42,324 nt of DNA from Desulfovibrionaceae bacterium (GTDB taxonomy: Bacteria; Desulfobacterota; Desulfovibrionia; Desulfovibrionales; Desulfovibrionaceae). This document shows, in pieces, positions 1-42,324 of this stretch (positions are counted from its first letter, which is position 1; the number at the start of each line of letters is the position of its first letter). Below the pieces are notes generated by a model. That model had not been told where the DNA came from and made no database searches. It was given only the letters and a program-made list of their open reading frames with translations. The DNA lies in NCBI GenBank assembly GCA_015233395.1, contig JADFXV010000020.1:1-42324 (forward strand), read 5' to 3'. The translations under genes and the position numbers were made by a program.

Positions 1-300
1 GGATGCGCCGGTCGCGCCGGACGGCGCGGCGCCGGCCGCGCGTTCCGGGCCTTGCGAACGTTTCTGCTTGGTTTCGGCCTCGGCGTATTGGTGGAGTTTG
101 GACGCGGGCCCGGCCTTGGGCGGCGGCTCCCGCCTTGGCATGCTAAGCGACTGCAGGGCCGGGGTGATCAGAATGCTGGCCAGCAGGATGCCCATGATCG
201 CGGTCACGCCGGCTCCCAAGGCGAAGATGCCGAACTTGATCTTGGGCCAGCGTTTGCGATTGGGGTCGAAAAATACGGGATGCGGACGCGACGGGGTCAT
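1..300 (-). CDS. N-terminal fragment of a membrane-anchored protein, possibly polysaccharide deacetylase/glycosyltransferase
   Basis: The first 100 codons are present and the rest lies beyond the window edge. The N-terminus carries a short basic stretch (HPVFFDPNRKRWPKIKFG), then one hydrophobic segment at about residues 24-45 ending near ITPALQSL. A Pro/Ala/Lys-rich linker follows, which would lie outside the membrane. From memory, multi-domain polysaccharide deacetylase / GH18 / family 2 glycosyltransferase proteins begin this way (FDP near the N-terminus, anchor, then an NPxLP-like motif). The catalytic part is not visible, so the function is a guess and a generic single-pass membrane protein is possible. 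The ATG at 300 has no clear Shine-Dalgarno sequence. The gene lies 50 nt past the terminator of tatA and on the same strand. Confidence 0.5.
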   Translation of the reverse strand, partial: MTPSRPHPVFFDPNRKRWPKIKFGIFALGAGVTAIMGILLASILITPALQSLSMPRREPPPKAGPASKLHQYAEAETKQKRSQGPERAAGAAPSGATGAS

Positions 301-349
301 GGTCTTGGGTGAGCGTTCGATGATAATGAAGGCGAAAACGCGGGTGGGA

Positions 350-417
350 AAAAAAGCCCGGGGGACGACGCTTTCCGGGAGCCTCTGGCGCCGGGTCCGC
401 GTTTCCCACCGGGCTTT
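350..417 (-). terminator. Terminator of tatA
   Basis: On the minus strand, a 9-bp stem AAAGCCCGG / CCGGGCTTT closes a long GC-rich loop and is followed by a run of T. It starts about 10 nt after the tatA stop codon. The large loop makes it weaker than a textbook terminator. Confidence 0.5.
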
Positions 418-426
418 GCGTTCATA

Positions 427-711
427 TTATCCGTGGGTGTGATCTTTGTCGGCCGGAGCTTGCGCGGCGGTCTGGGCCGGCGCCTGGGGAGCCTGCGGGG
501 CGGCCGGAGGGATCTGTTCGGTCTTCGGGGCCTGGGCGGGGGGGGCGGTGTCCTTGTGCGTCACGTCTTCCTCGGACATGGCCTTCTTGAAATCCTTGAT
601 GCTCTTGCCGAGGTCCTTGCCGATATTGCCGAGCCTGCCCGGGCCGAAGATCAAGATGACCACGACCAGAATGATGAGCAGGTGCATCGGCTGGAAAAGT
701 CCTGAACCCAT
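427..711 (-). CDS. tatA: Twin-arginine translocase subunit TatA
   Basis: This 94-residue protein forms the pore-like element of the Tat system, which exports folded proteins (in sulfate reducers, periplasmic hydrogenases and cofactor-bearing enzymes). It has one N-terminal membrane helix (HLLIILVVVILIFGPGRLG), the FGPGRL hinge, an amphipathic helix (GKDLGKSIKDFKKAM), an acidic patch SEED, and a Pro/Ala/Gln-rich disordered tail ending in HTHG. The start at 711 was chosen because GGAGG lies 7 nt upstream. An upstream extension to 792 is open but contains the promoter. The family is TatA/E rather than TatB, given the short length and the FKKAM motif. No tatB or tatC is in the window. Confidence 0.92.
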   Translation of the reverse strand: MGSGLFQPMHLLIILVVVILIFGPGRLGNIGKDLGKSIKDFKKAMSEEDVTHKDTAPPAQAPKTEQIPPAAPQAPQAPAQTAAQAPADKDHTHG

Positions 712-763
712 GGGTGCGCCTCCGTTTTGCCGATCGCCCCGGGCGATCGTATTTCTTTCAAAA

Positions 764-792
764 GCCTTACACTCCGGCGCCTGTTTTGGCAA
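764..792 (-). promoter_or_regulatory. Candidate sigma-70 promoter of tatA
   Basis: On the minus strand TTGCCA (787-792), a 17-nt spacer and TAAGGC (764-769) precede tatA. The predicted start near 757 would place a small hairpin (731-749, CGATCGCC-CCG-GGCGATCG) in the 5' UTR. The -10 box is a poor match, but the TAAGG form recurs at other promoters in the window. Confidence 0.4.
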
Positions 793-834
793 CCCGTATA
801 TTGCCGTCCCGGGGTCGCGCCGCCGCGCGCGGCG

Positions 835-1953
835 TCAGGCGAGCTTGATGACGACGTTTTTTTTGTACAACGCCCAGGCGGGCAAAAACAGCAGGCCCAA
901 AAAGCCCAGGGACCAGGCCGCGGAATGAAGAGACGGATTAGCCCCGAACACGTTCGTCGCGGCGAAGGTGAAATCATGCAGGCTTTGCAGCTTGCCCGGT
1001 CCACCAGGGACTTCGATCCGGTACAGGATCACGGCGAGAATTTCCGAGGCCAGGTAGATCGCCAGGGAATTGACGCCCATGGCCAAAAACGGCTTGGTCC
1101 CGGCCGTATTGCCGCGCAGGTCCATCCACCAGTAGCAAAGAACCAGGAACATCACCGCCGCCCCGGCCACGAACAGGACAAAAGAGCTGGTGAACAGGTT
1201 CTTGTTGATGGGCAGGTCGTAATCGAGCAGCAGGCCGGAGAGGTGCATCAAAAAGCCGTACGAAAAGACCCGGCCCAGACTGGTGGGGTCGGCGAGCTTC
1301 AGCCAGCGTCCGCACAGCGCCCCGATCAGCCCCAAGGCCGTGGCCGGGACGGTGGACAAGATTCCTTCGGGGTCCCACTCGGTGTCGTATTCCCAGATGT
1401 GGCCGTACAGGAGTTTCTGGTCCAGCCAGCCTTGCAGGTTGACGGTCAAGTCGTGGTCCGGATAGCCATGGCCCGGCACGGGCGCGAAACGCAAAACCAG
1501 CCAATAGCCCGCTAGGACCGAGACGACGATTGCAAGCAGCCCCTTGTCGCCGAGGCGCACGTGCAGCCAGAGAACTCCGAGATAGACCAGGGCGATTCGC
1601 TGCAACACCCCCGGGATGCGCAGGTGCGCCAGGTCGAAAAACGGAAAGGCGTTCATGAAAAGCCCGAGCGCGAACAGCACGGCCGCGCGCCGCAAGGCCT
1701 TGGCCCAGAACCCTCCGACCCGGCGGGCCAGGACCTTTTGCCTGTTCACCGACAAGGCGACGGAAACGCCGATCAGAAAGAGAAAAATGGGGAACACGAA
1801 ATCGGTGAGCGTCCAGCCGTTCCACTTGGCGTGCGTCAAAACCGGAAAGACGTGCATGACGTCCCCGGGATTGTTGGCCAGGATCATCCAGGCGATGGTC
1901 GCGCCGCGTATGAAGTCGACCGAAATCAGCCGCGTTTTCTTCTGTTCGATCAT
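835..1953 (-). CDS. NagX/HGSNAT-like transmembrane acyltransferase (DUF5009 type)
   Basis: This 372-residue polytopic membrane protein of about ten helices begins KTRLISVDFIRGATIAWMIL. That is the hallmark start of the family containing heparan-alpha-glucosaminide N-acetyltransferase and bacterial NagX (commonly RxxSxDxxRGxxi). Further family features are LTDFVFPIFLFLIG, GVLQRIALVY and a hydrophobic C-terminal half. Members are thought to move acyl groups onto sugars across the membrane, but the bacterial substrate is usually unknown. The start codon lies 21 nt after the stop of the upstream MgtE-like gene, so it may be the last gene of the metal-transport operon, although its role there is not obvious. 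No strong Shine-Dalgarno sequence is seen. Confidence 0.75.
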   Translation of the reverse strand: MIEQKKTRLISVDFIRGATIAWMILANNPGDVMHVFPVLTHAKWNGWTLTDFVFPIFLFLIGVSVALSVNRQKVLARRVGGFWAKALRRAAVLFALGLFMNAFPFFDLAHLRIPGVLQRIALVYLGVLWLHVRLGDKGLLAIVVSVLAGYWLVLRFAPVPGHGYPDHDLTVNLQGWLDQKLLYGHIWEYDTEWDPEGILSTVPATALGLIGALCGRWLKLADPTSLGRVFSYGFLMHLSGLLLDYDLPINKNLFTSSFVLFVAGAAVMFLVLCYWWMDLRGNTAGTKPFLAMGVNSLAIYLASEILAVILYRIEVPGGPGKLQSLHDFTFAATNVFGANPSLHSAAWSLGFLGLLFLPAWALYKKNVVIKLA

Positions 1954-1974
1954 GTTCGCCGGCCTGGTGACGCC

Positions 1975-3255
1975 TTAAACACAGCGGTGCGCCAGCCGCA
2001 GCGCGTCTTTTTGCAGGACGACGCCCAGGAGCAGTCCGGAGTCGTCGACGACCGGCATGGCCCGAAACAGGTACTTGTCGAATTTCTCGGCGGCCTGGGC
2101 GAGCGTGGCGCCGGGTTTGAGGCATTTCACCCGTCCGGTCATGATTTCGTCCAGGCGCTGGGGCGGGGCGGCGCGCAGGATGGCGTGGTAATCGGCCACT
2201 CCGGCGAGCTTTCCGTCGGGGGAAACGACGTAGACATACCAGATGGCGTCCGCGTCCCGGGCGACGTCCCTGTACCGCGCGAGCACCTCGGCCACGGTGG
2301 TTTCAGGAAGGAATTGAACGTAATTCGAGATGGCGTAGTCCAGGATGTTTTTTTCGCGCGCGCGAAGCAACGATTCGATCTTGTCCGTCCGGTCTTTGGC
2401 TTCGATCAAGGCCAGAATATCGCCGGCGTCCGTCTCGCGCAGGCCCGACAGGACGTCGGCCGCCTGGGCCGGGGTCATGTCCTCGATGAGCGCGGCGGCC
2501 TTCGTGTCGCCGACGGCGCCGATGATCGCGCGCTGCACCAGGGGTTTGACTTCCTCCAGGGTGTCGGACGCTTTTTGCTCGTCGAGCTGGTTGAAAACGT
2601 TCAGACGCTGATCCGGGTTTAATTCTTCAAGGATATCGGCGATATCAACGGGGTGGATGCCCGCAAGATTGCTTTTGAGCACGCTCAATTGCAGCCTGCC
2701 GGGAAAATTCCCCATGTCCGGGGAAAGCGGCTGGACATATTTCCAGGAGATGAGCCCGCCGCGCCGGTTCGCAATAAAAGCGAGATTGTTGAGCCAGTCG
2801 GCCAGGAATGCCAGGCCGATCCTTCGGAGCAAGCTCGCCCGGCGGGGGTCCGCATCGCCGGCGACCAGCCCGTCCGGGGTCTGGATAAGCCTTATATCGT
2901 AGACCACCTCGATTTCGTGATCCCGCATGTCCACGATCATCGTATTCAGGATATGGCCGCGCAAAAGCGCCAGGCCTCCTCGGCCGTAGCGCGCGAATTG
3001 TTCCAAAGTCGCCCCCGGGTCCGTCGCGGCCGCGTGGAAATGGCCGCCGGTGAACCCGGCTGCGTATTCAATCGGAATAACGAGATTCTTATTGCCGAAG
3101 GAAGGCTCGACCACGATATGCGTGACAGGCGGAAACATTGCGGCGGCGTTGACCGCCAAGTCGTCCAGCCGGCCGATGGCTTTGCCGTTCCAGAATACTT
3201 TCTTCCCCAGGATCTGGCTTAGGAAAAAGGAGTTTTCGATTTTTTGGTCGGCCAT
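1975..3255 (-). CDS. Soluble PRC-barrel / MgtE-N / CBS-pair protein (second copy)
   Basis: This 426-residue soluble protein has three parts. Residues 10-95 form a PRC-barrel-like domain (ILGKKVFWNGKAIGRLDDL). Residues about 190-285 form an MgtE intracellular N domain made of short helical repeats (IHPVDIADILEELNPDQR, DTLEEV, DMTPAQAADVLSGL). Residues about 300-420 form a CBS pair (ETTVAEVLARYR, GVADYHAIL, AMPVVDDSGLLLGVV). In MgtE channels the N and CBS domains sit in the cytosol and bind Mg2+ to gate the pore. This protein has no membrane helices, so it cannot be the channel. It is a paralogue of the gene at 3349-4614 and less acidic than that copy. By inference it senses Mg2+ and acts on the NRAMP-like transporter of the operon. 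A weak AGGAA precedes the start. Confidence 0.85.
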   Translation of the reverse strand: MADQKIENSFFLSQILGKKVFWNGKAIGRLDDLAVNAAAMFPPVTHIVVEPSFGNKNLVIPIEYAAGFTGGHFHAAATDPGATLEQFARYGRGGLALLRGHILNTMIVDMRDHEIEVVYDIRLIQTPDGLVAGDADPRRASLLRRIGLAFLADWLNNLAFIANRRGGLISWKYVQPLSPDMGNFPGRLQLSVLKSNLAGIHPVDIADILEELNPDQRLNVFNQLDEQKASDTLEEVKPLVQRAIIGAVGDTKAAALIEDMTPAQAADVLSGLRETDAGDILALIEAKDRTDKIESLLRAREKNILDYAISNYVQFLPETTVAEVLARYRDVARDADAIWYVYVVSPDGKLAGVADYHAILRAAPPQRLDEIMTGRVKCLKPGATLAQAAEKFDKYLFRAMPVVDDSGLLLGVVLQKDALRLAHRCV

Positions 3256-3296
3256 GGGTGTTCCTGATGACGCATCTCGCCTCGCGGCGGCCGCGC

Positions 3297-3324
3297 GAGG
3301 CGGGGAGCTGCGCCCCCCCGCCTC
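3297..3324 (-). other. Intercistronic hairpin between the two MgtE-like genes
   Basis: A 9-bp GC stem (GAGGCGGGG / CCCCGCCTC) lies in the 93-nt gap between the two paralogues. No T-run follows on the minus strand, so it is not a standard terminator. It may affect mRNA stability or the level of the downstream gene. Confidence 0.4.
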
Positions 3325-3348
3325 GGCCGGGCCGTACGAACCGCGCGG

Positions 3349-4614
3349 CTAAGCGTAGTTGTGCTTCAGGCGCATGACGTCTCGGTAGGGGATCACGCCC
3401 TGAATGACGTCGTTGTCGTCCACCACCGGGATGGCCCTGAAAGAGTAGCGTTCGAACATTTCCTCCGCTTCTTTGAGGCTGTCCTTCATGTTCAGGGTCT
3501 TGACGCCCGCGATCATGATCTCGTCCAAGCGCTGTCCGGGTTCGGCGCGCAACACGGTGTGGTAATTCACCACCCCGAGCAGGCGGCTCTCTTCCGAGAC
3601 GATATACAGATACCAGATGACGTCCTTGTCGGCCGCGATCTTGCGGAAGAGCTGAAACACCTCGGCCACCCTGGTTTCCGGAGGAAAGGTGATGATGCTG
3701 TCCGTGGCGAAGTCGGCGAGATCCTTGTCGTGCTCGTCCATGATCGCCTCGATCTTCTCCACCTCCTCCTTGTCGTCCATCAGGGCCATGATGTCGTCGG
3801 CGTCGGCGGCCGGCAGGACGGAGAGCACGTCCGCCGCCTGGGCCGGGGTCATCTCGTCGATGAGGTCGGCGGCCTTTTCGTCGCCGATGCTTTCGATGAT
3901 TTCGCGCTGCACTCTCGGTTCGATCTCCTCCAGGGTGTCGGAGGCCTTCTCCAGGTCCAGTTCGTTGAAGATGGCCAGGCGCTGTTCGTGCTCCATCTCT
4001 TCGAGGATGTCGGCCAGGTCCACGGGGTGGATTTCCGGGAGCTTCTCCTTGAGGACGTTGAGCTTGAGGTTTCCCGAGAAACGGCTGAGCTCCGGCGACA
4101 GGGGCTGGACGTATTTCCAGGAGATGGGCTCGTCGGCCAGGGTGGCGGCCAGCCGGTTGATGAAGTTGGCCAGGCCCTTAAGCCCGATGCGGTGCAAAAA
4201 GCGGTAGCGGGAGCAATCCACGTCGCTGACGTAGAGCTTGTCCCCGCGCCTGCTCAGGCGCACGTCGTAGACCACCTCGACCTCGTGGTCTTCGAGGTCC
4301 ACGATCTTTTTGTCCAGGATGTGATCCTGCAGCAGGACCAGCCCGTCGAAGTCGTCCTTCTCTCGGCTTTCCAGGCTGTCCATGCGCACGTTCACCTCGC
4401 GTTCGGCCAAGTCCACGTCCGGCCAGGGAACAAGCAGCGACTTGTAGCCGAAGGAGCGCGAGACGACGATCCCCGTGACCTCGGGCACGGCCCCGGTTTC
4501 CTGGATGACGATATCGTCGAGTTTGCCGATTTTCTTGCCCTTCCACATCACCTTGCGGCCGAGGATTTCCGACAGGAACAGGGGCTTGTCTATGGCGTTG
4601 TGTTGTATGGTCAT
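3349..4614 (-). CDS. Soluble PRC-barrel / MgtE-N / CBS-pair protein (first copy)
   Basis: This 421-residue protein has the same layout as its neighbour at 1975-3255. A PRC-barrel-like N-terminus (ILGRKVMWKGKKIGKLDD) is followed by a middle segment with DHEVEVVYDVRL and then an MgtE N domain (IHPVDLADILEEM, DEMTPAQAADVL). An unusually acidic stretch (ADADDIMALMDDKEEVEK) leads into two CBS motifs ending near residue 418 (FRAIPVVDDNDVIQGVIPY). No membrane segment is present, whereas true MgtE has five helices after the CBS pair. The acidic surface is what one expects of a Mg2+-sensing domain, though binding is not shown. A GAGG box precedes the ATG. The gene follows the NRAMP-like gene and the 59-residue membrane protein in one transcription unit. 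Confidence 0.86.
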   Translation of the reverse strand: MTIQHNAIDKPLFLSEILGRKVMWKGKKIGKLDDIVIQETGAVPEVTGIVVSRSFGYKSLLVPWPDVDLAEREVNVRMDSLESREKDDFDGLVLLQDHILDKKIVDLEDHEVEVVYDVRLSRRGDKLYVSDVDCSRYRFLHRIGLKGLANFINRLAATLADEPISWKYVQPLSPELSRFSGNLKLNVLKEKLPEIHPVDLADILEEMEHEQRLAIFNELDLEKASDTLEEIEPRVQREIIESIGDEKAADLIDEMTPAQAADVLSVLPAADADDIMALMDDKEEVEKIEAIMDEHDKDLADFATDSIITFPPETRVAEVFQLFRKIAADKDVIWYLYIVSEESRLLGVVNYHTVLRAEPGQRLDEIMIAGVKTLNMKDSLKEAEEMFERYSFRAIPVVDDNDVIQGVIPYRDVMRLKHNYA

Positions 4615-4632
4615 GGCGTTTTCCTCTTCATT

Positions 4633-4812
4633 CTAGGCCGTAAGCACGGTGATGAATTTGTACAGCAGCAGCAGCACCAAAAAAAGCAGGTAACACCTCA
4701 GAATCAAGAGACAAATTCTGACCGGCCTGGACACGACCAGGCGGGGCTTGGAGTATTTCAAATTGATCTCGTGGATCGTTTTGAAATTGCGCTCGATGAA
4801 TTTGGCCAGCAT
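4633..4812 (-). CDS. 59-residue single-pass membrane protein
   Basis: This short gene runs from an ATG at 4812 to TAG, with a G-rich ribosome site (AGGGGGG) overlapping the end of the NRAMP-like gene 11 nt upstream. The N-terminal half is basic and amphipathic (MLAKFIERNFKTIHEINLKY, SKPRLVVSRPVR). The C-terminal half is one strongly hydrophobic helix (LLILRCYLLFLVLLLLYKF). Its tight placement between the transporter and its putative sensors suggests a small accessory or regulatory subunit, as seen for several small membrane proteins that bind transporters. No family is recognised, and function is inferred only from position. The ribosome site and the clean helix argue against chance. Confidence 0.7.
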   Translation of the reverse strand: MLAKFIERNFKTIHEINLKYSKPRLVVSRPVRICLLILRCYLLFLVLLLLYKFITVLTA

Positions 4813-4823
4813 GACTCACCCCC

Positions 4824-6101
4824 CTAATTGCCGAACATGTCCGGGAAGAGCGTGCTGACCGCGTACAGCGTGGAGAGCACGACGATCACCGAGACGATGC
4901 CGACGTTGATGATATTTTCAAAGAGATTGTTCGTGTACTTGCCCATGATTTCCTTGTCGTTGAGCAAAAGCAGAAGGAAGACCAGGGCGGCGGGAAGCAG
5001 GGTCACGGCGATGACCTGGACGAACAGGGTGATGATCACCAGCGGCGCGCCGGGAATGAGCACCACCGAGGCCGCCGTGATGAGCGCGAGCAGGTACACG
5101 GCGTAAAACCAGGGCGCTTCCTTGATCCTGTTGTTGAGCGAGTGGGCCCAGCCGAAGATTTCGCCCAGCGCCCAGGAACTGGCCAGCGAGATGCAGATCG
5201 CGCCGAGAAGCCCCGCGTCGAAGAGTCCTATGGCCATGAACACGCCGGCATAGCCGTGTTCGGCGTTGCCCATGAGCATTTTCGAGGCCTGGGCGGCGTC
5301 GTCGATGTCCACGCCGGGCAAAACGGTGCCGACCACGATGATGATGAAGATGGCCACGATCACGGTCAGGATGGAGCCGAGCAGGGTGTCGAACTTGCCG
5401 AAGGGAATGTCTTTTTCGGTCATGCCCTTGTCCACCACGGCGCTTTGCTGGAAGAAGATCATCCAGGGGGCGATGGTGGTGCCGATGTTGGCCATGATGA
5501 AGAAGAAGAACTGGTTGTCCCACTTGCCGCCCGGCAGGTTGGGAAGAAACCCGTGGACCACGTCGGAGGCCGAGGGGTTCACCCAGAAGGCGGCCGGGAT
5601 GTAGATGAGGTTGAGCAGGCAAAAGAGCATGGTGATCTTTTCCCAGGTCCAGTAGCGGCCGTTGAGCACCATAAAGAGCATGAGCAAAATGACGCCGATG
5701 CAGGTGATCCAGGGCGGCACGCCGAAGATGCCCATGGCCGCGGTCATGCCGATGAATTCGGTGATGAGCGTGAGCCAGTCGCAAAACACCAGGTCGGTGA
5801 GCGAGAACCAGCCCCAGAAGTTGCCGAAGTTCTCGAAAATGGCTTGCGCGTGGCCCCGCTTGGTCACCGCTCCCAGGCGCACGGTCATCTCCTGGACGTA
5901 GTAGGCCACGGGCACGAGCAGGACCAGCACCCAGATGAAGCTGCAACCGTATTTGGCCCCGGTGGCCGCGTAGGTGGTGATGCCGCCGGCGTCGTTGTCG
6001 GCGATCATGACCACCAGGCCCGGTCCGGACAGGATCAGGAAGAGCCGGATGGCCTTCCAGCACCGCCGGAAAAGATAGAACAGTTTGGTGATGGGATTCA
6101 T
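4824..6101 (-). CDS. NRAMP-superfamily divalent metal transporter, possibly Mg2+ type
   Basis: This 425-residue protein has about 11 membrane helices and the SLC11/NRAMP fold signature starting at GPGLVVMIADNDAGG (residues 26-40). Two substrate-site motifs differ from the Mn/Fe transporters. Helix 1 has DAGG (37-40) where MntH has DPGN, and helix 6 has APW (211-213) where MntH has MPH. In classical NRAMP the Met is a metal ligand that favours soft metals, and its replacement by Ala in DraNramp lets Mg2+ and Ca2+ through. Loss here points to a hard-metal substrate such as Mg2+, in line with NRAMP-related magnesium transporters and the MgtE-type neighbours. The start at 6101 follows GGAGG at good spacing. 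Upstream codons to 6197 overlap the hairpin leader and are unlikely to be translated. First structural gene of the operon. Confidence 0.85.
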   Translation of the reverse strand: MNPITKLFYLFRRCWKAIRLFLILSGPGLVVMIADNDAGGITTYAATGAKYGCSFIWVLVLLVPVAYYVQEMTVRLGAVTKRGHAQAIFENFGNFWGWFSLTDLVFCDWLTLITEFIGMTAAMGIFGVPPWITCIGVILLMLFMVLNGRYWTWEKITMLFCLLNLIYIPAAFWVNPSASDVVHGFLPNLPGGKWDNQFFFFIMANIGTTIAPWMIFFQQSAVVDKGMTEKDIPFGKFDTLLGSILTVIVAIFIIIVVGTVLPGVDIDDAAQASKMLMGNAEHGYAGVFMAIGLFDAGLLGAICISLASSWALGEIFGWAHSLNNRIKEAPWFYAVYLLALITAASVVLIPGAPLVIITLFVQVIAVTLLPAALVFLLLLLNDKEIMGKYTNNLFENIINVGIVSVIVVLSTLYAVSTLFPDMFGN

Positions 6102-6145
6102 CGCAACCTCCGAATGAATGCTTGCAACGCCGAGCTTCGGGTCCA

Positions 6146-6191
6146 GGCGCCGGCTGTGGTGAGAACGCGCCGGCGGTTGTGAGCCGGCGCG
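6146..6191 (-). promoter_or_regulatory. Three-armed GC-rich alternative hairpins ahead of the NRAMP-like gene
   Basis: In the mRNA sense, arm 1 (6191-6183, CGCGCCGGC) can pair perfectly over 9 bp with arm 2 (6174-6166, GCCGGCGCG). It can also pair over 8 bp with arm 3 (6154-6146, GCCGGCGCC). The two pairings exclude each other. The segment lies between the stop of the upstream leader ORF (6226) and the transporter start (6101). No T-run follows, so control of translation or Rho access is more likely than an intrinsic terminator. Confidence 0.5.
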
Positions 6192-6225
6192 CGGCATTGA
6201 ATAAAAACGTTCCGCTTCCGGGACG

Positions 6226-6378
6226 CTAGGTGGTCATTGGTGGAGGGGGTTCAGCGGCTGCCGCGCGCCGGACCAGGCAACGCCAGGCCATCCGGCGGCC
6301 GGCGGCGGCCAGGACGCAGGCCGAAGACTGGAGGACGCAATGCTCCGGCGAATACAATGCGATGAGGACGTGATGCAT
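6226..6378 (-). CDS. Possible 50-codon leader ORF ending EPPPPMTT
   Basis: An ATG at 6378 with GAGG 7 nt upstream opens a 50-codon frame. It is Cys/Ala/Arg-rich in the middle and ends AAAAEPPPPMTT before TAG. It resembles no known protein. Runs of proline after an acidic residue slow or destabilise translating ribosomes, and proline-containing leader peptides control Mg2+ transporters in enterobacteria (mgtL, corL). Here the Pro run sits 35 nt before the alternative hairpins that precede an NRAMP-like transporter, a position suited to a sensor. It could equally be a chance frame, since GC-rich DNA yields many. Confidence 0.35.
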   Translation of the reverse strand: MHHVLIALYSPEHCVLQSSACVLAAAGRRMAWRCLVRRAAAAEPPPPMTT

Positions 6379-6394
6379 GGGCTGCCTCGTGATT

Positions 6395-6418
6395 GCGCCG
6401 CCGGTTTCGCGGCGGCGC
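6395..6418 (-). other. Hairpin in the transporter leader
   Basis: A perfect 8-bp stem GCGCCGCC / GGCGGCGC with an 8-nt loop lies 17 nt upstream of the second leader ORF. It may block or expose that ORF's ribosome site. Confidence 0.4.
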
Positions 6419-6466
6419 GGAGGCGACCCGGTTCCCGGTGACGGGGCGGGGCGAATACGCGGGCGG

Positions 6467-6547
6467 CTACGAAGCGTCGGACGCCGATTTGGTTGGCCGG
6501 CTGAAAAAAGTACCCGAATGCAAGTCGTTACTGTATGGGTCTTCCAT
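6467..6547 (-). CDS. Possible 26-codon leader peptide starting MEDP
   Basis: This is the first ATG (6547) downstream of the predicted promoter, with GAGG 7 nt upstream in a 5' UTR of about 27 nt. The peptide begins MEDPYSNDLHSG, has two Phe codons in the middle, and stops at TAG (6467). An acidic-acidic-Pro start recalls E. coli MgtL (MEPDPTP...), where acidic/proline codons at the N-terminus destabilise ribosomes when Mg2+ is low and so induce the Mg2+ transporter. The similarity covers only a few residues and is suggestive. The good promoter and ribosome site make translation likely. Confidence 0.45.
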   Translation of the reverse strand: MEDPYSNDLHSGTFFSRPTKSASDAS

Positions 6548-6581
6548 TTCTTTCCTCAAGACTGTTTCGATGGTCGCAGTT

Positions 6582-6610
6582 ACCTTAAACCCTGTCGCGG
6601 CCACTGTCAA
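6582..6610 (-). promoter_or_regulatory. Sigma-70 promoter of the NRAMP/MgtE-like operon
   Basis: A perfect -35 TTGACA (6605-6610), a 17-nt spacer and -10 TAAGGT (6582-6587) lie on the minus strand. Transcription would begin near 6575 and give a leader of about 470 nt before the transporter start. The length implies post-initiation control. Confidence 0.6.
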
Positions 6611-6838
6611 CCACCTTCTTGTCACAATTTTTTAACAAAAACCGCATTGTTTTCGCCATGGGCGGCCGGCGCTTTTGGGGCAGGGACAAGCCCGGACTGG
6701 CCGGGACGCGAAAACAAAGAATTTTGAGTGGGGAGGCTTGCATAATTTTCCCAATAGGGTATTTCATGAAACAAATATCTTTGGAATCGCGCGCGTGTAG
6801 GCGCCAGCAACCCAAACGCAAACCAAAGGAGTCCGCGC

Positions 6839-7297
6839 ATGTCCCATGTCGTACTGATGCTGCATGCCCTAACCGGCATGCTCTTTATCCTGGCCGCAGT
6901 GTGGGTGTACGTCGACGCGCTCAACGTGAGCGCGGGCAGCCTCAAGCGAATCCGGGTCATGAGCTGGGCCGCCTCGGCGCTGATGTGGATTACGATGCTG
7001 GTCGGCGGCTACTGGTACGTCGTGAATTTCGCCAAGGACCGGGAAGTCATCCTCAAAGGCCCCTGGCCGTTCGCGCACACCTTCTTCATGGAAACCAAGG
7101 AGCACATCGTCTTCATCGTATTGCTCCTGGCCACCGCGTTGCCGGTTCTGGCCAAAAGCGACCTGCTGCAAGCCGGGCCAAGGAAGCTCTTGCTTTGGGC
7201 GTGCGCGCTGATCGTGCTGATCGGCATCGCCATGGAAGGGGCAGGGGGGATCATCGCCATGGGCGCCAAAGTCGGGTTCGCCCCGGCAACCTACTAA
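6839..7297 (+). CDS. Four-helix membrane protein with conserved-looking histidines, function unknown
   Basis: This 152-residue protein has four hydrophobic segments at roughly residues 3-25, 40-62, 85-105 and 115-138. Histidines sit in or near helices (HVVLMLHALTG in helix 1; FAHTFFMETKEHIVF before helix 3), an arrangement compatible with heme b ligands, though no motif proves it. The family is not recognised, and resemblance to CopD/cytochrome b561-like four-helix proteins is only general. AAAGGAG lies 7 nt before the ATG. It is 18 nt upstream of a second small membrane protein with its own histidines, so the two likely form one complex. It is divergent from the metal-transport operon. Confidence 0.75.
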   Translation: MSHVVLMLHALTGMLFILAAVWVYVDALNVSAGSLKRIRVMSWAASALMWITMLVGGYWYVVNFAKDREVILKGPWPFAHTFFMETKEHIVFIVLLLATALPVLAKSDLLQAGPRKLLLWACALIVLIGIAMEGAGGIIAMGAKVGFAPATY

Positions 7298-7315
7298 TCA
7301 TCCGGGGGATCGAAC

Positions 7316-7636
7316 ATGAGCGATATGCAAATCAGCGGCTGCGCCAAAGCCGCCAGCCTGTCCCTGGCCGTCACCTGCGTCTTAAGCGGCCTGCTGGTGT
7401 TTCTCAAGGAACTCAACAAGGGCGTGTTCGCGTTCATGAAGACGGTCACGGTCCATCATTGGGTGACGCACGGGCTGTTCGACGTGGCGGTGTTTTTCCT
7501 GCTCGCCTTCCTCCTGGGCAAGATGCGCGGCGGCCAAGGCCCGGCGATCGGCGATCGGGCCACGATCAACATCCTGATCGGCGGCGTCGCGGCCGGGGTC
7601 GCGCTCGTGATCGTGTTTTACGGCTTCGTCGATTGA
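7316..7636 (+). CDS. Three-helix small membrane protein with VHHWVTHG motif, function unknown
   Basis: This 106-residue protein has three hydrophobic segments (about residues 10-30, 50-68 and 84-104). The sequence TVHHWVTHGLFD just before helix 2 carries three histidines, which could bind heme or metal. It is the second gene of a two-gene unit, with GGGGGATCG upstream as a poor ribosome site, and is followed at once by a strong terminator. The unit therefore contains just these two proteins. No family is recognised. Partnership with the protein at 6839-7297 is inferred from spacing and shared character. Confidence 0.7.
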   Translation: MSDMQISGCAKAASLSLAVTCVLSGLLVFLKELNKGVFAFMKTVTVHHWVTHGLFDVAVFFLLAFLLGKMRGGQGPAIGDRATINILIGGVAAGVALVIVFYGFVD

Positions 7637-7664
7637 CGCGCCAACCGCGCGCCCGGGAATATCG

Positions 7665-7721
7665 CCGGCCCGCCCGCGTTTTGCGCTCGACGCAAAAGCG
7701 CGGGCGGGCCATTTTCTTTTT
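7665..7721 (+). terminator. Rho-independent terminator
   Basis: A stem of 12 bp (GGCCCGCCCGCG / CGCGGGCGGGCC), extended inward by TTTTGCG / CGCAAAA with a one-base bulge, is followed by ATTTTCTTTTT. It ends the two-gene membrane-protein unit. Confidence 0.9.
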
Positions 7722-7751
7722 GCGATCGATGATTATATTAATTTTGTCGGG

Positions 7752-7801
7752 ACGCACCCGTTGGCGGAGGGCCGATACCCTGTAACGGAGGAAGGTGCGG
7801 C
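7752..7801 (+). other. Nested stem-loop in the 7722-7988 intergenic region
   Basis: This roughly 265-nt stretch has no credible gene. Within it CGCACC / GGTGCG (7753-7758 / 7794-7799), CGTT / AACG (7759-7762 / 7784-7787) and AGGG / CCCT (7768-7771 / 7778-7781) nest to form a compact structure. It matches no riboswitch class I can recall. It lies upstream of the promoter at 7989, so it would not be part of that mRNA. A small RNA is possible but unsupported. Confidence 0.25.
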
Positions 7802-7988
7802 ATAAGCGAACGAAACCATACCAGGCGCATCGAGGCGCCGCCGGAAATTCGCCAGGCGCGATGACAGGTTCCGGGCAATCCCCAAGGAACAATACCGGTC
7901 ATCCGGATCGAAAACGCCAGGCGGATTTCTTTTTTTCGCAAAACGTCCGCCCGGGAGGCGGCGGGGCGGCGCTCCCACCCCGATCCTG

Positions 7989-8017
7989 TTGACAGCGAAC
8001 CCAGCCGGCCGTATTTT
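7989..8017 (+). promoter_or_regulatory. Sigma-70 promoter of the flagellar rod-like gene
   Basis: TTGACA (7989-7994), a 17-nt spacer and TATTTT (8012-8017) lie 33 nt before the ATG at 8051. The implied start is near 8024. Confidence 0.65.
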
Positions 8018-8050
8018 TATGGAGAAGCGTCTTGGTCGCGGGAGCCGGTC

Positions 8051-8431
8051 ATGAGCATGAGCATCGATTCCAGTCTTTCGGCGCTTACCGCCTTCTCCAC
8101 CGTGCAGGCCGTCGCCGCCAACAACGTGGCCAACTCCCAGACCCCGGGCTTTCAGCCTTCAAGCGTAACCCTCGAAGACACCGCTACGGGCGGCGTCCAG
8201 GCAGCCGCCATCAACCAAAGCGCGGCTTCCGGCGGACAGGCCCCTGGCGCCGGCCCGGTCTACAACGCCCAGGGACAGCTCCCGGCCGGCCAAAGCGCGG
8301 CCCCGTCCGGAACCGACCTCGCCCGCGAATTCACCGGCATGATCGCGAACCAGGCCGTTTTTTCAGCCAACACGGCGGCGATAACGACCGCCGGCCGGAT
8401 GACCGGCGCGTTGCTCGATATGTCCGTCTGA
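8051..8431 (+). CDS. Short stand-alone flagellar rod/hook-type protein
   Basis: This 126-residue protein has the N-terminal helix and motif of flagellar axial proteins (ALTAFSTVQAVAANNVANSQTPGFQ, close to NNLANxxTxGFK of FlgB/FlgC/FlgG). Its C-terminal helix (DLAREFTGMIANQAVFSANT) matches the basal-body rod C-terminal domain. The middle is only about 50 residues and Gly/Ala/Gln-rich. FlgC is about 135-150 residues and normally lies in a flgBC-fliE operon, but this one stands alone with its own promoter. It may be a divergent rod protein or a regulator. GGAG lies 6 nt before the first ATG, and a second ATG two codons later is also possible. A FleQ/FlrA-like sigma-54 activator follows. Confidence 0.8.
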   Translation: MSMSIDSSLSALTAFSTVQAVAANNVANSQTPGFQPSSVTLEDTATGGVQAAAINQSAASGGQAPGAGPVYNAQGQLPAGQSAAPSGTDLAREFTGMIANQAVFSANTAAITTAGRMTGALLDMSV

Positions 8432-8567
8432 CCGCCCCCTTTTTCGTCCGCCTTCTCTCTTGACGCCCGGGATTTCCCTTGACTTTGCGTCATTAAATTG
8501 ACAGAAAACCCGTGACAGACGGGCTCGGGCTCCGCGGCCGTTGCCGGTTATCGTTCAAGGAGGCGCA

Positions 8568-9587
8568 ATGGACCTCGTGACTTCTGGCATTATTGGCGAT
8601 TCTCCCGTCTTGCGGGAGGTTTTCAAGATGCTGGCCAAGGTGGCTCCGACCGATTCCACGGTCCTGGTGACCGGGGAATCGGGCACCGGCAAGGAGCTGC
8701 TTGTCCGGGCCCTGCACCACAGCAGCAAGCGGGCCGGCAAACCGTTCGTGCCCATCAATTGCGGGGCCATCCCCCGCGAACTCCTGGAATCGGAGCTTTT
8801 CGGCCACGAGAAGGGCGCCTTCACCCACGCCATCCGCACCCGCCCCGGCCGTTTCGAGCTGGCCGACGGCGGCACCATTTTTCTGGACGAAATAGGGGAA
8901 ATGGATCTTTCGCTGCAAGTCAAGATCCTGCGCGTGCTCCAGGAAAAGGAATTCGAACGGGTCGGGGCCACCCGCACGCAAAAAGTCAACGTGCGCATCG
9001 TGGCCGCCACCAACCGCGACCTGGAGGCCGAGGTCGCGGCCATGCGGTTTCGCGAGGATCTTTTCTACCGGCTCAACGTCATCCCCATGCATCTGCCGCC
9101 GCTGCGCGACCGGGGCCAGGACATCATAATCCTGGCCGACCATTTCATGGCCAAGTTTTGCGAACGAAAAGAGCGCAAGAAATTTTGCCTCTCCCCGGAC
9201 GCGGCCGCCATGTTCCTGCGGTATTCCTGGCCGGGCAACGTGCGCGAGCTGGAAAATTTCATGGAGCGCCTGACCATCCTGTGCGACGCCGACGTGATTT
9301 CCCCGGACGACCTTCCTCAAAAGATTTGGAACGACCTGGGCCGCGAACGAGTGGGCGGCGAGCCGCAACCGGCCCCGGTCTCGGCCGGTTTCGTCTGGCC
9401 GGCCCTGTCCGACATCCACGCCAAGGGCATGGGTCTTAAGGAATTCATCGACGAGATCGAGGAACGCCTCCTGCGAGAAGCCCTGGACAAATCGGGCGGA
9501 GTGAAAAATCAGGCGGCCGAACTGCTCGGCATCAAACGCACCACCCTGATCGAAAAACTCAAGAAAAAAAACATGGCCTCGGTTTAG
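8568..9587 (+). CDS. Sigma-54-dependent transcription activator lacking a receiver domain
   Basis: This 339-residue protein consists of an AAA+ domain and a Fis-type helix-turn-helix, with no N-terminal sensor domain. Walker A is GESGTGKE (37-44 region), Walker B is [11 protein letters not shown] (101-111), and the arginine-finger region [12 protein letters not shown] is present. The sigma-54 contact loop reads GAFTHA (83-88) instead of the usual GAFTGA. The C-terminus [21 protein letters not shown] resembles the FleQ/FlrA/FlbD group of flagellar regulators. The start at 8568 is set by AAGGAGG, and 9 upstream codons to 8541 are open but lack a ribosome site. The adjacent flagellar rod-like gene supports a motility role. 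With no receiver, its activity may be set by a partner or a small molecule. Confidence 0.85.
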
Positions 9588-9609
9588 AGACGGGTTCCGG
9601 ATGAGGGGG

Positions 9610-9660
9610 GAATCGGGGGAGCGCCCCTTTGTGAACAAAGGGGCGCTCCCCCGATTCTCT
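9610..9660 (+). terminator. 22-bp hairpin terminator of the sigma-54 activator gene
   Basis: Perfect 22-bp arms (9610-9631 and 9636-9657) with loop TGAA are followed by TCT. The tip CCCTTTG-TGAA-CAAAGGG is shared with hairpins at 14693 and 37119, so it belongs to a repeated family. The T-tract is short. Confidence 0.7.
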
Positions 9661-9724
9661 CGTACATCGCCAGCTGCGTCAGCCGTGTCCGGCGCTTGCA
9701 CGGGGTTTGCATGAGGCGTATTCC

Positions 9725-12700
9725 GTGATCGCACGTCGCCTTTGGCCGTATTGGCTCCTTGTCTTCGCCTGCCTGCTCTCGGCGCCCGGCCCGGCCGGAG
9801 CCGAGGGCGTCCTGCATTTCGCTTCCGGCGGCGCGGACACCTTCACGATCGACGCGCCCGCAGTCGGCGTCAAACTGCCCGTGGAGCGCACCGGCGAGCG
9901 CGAAATCAGCATCTCCCTGCCCGCCAAAACGGCCAAGCGTTTCGCTTCCGGAAACGTCGACCTGGTCGATCCGGCGCTGGTTTCCGGCGCTCGGGTCAGC
10001 GGCGGCAAGCTCGTCGTCACGCTTTCGACCAACGAAATCGGTTATATCGCCAGCCCCAAGGACAAGACGTTCATCGTCCAGCTTTACCGCGACCCACTCG
10101 GCGCGCGATTCGCCTTGCCGCCGGAAAAACCGGGCAAGGCGCCCGCGGCCCAGGCCAAGGACAAGCCTGCGGCCAATGCGGCCAATGCCGCCGGTCCGAC
10201 AGGTCCGGCCGGTTCGGCCGGATCGGTGCTGGACGCCGCGGGCCAAGACACTGCCGGACAGGCTCTGCTCAAGCGCATGGCCAGACCCGCTGCCGCATCG
10301 GCCGGACCGGAGGCGTCGGCCGCGCCGTCCGTTCAGGGCGCCGAGCCGCCCGCCGTCGCAAAGCCGCCGCCGGTGGAAGTCAGCCTCCCGCCCGTGCAGC
10401 CAAAGACCGAAACGCAAACGAAAGCCGAAACCCTGCCGCCGGGTACGGCCGAACCGTTTTTCGCCGTGCCCGGCGCGATGCGGGCCAAGGTGGAAAAGGT
10501 CGGGCCGTCGCAGGCGAAAATATTCCGCTCGGATCGCGACCGCTTCGCCGCCCCTCCCGAGGAAACCCCCACGGCTGCTGGCGCGGCTAGGGAGCCCCAA
10601 CAGTCCCAATCGGTGCAACCGGCCCAACCGGCCCAGCCGGCGCAATCGGCGCAACCGGCCCAATCGGTCCAATCGGCGCAGCCGGCGGCCCCTGTTTCTC
10701 CGGATCAGGTCGAGTATCCCGGCGGGCTTCGCGCCAAGGTGTCCAGAAGCGCGTCAGGAGAACCCAATGCGGCTCTGGTCGTCACGAACGCGCTGAAACC
10801 GGCCGGACCGGCGCAAACGGCGGAACCGGCGGAACCGGCCGGACCGGCCGGAGCGGCGGGAGCGGGCGCGTCCGAAACCGAGGCGCGGCCGGCCGTACCG
10901 GCTCAATCGGCTCAGCCGGAGCACGCGGAGCAGGCAGCGCATGCGGAGCACGCGGCTGCGGCCGGGGAGCACGGAAAGGGACACGAGGCGCCCGCGAAAA
11001 CGGCCGAAGAGTTGGAACAAATCCAGGTGAGCCTGGCCGAGGCCCAGAATCTGGAAATGGCCGGGGAACTGCTCGCGGCCGCGCAGATCTACGATTCCTA
11101 CGTCCACCAGCCCGGCCTGGATCCGGACGACATGTCCGAGGCGCTCTACAAGATCGCCGACTTGCTCTTCCGTTTTTATGCGGCCGACCTGCCGGGCCAT
11201 TTCATGGCCGTGAGCAACGCCTTCCAGACGGCGCTGTCTTCCAATCCCAAATCGCGCTGGATTCCGCTGATCCTGGCCAAACTGGGCGAGCTCAACCTCA
11301 AGGTGGGCAACCTGCCCGAAGCCAGGGGCTATTTCAACCTGCTCAAGCAGCGTTATCCGCACGGCGAAGAGCTTCCGCTGATCAACTACTATTGGGGGGA
11401 ATACTATTTCGGCAAAGGCGACTACCGCAAGGCTTCGGAGGAATTCCAGTCGCTCATCAACCAATTCCCGGAAAGCGACCACGTCAAGGAGGCCGCCACC
11501 GGGCTGATCAAGTCTTTCGTCAAGTTGAGCTACTACAAGGAAGCGGGAAAAATCATCGATTACGTGGAAAAGCGTTGGTCCAGGTATTACCTCGACGATC
11601 CCATGTTTTTGCTGCTTTCGGCCGAAACGGCCTACCGGCTCGCCGAGTACCCCAGGGCGAAAAAGCTCTACTTGCAGTATTACAACATCCAGCCCACGGC
11701 CGAGAGCATGGACCTGGTTCTGTCGCGCTTGGGCGACGTCTACCTGCGCCAGGGCGAAAAGATTCTGGCCAAGCAGTTCTACGACCGGGTCATCGACGCG
11801 TATCCCAAAAGCGACGGAGCCCAGATCGCCAAGATGCGCTTGGTCGAGGAAGGGGTTTTCGACGATCCCTCGGTCAAGGGCATGAACGCCCTCTTCAGCC
11901 GGCCCAACATGGGCACGGCCGGCGACGTCTACCGCGACGTCATGACCAATTATCCGGACAGCACGCTGGCCCCGCTGGCCAACCTCAAGCTGGCCCTGTG
12001 GCAGCTCTTCCAGGGCAAAAACCTCGACGGCCTGAAAACCGCAAACGGCTACCTGGACAAATACAAGACCGGAGAACTGCGCGGCCGGGCCGTGGAAATC
12101 GCCACCGAGGCGTTCAACCTGGCCGTGGCCGACGCCATCGCCAAAAAAGACTACGCCGGGGCGATCTCCCTGTGGAAGGCCAATCCCGGGCTGACCGGAC
12201 CGGACTCAAAAATCGCCGACCGCACCCGCCTGGCCGTCGCCTATGCCCTGCTCAAGGAAGGCAAGGGCACGGAATCGCTGGATATCGTCAAACCGTACAT
12301 TACCGAAAAACAAAACGAGCTGGGCGATATCGCCTTTGGCCTGGCCCTGCGCATCTACTACGAAAACCAGGCCTGGCCGCAGATCCTGGATCTGGCCAAA
12401 AACGTCCAGACCTACAAGCTCGCCCCGCCGCAACGGCGCGATCTGGACTACGCGCTCGCCCTGGCGCACGAAAATCTGGGCGAAACGGCCCAGAGCCGGC
12501 CGCTGTGGGCCAAACTGGGCGCGGACGCGAACCTGCCGGCGGACAAACGGGCCCTGGCGATGTATTACAACGCCCTGGCCGCGCGGGACAAACCAGAACT
12601 CGACAAGGCCCTGGTCTTCGCCCAGCAGGCCCTAGCGCTCTTTCAGTCCTCGGGGGCCGATCCGCAGCGCCTCAAGGACACCCTCGGCATGATCGCCGAC

Positions 12701-12967
12701 CTGTACAAGTCGCTCGGCCGGTTGCGCGACGCGGTCAAATATTGCGAACAATACGGCAAGCTCACCACGGAAGGCGATCTGGACTGGGCCGCCAACCAGT
12801 TCAAACTGGCTTCGCTGTTCCGCGATCTTGGCGACTTGGCCGCCTGGAAGTCCACCATGGAGTCGGTGCAGAAAAAAGCTCCGGGCTCGAACTACGCCCA
12901 AATGGCCGCTTCCAGCCTGGAATCCTACCGCCTGGAGCAAGAAGCCCGCAAGCTCGGAACCCAGTAG
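9725..12967 (+). CDS. Large exported TPR protein with Pro/Ala/Gln-rich linker
   Basis: This protein of about 1080 residues starts with a signal peptide (RRLWPYWLLVFACLLSA..PAGA). A beta-rich N-terminal domain of about 110 residues (VLHFASGGADTFTID ... TFIVQLYRDPLG) resembles AMIN-type domains. A disordered region of about 300 residues follows, with Pro-Ala-Gln repeats, then a long helical repeat region (about residues 430-1080) with TPR-like units (YPHGEELPLINYYWGEYYFG, YRKASEEFQSLINQFPESDH, AKQFYDRVIDAYPKSDGAQ). The GTG at 9725 is preferred because it follows TGAGG at 8 nt and puts the signal peptide at the very start. A TTG at 9707 is the alternative. It probably scaffolds a periplasmic or cell-wall complex. 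Its position after a flagellar-type regulator hints at a motility link, which is inference only. Confidence 0.8.
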   Translation: MIARRLWPYWLLVFACLLSAPGPAGAEGVLHFASGGADTFTIDAPAVGVKLPVERTGEREISISLPAKTAKRFASGNVDLVDPALVSGARVSGGKLVVTLSTNEIGYIASPKDKTFIVQLYRDPLGARFALPPEKPGKAPAAQAKDKPAANAANAAGPTGPAGSAGSVLDAAGQDTAGQALLKRMARPAAASAGPEASAAPSVQGAEPPAVAKPPPVEVSLPPVQPKTETQTKAETLPPGTAEPFFAVPGAMRAKVEKVGPSQAKIFRSDRDRFAAPPEETPTAAGAAREPQQSQSVQPAQPAQPAQSAQPAQSVQSAQPAAPVSPDQVEYPGGLRAKVSRSASGEPNAALVVTNALKPAGPAQTAEPAEPAGPAGAAGAGASETEARPAVPAQSAQPEHAEQAAHAEHAAAAGEHGKGHEAPAKTAEELEQIQVSLAEAQNLEMAGELLAAAQIYDSYVHQPGLDPDDMSEALYKIADLLFRFYAADLPGHFMAVSNAFQTALSSNPKSRWIPLILAKLGELNLKVGNLPEARGYFNLLKQRYPHGEELPLINYYWGEYYFGKGDYRKASEEFQSLINQFPESDHVKEAATGLIKSFVKLSYYKEAGKIIDYVEKRWSRYYLDDPMFLLLSAETAYRLAEYPRAKKLYLQYYNIQPTAESMDLVLSRLGDVYLRQGEKILAKQFYDRVIDAYPKSDGAQIAKMRLVEEGVFDDPSVKGMNALFSRPNMGTAGDVYRDVMTNYPDSTLAPLANLKLALWQLFQGKNLDGLKTANGYLDKYKTGELRGRAVEIATEAFNLAVADAIAKKDYAGAISLWKANPGLTGPDSKIADRTRLAVAYALLKEGKGTESLDIVKPYITEKQNELGDIAFGLALRIYYENQAWPQILDLAKNVQTYKLAPPQRRDLDYALALAHENLGETAQSRPLWAKLGADANLPADKRALAMYYNALAARDKPELDKALVFAQQALALFQSSGADPQRLKDTLGMIADLYKSLGRLRDAVKYCEQYGKLTTEGDLDWAANQFKLASLFRDLGDLAAWKSTMESVQKKAPGSNYAQMAASSLESYRLEQEARKLGTQ
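10603..10690 (+). repeat. Nine-base repeats coding for PAQ/SAQ units
   Basis: Tandem degenerate 9-mers of the form C(A/G)(A/C)CCGGCC and CAATCGGCG encode (Q-P/S-A)n inside the TPR protein. A second similar run (GCGGAACCG/GGACCG) lies near 10800-10860. The copies are in frame and would expand without frameshift. Confidence 0.6.
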
Positions 12968-12974
12968 AACAGCC

Positions 12975-13033
12975 CCGGGGCTTAACTGCGAGTAAGCGAA
13001 GGAAGACTTCCGCAACTCGCAGTTGAACCCCGG
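12975..13033 (+). terminator. Long stem-loop after the TPR gene
   Basis: Arms of 19 nt with two imperfect pairs (12975-12993 and 13015-13033) enclose an inner GGAAG-ACTTCC mini-stem. It begins 7 nt after the stop codon. It lacks a clear T-run, so the bidirectional hairpin at 13176 may do the actual termination. Confidence 0.45.
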
Positions 13034-13106
13034 ACCCTCTCGACAGCAAACCGGCGCGCTGGTTTTTCACCGAACGGTTCTGCCCGGCCGTCATTCAAAA
13101 ACGTTT

Positions 13107-13213
13107 CCGGGCGTCGGCCGCTTTTCGCGTAGCGAAAAGCGGCCGACGCCCGGTGAAAGTTTTTTGAAAGGGGGTCCGGGGGGAAACTTTTTCTCAAAAA
13201 AGTTTCCCCCCGG
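13107..13213. terminator. Bipartite hairpin element between converging genes
   Basis: Hairpin A has perfect 22-bp arms (13107-13128 and 13132-13153) with the tip GCTTTTCGC-GTA-GCGAAAAGC. Hairpin B has about 17-bp arms (13176-13192 and 13196-13213) whose tip is AAACTTTTT-CTC-AAAAAAGTTT. Between the convergent TPR and hydA genes, hairpin B gives U-rich RNA in both directions, as in bidirectional terminators. Related elements occur at 26792-26895 and 41161-41266. Confidence 0.75.
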
Positions 13214-13218
13214 TTCTC

Positions 13219-14598
13219 TTATTTTCGAATAAATTTGACCAGCTTATTGCTGTCGCCGGTCAGGTCGATATGGTGCGTTGAGCAGGAGATGCAGGGGTCG
13301 TAGGCGCGTACGAGCATGGACAGTTTGAGTTCGATATCGGCTTCGGAGAGGGTGGCGAGCGTCGGGAGCAGGGCGTCGAGGTCGCGCTGGATGTTGGCGT
13401 GGTTTTGGTTGGTGGGGATGACGCAGTCGGCGTTGGCGATGCGGCCGTTCTCGTCGTATTCGTAGGCGTGAAACAAGATGCCCCGGGGCACTTCCACGGC
13501 GCCGACGCCTTTGCAGGCGAAGGTTTTGATCGGCGCGGGCGTTTCGTTGCGGATGCCCCGGGCGAGCAGGATGTCGATGATGCGCAGCGAATCCTCGACG
13601 GAGTGGAAGCATTCCACGAGTTGGGCCGCGGTGATCATGAAGGGGTTGTGGCAGGGCGCCTTGAGGCCCAGTTTCCGGGCGGCTTCCTTGCCCAGGTGGC
13701 TGAGTTTGTCGTGGTTGAGGTTGAAGCGCGAGAGCGCGCCGACCATGTAGGAATCGTCCACGCCTTTGGTCCATTTGGCGGTGGACTGGGGCAGGCAGTA
13801 TTCGCGGGTGACGTCCTTGTAGAGCTGGTTCGGGCGGCGCTGGGTTTTGCTGGAGCCGATTTCGCCCCAGTAGAGCGGGTATTCGGCGTCCGAAACCAGG
13901 GCGACGTATTCGGTTTGGCGGTGGAATTTCGGGATGTTGCCGGCCACGTCCACGACCACGTCGAGGATGGCTTTGGCTTTGGGCACGATGGCTTCGAGCA
14001 TGGCTTTCAAGTTTTTCAGGTCGTCGTCCGTGGGCAGTTTGGCGAAGCCGCCCGGGACCATGCGCTGCGGGTGGATGGTGCGGCCGCAGATCATGTCGCT
14101 CATGCGGTTGGCGGTGCGGTGGCAGGCGACCACGGCCAGGACTTCTTCCTTGTGGCTGGCGGCCAGGGGCAGCACGGAGGCCGCGCCCATGAAGTCGGGC
14201 AGGGCCAGATAGCCTACGTGCAGGAAGTGGCTTTGCAGGTTTTCCGCGTGGATGGCCAGTTTGCGCAGCAGCAGGGTCTGCTCGGAGATCTGGACGCCGA
14301 AGGCGTCTTCGGTGGCCTGGAGCGAGCTGAGCTGGTGGCCGATGGAGCAGATGCCGCAGATGCGCGAGGTGATGTGGTGGACGTCCTGGTAATTGCGCCC
14401 GATGAGCATGGCCTCGAAGAAGCGCGGCGCCTCCGGGACTTCCCAGCGGCAGACCGAGACTTTTCCGCCCGCGTCGATTTCGGCCACGATGTTGCCGTGC
14501 CCTTCGACGCGGGTGAGGTAGTGGACGTTGATCTTTTTGCCCTTGGCGGGCAGCGGTGTTGGGGCCGCTTCGGTCTTCGCCTTTTCAACCTTGGCCAT
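13219..14598 (-). CDS. hydA: [NiFe] hydrogenase large (alpha) subunit, group 3b sulfhydrogenase type
   Basis: This 459-residue subunit carries the Ni-Fe active site for reversible H2 oxidation in the cytoplasm. The N-terminal ligand motif is RICGIC (C81, C84), and the C-terminal one is DPCISCSTH (C436, C439, H442). Seventeen residues follow H442, which would be removed by a maturation protease after Ni insertion. Other family features are LTRVEGHGN, HAENLQSHFLH and VPRGILFHAYEYD. A Pro/Ala/Lys-rich stretch of about 20 residues precedes the conserved part. GAGG precedes the ATG. It is the last gene of a hydB-hydG-hydD-hydA unit, the order known from Pyrococcus sulfhydrogenase. A 21-bp hairpin separates it from hydD. 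Group 3b enzymes couple H2 to NADP(H), and some reduce sulfur. Confidence 0.93.
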   Translation of the reverse strand: MAKVEKAKTEAAPTPLPAKGKKINVHYLTRVEGHGNIVAEIDAGGKVSVCRWEVPEAPRFFEAMLIGRNYQDVHHITSRICGICSIGHQLSSLQATEDAFGVQISEQTLLLRKLAIHAENLQSHFLHVGYLALPDFMGAASVLPLAASHKEEVLAVVACHRTANRMSDMICGRTIHPQRMVPGGFAKLPTDDDLKNLKAMLEAIVPKAKAILDVVVDVAGNIPKFHRQTEYVALVSDAEYPLYWGEIGSSKTQRRPNQLYKDVTREYCLPQSTAKWTKGVDDSYMVGALSRFNLNHDKLSHLGKEAARKLGLKAPCHNPFMITAAQLVECFHSVEDSLRIIDILLARGIRNETPAPIKTFACKGVGAVEVPRGILFHAYEYDENGRIANADCVIPTNQNHANIQRDLDALLPTLATLSEADIELKLSMLVRAYDPCISCSTHHIDLTGDSNKLVKFIRK

Positions 14599-14692
14599 AG
14601 CGAACCTCGTTATGTTTTCGTCGCCAAATCGCGGTAATCCGACGGACTTATGTATCTCAACCCATTACAAAGTTTTTTGACGAAAGGGGGGC

Positions 14693-14738
14693 TCGAGGGG
14701 AAAACCCCTTTTGTTCACAAAAGGGGTTTTCCCCTCGA
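14693..14738. repeat. Perfect 21-bp hairpin between hydD and hydA
   Basis: Arms 14693-14713 and 14718-14738 pair perfectly with loop TTCA, and the tip is CCCCTTTTG-TTCA-CAAAAGGGG. A fragment AAAGTTTTTTGACGAAAGGGGGG lies on its hydA side, as in the bipartite elements elsewhere. It sits in the 155-nt gap inside an operon, where a full terminator would cut off the catalytic subunit. It may be a partial terminator, an RNA-stabilising structure or a mobile repeat. Confidence 0.75.
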
Positions 14739-14753
14739 TTCCCTCCTCTCCCT

Positions 14754-15491
14754 CTACAACGGCGCGTACGTGTCGCCCAAAAAGAAGCGCAGCAGGTCGC
14801 GCACGGTTTTGTGATCGAAGCCGTTTTTGTTCATGGCTTCGCGGGCCGCGTCGAGGTTGGCTTTCGGGGCCACGCCCCGGCAGCCCCAGCAGTGGGCGCC
14901 TTCGGTGACGCAGCAGGCGCCGCAGCCGGCGCGGGTGATCGTGCCCAGGCAAATGCGGCCCAGGTCGTAGCGGCAGATGTTGCCGGCCTTTTTGCATTCA
15001 ACGCAGACCGGGTAATCCGGTATCCAGGGTTGGCGTCCGAGCAGGAGTTCCTTGACCACCCGGGCGAATTCGCTGCGGTCGATGGGGCAGCCGTGGAGTT
15101 CGGCGTCGACCTTGACCACTTTTTTGAGCGGCCTGGCGGCGTAGGTGGAGTACCAGCGGCCGGAGGTTCCGTAGACCCGTTCCTTGTAGACGTCCGGGCT
15201 CATGAAGTTCTTGATGCAGTTGACCCCGCCGATGGTGGCGCAGGCGCCGAGGGCGACCAGGTACTTGGCCTTGGAGCGGATGTCCTTGATGCGGGCTTCG
15301 TCTTCGGGCCGGGTGATGGAGCCTTCGACAAAGGCGATGTCGTAGTCGTCGGAGTGGCCGGTCATGACTTCCCGGAAGCTGACCACTTCCACGTGCGAGA
15401 GGATGTCGAGGAGTTTTTCCTCGAGGTTGGCCACCTGCAATTGGTCGCCTTCGCACCCCGCGAAATCGAAAAACGCGATTTTCGGTTTCAT
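14754..15491 (-). CDS. hydD: [NiFe] hydrogenase small (delta) subunit
   Basis: This 245-residue subunit belongs to the NADH:quinone oxidoreductase 20-kDa (NuoB/PSSP) family and carries the Fe-S clusters closest to the Ni-Fe site. The proximal-cluster cysteines appear in FAGCEGD (C13), GACATIGG and HGCPIDR. The C-terminal half is cysteine-rich (CVECKKAGNICRYDLGRICL, GCGACCVTEGAHCWGCRG) and matches the extra clusters of sulfhydrogenase delta subunits. There is no Tat signal, consistent with a cytoplasmic enzyme. The start lies 12 nt after the hydG stop, with AAGGAAA upstream. Confidence 0.9.
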   Translation of the reverse strand: MKPKIAFFDFAGCEGDQLQVANLEEKLLDILSHVEVVSFREVMTGHSDDYDIAFVEGSITRPEDEARIKDIRSKAKYLVALGACATIGGVNCIKNFMSPDVYKERVYGTSGRWYSTYAARPLKKVVKVDAELHGCPIDRSEFARVVKELLLGRQPWIPDYPVCVECKKAGNICRYDLGRICLGTITRAGCGACCVTEGAHCWGCRGVAPKANLDAAREAMNKNGFDHKTVRDLLRFFLGDTYAPL

Positions 15492-15503
15492 CTGGCGTTT
15501 CCT

Positions 15504-16337
15504 TTAGATGGCTTCCTCGACGGATTCGATCTGGTTGTACTGGAAGACCGGTCCCTCGATGCAGGCGTTGAGATGGTTGATCTGGCAATGGCCGCATTTG
15601 CCCAGGCCGCACTTCATCTTGCGTTCGAGCGAGACGTAGATGCGGTTGGAGGGGATGCCGATCTTGAGGCATTCGCCCAGGCAGAATTTGTACATGATGG
15701 GAGGCCCGACCATGGCCACGTTGGTCTTGTCCGGATCGATCCTGACTTTGGGGATCAGCGTGGTGATGACGCCGCAGTGGCCTTTCCAGGTTTCGTCGGG
15801 GACGTCCACGGTTTCGAGCACCTCGACGTCCTTGCCCGAGGCGAGTTCGGCCAGCTGGTCGATGAAGATGCGTTCCTTGGGATTGCGCGTGCCGACGAGC
15901 AGGATGATGCGGCCGAATTCGTCGCGGTGCTTGAGCTGGTAGTGGAGCAGGCTGCGCAGGGGGATGTAGCCCAGGCCTCCGGCGATGAACAGGGTGTCCT
16001 GGCCGACGAATTTCTGGATCGGGAAGAACGAGCCGTAGGGTCCGCGGATGCCGACTTTGTCGCCGACTTTCAGGTCGTGCATGATGCCGGTGACCGCGCC
16101 GATCTTGCGCACGGCCAGTTCGAAATTGTTGGATTCGCGGATGGGCGCGCTGGAAACCGAAAAGGGCGCCTCGCCCACGCCGTAGACCGAGAGCATGATG
16201 AACTGGCCGGGCTTGTGCATGAGCGGCCGGCCGGAATCGTTTTCGAATTCGAAGAGCGTGACCAGCTCGGACAGCTCCTTTTTGACCTTGAGCGTGGCCG
16301 GACGCGGCAGGTAGGCGGAGAATTCTTTAATCTTCAT
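15504..16337 (-). CDS. hydG: Hydrogenase FAD/NAD(P)-binding (gamma) subunit
   Basis: This 277-residue protein of the ferredoxin-NADP reductase family connects the hydrogenase to NAD(P)H. It has a beta-barrel FAD domain (SVSSAPI in the RxYS-like position), an NAD-binding fold (TLFIAGGLGYIPLRSLL, ILLVGTRNPKE, NVAMVGPPIMYKF) and a C-terminal [2Fe-2S] motif (ERKMKCGLGKCGHCQIN). Related proteins are sulfhydrogenase gamma subunit and dihydroorotate dehydrogenase PyrK. The start codon overlaps the end of hydB by 11 nt, which implies translational coupling, and GGAGG lies within hydB. Confidence 0.92.
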   Translation of the reverse strand: MKIKEFSAYLPRPATLKVKKELSELVTLFEFENDSGRPLMHKPGQFIMLSVYGVGEAPFSVSSAPIRESNNFELAVRKIGAVTGIMHDLKVGDKVGIRGPYGSFFPIQKFVGQDTLFIAGGLGYIPLRSLLHYQLKHRDEFGRIILLVGTRNPKERIFIDQLAELASGKDVEVLETVDVPDETWKGHCGVITTLIPKVRIDPDKTNVAMVGPPIMYKFCLGECLKIGIPSNRIYVSLERKMKCGLGKCGHCQINHLNACIEGPVFQYNQIESVEEAI

Positions 16338-17373
16338 GCTGGCTGGCCTCCCATAGCGTGTTGAACACCTCCCGGGGGTTGGCGATATTGGTCGTGCAGG
16401 CGCGCACGCACCGGCCGCAGCCGATGCAGCCCAGTTCGCCGTAGCGGTCGTAGATGTATTTGCCCTTGCGCATGTAGCGGTGGCGGTAGCGTTCCAGGGC
16501 CTTGGCCCGGAAATTGTGCTCGCCGGCGACCAGGGCGAAGGAGGTGAGCATGCAGCCGTCCCATTCCCGGAAGCGGACGCCTTTTTGCAGCAGTTCGTCG
16601 GCCTCCTCGCGGATGTCGAAACAGTAGCAGGTCGGGCAGACCAGATTGCAGGAGCCGCAGGCCAGGCACAGTTCGGCTTTTTTCTGCCAGAGCGGGGAAT
16701 TCCAGCATTTGTCCAGGAGCCTGGGAACTTGTTTCCAGTCGAAGTTCAGGGCGTTGCTCCGGCCCATTTCCATGATCTTGAGATGGGCCTTGCGGGCGGC
16801 TTCGCGCGCGCCGGCCGAGGCCGGGGTGAGTTCGCCCGCGGCCAGGAGCATTTTCTCGCCGCGCATGGAGCCGACCTCGACCAGGAAGGTGGAGGGGCCG
16901 GTTTTGGTCCAAAAAAGGTCGAAGCCCCGGTCCACTTCGCCCGCGCCCATGGAGCTCCAGAAGGCGGTTTCGGCGACCCGCATCGGGGTCAGGCCGAAGA
17001 CCACGGTGGCGTCGCGGCGGTGCAGGTAATACTGGTCCGGCGCCCCGGTCTCCATGATCTGGTCGAGCTGGTTGATGCCCCGGATGTCGTAGGGATGCAC
17101 GCCGAAGAGCAGTTGCTTGGGCGCGTCGAAGACCATCTCGGCGGTTTTGGCGGCCAGGTCGAAGACCACGAGGTCTTCCTTGGGCGGCAGGAAATAGCGT
17201 TTGAGGGTGTTGTAGGCCAGATCGTAATCGAAGGCGATTTCCACGCCTTCCCGCCAGGGTTTGAAGTCGAAGTACCCGCCTTCCACGGCCGTGGGCACGT
17301 AGACCTGGTGCTCCTTGCTCCAGGCCGCCAGCATGGCGTGGAGCTGTTCGAGGTAGACGGTGTAGGCAGTCAT
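16327..17373 (-). CDS. hydB: Hydrogenase iron-sulfur (beta) subunit
   Basis: This 348-residue protein belongs to the 4Fe-4S dicluster family, which includes sulfhydrogenase beta and anaerobic sulfite reductase A. Two ferredoxin-type motifs lie in the C-terminal third: CLACGSCNLVCPTCYCF and CIGCGRCVRACTTN. A large N-terminal domain (ending near KAELC) is typical. It passes electrons between HydG and HydD. The start at 17373 follows GGAGGG, and an upstream ATG at 17436 lacks a ribosome site. It is the first gene of the operon. A weak promoter could be TTGTTC-17 nt-TACGGT between about 17450 and 17480 on the minus strand, but no clear regulator site is seen. Upstream lies the divergent aldolase leader. 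Confidence 0.9.
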   Translation of the reverse strand: MTAYTVYLEQLHAMLAAWSKEHQVYVPTAVEGGYFDFKPWREGVEIAFDYDLAYNTLKRYFLPPKEDLVVFDLAAKTAEMVFDAPKQLLFGVHPYDIRGINQLDQIMETGAPDQYYLHRRDATVVFGLTPMRVAETAFWSSMGAGEVDRGFDLFWTKTGPSTFLVEVGSMRGEKMLLAAGELTPASAGAREAARKAHLKIMEMGRSNALNFDWKQVPRLLDKCWNSPLWQKKAELCLACGSCNLVCPTCYCFDIREEADELLQKGVRFREWDGCMLTSFALVAGEHNFRAKALERYRHRYMRKGKYIYDRYGELGCIGCGRCVRACTTNIANPREVFNTLWEASQHED

Positions 17374-17608
17374 GCGCCCTCCATCGAAAGATTGGCCGGC
17401 CGGGCGGGAAAATTTGCGGCCGGAACGCCCGTGCATCGCGATTGGAACACAACCGTACAGGCAATGCGAAAACGGAACAAGCCTCGTGAAAAAAGTAATT
17501 TATTGATCGTAGCTTGCTCCTCGAAGCGCCGCGCTCGGCCCAACTGACCGGCCAACCGGCAAATCGGGAAGAGGCGATTTTTTTGATTTTTACACCGATC
17601 GCGAAGGG

Positions 17609-17637
17609 TTGACAAGGGCCGGCTCACGGCATAAGGA
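17609..17637 (+). promoter_or_regulatory. Promoter of the aldolase attenuator
   Basis: A perfect TTGACA (17609-17614), a 17-nt spacer and TAAGGA (17632-17637) precede the leader. If this is the promoter, the start at about 17644 would make the leader peptide mRNA almost leaderless. Alternatively AAGGA (17633-17637) is the ribosome site, 7 nt before the leader ATG, and the promoter lies further upstream. Both readings cannot hold at once. Confidence 0.5.
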
Positions 17638-17644
17638 CGAAACC

Positions 17645-17731
17645 ATGCGATACGCCAGTGACCGCCTTCCGGGATTCTTTTATTGTTATAGCTACGCAAC
17701 CGCCCGTGGTCATTGGGAGTTCTCGTTGTAG
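17645..17731 (+). CDS. Aromatic-rich attenuator leader peptide
   Basis: This 28-codon ORF runs from ATG to TAG. The core GFFYCYSYA packs two Phe and three Tyr within seven codons (17675-17695). In all there are 4 Tyr, 3 Phe and 1 Trp among 28 residues, far above random. The Phe/Tyr codons lie just upstream of the 5' arm of an antiterminator (17703), while the stop codon lies beyond that arm. This is the geometry needed for a ribosome stalled on scarce Phe-tRNA or Tyr-tRNA to leave the arm free. The single Trp codon (17714) lies inside the arm, so it is unlikely to be sensed in the same way. Confidence 0.85.
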   Translation: MRYASDRLPGFFYCYSYATARGHWEFSL

Positions 17732-17789
17732 CGCACAGCCGGACACGCCTCCCAAAAGGCCGCGGGCACACCCCGCGGCCTTTTTTTTT
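17703..17789 (+). promoter_or_regulatory. Antiterminator/terminator switch of the aldolase gene
   Basis: Terminator: GGCCGCGGG (17758-17766) pairs with CCCGCGGCC (17772-17780), then nine T (17781-17789). Antiterminator: 17703-17711 (CCCGTGGTC) pairs with the same 17758-17766 arm over 9 positions, two of them G-U. TTGGGAG (17713-17719) then pairs with CTCCCAA (17749-17755), giving a collinear 16-bp stem. The two structures share 17758-17766 and exclude each other. A ribosome that completes the leader covers 17713-17731 and favours termination. A ribosome stalled at Phe/Tyr codons favours read-through into the gene at 17840. Confidence 0.88.
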
Positions 17790-17839
17790 CGGCCGCGCGA
17801 AGCCCTCGCTCAACGGAGCAAACCGCAAGGAGACACACC

Positions 17840-18634
17840 ATGAACATCGGCAAATCCATCCGCAGGGAACGCATCTTCAACCGCGACACCGGCCGGGCGA
17901 TCATCGTGCCGCTGGACCACGGGGTCAGCGTCGGTCCGATCGAGGGCATCGTCGACATGCGCTTGACCGTGACCCAGATCGTCAACGGCGGGGCCAACGC
18001 CGTGCTCATGCACAAGGGCGTCGTGGGCTGCGGCCACCGGGGGCGCGGCCGCGACATCGGGCTGATCGTCCATCTCTCGGCTTCGACCTCGCTGTCTCCC
18101 ACGCCCAACGCCAAATCCCTGGTGTGTTCGGTGGAAGAAGCGCTGATCCTGGGAGCGGACGCGGTCTCGGTGCACATCAACTTGGGCGACGAAAGCGAAC
18201 CGGCCATGCTGCGCGACCTGGGCGAAACGGCCAAGGCGGCGAGCGCCTGGGGCATGCCGATCCTGGCCATGATGTACGGACGCGGCCCCAAGGTGGTCAA
18301 CGAGTTCGACCCGGGCATCGTGGCCCATTGCGCCCGGGTGGGCGTGGAGCTGGGCGCGGACGTGATCAAGGTTCCCTATACCGGCGACATCGATTCCTTC
18401 GCCCGGGTGGTCGAGGCGACCTGCGTGCCGGTGGTCATCGCCGGCGGGCCGAAAACCTCCAGCACGAAAGCCTTCCTGGAAATGGTGCGCGATTCCATCC
18501 TGGCCGGCGGCAAGGGGTTGTCCGTCGGACGCAACATCTTCCAACACAAGAACCCGACCCGGCTTTTGCACGCGCTCAACATGATCGTGCACGAAAACGC
18601 CTCGGTGGACGACGCGCTCGAAGGGCTGGAGTAG
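17840..18634 (+). CDS. DhnA-type class I aldolase, probably ADH synthase of aromatic synthesis
   Basis: This 264-residue TIM-barrel aldolase has motifs VPLDHGVS (Asp26), MMYGRG (Tyr146) and GADVIKVPY (Lys177, the Schiff-base lysine). These align with Asp33, Tyr153 and Lys184 of the Methanocaldococcus enzyme MJ0400. That enzyme makes 2-amino-3,7-dideoxy-D-threo-hept-6-ulosonate, the start of an alternative route to dehydroquinate. The same fold includes archaeal-type fructose-bisphosphate aldolase, which sequence alone cannot exclude. The Phe/Tyr attenuator just upstream argues for the aromatic role, and desulfovibrios are known to use the ADH/AroB' route. AAGGAG precedes the ATG. The usual partner (3-dehydroquinate synthase II) is not adjacent, and the next gene is a histidine kinase. 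Confidence 0.85.
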
Positions 18635-18784
18635 AGAGAAGAGAGAGGAAGATCCCGGGGAACCCTTTTTCAAGGGCTGGTCTGCCGCCCCCGGCCCCCG
18701 CTTCTCTCCCTCCGCTTCCTCCCTCTTCCCATCCCGCGCCGGTGGTGTTGTGGCCCGTCTGGTTGCGTGATAGGGCGAAGCGGT

Positions 18785-20872
18785 ATGAAGTCTCTTTCCC
18801 AGTGGACGATCCGAGCCACGCTGGCCGCGCTCGCGTTGTGCGCCACGGCGCCGGCGATCGGCATCGTCATGTACCACGGGCTCACGGAAATCGAGCGGTC
18901 CTCGCGCGACATCGAGGGCCAGGCCATGGGCCTGGCCCAGACCCTGGCGGCCCAGCAGACCATGCTCGCCGAAAACACCCGTTTGCTGCTCATGCTCATC
19001 GCCGGCATGCCCGAGGTGAAGGCCATGGACGCCGCGCGGTCCGAGGCCGTGTTCGCCAAGCTGCTCAAGGACAACCCGGTTTACTCCGTCTTCGCCCTGC
19101 TTAGCCCGGACGGCAAGCTCGCGGCGACGACCACGCCGCACCGGGGAGCGGTCGATTTTTCCGATCGCGATTACTATCGGGAAGTCCTGCGGACCAGGGC
19201 TTTCAGCGTCGGCGCATACGCGCTCGGCAGGATTTCAGACGAGGAGCGGATCCATTTCGCTATGCCGGTGCTTTCGGATTCGGGCGAACTGGTTGGCGTC
19301 CTGATGACGGCGTTCCCGTTGCCGCATTACAACGGCCTGTTTTCCCGGATACCCGTTCCCCCGGGGATGCGCTGCGCGCTCGTAGACCCCATGGGAGAGC
19401 GGCTGTACCGCTATCCGGGCGATCCCGCGTTCCCTCTGGGGGCGTCGATTCCGCGCCCTATCTCCGAGCGGATCGCCGCCAGCCAAGGCGACAGCGGGGT
19501 TTTCGCGGAGACGTCTTCCGACGCGGTCCAGTTGTATAACGCCTTCGTGAAACTGCGGCTTGGTCCGGGGTCGCCCCATTACATGACCGTCCTGGCCGGG
19601 GCACCGCTTCCCGGGGCCAAAGCGGTGCTCACCGGCGGGTTCGGCCGGTCCATGGCCCTGATGCTGGCGGCGTTGATCTTGTCCCTGATCGTCGCCCGCA
19701 TCCTTGGCGAAATGACCATCGGCGCCGGGGTGGACGCCCTGATCCGGGCGACCAGGCGGCTTTCCGGCGGGGACTTGACGGCGCGGGCCGGGGAATTGAG
19801 CGCCTGCCTGGAAATCGTCGCGCTCGGGGCGGCTTTCGACAAGATGACCGGGGAACTCGCCGACCGCGAAGCCAAACGCCTTGAGGCCGAAACCGCCCTG
19901 CGAGCCAGTGAGTTCAGGTTCCGGCAGGTCTTTGAGCGTTCGCCCGCGGGGATCTTGCTTTTCGACGGCAAGGGCGTGGTCACGGCCTGCAACAGCAGAC
20001 TGGCCGAGATGATGGGCGCGCAAGCGCCGCAAGACATCGTGGGCATCGACATGCCCGCGCGCATCCAGGACGGCCCGATCAGGGACAGCGTGCTGCGCAC
20101 GATCGAGACGGGCGAGGCGCAATACGAAGGCCCCTACGTTTCGCTGTCCTCGGGCAAACATCTGGTGATCCAGGTCCAGACGCGCGAAATTTCAAGCGGC
20201 GTATACATGGCCGTGATCGAGGACCTGACCGGCCGGGTGCGGGCCGAGGAAACCCTGCGACTGTCGCTGGCCGAGAAGACGACCCTGCTGCGGGAAGTCC
20301 ACCACCGGGTCAAGAACAACTTGCAGATTATCACCAGCCTGATCAATCTGCAGACCGCCAAAACGGCCGACCCGGCCACCCGGGAAGCCTTCTCGCTGAT
20401 GCAAAGCCGGGTGCGCTCCATGGCCATGATCCACGACCGGCTCTACCGTTCGGAGAGTTTCAGCGCGGTGGACATGGGCGACCATATCCGCGAACTGGTC
20501 GCGCGGATCTCCGGGAGCTACAAGGACGTTTCCCGCAACGTGCGCCTGACCGTGGACGCCGAGCCGCTGCTCATGGGCATCGATGCGGCCATTCCCTGCG
20601 GCCTGCTGGTCAACGAGCTGACGACCAACGCCTTCAAGCACGCGTTCGCCGCGAACGTCCCCGGCGAACTGCGGGTGTCGTTCCGGCGGGAAAACGGCAA
20701 AGCGGTCCTGGAGATCGCCGACGACGGCCCGGGACTGCCGGAGGGCTTCCGTCTCGAGGCGGCCGAGTCGCTGGGCATGCAGCTCATCGCCGCGCTGACC
20801 GATCAGCTCGGGGGCGCGATCAGCGTCCAGACCGGCCCGGGAACGCGGTTTCGCGTCGAGTTTCCAGTCTAG
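18785..20872 (+). CDS. Membrane-bound HisKA_2-type sensor histidine kinase
   Basis: This kinase of about 695 residues starts with a membrane helix. A dCache-like periplasmic sensor follows to about residue 285 (SVFALLSPDGKLAATT, DFSDRDYYREVL, HFAMPVLSDSGELVGVL). A second membrane helix (MALMLAALILSLIVARIL), HAMP (IRATRRLSGGDLTARAGEL) and a PAS domain (FRQVFERSPAGILLFDGKG) come next. The HisKA_2 box EVHHRVKNNLQIITSL carries the phospho-His, and an ATPase domain has NELTTNAFKHAF and EIADDGPGLP. The ligand is unknown, and no response regulator is adjacent, so it is an orphan kinase. The ATG at 18785 is preferred over an in-frame GTG at 18767, and neither has a strong ribosome site. Confidence 0.88.
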   Translation: MKSLSQWTIRATLAALALCATAPAIGIVMYHGLTEIERSSRDIEGQAMGLAQTLAAQQTMLAENTRLLLMLIAGMPEVKAMDAARSEAVFAKLLKDNPVYSVFALLSPDGKLAATTTPHRGAVDFSDRDYYREVLRTRAFSVGAYALGRISDEERIHFAMPVLSDSGELVGVLMTAFPLPHYNGLFSRIPVPPGMRCALVDPMGERLYRYPGDPAFPLGASIPRPISERIAASQGDSGVFAETSSDAVQLYNAFVKLRLGPGSPHYMTVLAGAPLPGAKAVLTGGFGRSMALMLAALILSLIVARILGEMTIGAGVDALIRATRRLSGGDLTARAGELSACLEIVALGAAFDKMTGELADREAKRLEAETALRASEFRFRQVFERSPAGILLFDGKGVVTACNSRLAEMMGAQAPQDIVGIDMPARIQDGPIRDSVLRTIETGEAQYEGPYVSLSSGKHLVIQVQTREISSGVYMAVIEDLTGRVRAEETLRLSLAEKTTLLREVHHRVKNNLQIITSLINLQTAKTADPATREAFSLMQSRVRSMAMIHDRLYRSESFSAVDMGDHIRELVARISGSYKDVSRNVRLTVDAEPLLMGIDAAIPCGLLVNELTTNAFKHAFAANVPGELRVSFRRENGKAVLEIADDGPGLPEGFRLEAAESLGMQLIAALTDQLGGAISVQTGPGTRFRVEFPV

Positions 20873-20896
20873 CCGGGGGGCGCGCCTTCTTTTTTG

Positions 20897-22624
20897 TCAC
20901 TCGGGACCTATCCAGAAAAAATATTTGCCTTTGTACGACCAAAGTTGGGTGTCGCCGCCATGGAGCTCAAAACGTATTTCTCCATCGACGTTATCCGGTG
21001 GTATTGCAATGTAATATCCGTAGGCGAATTCCGTCCATGTCTGTTGGGCCTGCGTCAACTCAAGTTCAGAGGTTGCGCCGCCTTGAAAAGTGGCCGTGAT
21101 CTTGATGCTCGTTCCTTCAGCAAACCGAGGATAAAAACTTAAATAATGATTGATTGGAATGGAGCCTCGCACTTGAAAAACTATTTGACCATCGTGTTCC
21201 TGGTCATCAGGTGACGCAATCGACCAGCCTGAATAATCTGATTTTGATATTTTTATATTCTGGATACTTTTTATTCTGACATCTGGGTTTAAATCCAAGT
21301 TCGGTGGCCATGATTTGTATAGTATGTTTTCCCCCCATAAATCTATGTCTGGCCTTGTATAATCATTGTTATTGTTAAAAGATAAGGAGCAACTTCCTAG
21401 AAATGATCTCAATTTTTCAGTGTGAACGAGTGAATTGAATATTGACTTGGCTGCGATCATGTTTCCTATTCGTGTAAAATGCACCATGTCTGAATAAATG
21501 CGGCGGACAGATGTTGCATTTTCCGTGGCGTTGTCAAATATCTCCTGGAGGTTGACTACCGGGGCTCCAGTGTTTTTTGCAATGTCCATGTTGGTTTTTT
21601 GCAAATAATTTCGTCCAAATCTCCATAGAAAATATTCATCTTTATTGAAATTGAGAAAAAACAACCTGTTTTTCTCTTGTTGCAATAAAAAATCAGATTT
21701 CAAGGCGAACGGATAGGTGACAACCAGAGAGTCAATGTTGTTTTCTTTTGCAAATTCTATCAACTGTTCGGTATTATTTTTATAGCCCAACAGAGATATT
21801 TTTTCTTCCATTTCCTTGGAATACTCTGCGTACTCTTTCCCTCTGAAAGTATTTATTTTTTCCAGTGGGTGATTGCTTTTTTTAAGATGTTTTGAGAAAT
21901 CCTTCACCCACAAATAAATATTTAATCTGCTGCATATCGTATCCAGCTTTTCAAGAATCATATGCGTATTGATGAGCTTCACCAGTAAATTATTTGTTCT
22001 GGTTGAAAAATCTTTGAGCTCATTCTCTGTCGTTGCTTCGGCGACGACGATATCGTTTAGGCCATCCATGACAATAATAAGGTCTGGCGAATAATTTATA
22101 AGTTCATTTTTGAAGCGGATGAGGCTATGCATTGAGTGATATCCAATTACTCCAGCATTGATGACCTCAATTTTTTTTCCGCAATTACCTAATTTATCTT
22201 TAAAAATATCTTGAAGGAGTGCAGGATAAGTATATTGGTTTCCGCCGCAATCTGTCCCAAAAGTAGTTGATCCGCCAATGCAAATTATTCTATAAACGTC
22301 GTTTGGTTTGCTTTTCGAAAATTCTGCATTTCTGAATCCAAGGGAGTTAAATTGATATTCTTTAAATTTTATGTTTTTCTTCAGGTGATATCCAAGGAGT
22401 GGATCTTTTTCAGCAAATAGAGAGGTGCTCCATAAGCCAAAATCCAAAATTCCGATCTCTAATTTTTTTGATGGATACGGGAAGAGATATCTGCACGTTA
22501 TCTCAGCTAAAAATAAAATAAAAAAAATACTGAATATAGCCAGAGTATAATTAATCAATGCAGAAAAAAATGGTGATTTCTCCTTCGGCACTCGTATCTC
22601 CAATATGGATCGAATCTTTATCAT
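20897..22624 (-). CDS. Membrane-anchored SGNH-family hydrolase, AT-rich and probably foreign
   Basis: This protein of about 575 residues has an N-terminal membrane anchor (TLAIFSIFFILFLAEITCRY) and an SGNH/GDSL esterase core. Block I is GGSTTFG (catalytic Ser), then NAGVIGYHSMHSL (Gly block), DGLNDI (Asn block) and DMVHFTRIGN (Asp-x-x-His). The last 130 residues or so look like a beta-sandwich (IFQVRGSIPINHYLSF ... ITATFQGG), which could bind sugars. Such proteins often add or remove acetyl groups on surface polysaccharides. The gene is strikingly AT-rich with many Lys/Asn/Ile codons, unlike everything around it. It lies between a histidine kinase and a tRNA-Arg gene. The ATG at 22624 has no obvious ribosome site, and TTG at 22627 is an alternative. 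Confidence 0.8.
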   Translation of the reverse strand: MIKIRSILEIRVPKEKSPFFSALINYTLAIFSIFFILFLAEITCRYLFPYPSKKLEIGILDFGLWSTSLFAEKDPLLGYHLKKNIKFKEYQFNSLGFRNAEFSKSKPNDVYRIICIGGSTTFGTDCGGNQYTYPALLQDIFKDKLGNCGKKIEVINAGVIGYHSMHSLIRFKNELINYSPDLIIVMDGLNDIVVAEATTENELKDFSTRTNNLLVKLINTHMILEKLDTICSRLNIYLWVKDFSKHLKKSNHPLEKINTFRGKEYAEYSKEMEEKISLLGYKNNTEQLIEFAKENNIDSLVVTYPFALKSDFLLQQEKNRLFFLNFNKDEYFLWRFGRNYLQKTNMDIAKNTGAPVVNLQEIFDNATENATSVRRIYSDMVHFTRIGNMIAAKSIFNSLVHTEKLRSFLGSCSLSFNNNNDYTRPDIDLWGENILYKSWPPNLDLNPDVRIKSIQNIKISKSDYSGWSIASPDDQEHDGQIVFQVRGSIPINHYLSFYPRFAEGTSIKITATFQGGATSELELTQAQQTWTEFAYGYYIAIPPDNVDGEIRFELHGGDTQLWSYKGKYFFWIGPE

Positions 22625-22693
22625 CAAGCGATTGGTTCGCGCATGAAATTGCTTGTTCTACGTCCGGTGCGGCACAGGGTAGCAATAAGGTGG

Positions 22694-22733
22694 CGGAAAG
22701 AAAGTGGGTTGCAGCTTGAAAAGGCTACAACCC
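22694..22733 (-). terminator. Terminator of tRNA-Arg
   Basis: On the minus strand a 10-bp stem (GGGTTGTAGC / GCTGCAACCC, one G-U pair) with an 8-nt loop is followed by a T-rich tail (ACTTTCTTTCC). It lies 11 nt past the tRNA CCA end. Confidence 0.75.
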
Positions 22734-22744
22734 AGTGAAATTCT

Positions 22745-22821
<77 letters not shown>

Positions 22822-22879
22822 GCGTCCCGAATCCATCCTTTTACGCGTCAGGCCAAGGCCTTGTCAAGACTCGCCGCGC

Positions 22880-23389
22880 TCACCATGTATCCGCGTGAAT
22901 CCGCGCGGGGGCGAAACGGTCCACGGCCGGTTTGATCTCGGCCGGATGACCGATCGGCGCCAAGCCAAGCGGGGTCACGGACTCAGGCAGGCCGCACAAC
23001 GCGCGAAAGCCCTCGACCCGCTCCAGCACGGGATAAACGCCGGTCCATACCGCGCCAAGACCCAGGGCGTGGGCCGCGAGCAGCAGGTTCTCCATCGCCG
23101 CCGAGCAGTCCTGCATCCAGTAGCCCTTGAATTTCTCCAGGCTCTCGTCGGCGCAGATCAGGACGGCGGCCGCAGCCCCGGCGGCCATCGCGGCGTGCGG
23201 GTTGATTGCGGGGATTTTGGCCAAAATCGCCGGATCGCGGATGACCACGAAATGCCAGGGCTGCTGGTTTCCGGCGCTCGGCGCGGCCATGGCCGCGCGC
23301 AAGAGCGTCTCCAGCTCCCCCGGCGTGACGGCCTCGGGCGTAAAGGAGCGGATGCTCCGCCGGGTCATGATCGCTTCGATCGCGTCCAT
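22880..23389 (-). CDS. Nitroreductase-family FMN protein
   Basis: This 169-residue protein belongs to the NfsB/NOX-like flavin reductases. The FMN-phosphate signature RRSIRSFTPEAV is near residue 10, and APSAGNQQPWHFVVIRD is the central motif. The C-terminal region has GLGAVWTGVYP and PLGLAPIGHPAE. It lacks the long inserts of classical nitroreductases and resembles the short group often found in anaerobes, whose natural substrates are mostly unknown. AAGGAA precedes the start. It is transcribed alone, divergent from the hydrolase at 23579. Confidence 0.9.
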   Translation of the reverse strand: MDAIEAIMTRRSIRSFTPEAVTPGELETLLRAAMAAPSAGNQQPWHFVVIRDPAILAKIPAINPHAAMAAGAAAAVLICADESLEKFKGYWMQDCSAAMENLLLAAHALGLGAVWTGVYPVLERVEGFRALCGLPESVTPLGLAPIGHPAEIKPAVDRFAPARIHADTW

Positions 23390-23578
23390 GGAACGTTCCT
23401 TTTGGTTGCGGCTTGCTCAGGCGAGCCGATCCGGGTAGATCAGTCGGGCGACTGGGCGATCCCGGCGCGCCGCCCTGGGACTGCATCATTAGCCGCCGCC
23501 GGGACGGCTGGCAAGACGCGCCGCGACTCCGGCGACTCCGGCGAAACCAGGCGAGAGTGGGGGGACCGGGAGCGAGCC

Positions 23579-24439
23579 ATGACCGTATTGCTTCTCTTCA
23601 TCCTCGGAGCCGCCTTCGCGGTTTCGGCGCTGACCTATAGCTTCTACTGGTACGAGGCGCTCAACCTGGACCGGGAAGCCTTCGATCCGCGGGCCCACGG
23701 GGGAAGGCTTCGCTTGGCCCTGGCCGGCTTCGCCTCCAGCCTCGCCTCCCAGGCCGCCCTTATCGTCACCTATCCGTTCGGTTTTATGCGCATGGTCCGG
23801 GAACCGGCCGTTCGCGGCGACAAGACCGGGCCGCCGGTCGTGCTTGTCCACGGCATCTACCACAACGGCGCGGCCTGGTTGCTCTTTCGCCGCAGGCTCG
23901 CCCGGCGGGGCTACCGGACCCTGCATTCCTTCTGTTACTCGTCGTTTGGACCCGCGTTCGGCGAGATCGCGGCCGCCCTCGGCCGCAAGATCCGCACAGT
24001 GTCCGAGGAAAACGGCGGCGCCAAGGTCGTTTTGATCGGGCACAGCATGGGCGGCCTGCTGATCCGCGCCGCCCTGGGCGAGCCGCAAACCGCCGCCCGG
24101 GCGCTTGCGGTCGTCACGCTCGGCACGCCCTTTCGGGGCAGCAAGCTGGCGGCGCTCGGCGTGGGCTCCCTCAGCGCAGGTCTCGTCCCGGGAAGCCCGC
24201 TGTTGCGAAACCTGCCCCCCTTTCCCGACCCGGAGAAAACACCCTGGCTGTGCCTTGCCTCGCCGGCCGACAACATGGTCCTGCCGCCCTCGGGGCTGAC
24301 GCCGGACATGGCCGGTCCGGTCTGCCGCCAAACCCCGGTGGTCTGCCATGTCGGCATGATCTATCACAAACCCACCTTTGAGATGGCCTTGTCCTTTCTC
24401 GACGAGACCGTCCGGGGCCAAGGCGGCGCCGCGTCGTGA
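23579..24439 (+). CDS. Membrane-anchored alpha/beta hydrolase (lipase-like)
   Basis: This 286-residue protein starts with a hydrophobic helix (MTVLLLFILGAAFAVSALTYSF in two parts), and a second hydrophobic stretch lies near residues 48-65. The core has the oxyanion motif VVLVHGIYHN and the nucleophile elbow IGHSMGG (Ser). VVTLGTPFRGSKLA and late Asp (SPADNMV) and His (CHVGMIYH) residues fit the triad. It resembles triacylglycerol-lipase/PGAP1-like hydrolases, with substrate unknown. The start at 23579 follows GGGAG; the frame is open far upstream but overlaps the nitroreductase. Its stop overlaps the start of pncC by 4 nt, so the two are coupled. Confidence 0.82.
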   Translation: MTVLLLFILGAAFAVSALTYSFYWYEALNLDREAFDPRAHGGRLRLALAGFASSLASQAALIVTYPFGFMRMVREPAVRGDKTGPPVVLVHGIYHNGAAWLLFRRRLARRGYRTLHSFCYSSFGPAFGEIAAALGRKIRTVSEENGGAKVVLIGHSMGGLLIRAALGEPQTAARALAVVTLGTPFRGSKLAALGVGSLSAGLVPGSPLLRNLPPFPDPEKTPWLCLASPADNMVLPPSGLTPDMAGPVCRQTPVVCHVGMIYHKPTFEMALSFLDETVRGQGGAAS

Positions 24440-24933
24440 AAAGCGTCGCCCGGCAATCCGCTAAGGCCGCTGCCCGTCTGGGCGTGCTGCTGACGGCCCG
24501 TTCCTTCATGCTGGGACTGGCGGAATCGTGCACCGGCGGCCTGATCGGACACCTGTTGACCAACGCGCCCGGGGCCTCGGCCTGGTTCGCCGGGGGAGTG
24601 ACGGCCTACGCCAACAGCGCCAAGATAGGCGTTTTGCGCGTGGCGCCTTCGATCATCGCCGTGAACGGGGCGGTCAGCGAAGAGACGGTGGCGGCCATGG
24701 CCGCCGGCGCCCGGGAACTCTTCGGCTGCCACTGCGCCCTGGCCGTGTCGGGCATCGCCGGACCGTCGGGCGCAACTCCGGGCAAACCCGTGGGCACTGT
24801 CTGGCTCGGTTGCGACGTCCCTGGACGGCGCCTCACCCGCCGCGTCTTCCTGGAAGGCTCGCGCGAAGAGATCAAGGCCCTGGCCGCCTTGGCCGCCATG
24901 GCGTTCCTGGCGGAGATGGTCCAGGCGCTGTAG
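24436..24933 (+). CDS. pncC: Nicotinamide-nucleotide amidohydrolase PncC (CinA C-terminal type)
   Basis: This 165-residue protein deamidates NMN to nicotinate mononucleotide in NAD salvage. Motifs are LAESCTGGLIGHLLT (catalytic Ser region), GGVTAYANSAKIGVL, NGAVSEETVAAMA, VSGIAGPSGATPGKPVGTVW and a C-terminal helix. Its length fits stand-alone PncC, as opposed to the two-domain CinA. GTG start at 24436 within the GTGA overlap with the lipase stop. Confidence 0.92.
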   Translation: MKSVARQSAKAAARLGVLLTARSFMLGLAESCTGGLIGHLLTNAPGASAWFAGGVTAYANSAKIGVLRVAPSIIAVNGAVSEETVAAMAAGARELFGCHCALAVSGIAGPSGATPGKPVGTVWLGCDVPGRRLTRRVFLEGSREEIKALAALAAMAFLAEMVQAL

Positions 24934-25037
24934 GCGGGCAAGCGCGCGGCCGCTCGCGAGGCCGGGCGGCGGCGACTTCGCCCGGGAATCCCGCGCGATC
25001 GCCTCACGGGCGGGAAAATCCCGGATCGGCGGAGTCG

Positions 25038-25066
25038 TTGACAAAACGCCGGACCGGGATTATCGA
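25038..25066 (+). promoter_or_regulatory. Sigma-70 promoter of ugd
   Basis: TTGACA (25038-25043), a 17-nt spacer and TATCGA (25061-25066) give a start near 25073, about 52 nt before the ugd ATG. Confidence 0.6.
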
Positions 25067-25124
25067 TGGCCGCTTCTCTCGGGACCATGAACGGGAAATA
25101 CTGATTTCAGGAGTAAGCACGGAA

Positions 25125-26462
25125 ATGAACCTGTGCATCGTCGGAACCGGTTATGTCGGGCTGGTCAGCGCCGCCTGCTTCGCTGAAATGGGCAACGACG
25201 TCTGCTGCGTGGACGTCAACCCCAAGATCGTGGACAATCTCAAACACGGCAGGATTCACATCTACGAACCCGGTTTGGAAGAACTGGTCAAACGCAACGC
25301 CGCCGAGGGACGCCTGACCTTCACCACCTCCCTGGCCGAAGGCATGGCGCATTCGCTTTTCGTCTTCATCACCGTGGGCACGCCCTGCCGCCCGGACGGT
25401 TCCTGCGACCTGGGCTTCGTCTACCAGGTGGCCCGGGAAATCGGACAGACCATGGACGGCTACAAGATCGTCGTGGACAAATCCACCGTGCCCGTGGGCA
25501 CGGCCGACGAAGTCAGGGCGCTGATCACCGAGGAACTCGGCAAACGCGGCGTGGTCCACGAGTTCGACGTGGTCTCCAACCCCGAATTCCTCAAGGAAGG
25601 CGACGCGGTCAACGATTTCATGAAACCCGACCGCGTGGTCGTGGGCACTGAAAACGTCCGCACCGGCGAACTGCTCAAGGCCCTGTATTCCCCCTTCGCC
25701 CGCAACCGCGACAAAACCATCGTCATGGGCGTGCGCAGCGCGGAAATGACCAAATACGCCGCCAACTGCATGCTGGCGACCAAGATTTCCTTCATCAACG
25801 AAATCTCCGGCATCTGCGAACTCGTGGGCGCGGACGTGCGCGACGTGCGCAACGGCATCGGCAGCGACCAGCGCATCGGCTACCAGTTCATCTATCCCGG
25901 ACTGGGCTACGGCGGCTCCTGCTTCCCCAAAGACGTCAAGGCGCTCATCGACACGGCCGACAAAATCGGCTTCGAACCGCGCCTGCTCAAGGCCGTCGAA
26001 GACGTCAATAATCACCAGAAACACGCCTTGAGCCACAAAATCATCAAATTCTTCCAAGATAAAGGCGGCGTGGCCGGCAAGACCCTGGCCCTGTGGGGAC
26101 TGGCCTTCAAGGCCAATACCGACGACGTGCGCGAAGCCTCGTCCTTTGAACTGATCAAAGACCTGACCGCCCAAGGCATGAAAGTCCGCGCCTTCGATCC
26201 CGTGGCCGGACAAAACGCCCGCGACCACTTCGCCGGCAATACGCTTTTGACCGTGGTCGAAGAACAATACGAGGCCCTCGACGAAGCTGCGGTCCTGGCC
26301 GTGGTCACCGAATGGAACCAGTTCCGCAACCCGGACTTCCTGCGCATCAAAAAAAGCCTGGCCACGCCGGCCATCTTCGACGGACGCAACCTTTACAACC
26401 CCTTCCTCATGGTCGATCTCGGCCTCACCTACTACTGCATCGGCCGCCCGGACCCGAAGTAG
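25125..26462 (+). CDS. ugd: UDP-glucose 6-dehydrogenase
   Basis: This 445-residue enzyme oxidises UDP-glucose to UDP-glucuronate with two NAD+ for surface polysaccharides. The Rossmann motif GTGYVGLVSA is at residues 7-16, and FITVGTPCRPDGSCDL, DKSTVPVGTAD and SNPEFLKEGDAV are family signatures. The catalytic Cys lies in GYGGSCFPKD, with KYAANCMLATKISFINE and FKANTDDVREAS downstream. An AGGAG box lies 11 nt before the ATG. The gene has its own promoter and is followed by a repeat-rich intergenic region. The neighbouring SGNH hydrolase and glycosyltransferases of the window suggest active envelope polysaccharide synthesis, but no single cluster is formed. Confidence 0.95.
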   Translation: MNLCIVGTGYVGLVSAACFAEMGNDVCCVDVNPKIVDNLKHGRIHIYEPGLEELVKRNAAEGRLTFTTSLAEGMAHSLFVFITVGTPCRPDGSCDLGFVYQVAREIGQTMDGYKIVVDKSTVPVGTADEVRALITEELGKRGVVHEFDVVSNPEFLKEGDAVNDFMKPDRVVVGTENVRTGELLKALYSPFARNRDKTIVMGVRSAEMTKYAANCMLATKISFINEISGICELVGADVRDVRNGIGSDQRIGYQFIYPGLGYGGSCFPKDVKALIDTADKIGFEPRLLKAVEDVNNHQKHALSHKIIKFFQDKGGVAGKTLALWGLAFKANTDDVREASSFELIKDLTAQGMKVRAFDPVAGQNARDHFAGNTLLTVVEEQYEALDEAAVLAVVTEWNQFRNPDFLRIKKSLATPAIFDGRNLYNPFLMVDLGLTYYCIGRPDPK

Positions 26463-26511
26463 CGGGGAAGAGAAAAGAAGGAAGAGAACCCGGGGGAAAA
26501 CCCCCTTTTCA

Positions 26512-26600
26512 GCGGAGGGCGTCGGCCAGCGCTGCGCGCTGACGACGCAAGGCGAGAGTAGAAAACGGAGACATTTTCAACACTCGCCTTGCCCCGGCCC
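26512..26600 (+). repeat. Degenerate copy of an intergenic repeat also found at 35043-35128
   Basis: The segment starting AGCGGAGGGCGTCGGCCAGC matches 35044 onward for about 50 nt with one or two changes. In the other copy the 3' half forms a perfect 21-bp hairpin (GCAAGGCGAGAGTGG arm). Here it is decayed (GAGAGTAGAAAACGGAGA...TTTTCAACACTCGCC). Both copies follow a gene end. Confidence 0.75.
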
Positions 26601-26602
26601 CC

Positions 26603-26665
26603 CCTTTCGCCCAAAACAAAACCGGTATCGGCTGCGCCGATACCGGTTTTGTTTTGGGCGAAAGG
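26603..26665. repeat. Perfect 29-bp inverted repeat
   Basis: Arms 26603-26631 and 26637-26665 are exact reverse complements around the loop CTGCG. The inner part is ACCGGTATCGG/CCGATACCGGT, flanked by AAAACAAA/TTTGTTTT. No T-run follows on either side, so it is not an obvious terminator. It could form a long RNA hairpin or a cruciform. Confidence 0.9.
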
Positions 26666-26791
26666 ACGCTTCAGGGAGAATTTCCTGTATTTGCGGCCGT
26701 ACCGATTCCTGTATTGATTTGAGCGACAGGGAAGCCGTGAGGAGAATTCCCCCACGGGAAATTCCCCCTGGAAACATTTCAAAAACATCTT

Positions 26792-26895
26792 CCCGGCACC
26801 GGCGGCTCGCCGCTTCGGCAAGCCGCCGGCGCCGGGTGGAAGTTTTTTGAAAGGGGTCCAGGGGAGAACTTTTTTTCAAAAAAGTTCTCCCCTGG
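26792..26895. terminator. Bipartite hairpin element between ugd and the 74-residue gene
   Basis: Hairpin A (26792-26836) has 21-nt arms with two non-Watson-Crick positions and tip GCCG-CTT-CGGC. Hairpin B (26858-26875 and 26878-26895) has 18-nt arms CCAGGGGAGAACTTTTTT / AAAAAAGTTCTCCCCTGG. Hairpin B can terminate in both directions between converging genes. The link GGAAGTTTTTTGAAAGGGG is the same as in the element at 13107. Confidence 0.75.
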
Positions 26896-26900
26896 TCTTT

Positions 26901-26930
26901 ATCTTATCTTATCTTATCTTATCTTATCTT
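26901..26930. repeat. Pentanucleotide microsatellite (ATCTT)x6
   Basis: Six exact copies of ATCTT run up to and over the stop codon of the 74-residue minus-strand gene. Copy-number change would leave that protein's frame unaffected because TAA occurs in the first repeat units read. It is unusual in such a GC-rich region. Confidence 0.9.
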
Positions 26931-27148
26931 ACGTCGTCGATGGATTTGCGGCTGGAGCGGAGTTGGAGTTCCTGGAGGATGATGCGTTCGTAGACCACCG
27001 AGTTGTTGACGTCGGCGTGGTCGTTTTCCTCAAGGATGCGGTCGAGGTATTGCGTCTCTTCCCAGAAGTCCAGCAGCTCGTCGTCGGCGAGCGTTTTGAC
27101 TTGGTCTTCGATCGGGAATTGATCGAGCAGGGGAAAGAACTGGCCCAT
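26924..27148 (-). CDS. Small acidic soluble protein, function unknown
   Basis: This 74-residue protein starts MGQFFPLLDQFPIEDQVKTL with AAGGAGG 10 nt upstream. The sequence is helical and acidic (ADDELLDFWEETQYLDRIL, EENDHADVNN), with a more basic C-terminus (QLRSSRKSIDDVR). No domain or membrane segment is recognised. The stop codon TAA lies within the ATCTT microsatellite. The promoter at 27203-27231 and the bidirectional hairpin at 26858-26895 make it a self-contained unit. It lies near cheW but on the other strand. It may be a small regulatory or adaptor protein, but this is unproven. Confidence 0.75.
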   Translation of the reverse strand: MGQFFPLLDQFPIEDQVKTLADDELLDFWEETQYLDRILEENDHADVNNSVVYERIILQELQLRSSRKSIDDVR

Positions 27149-27202
27149 GCTGGAACGGCCTCCTTGGGGCGGCGTGCTAGACGGCGTGCGCGAATTTTTC
27201 CA

Positions 27203-27231
27203 ATTGTAAAGAAACCCGGGCAAATGTGCAA
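27203..27231 (-). promoter_or_regulatory. Promoter of the 74-residue protein gene
   Basis: On the minus strand TTGCAC (27226-27231), a 17-nt spacer and TACAAT (27203-27208, 5 of 6 consensus bases) would start transcription near 27196, about 48 nt before the ATG at 27148. Confidence 0.5.
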
Positions 27232-27371
27232 GTCTTCTGTCGCGAGCGGTCGATATGACCGGCTCAGGCGCGCATGAGCCGACCGGTTGCCGATCGTTCT
27301 CCTTGAGGCGGGCGAAACCATGCGCCGCGCGTCTCTGGCCTTGGCCCGGCCTTTCTTGCAGGCGCAAGCGG

Positions 27372-27539
27372 GAAAATTGCAAAATTTTCCGCTCCCGTTG
27401 ATATTACTGGGAGCAAAAAGTATCTTACTTTTTGCTCCCACGGCGGAAGCCGCCTAACCGCGCTGACAGCGCGGTTATACTTATAAACAGGAGCACGAAA
27501 ATTACAAAATTTTCTGCTCCCGTTAATATTGCCAGGGGC
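27372..27539. repeat. Composite intergenic repeat: two 43-nt direct repeats framing three hairpins
   Basis: Copy 1 (27372-27414) and copy 2 (27497-27539) share GAAAATTnCAAAATTTTC, itself palindromic, then GCTCCCGTTnATATT. Between them lie GGGAGCAAAAAGTA / TACTTTTTGCTCCC (27409-27439, 14 bp), GGCGG-AAG-CCGCC (27442-27454) and TAACCGCGCT / AGCGCGGTTA (27455-27477, 10 bp). There is no gene here. The rest of the 27149-27626 gap holds a promoter for the minus-strand gene and a 7-bp hairpin near 27258-27279. Confidence 0.75.
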
Positions 27540-27626
27540 GGTAATTGCGTATAAAGTTCCCATAGATGTTGGCGCGGTCCGTTCGCGCCGTTCCCCGAGG
27601 AATGTTTCCCACAGAGGGAGTCTGGC

Positions 27627-28106
27627 ATGGATGAGACCCAGAAAAAGCAAGACGCCGAACTCATGCAACTCGTCACCTTCAGTATCGGCGACGAGGAGTT
27701 TGGAGTCGACATTCTCAAGGTGCAGGAGATCATCCGGATGATGGAGATCACCCGCGTGCCGCGCGCCCCGGATTTTGTCGAGGGCGTGATCAACCTGCGC
27801 GGCAAGGTCATTCCCATCATCGATTTGCGCAAGCGTTTCGGCCTGGTTTCGCGCGGCCACGACAAGCACACGCGCATCATCGTCATTGAAATCAACGCGA
27901 TGATCGTCGGCTTCGTGGTCGATTCGGTGTCCGAGGTGCTGCGGATTCCGTCGAGCACGGTCGAGCCGCCGCCTCCGGTGGTTTCCGGCATGGAATCGGA
28001 ATACATCAGCGGCGTGGGCAAGCTCGAGGACCGGCTGCTGATTTTGCTCGATCTCGACCGCCTGTTGTCCCACGAAGAGCGCGAAACGTTGCTCAGCCAA
28101 CTGTAA
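27627..28106 (+). CDS. cheW: Chemotaxis coupling protein CheW
   Basis: This 159-residue adaptor links chemoreceptors to the CheA kinase. Signature parts are LVTFSIGDEEFGVDILKVQEII, ITRVPRAPDFVEGVINLRGKVIPIIDLRKRFGL (split across residues 42-75), IVIEINAMIVGFVVDSVSEVLRI and GVGKLEDRLLILLDLDRLLS. The length fits single-domain CheW with a short charged N-terminal tail. AGGGAG precedes the ATG. TATAAA near 27549 with TTGCCA 15 nt upstream is a possible promoter with a short spacer. Other chemotaxis genes are not adjacent. The next gene is mfd, 83 nt on. Confidence 0.95.
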   Translation: MDETQKKQDAELMQLVTFSIGDEEFGVDILKVQEIIRMMEITRVPRAPDFVEGVINLRGKVIPIIDLRKRFGLVSRGHDKHTRIIVIEINAMIVGFVVDSVSEVLRIPSSTVEPPPPVVSGMESEYISGVGKLEDRLLILLDLDRLLSHEERETLLSQL

Positions 28107-28189
28107 CCGTCCATACCCGGCGCACAGGCCGCCTCGTCCTTTCGGGCGGGGCGGCTATCCCCGCGCGCCGGATTTCGGCAAATCCCCCT

Positions 28190-31100
28190 GTGCGCTACCC
28201 CAAAGAACTGACCGATTTCCTTGACGGCCGCAGTCCGGACGTCAGCATCTACAAGAGCGGACCGGCAACGCGCGCCATAACCGCCCTGGAGCTTTTGGAC
28301 CGGGGCCGGTTCGTGGCCTTGGCGGTGACCGACGCATCCGAATTGTCCAGGATGCGCGGACTGTTGACGCTGCTTCGACCGCCCGGCGAGGCGCCGGTCT
28401 GGGAGCGCCCCTGGCTGGCTCTGCCGGCGTATCCGCCCGGCCCGCCGGTTCCCGGCGACTGGGCCCGGCGCATGGCCGTCCTGTACGCCCTGGCCGAACG
28501 CCCCGGGCCGCGCATCCTGCTTTTCACCGTGGACAATCTGCTGCCCAAATGGCCGGGACGCGACCTGATCGCCAGTCACCACCATCTCGCGCGTCCCGGC
28601 GACGAGATGCTCATCGAAATGCTGCTCGAACAGGCCGTGTCCTGGGGGTACGCGCGTTCGCCGATGGTGGGCGCGCGCGGCGAGGTGGCGGTGCGCGGCG
28701 ACATCCTCGACATTTTCCCGCCGGGCTACGGCTGGCCGGTGCGCTTCGAATTTTTCGGCGACACGCTCGAATCGCTGCGTCTTTTCGATCCGGCCACGCA
28801 GCGTTCCCAGGGCGAGCTCGAAAGCGTGACCGTCTTGCCGGTGACGCCCGCGCCCGCCACCCCGGCGCTCTTCGAGCGGGCCAAAGCCCATTGGGCCACG
28901 TTGGCCGCGACCGGCGAGCTCGACAAGGCCGCCCGGGGCCGCCTCGAAGAAGGCCTGTCCCGGGGCGAGTGCGCCGTCTGGCCGGGCATGTTCCACGCCG
29001 CGCCCACGGCGCTTTCGCAGTGGTTTCCCCCGGACGCGGCCTACGTCCTGTCCAAGGCGTCGCTTTTGCGTCCGCGCATCGAGGAGCGGGCTTATTCCTG
29101 GCGCGAGTATTTCGGCGAAGAGCCGGCGCGCGGACTCGGTTTCGCCCGGCCCTGGGAGAAGATGCTCTGGCCCGAGGCGCAGGCCTGGAGTTCCTGGCGC
29201 GGCGCGCCCCAGGCTTTGTTCGAGGAATTGGCCCTGGCCCACGAAAAGCGCGGGCCGGACATGGCGGAGAAGGCCATCGAGGATTTCTCCCAGCTCTTTT
29301 GGAAACCCGAGGAGCAAAAACGACCCTGGGCGGCCTTGGTCGCCGCGCTCAAAGACTGGAGGACCAGCCGCGAGCGGGTGATCTTGTCGTTTCATTCGGC
29401 CAAGAGCCGGTCCAAGTTCCTGGCCCTGGCCGCGCGCGAGGAGCTGGGCTTCGCCACCGGACTTGCTCCCGGCGAGCGCGGCCTGTTCGCCCTGGTTTCG
29501 CCGCTGTCGCAAGGCATGGAGGCTTGCGGCGGCGAGCTCTTGATCCTGCCCGAGGACGTCTTGCAGCCGAGCGCGGGCGCAAGCGAGGACCGGCAGCGCA
29601 AGGCCAAGGCCTTCAAGGGATTGTCCAAGCACGACGATTTGCGCGAAGGCGACCTGCTGGTGCACCGCGATTACGGCCTGGCCCGGTTCGCCGGGCTGTC
29701 GCGGCTGCGCGTGGGCCAGGTTGCCAACGACTATCTTTTGCTGGTCTTCGACGGCGACGACAAGCTCTACCTGCCGGCCGACCGCATCGGCCTGGCCGCC
29801 CGCTACAAAGGCCCCGAGAGCCAGGTGGCGGCGCTCGACAAGCTCGGCGGCGCGCGCTGGAAGGCGGCCAAGGAAAAGGCCCGCAAGGCGATCGAGAAGA
29901 TCGCCCAGGACTTGATCGAGATGTACGCCTACCGCCGGGTGGCCAAGGGGTATTCCTACGGCCGGGTGGACGACGCCTTCTGGGAGTTCGAGGCCGGCTT
30001 CGGCTTCGAGGAGACCGAGGACCAGGATCGCGCCATCGCCGAGACGCTCGCCGACATGGAGCGGCCCGAGCCCATGGACCGGCTGGTGTGCGGCGACGTG
30101 GGGTTCGGCAAGACCGAGGTGGCCATGCGCGCGGCCTTCAGGGCGGTGCTCGACGGCAAGCAGGTGGCGCTTTTGTGTCCGACCACGATCCTGGCCGAGC
30201 AGCATTATCAGAATTTCAAGGCCCGCATGGACGCCTTCGCCGTGCGGGTGGGCATGCTCTCGCGTTTTGTTTCGGCCAAGGACCAGAAAATGGAGCTCGA
30301 TTCCGTCCGGCGCGGCGAAACCGACATCCTCATCGGCACGCACCGGCTTTTGTCCAAGGACGTGGAATTTCCCCGTCTGGGGCTGCTCATTTTGGACGAG
30401 GAGCAGCGCTTCGGGGTATCGCACAAGGAAAAGATCAAGAAGATGCGCCGCACCATCGACGCGCTGACGCTCACGGCCACGCCCATTCCCAGAACCCTGC
30501 AACTGTCGTTGTCCGGGATACGCAGCCTGTCGGTCATCGAAACCCCGCCGGTGGACCGCAAGCCGGTGGAGAACGCCCTGATCGAGCGCGATCCGGACAT
30601 GCTCGGGGCTATCGTCGCCCGCGAGCTTGAGCGGGGCGGCCAGGTCTTCTGGGTGCACAACCGGGTGTCGAGCCTGCCCGGGGTGGTGGATTTCATCCGT
30701 TCGATCGCGCCCGGGGCGCGCGTCGGCATGGCCCACGGCCAGATGGCCGAAAGCGAGCTGGAAAAGGCCATGCACGAGTTCTGGCACGCCGAGACCCAGA
30801 TTCTGGCCTGCACCGCGATCATCGAATCCGGGCTCGATTTCCCCAAAGCCAACACGCTCATCGTGGACCAGGCCCAGATGTTCGGGCTCGGCCAGTTGTA
30901 CCAGCTGCGCGGCCGAGTGGGGCGCAGCGACCGCCAGGCCTACGCCTATTTCCTGGTGCCCTCGCTGCGCGAAATTCCGGAAACCGCGGCCAAGCGCCTG
31001 AAGATCATCCTCGACATGGACTTTCTCGGCGCGGGTTTTCATCTGGCCATGGAGGATTTGCGTTTGCGCGGCGCAGGGAATATCTTGGGCGAGGCGCAGT

Positions 31101-31675
31101 CGGGTTCGATCGCCCGGGTCGGCCTGGACATGTACCTGGAACTGCTCGATCAGGAGGTGCGCCGGCTCAAGGGCGAAAAGCTCGTGACGCGCGCGGAGCC
31201 CGAGGCGCTGATCAATTTCGCCGCCCGCCTGCCCGAGTCCTATGTGCCCGAGACCGGGGAGCGGCTGCGCCTGTATCGCCAGCTGTCCGCGGCCGAAGAC
31301 CTGGCTGAGATCGACGCGCGCGTCCTGGAGTTGCGCGACCGGTACGGACCGCCTCCCGAGGAGGCGCTCAATTTCATCGGGCTGATCCGGCTCAAGCGGC
31401 GCCTGGCCGCGCTGAGCGTTTCCAAGGCCGAACTCTCGCCCGCCAGGATGGTTTTGTCCTGGGACGAAGAGGCGGCCGGAATCGATCTGCCTGCGCTTTT
31501 GACCTTTGTCGAGAATGCGGGCGACATGAAGCTCTCGCCCCCGGCCAAGCTCGAAGCGCGCCTGGCCGAGTCCCACAGCGTGGAGGACGCCTTGAACATT
31601 TTCAGTCAACGCCTGGAGGCCATGGCCCGGGCGGGAGTCGTCCCGGGCGCCTTGGAGGCCGGAAATGGCGCGTAA
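28190..31675 (+). CDS. mfd: Transcription-repair coupling factor Mfd
   Basis: This 1161-residue DNA translocase pushes stalled RNA polymerase off lesions and recruits UvrA. The N-terminal UvrB-like region includes VRGDILDIFPPGYGWPVRFEFFGD. The CarD-like RNAP-interaction domain begins LREGDLLVHRDYGLARFAG. The helicase motifs are GDVGFGKTEVAMRAAF (Walker A), LLILDEEQRFGVSHKE (Walker B), LTATPIPRTLQLSLSGIR, TAIIESGLDFPKANT and QLRGRVGRSDRQAYAYF. The C-terminal TRCF domain ends the protein. Start is GTG at 28190 with a weak ribosome site. The stop overlaps the start of the next gene by 11 nt. Confidence 0.97.
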   Translation: MRYPKELTDFLDGRSPDVSIYKSGPATRAITALELLDRGRFVALAVTDASELSRMRGLLTLLRPPGEAPVWERPWLALPAYPPGPPVPGDWARRMAVLYALAERPGPRILLFTVDNLLPKWPGRDLIASHHHLARPGDEMLIEMLLEQAVSWGYARSPMVGARGEVAVRGDILDIFPPGYGWPVRFEFFGDTLESLRLFDPATQRSQGELESVTVLPVTPAPATPALFERAKAHWATLAATGELDKAARGRLEEGLSRGECAVWPGMFHAAPTALSQWFPPDAAYVLSKASLLRPRIEERAYSWREYFGEEPARGLGFARPWEKMLWPEAQAWSSWRGAPQALFEELALAHEKRGPDMAEKAIEDFSQLFWKPEEQKRPWAALVAALKDWRTSRERVILSFHSAKSRSKFLALAAREELGFATGLAPGERGLFALVSPLSQGMEACGGELLILPEDVLQPSAGASEDRQRKAKAFKGLSKHDDLREGDLLVHRDYGLARFAGLSRLRVGQVANDYLLLVFDGDDKLYLPADRIGLAARYKGPESQVAALDKLGGARWKAAKEKARKAIEKIAQDLIEMYAYRRVAKGYSYGRVDDAFWEFEAGFGFEETEDQDRAIAETLADMERPEPMDRLVCGDVGFGKTEVAMRAAFRAVLDGKQVALLCPTTILAEQHYQNFKARMDAFAVRVGMLSRFVSAKDQKMELDSVRRGETDILIGTHRLLSKDVEFPRLGLLILDEEQRFGVSHKEKIKKMRRTIDALTLTATPIPRTLQLSLSGIRSLSVIETPPVDRKPVENALIERDPDMLGAIVARELERGGQVFWVHNRVSSLPGVVDFIRSIAPGARVGMAHGQMAESELEKAMHEFWHAETQILACTAIIESGLDFPKANTLIVDQAQMFGLGQLYQLRGRVGRSDRQAYAYFLVPSLREIPETAAKRLKIILDMDFLGAGFHLAMEDLRLRGAGNILGEAQSGSIARVGLDMYLELLDQEVRRLKGEKLVTRAEPEALINFAARLPESYVPETGERLRLYRQLSAAEDLAEIDARVLELRDRYGPPPEEALNFIGLIRLKRRLAALSVSKAELSPARMVLSWDEEAAGIDLPALLTFVENAGDMKLSPPAKLEARLAESHSVEDALNIFSQRLEAMARAGVVPGALEAGNGA

Positions 31676-32714
31676 TTTCGCGGCCGCGTGCTGCCTTGCG
31701 CTGCTGTGCGCCTGTTCTTCTCCGTCCGCGGGCGTCCCCGCGGCCGGGATCGCCGCCATGGTCGACGGCCGGCCGATCGGCCTGCGCCAGCTCGAATACT
31801 ACTACGACCTGGTCATGCTCGGCTCGATGTCCGACAACGCCACGCTGTCCCGTCTGGCCTCGGGTTACGGGGAAGCGCTCACGGAGTTGATCGTCGAGGA
31901 ACTGGCCCTGCGCGACCTGGAGAAAGCCGGGCATCCGGTTTCCGAGCAGGACGTCGAGACGGCCCTGGCGGCCTTGCGCCGGGATTATCCGGGCGACTCC
32001 TTCGAGAAAATGCTGGCCGAGGAGGCCATCGATCCGGCTCTGCTGCGGGGCCGCTTGCGCGGACGAGCGGCCATGGAAAAATTGGCGAGCGTGATTTTGC
32101 GTCCCGGCGTCTCCATCTCCGCCGAGGAGGCCCAGGGGTATTACCGGGCCAATGCGGCCGTTTTCGGCCGGCCGGCCAAGCTCAGGCTCACGGAGCAACG
32201 GGCCGCCACCAAGGAAGAGGCGAAAAAAATTCAGGACGGGGGCCGCAAGCCCGCAAGCGGCGAGGCGGCGCAGGCGCGCGAAATCGTGGCCGTCGAGGAC
32301 AAGCTCCCGGCCGAGTGGCGCGAGGCGGTGAAAAAACTCAAGACCGGCGAGACGAGCCCGCCCATCCCGGACAAGCCGGGCTACGTCGTGTTGACCCTGG
32401 TCGAGCGCGTCGCCGCCAAACCGGCGGACCCGGTCCAGGCCTATCCGCGGGTCGAGGCGGCCCTGCTCGACGTGAAGCTGCGCCAGGCGTTCACCCAATG
32501 GCTGGAGGACGACCTGGCCAAGGCCGTGATTACGGTCAATCCCGCGATTTCCTTGGCCACGGCCAAGGAAGCGGCGCAGGGCGCCGCCGGGGCGGACCAG
32601 AACGCGGCGCGCGAAACCACCACGCCCGCGCCCGAACCCGTCCGGGATGACGCGGTGGCGCGTTCCGACGAAGATAAATCGAGCGAGGAGCTCGCCCGGG
32701 AGGCGGGCAAATGA
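31665..32714 (+). CDS. SurA/PpiC-like periplasmic lipoprotein
   Basis: This 349-residue protein has a lipoprotein-type signal (CCLALLCACSS, with Cys at the presumed cleavage site, though Cys at -2 is unusual). A SurA N-domain-like region follows (MVDGRPIGLRQLEYYYDLV, LIVEELALRDLEKAGHPVSEQDVETAL). The parvulin-like region after YYRANAAVFGRPAKLRL is shortened, so isomerase activity is doubtful. The tail after residue 290 is Ala/Glu-rich and disordered. GGAGG lies before the ATG, which overlaps mfd. The true surA follows 222 nt later, so the two may share outer-membrane protein folding work as chaperone paralogues. Confidence 0.8.
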   Translation: MARNFAAACCLALLCACSSPSAGVPAAGIAAMVDGRPIGLRQLEYYYDLVMLGSMSDNATLSRLASGYGEALTELIVEELALRDLEKAGHPVSEQDVETALAALRRDYPGDSFEKMLAEEAIDPALLRGRLRGRAAMEKLASVILRPGVSISAEEAQGYYRANAAVFGRPAKLRLTEQRAATKEEAKKIQDGGRKPASGEAAQAREIVAVEDKLPAEWREAVKKLKTGETSPPIPDKPGYVVLTLVERVAAKPADPVQAYPRVEAALLDVKLRQAFTQWLEDDLAKAVITVNPAISLATAKEAAQGAAGADQNAARETTTPAPEPVRDDAVARSDEDKSSEELAREAGK

Positions 32715-32936
32715 CGGCTGGACCGAAGTCCCCCGGCCGAACCGGCGGCGGCGGCGAAAAAAATGTTTACCGCGAACAAAATGCGTATTAGGTCCGTAAG
32801 CGAAGGTCGGACCGGCGGTCCGGCGGACCGATGGAGCGCGCGAGTTTTTTACTCCCCGTGTTTCTTGCCGGGGCAGCGTAAATGGATTAGCTGTTTGCGT
32901 CGACTTCACGTCTTTCCATTGTCAGGAGGGTATCCG

Positions 32937-33938
32937 GTGACGTCAGTCATTCGGCGGGTGGTGTTCGCCGCGCTGCTTTTTATGGCCGCGACGGCCTTTG
33001 CCGGCGAGTATCTGGATAAGGTTGCGGCCGTGGTCAACGGCGAAATCATAACCCTTTACGATCTCAACGAGCGCGTCGACAAATATTTCAAAACCAATGA
33101 GGGCGCGCTCTACAATAAAAACGATCCGGCGGTCGTAGCCGATCTGCGCGACAAGATGCTGCACTCGATGATCGACGACCTCCTGCTCACCCAGGAGGCC
33201 GCGCGGCTGAAGATCAACGTGACCGACACCGATATCGAGAAAGAACTGCAAAACATGATGCGCAAGAACAACATGACGCAGAAGCAGTTCGATGAGGAGA
33301 TGGCCAGGGAAGGCCTCACCCGCAAGGAATTGATGGCGCTCATGCGCAAGGACATCACCAAGCAGCAGATCTTGTCCTTCATGGTCCAGCGCAAGATTCT
33401 GGTGACCGACGAGGAACTCAAGAACGCCGGCGCCAATCCCGTCGAGGCCAAGAACGGCCAAGCCGGGCAGGCCCAGGCCGCCCCGGCGCAGACCGTGGAG
33501 GTCGAGGGCGTGCGCGTGGGACTGATTATCCTGCCCAAGCCCGAAACGGCCAAAGAGGTCCGCAAAAAAATCCTTTCCAAGGAAATGTCCTTTGCCGAGG
33601 CGGCCAGGCGGTATTCCGTGGGACCGGCCAAAAACGTAGGCGGCGATCTCGGGTTCATCGCCTTCAAGGATATGTCGCCGGATCTCTTGGCCGCCGCCAA
33701 GGGACTCGCTCCCGGTTCGGTCAGCGACGTGGTCACGCTCGACGGCAAACCGGCCCTGGTTTCGGCCGGCGAGGTCACGAAAGAGGCGGTCTCCGGTCCG
33801 TCCTCCCTCTCCGGCCCCCGCCCGCTCAGCGCCAGCGAGGGGACATACGAGAATCTCTACAAGGCCAAAGCCGAGAAACAATTCCAGGATTACATGGCGA
33901 AGCTGCGCTCCAGGGCAATCATAGAAATGAAGATGTAA
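32937..33938 (+). CDS. surA: Periplasmic chaperone/peptidyl-prolyl isomerase SurA
   Basis: This 333-residue protein helps outer-membrane proteins fold. A signal peptide (RRVVFAALLFMAATAFAG) is followed by the SurA N-domain (LDKVAAVVNGEIITLYDLNERV, MLHSMIDDLLLTQEAARLKI, ITKQQILSFMVQRKI). A single parvulin domain comes next (VGLIILPKPETAKEVRKKI, SFAEAARRYSVGPAKNVGGDLGFI). E. coli SurA has two parvulin domains, so this is the short form. The start is GTG at 32937, set by AGGAGGG 6 nt upstream. The frame is open further upstream to 32763 without a ribosome site. Confidence 0.9.
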   Translation: MTSVIRRVVFAALLFMAATAFAGEYLDKVAAVVNGEIITLYDLNERVDKYFKTNEGALYNKNDPAVVADLRDKMLHSMIDDLLLTQEAARLKINVTDTDIEKELQNMMRKNNMTQKQFDEEMAREGLTRKELMALMRKDITKQQILSFMVQRKILVTDEELKNAGANPVEAKNGQAGQAQAAPAQTVEVEGVRVGLIILPKPETAKEVRKKILSKEMSFAEAARRYSVGPAKNVGGDLGFIAFKDMSPDLLAAAKGLAPGSVSDVVTLDGKPALVSAGEVTKEAVSGPSSLSGPRPLSASEGTYENLYKAKAEKQFQDYMAKLRSRAIIEMKM

Positions 33939-33977
33939 CCGGCCGCCGGGAAAGCCGCGCGAGTACGTGGACTGCGT

Positions 33978-35000
33978 ATGGATTTAAACGAATTCGGCGA
34001 CAAGCTGCGACAGGAACGGGAAGGCCAGGGGCTTTCCCTGAAGGATGTGGCTGAAAAAACCAAGGTCAGCCGCCGCTGCCTGGAAGCCATCGAACAAGGC
34101 CGCCGCTCGGACTTGCCCCATCCCGTTTACGCCAAGGGCTTTGTCCGGCATTACTCCAAATTCCTCGGCGTCGACGAGGGACTGGTCGAGGATTTTTTGG
34201 CCGAACACTTCAACGTCGACGACGAGCCGGAATTCCATCGCTACGAAATCAAGGAGACCATCGCCAAGGTCCGGCCCGTGGCGGGAACCGGAAAGCGCGC
34301 CCCGGTCGGACCGGCCGCCGTCCTGGTGGTCTTGTTGCTGATCCTGTGCGGCTTGCTCGGCTACCTCTACTTCTCGGCCGCCGGAAGCCAATTCAAATCT
34401 CTGATCTACACCAAGATATTCCAGCAGGCCGGACCCGTGGGCGAAATGCAGACGCCGCCGGAATTAAAGGTTGCGCCGTCCGAAAAGGAAGCCAGGACGT
34501 CCCGGGAAACCGCCAAGGAACCGCTTCGGGCCGCCGCCGACTCCAAAGAGATCGCCCCCCCGGCGCGCCCCGGTGACGCCAAACCCGCCGAACCCGAGCC
34601 CGCGCTCGCCCTCAAGGACATACTTCCCGAACCCGCAGCCCCGGCCCAAGCCCCGGCTCAGGCCATGGTCGCGGCTCCGGTTCCGGTTCCGGCCCCGCCC
34701 CCGGCCAAGGAACAAGCCCCGGCCGCCCCGGGCAGCGCCATGGAAGAAAAAGACTTCGGGTCCGCCGGACCGCTTCTGGTGGAAATCCTGGCCAACCAGG
34801 CCTGCTGGATCGAAGCCTCGGTGGATACCGGCCAAGGCAAGGAATTCTATCTCAATAAGGGCCAATACCTGACCACCCGCTTCAAAGACAAAATGACCGT
34901 CAAACTCGGCAACGCCGGAGGCGTCACCGTGCGCTTCAACGGAAAAGACGTGCCCATGAACGTCCCCAAAAGCGGCGTGGTGACGTTGCAATTCCCGTAA
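33978..35000 (+). CDS. RodZ-like membrane protein with HTH and DUF4115 domains
   Basis: This 340-residue protein begins with a cytoplasmic HTH_25 helix-turn-helix (FGDKLRQEREGQGLSLKDVAEKTKVSRR in part; YAKGFVRHYSKFLGVD). A linker and one membrane helix follow (PAAVLVVLLLILCGLLGYLYF, about residues 113-133). A long Pro/Ala/Glu-rich periplasmic stretch ends in a DUF4115 beta domain (LLVEILANQACWIEASVDTG ... VTVRFNGKDVPM). RodZ couples the MreB cytoskeleton to the cell-wall machine. Assignment rests on domain order, because many such proteins are untested. It follows surA by 39 nt. The ribosome site is weak. Confidence 0.85.
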   Translation: MDLNEFGDKLRQEREGQGLSLKDVAEKTKVSRRCLEAIEQGRRSDLPHPVYAKGFVRHYSKFLGVDEGLVEDFLAEHFNVDDEPEFHRYEIKETIAKVRPVAGTGKRAPVGPAAVLVVLLLILCGLLGYLYFSAAGSQFKSLIYTKIFQQAGPVGEMQTPPELKVAPSEKEARTSRETAKEPLRAAADSKEIAPPARPGDAKPAEPEPALALKDILPEPAAPAQAPAQAMVAAPVPVPAPPPAKEQAPAAPGSAMEEKDFGSAGPLLVEILANQACWIEASVDTGQGKEFYLNKGQYLTTRFKDKMTVKLGNAGGVTVRFNGKDVPMNVPKSGVVTLQFP

Positions 35001-35042
35001 GCGTTTCGGGGGAGTAAGAGAATCGGGGGGAAACCCCTTTTT

Positions 35043-35205
35043 GCAGCGGAGGGCGTCGGCCAGCGCTCCGCGCTGACGACGCAAGGCGAGAGTGGAAAAT
35101 GTCCTCATTTTCCACTCTCGCCTTGCCCAGACCTCCTTCCCCAAAAAAAATTTCCACGGTGCGGGCCGGATTTTTCGCGGAGCGAAAAATCCGGCCCGCA
35201 CCGTG
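35043..35205. repeat. Two perfect long hairpins after the RodZ-like gene
   Basis: Hairpin 1 has 21-bp arms (35081-35101 and 35106-35126) with loop TCCT, preceded by the repeat shared with 26512. Hairpin 2 has 24-bp arms (35155-35178 and 35182-35205) with tip ATTTTTCGC-GGA-GCGAAAAAT, matching the tip type of hairpin A at 13107 and 41161 but with a different base. An AAAAAAAA run (35143-35150) lies between them. It probably serves as a terminator or RNA-stability element before recO. Confidence 0.8.
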
Positions 35206-35309
35206 CAATGTATTTGAGAAAGGGCGGTCGCAGGGAAGAACCCTTGCCTCCTGTCGAGGGGGGCCGGGGAATTCCAAGGGGCGGAGCCCCTTGGCTGCCG
35301 GAGGCCCTA

Positions 35310-36068
35310 GTGGATTTCACGGACAGGGCGTTGATACTGCGGGTGGGGCGGTTTCGGGAATCGGACATCTGGGTGCGTCTGATGACTCCGTCGCGGGGCG
35401 TGCTTCAGGCATTCGCCTTTGGCGGCAGCCGGAGCCGGCGCAGGTTTTGCGGTTGTCTGGACACGTTCAACCAGGTGTTGTTCACGTTTCGCGGCAGCCG
35501 GGGCGGCCGTTACCTGTATTTGACCGAGGGGACGCTGCTCGACGTTCACGCCGGGTTGCGCGCCGAGCCTTCCAGGCTTGGCGTGGCCCGCAACTGCGCC
35601 GATTTTTTCGAGCTGGTCAGCCTGGGGCCGGCCGGGTCGGGCCGGGCCTACGACTTGCTTTCGGAGGCCTTGGCGGCCGCCTCGGACGGGGTGGCGCCGG
35701 CCGGGCTGTTTCCGATCTGTTTCCGGGCCAGGCTGGCTTTTGATCAGGGTTTTCTGCCGCCGCTTTGGATTTGCTCCGAATGCGGCGCCGAGTTGCCCTG
35801 TCCCGGCGCGGCCCGGTTTGACCTGAGGGGCGGGCGGTTGTATTGCGCGGACTGCGCCGCAGTTTCGGGCGCGGCCCGGGGCGCGTATTTGCCCTGCGGC
35901 GGCGAAACCTCGCGTCTGGCGCGCGCGGTCATGGAGCGCGAACCCCGGGAGTGGAAGGCCCTGGCCGCCGGTCCCGACGCGCGGCGCGAATTTTTCGATA
36001 TCGTCGACCGATTCGTGCGCTTTCATCTCGGCGTCGGCTACGAGGACGGCGGATTTCGCCGCCTGTAG
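35310..36068 (+). CDS. recO: DNA repair protein RecO
   Basis: This 252-residue protein works with RecF/RecR to load RecA on gapped DNA. The N-terminal OB fold ([35 protein letters not shown] in pieces) is followed by a helical domain and a zinc motif [12 protein letters not shown]...LYCADCA with four cysteines. The start is probably GTG at 35310 (GGAGG 5 nt upstream), which begins [10 protein letters not shown], the normal RecO start. The open frame extends back to 35208, but that part is intergenic repeat and would add an odd Gly/Arg/Pro-rich tail. Confidence 0.9.
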
Positions 36069-36121
36069 CGCCCGCCTTTAATTGCGCCGCAACGTTACGC
36101 GGCGCGACACCCGGAGCGAGC

Positions 36122-36994
<873 letters not shown>

Positions 36995-36995
36995 C

Positions 36996-37053
36996 CGGGG
37001 CTCCGCCCCGGACCCCGCCGGGGGGATGATCCCCCCCGGACCCCCTCGACGGG
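36996..37053 (+). other. Three GC-rich hairpins after glyQ
   Basis: CCGGGGC-TCC-GCCCCGG, GGGGGG-ATGAT-CCCCCC and CCCCCTCGACGGGGG-type stems follow each other directly after the glyQ stop. None is followed by a T-run. They may slow transcription or protect the glyQ mRNA end. Confidence 0.5.
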
Positions 37054-37066
37054 GGGATGGTATAAT
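37036..37066 (+). promoter_or_regulatory. Possible extended -10 promoter ahead of glyS
   Basis: TGG-TATAAT (37058-37066) is a perfect -10 with the TGn extension. A weak -35 TCGACG (37036-37041) lies 19 nt upstream. If used, glyS would be transcribed apart from glyQ, with the hairpin at 37119 in its 5' UTR. Confidence 0.45.
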
Positions 37067-37118
37067 ATGAGTATGTACTTCATTTGAACCATGAAAGTTT
37101 TTCTGGGGAAAGGGGGTT

Positions 37119-37162
37119 CGGGGGAAAACCCCTTTTTGTTCACAAAAAGGGGTTTTCCCCCG
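37119..37162. repeat. Perfect 20-bp hairpin between glyQ and glyS
   Basis: Arms 37119-37138 and 37143-37162 pair perfectly around TTCA, with tip CCCCTTTTTG-TTCA-CAAAAAGGGG. It is the same design as 14693-14738, with GAAAGTTTTTCTGGGGAAAGGGGG upstream. It lies 40 nt before glyS. A partial terminator or 5'-UTR control is possible. Confidence 0.75.
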
Positions 37163-37202
37163 GATTCTCTCTCCCACATCCCACTCCCCAAAAGGATCTT
37201 CA

Positions 37203-39287
37203 ATGCCTCAATTCGTGTTCGAGATTGGCTTCGAGGAGATGCCGGCGCGGTTTCAGCCGGGTTTGGCGGTCGAGTTCGAGCGTTTGCTCGGCGAGGCCTT
37301 TGGCCGGTCGAAGCTCGATTTCTCCGGGCTTGTCGTCGGGGTGACGCCCAGGCGTTTGGCGGCGGCGGTCGCGGATCTGGGCGGCGAGCAGCGCCGGGAA
37401 GAAGAGGTTGTCACCGGTCCTCCGGTGCGGGTCGCCTATGCCCCGGACGGCTCTCTGACCAAGGCCGGCAGCGGTTTCGCCAAGACCCAGGGCGTATCCG
37501 AGTCTGATCTGTTCGCGATGACGACCGAAAAGGGCGAATATCTGGCGGCGCGCAAAGCCACCGGCGGCGCGCCGGCGCTTGCGCTCTTGCCCGGGATTTG
37601 CGCGGCGGCGCTGGCGGCGCTTTCTTTTCCCAAAAAGATGCGTTGGGGTTGCGGCGAGATCGCGTTCGGCCGTCCGATCCGCTGGATATTGGCGGTGTAC
37701 GGTGCGGACGCGGTGGAGTTCGAGTACGCCGGGGTCGCGTCCGGGCGGCTGACTCACGGCCACCGCGTGATGGGGCCGGGACCGTTTCCGGTTGCGCGGG
37801 CGGACGATTACGCCGAGCTTATTCGGGACAAAGGCAAAGTGATTCTCGATCCGGCCGGGCGGCGGGCGCTCATTGCGGAGCGCGCGGCCGCCCTGGCCCG
37901 AGAGGTTGGCGGGGTCTTTGTCATGGGCGAATCATTGCTCCAAGAGGTCGTGGGCTTGGTTGAATATCCGGTTGCGGCGCGTGGACGGTTTGACGACAAG
38001 TTTTTGGAGCTTCCCCGCGAGGTTTTGCTGACCAGCATGGAGAAGCATCAGAAGTGTATCGGTGTCCCGGCAGCAGACAACAAGCTGTTGCCTTATTTCA
38101 TTGCCACTCTTGGGCTTATGCCCACGGACTTGGGCGTGGTGCGTCGCGGCTGGGAGCGGGTTTTGCGCGCCAGACTGGAAGACGCGATGTTCTTTTGGCG
38201 CGCTGACATGGCGGCGGACTTGGACGGCTGGCTGGCCAAGCTCGATCAGGTGGTGTTTCTGGGGCCGCTGGGCAGCGTTGGCGACAAGACCAAAAGAGTC
38301 TCCGCTCTGTGCGGCTGGCTCGCGGACACGATCGATCCCGGGCTCGCCGCCGATCTGACCCGGGCCGGGCGCATTTGCAAGGCAGACCTGGTGTCGCAGA
38401 TGGTCGGCGAATTCGCGGAGTTGCAGGGGGTGATGGGCGGCATTTACGCCCTGGCCAAGGGGGAATCCAAGACGGTGAGCGACGCCGTGGCCGGGCATTA
38501 TCTGCCGCTTGGCCCGGACAGTCCGCTGCCCGAAACTCTCGCCGGAGCGCTCGTCTCCATCGCCGACAAGATCGACACGCTCGTGGGCTGTTTCGGATTG
38601 GACATGATCCCGACCGGCGCGGCCGATCCGTACGCCTTGCGCCGGGCGGCGCTGGGCGTGTGCCGCATCGTCGTCGAGCGCGGCCTGCGCCCGAGCCTGG
38701 CCGATCTGATCGACCGGGCCATAGCGGGTTATGAGGGATGCGCCTTCAAATTGTCCGCCAAGGACGTTGCGGCCAAGCTCATGGATTTTTTCGCGGCCAG
38801 GCTCAAGGCCTATTTTGCCGGCCGGGGGTACGAGACGTTGGTTGTCGAAGCGGCCGCGAGCGCGGGCGTGGACGACGTCTGGTCGCTTGCCTCGCGGCTT
38901 GAGGCGCTCGGCGCTTTTGCGAAAATGGACGATTTCGGCCAGGCGGTTTTGACCTTCAAGCGCGCCGCCAACATCATCCGCAAGCAGGCGGCAGGCGAGG
39001 ATCTTTCCGACGCCTGCGACCCGGCGCTGCTCGCCGAACCGGCCGAGCGCGCGTTGTACGCCAAGCTCGCGCAGACCGGCGAGCGTTTCGAGGAATTGTG
39101 GAAACGCGACGATTACGGGGCGCTTTTTGCGCTCTTGCGCGAGTTGCGGCCCCAGGTCGACACTTTTTTCGATGCCGTGATGGTCATGGACGATGACCCG
39201 TGCGTCCGGCGCAACCGTTTGCTGCTTTTGTCGTCTTTGGTCGAACGCATGTCGCGGCTGGCCGATTTTTCGGCCTTGCAGGTGTAG
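37203..39287 (+). CDS. glyS: Glycyl-tRNA synthetase beta subunit
   Basis: This 694-residue subunit binds tRNA-Gly and completes the enzyme with GlyQ. It starts FVFEIGFEEMPARFQPG, close to the family consensus LLxEIGxEELP. It has VTPRRLAAAVADL, FPKKMRWG, IRWILAVYGADAVEF, HKVxx-type HGHRVMGPG, FLELPREVLLTSMEKHQKC and the C-terminal anticodon-binding region (DDPCVRRNRLLLLSSLVERM). The length is normal (about 690). AAGGAT precedes the ATG. Confidence 0.96.
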   Translation: MPQFVFEIGFEEMPARFQPGLAVEFERLLGEAFGRSKLDFSGLVVGVTPRRLAAAVADLGGEQRREEEVVTGPPVRVAYAPDGSLTKAGSGFAKTQGVSESDLFAMTTEKGEYLAARKATGGAPALALLPGICAAALAALSFPKKMRWGCGEIAFGRPIRWILAVYGADAVEFEYAGVASGRLTHGHRVMGPGPFPVARADDYAELIRDKGKVILDPAGRRALIAERAAALAREVGGVFVMGESLLQEVVGLVEYPVAARGRFDDKFLELPREVLLTSMEKHQKCIGVPAADNKLLPYFIATLGLMPTDLGVVRRGWERVLRARLEDAMFFWRADMAADLDGWLAKLDQVVFLGPLGSVGDKTKRVSALCGWLADTIDPGLAADLTRAGRICKADLVSQMVGEFAELQGVMGGIYALAKGESKTVSDAVAGHYLPLGPDSPLPETLAGALVSIADKIDTLVGCFGLDMIPTGAADPYALRRAALGVCRIVVERGLRPSLADLIDRAIAGYEGCAFKLSAKDVAAKLMDFFAARLKAYFAGRGYETLVVEAAASAGVDDVWSLASRLEALGAFAKMDDFGQAVLTFKRAANIIRKQAAGEDLSDACDPALLAEPAERALYAKLAQTGERFEELWKRDDYGALFALLRELRPQVDTFFDAVMVMDDDPCVRRNRLLLLSSLVERMSRLADFSALQV

Positions 39288-39294
39288 AAAACAC

Positions 39295-39322
39295 TTGACA
39301 TTATGCGCCGATTGAATAAAGT
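39295..39322 (+). promoter_or_regulatory. Sigma-70 promoter of rpsT
   Basis: TTGACA (39295-39300), a 16-nt spacer and TAAAGT (39317-39322) lie just after the glyS stop and 42 nt before the rpsT start. Confidence 0.65.
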
Positions 39323-39363
39323 CAGCGATTCATTTTCAGTGACTTTACCGAGGAGGAGTTCCC

Positions 39364-39630
39364 GTGGCCAATCATAAATCCGCCCTGAAACGGCACCGCC
39401 AGAGCCTGGTCGCCCGCGCCCGCAACCGGGCCATCAAGACTCAGGTGAAAAACGCCATCAAGGCCGTGCGCGCGGCCATCGAAACCAAGGACGCCGTCCA
39501 GGCCAAGTCCGCCCTGGCCGCGGCCACCTCGGTGATCGACAGGGCCTCGACCAAAAGCGTCCTGCATTGGAAGACCGCCGCCCGCCAGGTTTCGCGCCTG
39601 AGCAGCGCCGTCAACGCCCTGCCGGCCTAG
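39364..39630 (+). CDS. rpsT: 30S ribosomal protein S20
   Basis: This 88-residue basic protein binds 16S rRNA early in 30S assembly. The family start ANHKSALKRHRQSLVARARN is clear, followed by a long helix hairpin and the late motif KSVLHWKTAARQVSRLSS. GTG start with GAGGAG upstream. Non-ATG starts in rpsT are known to be part of its translation control in other bacteria. It has its own promoter and is followed by the protease gene. Confidence 0.97.
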   Translation: MANHKSALKRHRQSLVARARNRAIKTQVKNAIKAVRAAIETKDAVQAKSALAAATSVIDRASTKSVLHWKTAARQVSRLSSAVNALPA

Positions 39631-39717
39631 TCCCGCCCTGAATCCGTTCCTAGTCTACCAGGCGTCACCCGCGCCTTGGCCGGGCGGCGAACCGCTTTTG
39701 GCCGAGGGAGCATGGGC

Positions 39718-41049
39718 ATGGTGAAATTGCGGACCGCGCTGGCGCTTGCCGTATCGCTCCTGTTTGCGGCCGCGGCCCTGGCCGATCCCTCGGACTCCAA
39801 TCCCCGGGTCACGCCCGTGGTCAAGGCCGCGCGTCTGGCCGCTCCGGCGGTCGTGAACATCACCTCGGCCAGGATCGCCGAGCGCGGCCTGGATTCCTTC
39901 GATCTGTTCCTCGGCGACAGTGGTTATTTCAGCCAACCTGGCGGCCGCGAGCGCGGCCGCGAGGAAAGCCTGGGTTCGGGCGTGATTATCGACGGCCGGG
40001 GAGGGCTGGTCCTGACCAACGCCCACGTCATCAGCGGGGCCACGGAGATCACCGTGCGCCTTCAGGACGGCCGGGAGTTCAAGGCCGGGCTGGCCGCTTC
40101 GGACCCGGATTTCGACCTGGCCGTGCTGCGCCTGGCCAAGGCCTCGGGACTGCCGGAAATCAGGATGGGCGATTCCTCGGACCTGATGATCGGCGAAACC
40201 GTCATCGCCATCGGCAATCCCTACGGGTACAGCCATACCTTGACCACGGGCGTGGTCTCGGCGCTCGGGCGCTCCATCCGCACCCAAGACGGGGCCTTCA
40301 CCGACCTGATCCAGACCGACGCGGCCATCAATCCGGGCAATTCCGGCGGGCCTTTGCTCAACATCAACGGCGAACTCATCGGCATCAACACCGCCATCCA
40401 CGCCGGGGCCGAGGGCATCGGTTTCGCCATTCCCGTGGCCAAGGCCAAGCGTGTGGTCGCCGAACTGGAAAGCGCGGGCCATGTCCGGGCCGCTTGGCTC
40501 GGCCTGTCCGGCCAGAGCCTGGACGCGCGCACGGCCCGCCATCTCGGCCTGGACAAGCCCAGGGGCATGGTGATCACCGAGATCTACGAGGGACAAAGCG
40601 CCGCCAAGGCGGGACTGATGCCCGGGGACGTGATCGTGTCGGTGGATTCCGTGGCGATCGAAGATCGGGAGCATTTCGTGGATCTGCTGCGCAACTCCAC
40701 GGTCGGCGAAACGGTCAAATTGGGGATCTGGCGCGGCGGCGCGCGTACCGCCGTTTCGTTGGAAACCGCGGAATTCACCTTGGACGCCGCCCGGGCGGTG
40801 GTCCTTGAGCGCTGGGGCATGGAGCTTTCGATCGAGCGCGGCGCCGTGAAGATCGTCACGCTCAGACCCGGCTCGGCGGCCCAGAAAGTCGGTCTGGCCC
40901 CCGGAGACCGCCTGATCCAGATCGGCGGCGCGCGGCTGCGCGAGCCTTCGGATTTCGTCCAGGGCGTGCTGCGCTACCGCATGCACAACACCGTCATCCT
41001 CATGATCGAACGCGCCGGCCGCCAATATTACGCCAAATTTTCCGTATAA
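39718..41049 (+). CDS. DegP/HtrA-family periplasmic serine protease
   Basis: This 443-residue protein has a signal peptide (RTALALAVSLLFAAAALA), a trypsin-like domain and two PDZ domains. The catalytic triad is His in VLTNAHVISG, Asp in DPDFDLAVLRL and Ser in NPGNSGGPLLN. PDZ1 is near residues 265-355 (GMVITEIYEGQSAAKAGLMPGDVIVS in part), and PDZ2 is at the C-terminus (LRPGSAAQKVGLAPGDRLIQI). It degrades or refolds damaged envelope proteins. The start at 39718 is preferred over the ATG two codons upstream because GAGGGAG is 7 nt from it. It is monocistronic and ends at the bidirectional terminator. Confidence 0.93.
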   Translation: MVKLRTALALAVSLLFAAAALADPSDSNPRVTPVVKAARLAAPAVVNITSARIAERGLDSFDLFLGDSGYFSQPGGRERGREESLGSGVIIDGRGGLVLTNAHVISGATEITVRLQDGREFKAGLAASDPDFDLAVLRLAKASGLPEIRMGDSSDLMIGETVIAIGNPYGYSHTLTTGVVSALGRSIRTQDGAFTDLIQTDAAINPGNSGGPLLNINGELIGINTAIHAGAEGIGFAIPVAKAKRVVAELESAGHVRAAWLGLSGQSLDARTARHLGLDKPRGMVITEIYEGQSAAKAGLMPGDVIVSVDSVAIEDREHFVDLLRNSTVGETVKLGIWRGGARTAVSLETAEFTLDAARAVVLERWGMELSIERGAVKIVTLRPGSAAQKVGLAPGDRLIQIGGARLREPSDFVQGVLRYRMHNTVILMIERAGRQYYAKFSV

Positions 41050-41160
41050 AGTGTAGAGAATCTGGGGGAAAACCCCTTTCTCCCAAAAACCGTTCGACTG
41101 AAAGACGTTTCCCTGGTCCGTTAAAATCGCTTGCCCCGGTCCGCCATCAAAAATCGTATT

Positions 41161-41266
41161 CCGGGAAGTTGGCGCTTTTCGCGTCGCGAAAAGCGCCAAC
41201 TTCCCGGATATAAAGTTTTTTGGATGGGGGCCGGGGGAAACTTTTTTTCAAAAAAGTTTCCCCCGG
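41161..41266. terminator. Bipartite hairpin element between converging genes
   Basis: Hairpin A has perfect 22-bp arms (41161-41182 and 41186-41207), tip GCTTTTCGC-GTC-GCGAAAAGC and base CCGGGAAGTTGGC. Hairpin B has 17-bp arms (41231-41247 and 41250-41266), CCGGGGGAAACTTTTTT / AAAAAAGTTTCCCCCGG. Its 3' end is 8 nt from the stop of the glycosyltransferase, so it terminates both that gene and the protease gene. Confidence 0.78.
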
Positions 41267-41273
41267 TTTCTTC

Positions 41274-42221
41274 TTAGGCTCGAACCAGCGCCAGTTTGGC
41301 GGTGGCGCGGTGGTCGGCGGCGCGCAGGATTTCGTGCCGGAAGAGTTCGCGCGCGGGCTGGGACTGCATGAATTTCCAGACCGCCTCCAGCGGCACGCGG
41401 CCGCGCAGGTAGTCTTCGCAGGCGGCGTGGCTGTAGTGGTGGACCAGGCAACGGCTGGCCACGACGGCGTTTAGTCCCTGGCGTTGCATGGTTTCGCTCA
41501 GAGCGGGGTGGTTGAAGAGGCTTCCCTCCGGCGCCCCGGGCATGGGCAGCGGCAGGATCAGGTCGAGCAGCGCCTTGGTCATGAACAGGCAGTTGAAGCT
41601 GACGCTCCGGGTGGTTTGGTAGCGTCCGCGATGGCTGGCGAGATAGACCTCGGCGAGGTTTTCCTCAAGGATTTTTTCCCACATCCAGCGGTGGTAGACC
41701 CAGTTGTCCGGCACGCCAAGGCCCTGGAACATGCGCCGCTGCGAGGGATAGGCGACGCGCAGGAAGCGGCTTAAGGCTTCGCGTCCCATGGGCGAGACCG
41801 GCACGACGGGCGAAAAGGCGGCCGTTCGCGGGGTATTCTTGTGCGCCCGGCTGGCTTCGGTCATGTGTTCGAGCCAGTGCGGGGTGACGAAGACGTCTTC
41901 GTCGATCGTGACGATCAGGTCGTCCTTGTGGGCGGCCAGCAGGGCGTTGAGCGCGCCGGCCACGGCCGGGACCAGGCCGCGCGGCAGGCAGTCGATTTTG
42001 GAGGCGTTTTCGTGCTTGCTCAGGAAGCGTCCGATGATCGCCTGATGTTCCTCGCTTACCTCGTTGCAAACGATGTATATTTCTTTAAAATTGTCGAGAT
42101 TTGTATACCACTCCAAACAGCGCAAACACAATATAAGGCAATCGAGACGGTGCGAAGTCAGAATAATCAGCACCGGCCGGATGCATGTCTGCTTTTTGTT
42201 GAGGTAGTATATTTTGCTCAT
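41274..42221 (-). CDS. GT-A-type glycosyltransferase (family 2-like)
   Basis: This 315-residue soluble protein starts with the Rossmann-like region of GT2 enzymes (VLIILTSHRLDCLILCLRCLEWYT). The nucleotide-sugar motif is VTIDEDVFVTPHWLEHM, with DED in the DxD place. Later parts include SFNCLFMTKALLDLILPLP and HHYSHAACEDYLRG, seen in some sugar transferases, but acceptor and donor are unknown. The first 50 codons or so are AT-rich while the rest is GC-rich, so the gene looks mosaic. The ribosome site is weak (AAAGAAAAACG). The 103 nt beyond the start are AT-rich and show no clear promoter. Confidence 0.75.
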   Translation of the reverse strand: MSKIYYLNKKQTCIRPVLIILTSHRLDCLILCLRCLEWYTNLDNFKEIYIVCNEVSEEHQAIIGRFLSKHENASKIDCLPRGLVPAVAGALNALLAAHKDDLIVTIDEDVFVTPHWLEHMTEASRAHKNTPRTAAFSPVVPVSPMGREALSRFLRVAYPSQRRMFQGLGVPDNWVYHRWMWEKILEENLAEVYLASHRGRYQTTRSVSFNCLFMTKALLDLILPLPMPGAPEGSLFNHPALSETMQRQGLNAVVASRCLVHHYSHAACEDYLRGRVPLEAVWKFMQSQPARELFRHEILRAADHRATAKLALVRA

Positions 42222-42324
42222 GGTCGTTTTTCTTTTGCCGAAATATTTTTAGATTCCATTTCGGCATTTCAAACCTCTTATCGGACAAAACGACTTAAAT
42301 CTTTAGGGAGGAATTGAAAAAAAA

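Follow-up and report, generated by a model that had tools for sequence, protein, structure and literature searches.

A predicted aromatic amino acid-sensing transcription attenuator before ADH synthase genes of Desulfovibrionales

The stand-alone gene for 2-amino-3,7-dideoxy-D-threo-hept-6-ulosonate (ADH) synthase found in the 42,324-nucleotide stretch of Desulfovibrionaceae DNA analyzed here (the window) is very probably controlled by a ribosome-mediated transcription attenuator sensing phenylalanine and tyrosine, as judged from the sequence of the window and of its relatives (Table 1). Many archaea and some bacteria use ADH synthase and DHQ synthase II in place of DAHP synthase and AroB. A ribosome-mediated Phe/Tyr attenuator was the core of the original prediction, which is now strongly supported by the identity of the gene, the conserved leaders and the covarying, mutually exclusive helices; the generic label of aldolase given there has to be replaced, as the product scores above the curated TIGR01949 cut-off. 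The product of the window gene has MJ0400 (2qjg) as its nearest solved relative and, because it opens the aromatic amino acid pathway in its archaeal-type form, the Phe and Tyr that would be sensed are the end products of that pathway. In the same genome, a second ADH synthase copy (C93) heads the series ADH synthase, DHQ synthase II, chorismate mutase/prephenate dehydratase, and aroA, and is preceded by its own leader, MQPRNLLVQGLFGFFYFWYFSHARGQGSGSA. Elsewhere in the window, a divergent four-gene cluster on the reverse strand (13219–17436) resembles a cytoplasmic NAD(P)-linked [NiFe] sulfhydrogenase, with scores below the curated equivalog cut-offs, and a tRNA gene (Rfam) lies on the reverse strand at 22748–22821.

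Table 1. Features of the attenuator region and of the gene behind it, in window coordinates.
Feature	Position	Strand	Basis
-35 box TTGACA of the leader promoter	17609–17614	+	Sequence; box position kept in relatives
Probable -10 box TAAGGA, 17-nt spacer, 7 nt 5' of the leader ATG	17632–17637	+	Weak consensus match; position conserved in relatives
Leader peptide ORF, 28 codons, MRYASDRLPGFFYCYSYATARGHWEFSL	17645–17731	+	ORF reading; ATG 17645, TAG stop 17729–17731
Segment 1, pairs with 17706–17716 (11 bp, -15.8 kcal/mol)	17655–17665	+	Folding, shuffle test
Sensor codons FFYCYSY (TTC TTT TAT TGT TAT AGC TAC)	17675–17695	+	Leader frame; equivalent runs in relatives
Segment 2 (antiterminator 5' strand), within the leader ORF, codons for Ala-Arg-Gly-His-Trp-Glu	17702–17719	+	Folding, covariation
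Segment 3 (antiterminator 3' strand, contains the terminator 5' arm)	17749–17767	+	Folding, covariation
Intrinsic terminator (segments 3:4), 13-bp stem 17754–17766/17772–17784 and U tract 17781–17789	17754–17789	+	Terminator search, folding, covariation in relatives
Shine-Dalgarno AAGGAG of the structural gene	17827–17832	+	Sequence
ADH synthase, stand-alone copy	17840–18634	+	TIGR01949, 376.5 bits (cut-off 299.45); NF005556

The 28-codon aromatic leader described in the original prediction is borne out, from ATG 17645 to the TAG ending at 17731. An ORF with five aromatic codons in nine arose in 10 of 2000 shuffles of the window upstream region; this is the density of the window sensor run, below that of most relatives (7–8). 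Among sensor codons, TTT is preferred to TTC (159 vs. 49) and TAT to TAC (128 vs. 60), which is the reverse of the bias seen in the reference set of ten long window ORFs, the gene status of some of them being uncertain (TTT 45 vs. TTC 131; TAT 18 vs. TAC 80). Downstream, the terminator stem begins 22 nt past the leader ORF and comprises 13 pairs, 9 of them G–C, around a loop at 17767–17771, and the T run at 17781–17789 has its first four T inside the stem. The earlier description of a perfect 9-bp terminator followed by nine T is right about the nine T, whereas the 9 bp correspond to the G–C core of a stem of 13 bp. The antiterminator (2:3 helix) joins 17702–17711 to 17758–17767 and 17713–17719 to 17749–17755 (-29.6 kcal/mol); its coordinates had been given correctly, and one more pair has been found, for a total of 17 bp. 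This helix overlaps the end of the leader ORF and occupies the 5' arm of the terminator, the two structures being mutually exclusive, and an uninterrupted 2:3 helix of equal quality appeared in none of 1000 shuffles. The 11-bp 1:2 helix (17655–17665/17706–17716), which the original prediction did not mention, any more than it did the promoter, was matched in 4 of 1000 shuffles and, because it is present, the window attenuator would be a four-segment design and not the three-segment one proposed before. In relatives this helix is weak: the longest 1:2 helix reached p<=0.05 in 11 of 106 cases against 5.3 expected, which is near chance, and its duplex energy lay on average 1.5 s.d. below shuffles, compared with 4 s.d. 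for 2:3. At the family level, the conserved core can thus be taken to be the 2:3 and 3:4 helices.

From these features we infer a course of events of the classical kind. Transcription would begin at or adjoining the leader ATG, and the leader peptide would be translated without a Shine-Dalgarno sequence. As long as Phe-tRNA and Tyr-tRNA carry their amino acids, the ribosome would pass FFYCYSY to the stop codon (17729–17731) and mask segment 2, so that the terminator (17754–17789) would form and act in vivo. On the other hand, with too little charged Phe-tRNA or Tyr-tRNA, the ribosome would stall at 17675–17695, breaking the 1:2 helix, and the free segment 2 would pair with segment 3 while the 3' arm of the terminator is still to be synthesized, letting RNA polymerase continue into the gene. 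In folding calculations, a ribosome stall at F11 to Y15 leads the nascent RNA, made as far as 17771, to adopt the antiterminator (-35.9 kcal/mol), and with the ribosome at the stop codon only the terminator can form. Once the RNA is full-length, its minimum-energy fold contains the terminator even when the ribosome is stalled and, therefore, the switch would have to work kinetically (co-transcriptionally), like the classical one. It is possible, although rather unlikely, that the attenuator senses mainly one amino acid (Tyr or Phe) or slow translation in general, as might be suggested by the Tyr runs of other members of the window gene's clade and by the aroR leader of Corynebacterium glutamicum, which carries Phe-Tyr-Phe and responds to Phe, not Tyr, limitation (PMC11802643). 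Against this, the window run includes both Phe (17675–17680) and Tyr codons, and stalling from F11 to Y15 frees the whole of segment 2. Strict Tyr-only sensing by the window gene was set aside because of the two Phe codons in FFYCYSY.

A ribosome-mediated attenuator is also supported by a comparison of the sequences 5' of some 150 ADH synthase genes belonging to several families of Desulfovibrionales. Alignment of orthologous upstream regions, which the original prediction had proposed, revealed conserved aromatic leaders and covariation in both helices, and the claim withstood the search for orthologues devoid of leader and helices. A short ORF with at least five aromatic codons in nine is found in 148 of 168 distinct upstream regions, compared with 20 of 1680 shuffles, and in several families the aromatic-run ORF, the antiterminator and the terminator have been retained jointly, in the same place ahead of ADH synthase. 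In the leaders of relatives, the antiterminator 5' strand is the codon stretch directly after the aromatic run. When the leader base was set against the base N of the terminator arm GGCCGC[N]GGC, by reading the leader frame without folding, G/C was found in 58 cases, A/T in 44, T/A in 3 and a G/T wobble in 17, with 1 mismatch and two undetermined cases. Base N is usually without a partner in the terminator (94/125; 45/63 in the alignment), so the terminator is unable to explain this tracking; the leader residue thus alternates between Arg, Cys, and Ser with the RNA pair to the terminator arm preserved. In a 63-sequence alignment, the antiterminator is paired at 97.6%, compared with 37–45% when it is slid, and five pairs have changed on both sides; the terminator is paired at 92%, with eight pairs showing a change on both sides. 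The energy of the 2:3 duplex has a mean z of -4 against shuffles (n=142).

Searches of Rfam at gathering score and at relaxed score returned no credible match (Phe, Trp, His, Leu, and Thr leaders, among others), the best sub-threshold leader match being Thr_leader with 17 bits vs. 55. Alternative helices alone would suit an attenuator controlled by a small molecule or a protein (a riboswitch or a TRAP-like protein) with a leader ORF devoid of any sensing role. Such control is very improbable: there is no match to an Rfam family, the in-frame aromatic run is the most conserved part, and its Phe, Tyr, and Trp letters vary by gene copy around a constant RNA core, whereas a ligand-binding RNA would be expected to conserve nucleotides and not a run of codons. 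A constitutive or generic terminator (e.g., one ending a small RNA or antisense unit that lacks annotation) beside an incidental small ORF is likewise hardly credible, since, although G–C-rich hairpins of similar sequence occur elsewhere in these genomes as partial model matches, a plain terminator explains neither the joint conservation of aromatic ORF, antiterminator and terminator before ADH synthase in several families nor the leader codon base that tracks the terminator arm.

The leader seems to be transcribed from a promoter whose position is conserved in relatives. The sequence TTGAC[AGT]/TTAACA starts 33–38 nt 5' of the in-frame leader ATG in 124 of 151 leaders, and in 117 of those 124 the distance is 36–38 nt. 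In the window, the -10 box is a poor match that was not reported by a generic promoter scan. A motif resembling a Shine-Dalgarno sequence is missing in 117 of the 124 leaders with the box at 33–38 nt, and is present in 140 of 151 structural genes; among the remaining 27 leaders, 17 have such a motif and several have the box 51–65 nt away. A -35 box 33–38 nt before the ATG would put the transcription start at or adjoining this codon, and therefore the leader mRNA is probably leaderless, with no Shine-Dalgarno sequence. Both C. glutamicum (PMC4046766, PMC11857589) and Sinorhizobium meliloti (PMC7298713) provide known examples of leaderless leader peptides.

More than one type of leader has been found among the ADH synthase paralogues, whose operon and stand-alone copies were separated by gene context (in selected genomes), by an N-terminal motif (for counts) and by a tree. 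In genomes with two copies, the operon copy has a mixed Phe/Tyr/Trp leader and the stand-alone copy a Tyr-only or a Phe-only one. Tyr-type stand-alone leaders contain on average 4.2 Tyr, 1.2 Phe, and 0 Trp (19 leaders, four genera), and Phe-type leaders 6.3 Phe, 0.2 Tyr, and 0 Trp (15 leaders, four genera). The ratio Y/(F+Y) of the operon leader is 0.25 when the second copy is Tyr-type and 0.51 when it is Phe-type, as if the operon leaders had ceded the letter read by the partner copy. Phe-type copies are found in two separate parts of the tree; the window gene belongs to the Tyr-type clade (19 rows, SH-aLRT 95), yet carries the mixed Phe and Tyr run FFYCYSY. It is likely from these patterns that the ADH synthase paralogues of Desulfovibrionales each have an attenuator of their own, probably leaderless, and differ in the amino acids sensed (Phe, Tyr, and Trp together for the copy of the aroB'-pheA-aroA operon, Tyr-only or Phe-only for the stand-alone copy), that the Phe type arose more than once, and that the sodium:solute symporters also preceded by this element would be aromatic amino acid importers. 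Some loci have ADH synthase genes in tandem (L166/L262 in G093; L012–L015 in g6), with a single attenuator before the first.

Links with other genes have been found as well. In the genome of the window, a covariance model recovered both ADH synthase sites and, in addition, a partial match before an anthranilate synthase gene; the latter site (L269, G000:C119:5900-5982) precedes a trpE-like gene, contains a Trp-rich frame (W..WW) and is probably a trp attenuator. In relatives, sodium:solute symporter genes (PF00474; L294, L297, and L301 in G167, G100, and G012) are preceded by leaders that are Phe-rich (FSFFFFFSFRFF; YFFFFSFFSF) or mixed (SFYFYGYYFF), and a symporter behind such an attenuator is predicted to be an aromatic amino acid importer. 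Another example from the relatives is the Trp-rich leader WWWQWW, followed by a terminator, before the gene for the DctP binding protein of a TRAP transporter (L302, G006:C1:2817658-2817780), for which Trp-regulated uptake is predicted. In other families of the phylum, where model matches were judged on leader and first gene only and some (L310, L314) look spurious, aromatic leaders lie before ADH synthase or DAHP synthase (the latter in L312, L319, L320, L321, and L324), and different entry enzymes therefore share this type of control. A Leu-rich leader-like ORF was also noticed before a 2-isopropylmalate synthase gene in another family of the phylum (L323).

The biological significance of these elements is that they form a well-supported attenuator family, outside Rfam and near-universal in one order of sulfate reducers, which would control an entry enzyme other than DAHP synthase and allows transporters of aromatic amino acids to be predicted; the covarying leader codons and antiterminator base offer direct and cheap tests. 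Moreover, as the leaders of the paralogues would read different amino acids, they provide a natural experiment on regulatory division between duplicated enzymes. Published descriptions place amino acid attenuators largely in gammaproteobacteria (PMC3766115), and for Desulfovibrio attenuators the literature offered nothing direct beyond one table entry of 2005, a putative attenuator before the aroA'-aroB' supraoperon of D. vulgaris taken from Merino's prediction web site (PMC1173090, Table 7). That element is homologous and belongs to ADH synthase (aroA') in its operon copy; as tabulated, it is a computed attenuator, given without leader peptide, covariation or paralogue comparison, and the stand-alone copy lies outside its coverage. 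In D. hydrothermalis, an operon of the aroA'-aroB' type moves as a unit in RNA-seq data (PMC4162548). Among the papers searched, mostly open-access ones, no description was found of these leader peptides, of covariation in them or of the partition among paralogues.

The closest tested parallel, as represented in later accounts, is aroR/aroF of C. glutamicum (Neshat et al., 2014, cited in PMC11802643; small-RNA evidence in PMC4046766), where a Phe-Tyr-Phe leader and an attenuator also precede an aromatic entry enzyme; however, aroF encodes DAHP synthase and not ADH synthase, the phylum is unrelated and, in those accounts, the system is not known as an isozyme-specific set of leaders. In the ilvBNC attenuator of the same bacterium, the leader peptide is translated without a Shine-Dalgarno sequence (PMC4046766, PMC11857589), as is also probable for the window leader. 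The RNA of trpL in S. meliloti likewise begins with the leader ATG, but this alphaproteobacterial system reads Trp only and serves the trpE(G) operon (PMC7298713). With pheL-pheA, pheM-pheST, and trpL-trp of Escherichia coli, the elements share clustered cognate codons, exclusive antiterminator and terminator and, in the window, a 1:2 helix; unlike them, they have no Rfam match (e.g., to RF00513, Trp_leader), precede other genes, have a probable leaderless start and conserve 1:2 only weakly. The class of mechanism is thus already known and the partition among paralogues is the new part which, if true, would be the translational counterpart of the Tyr-, Phe-, and Trp-sensitive DAHP synthase isozymes of E. 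coli.
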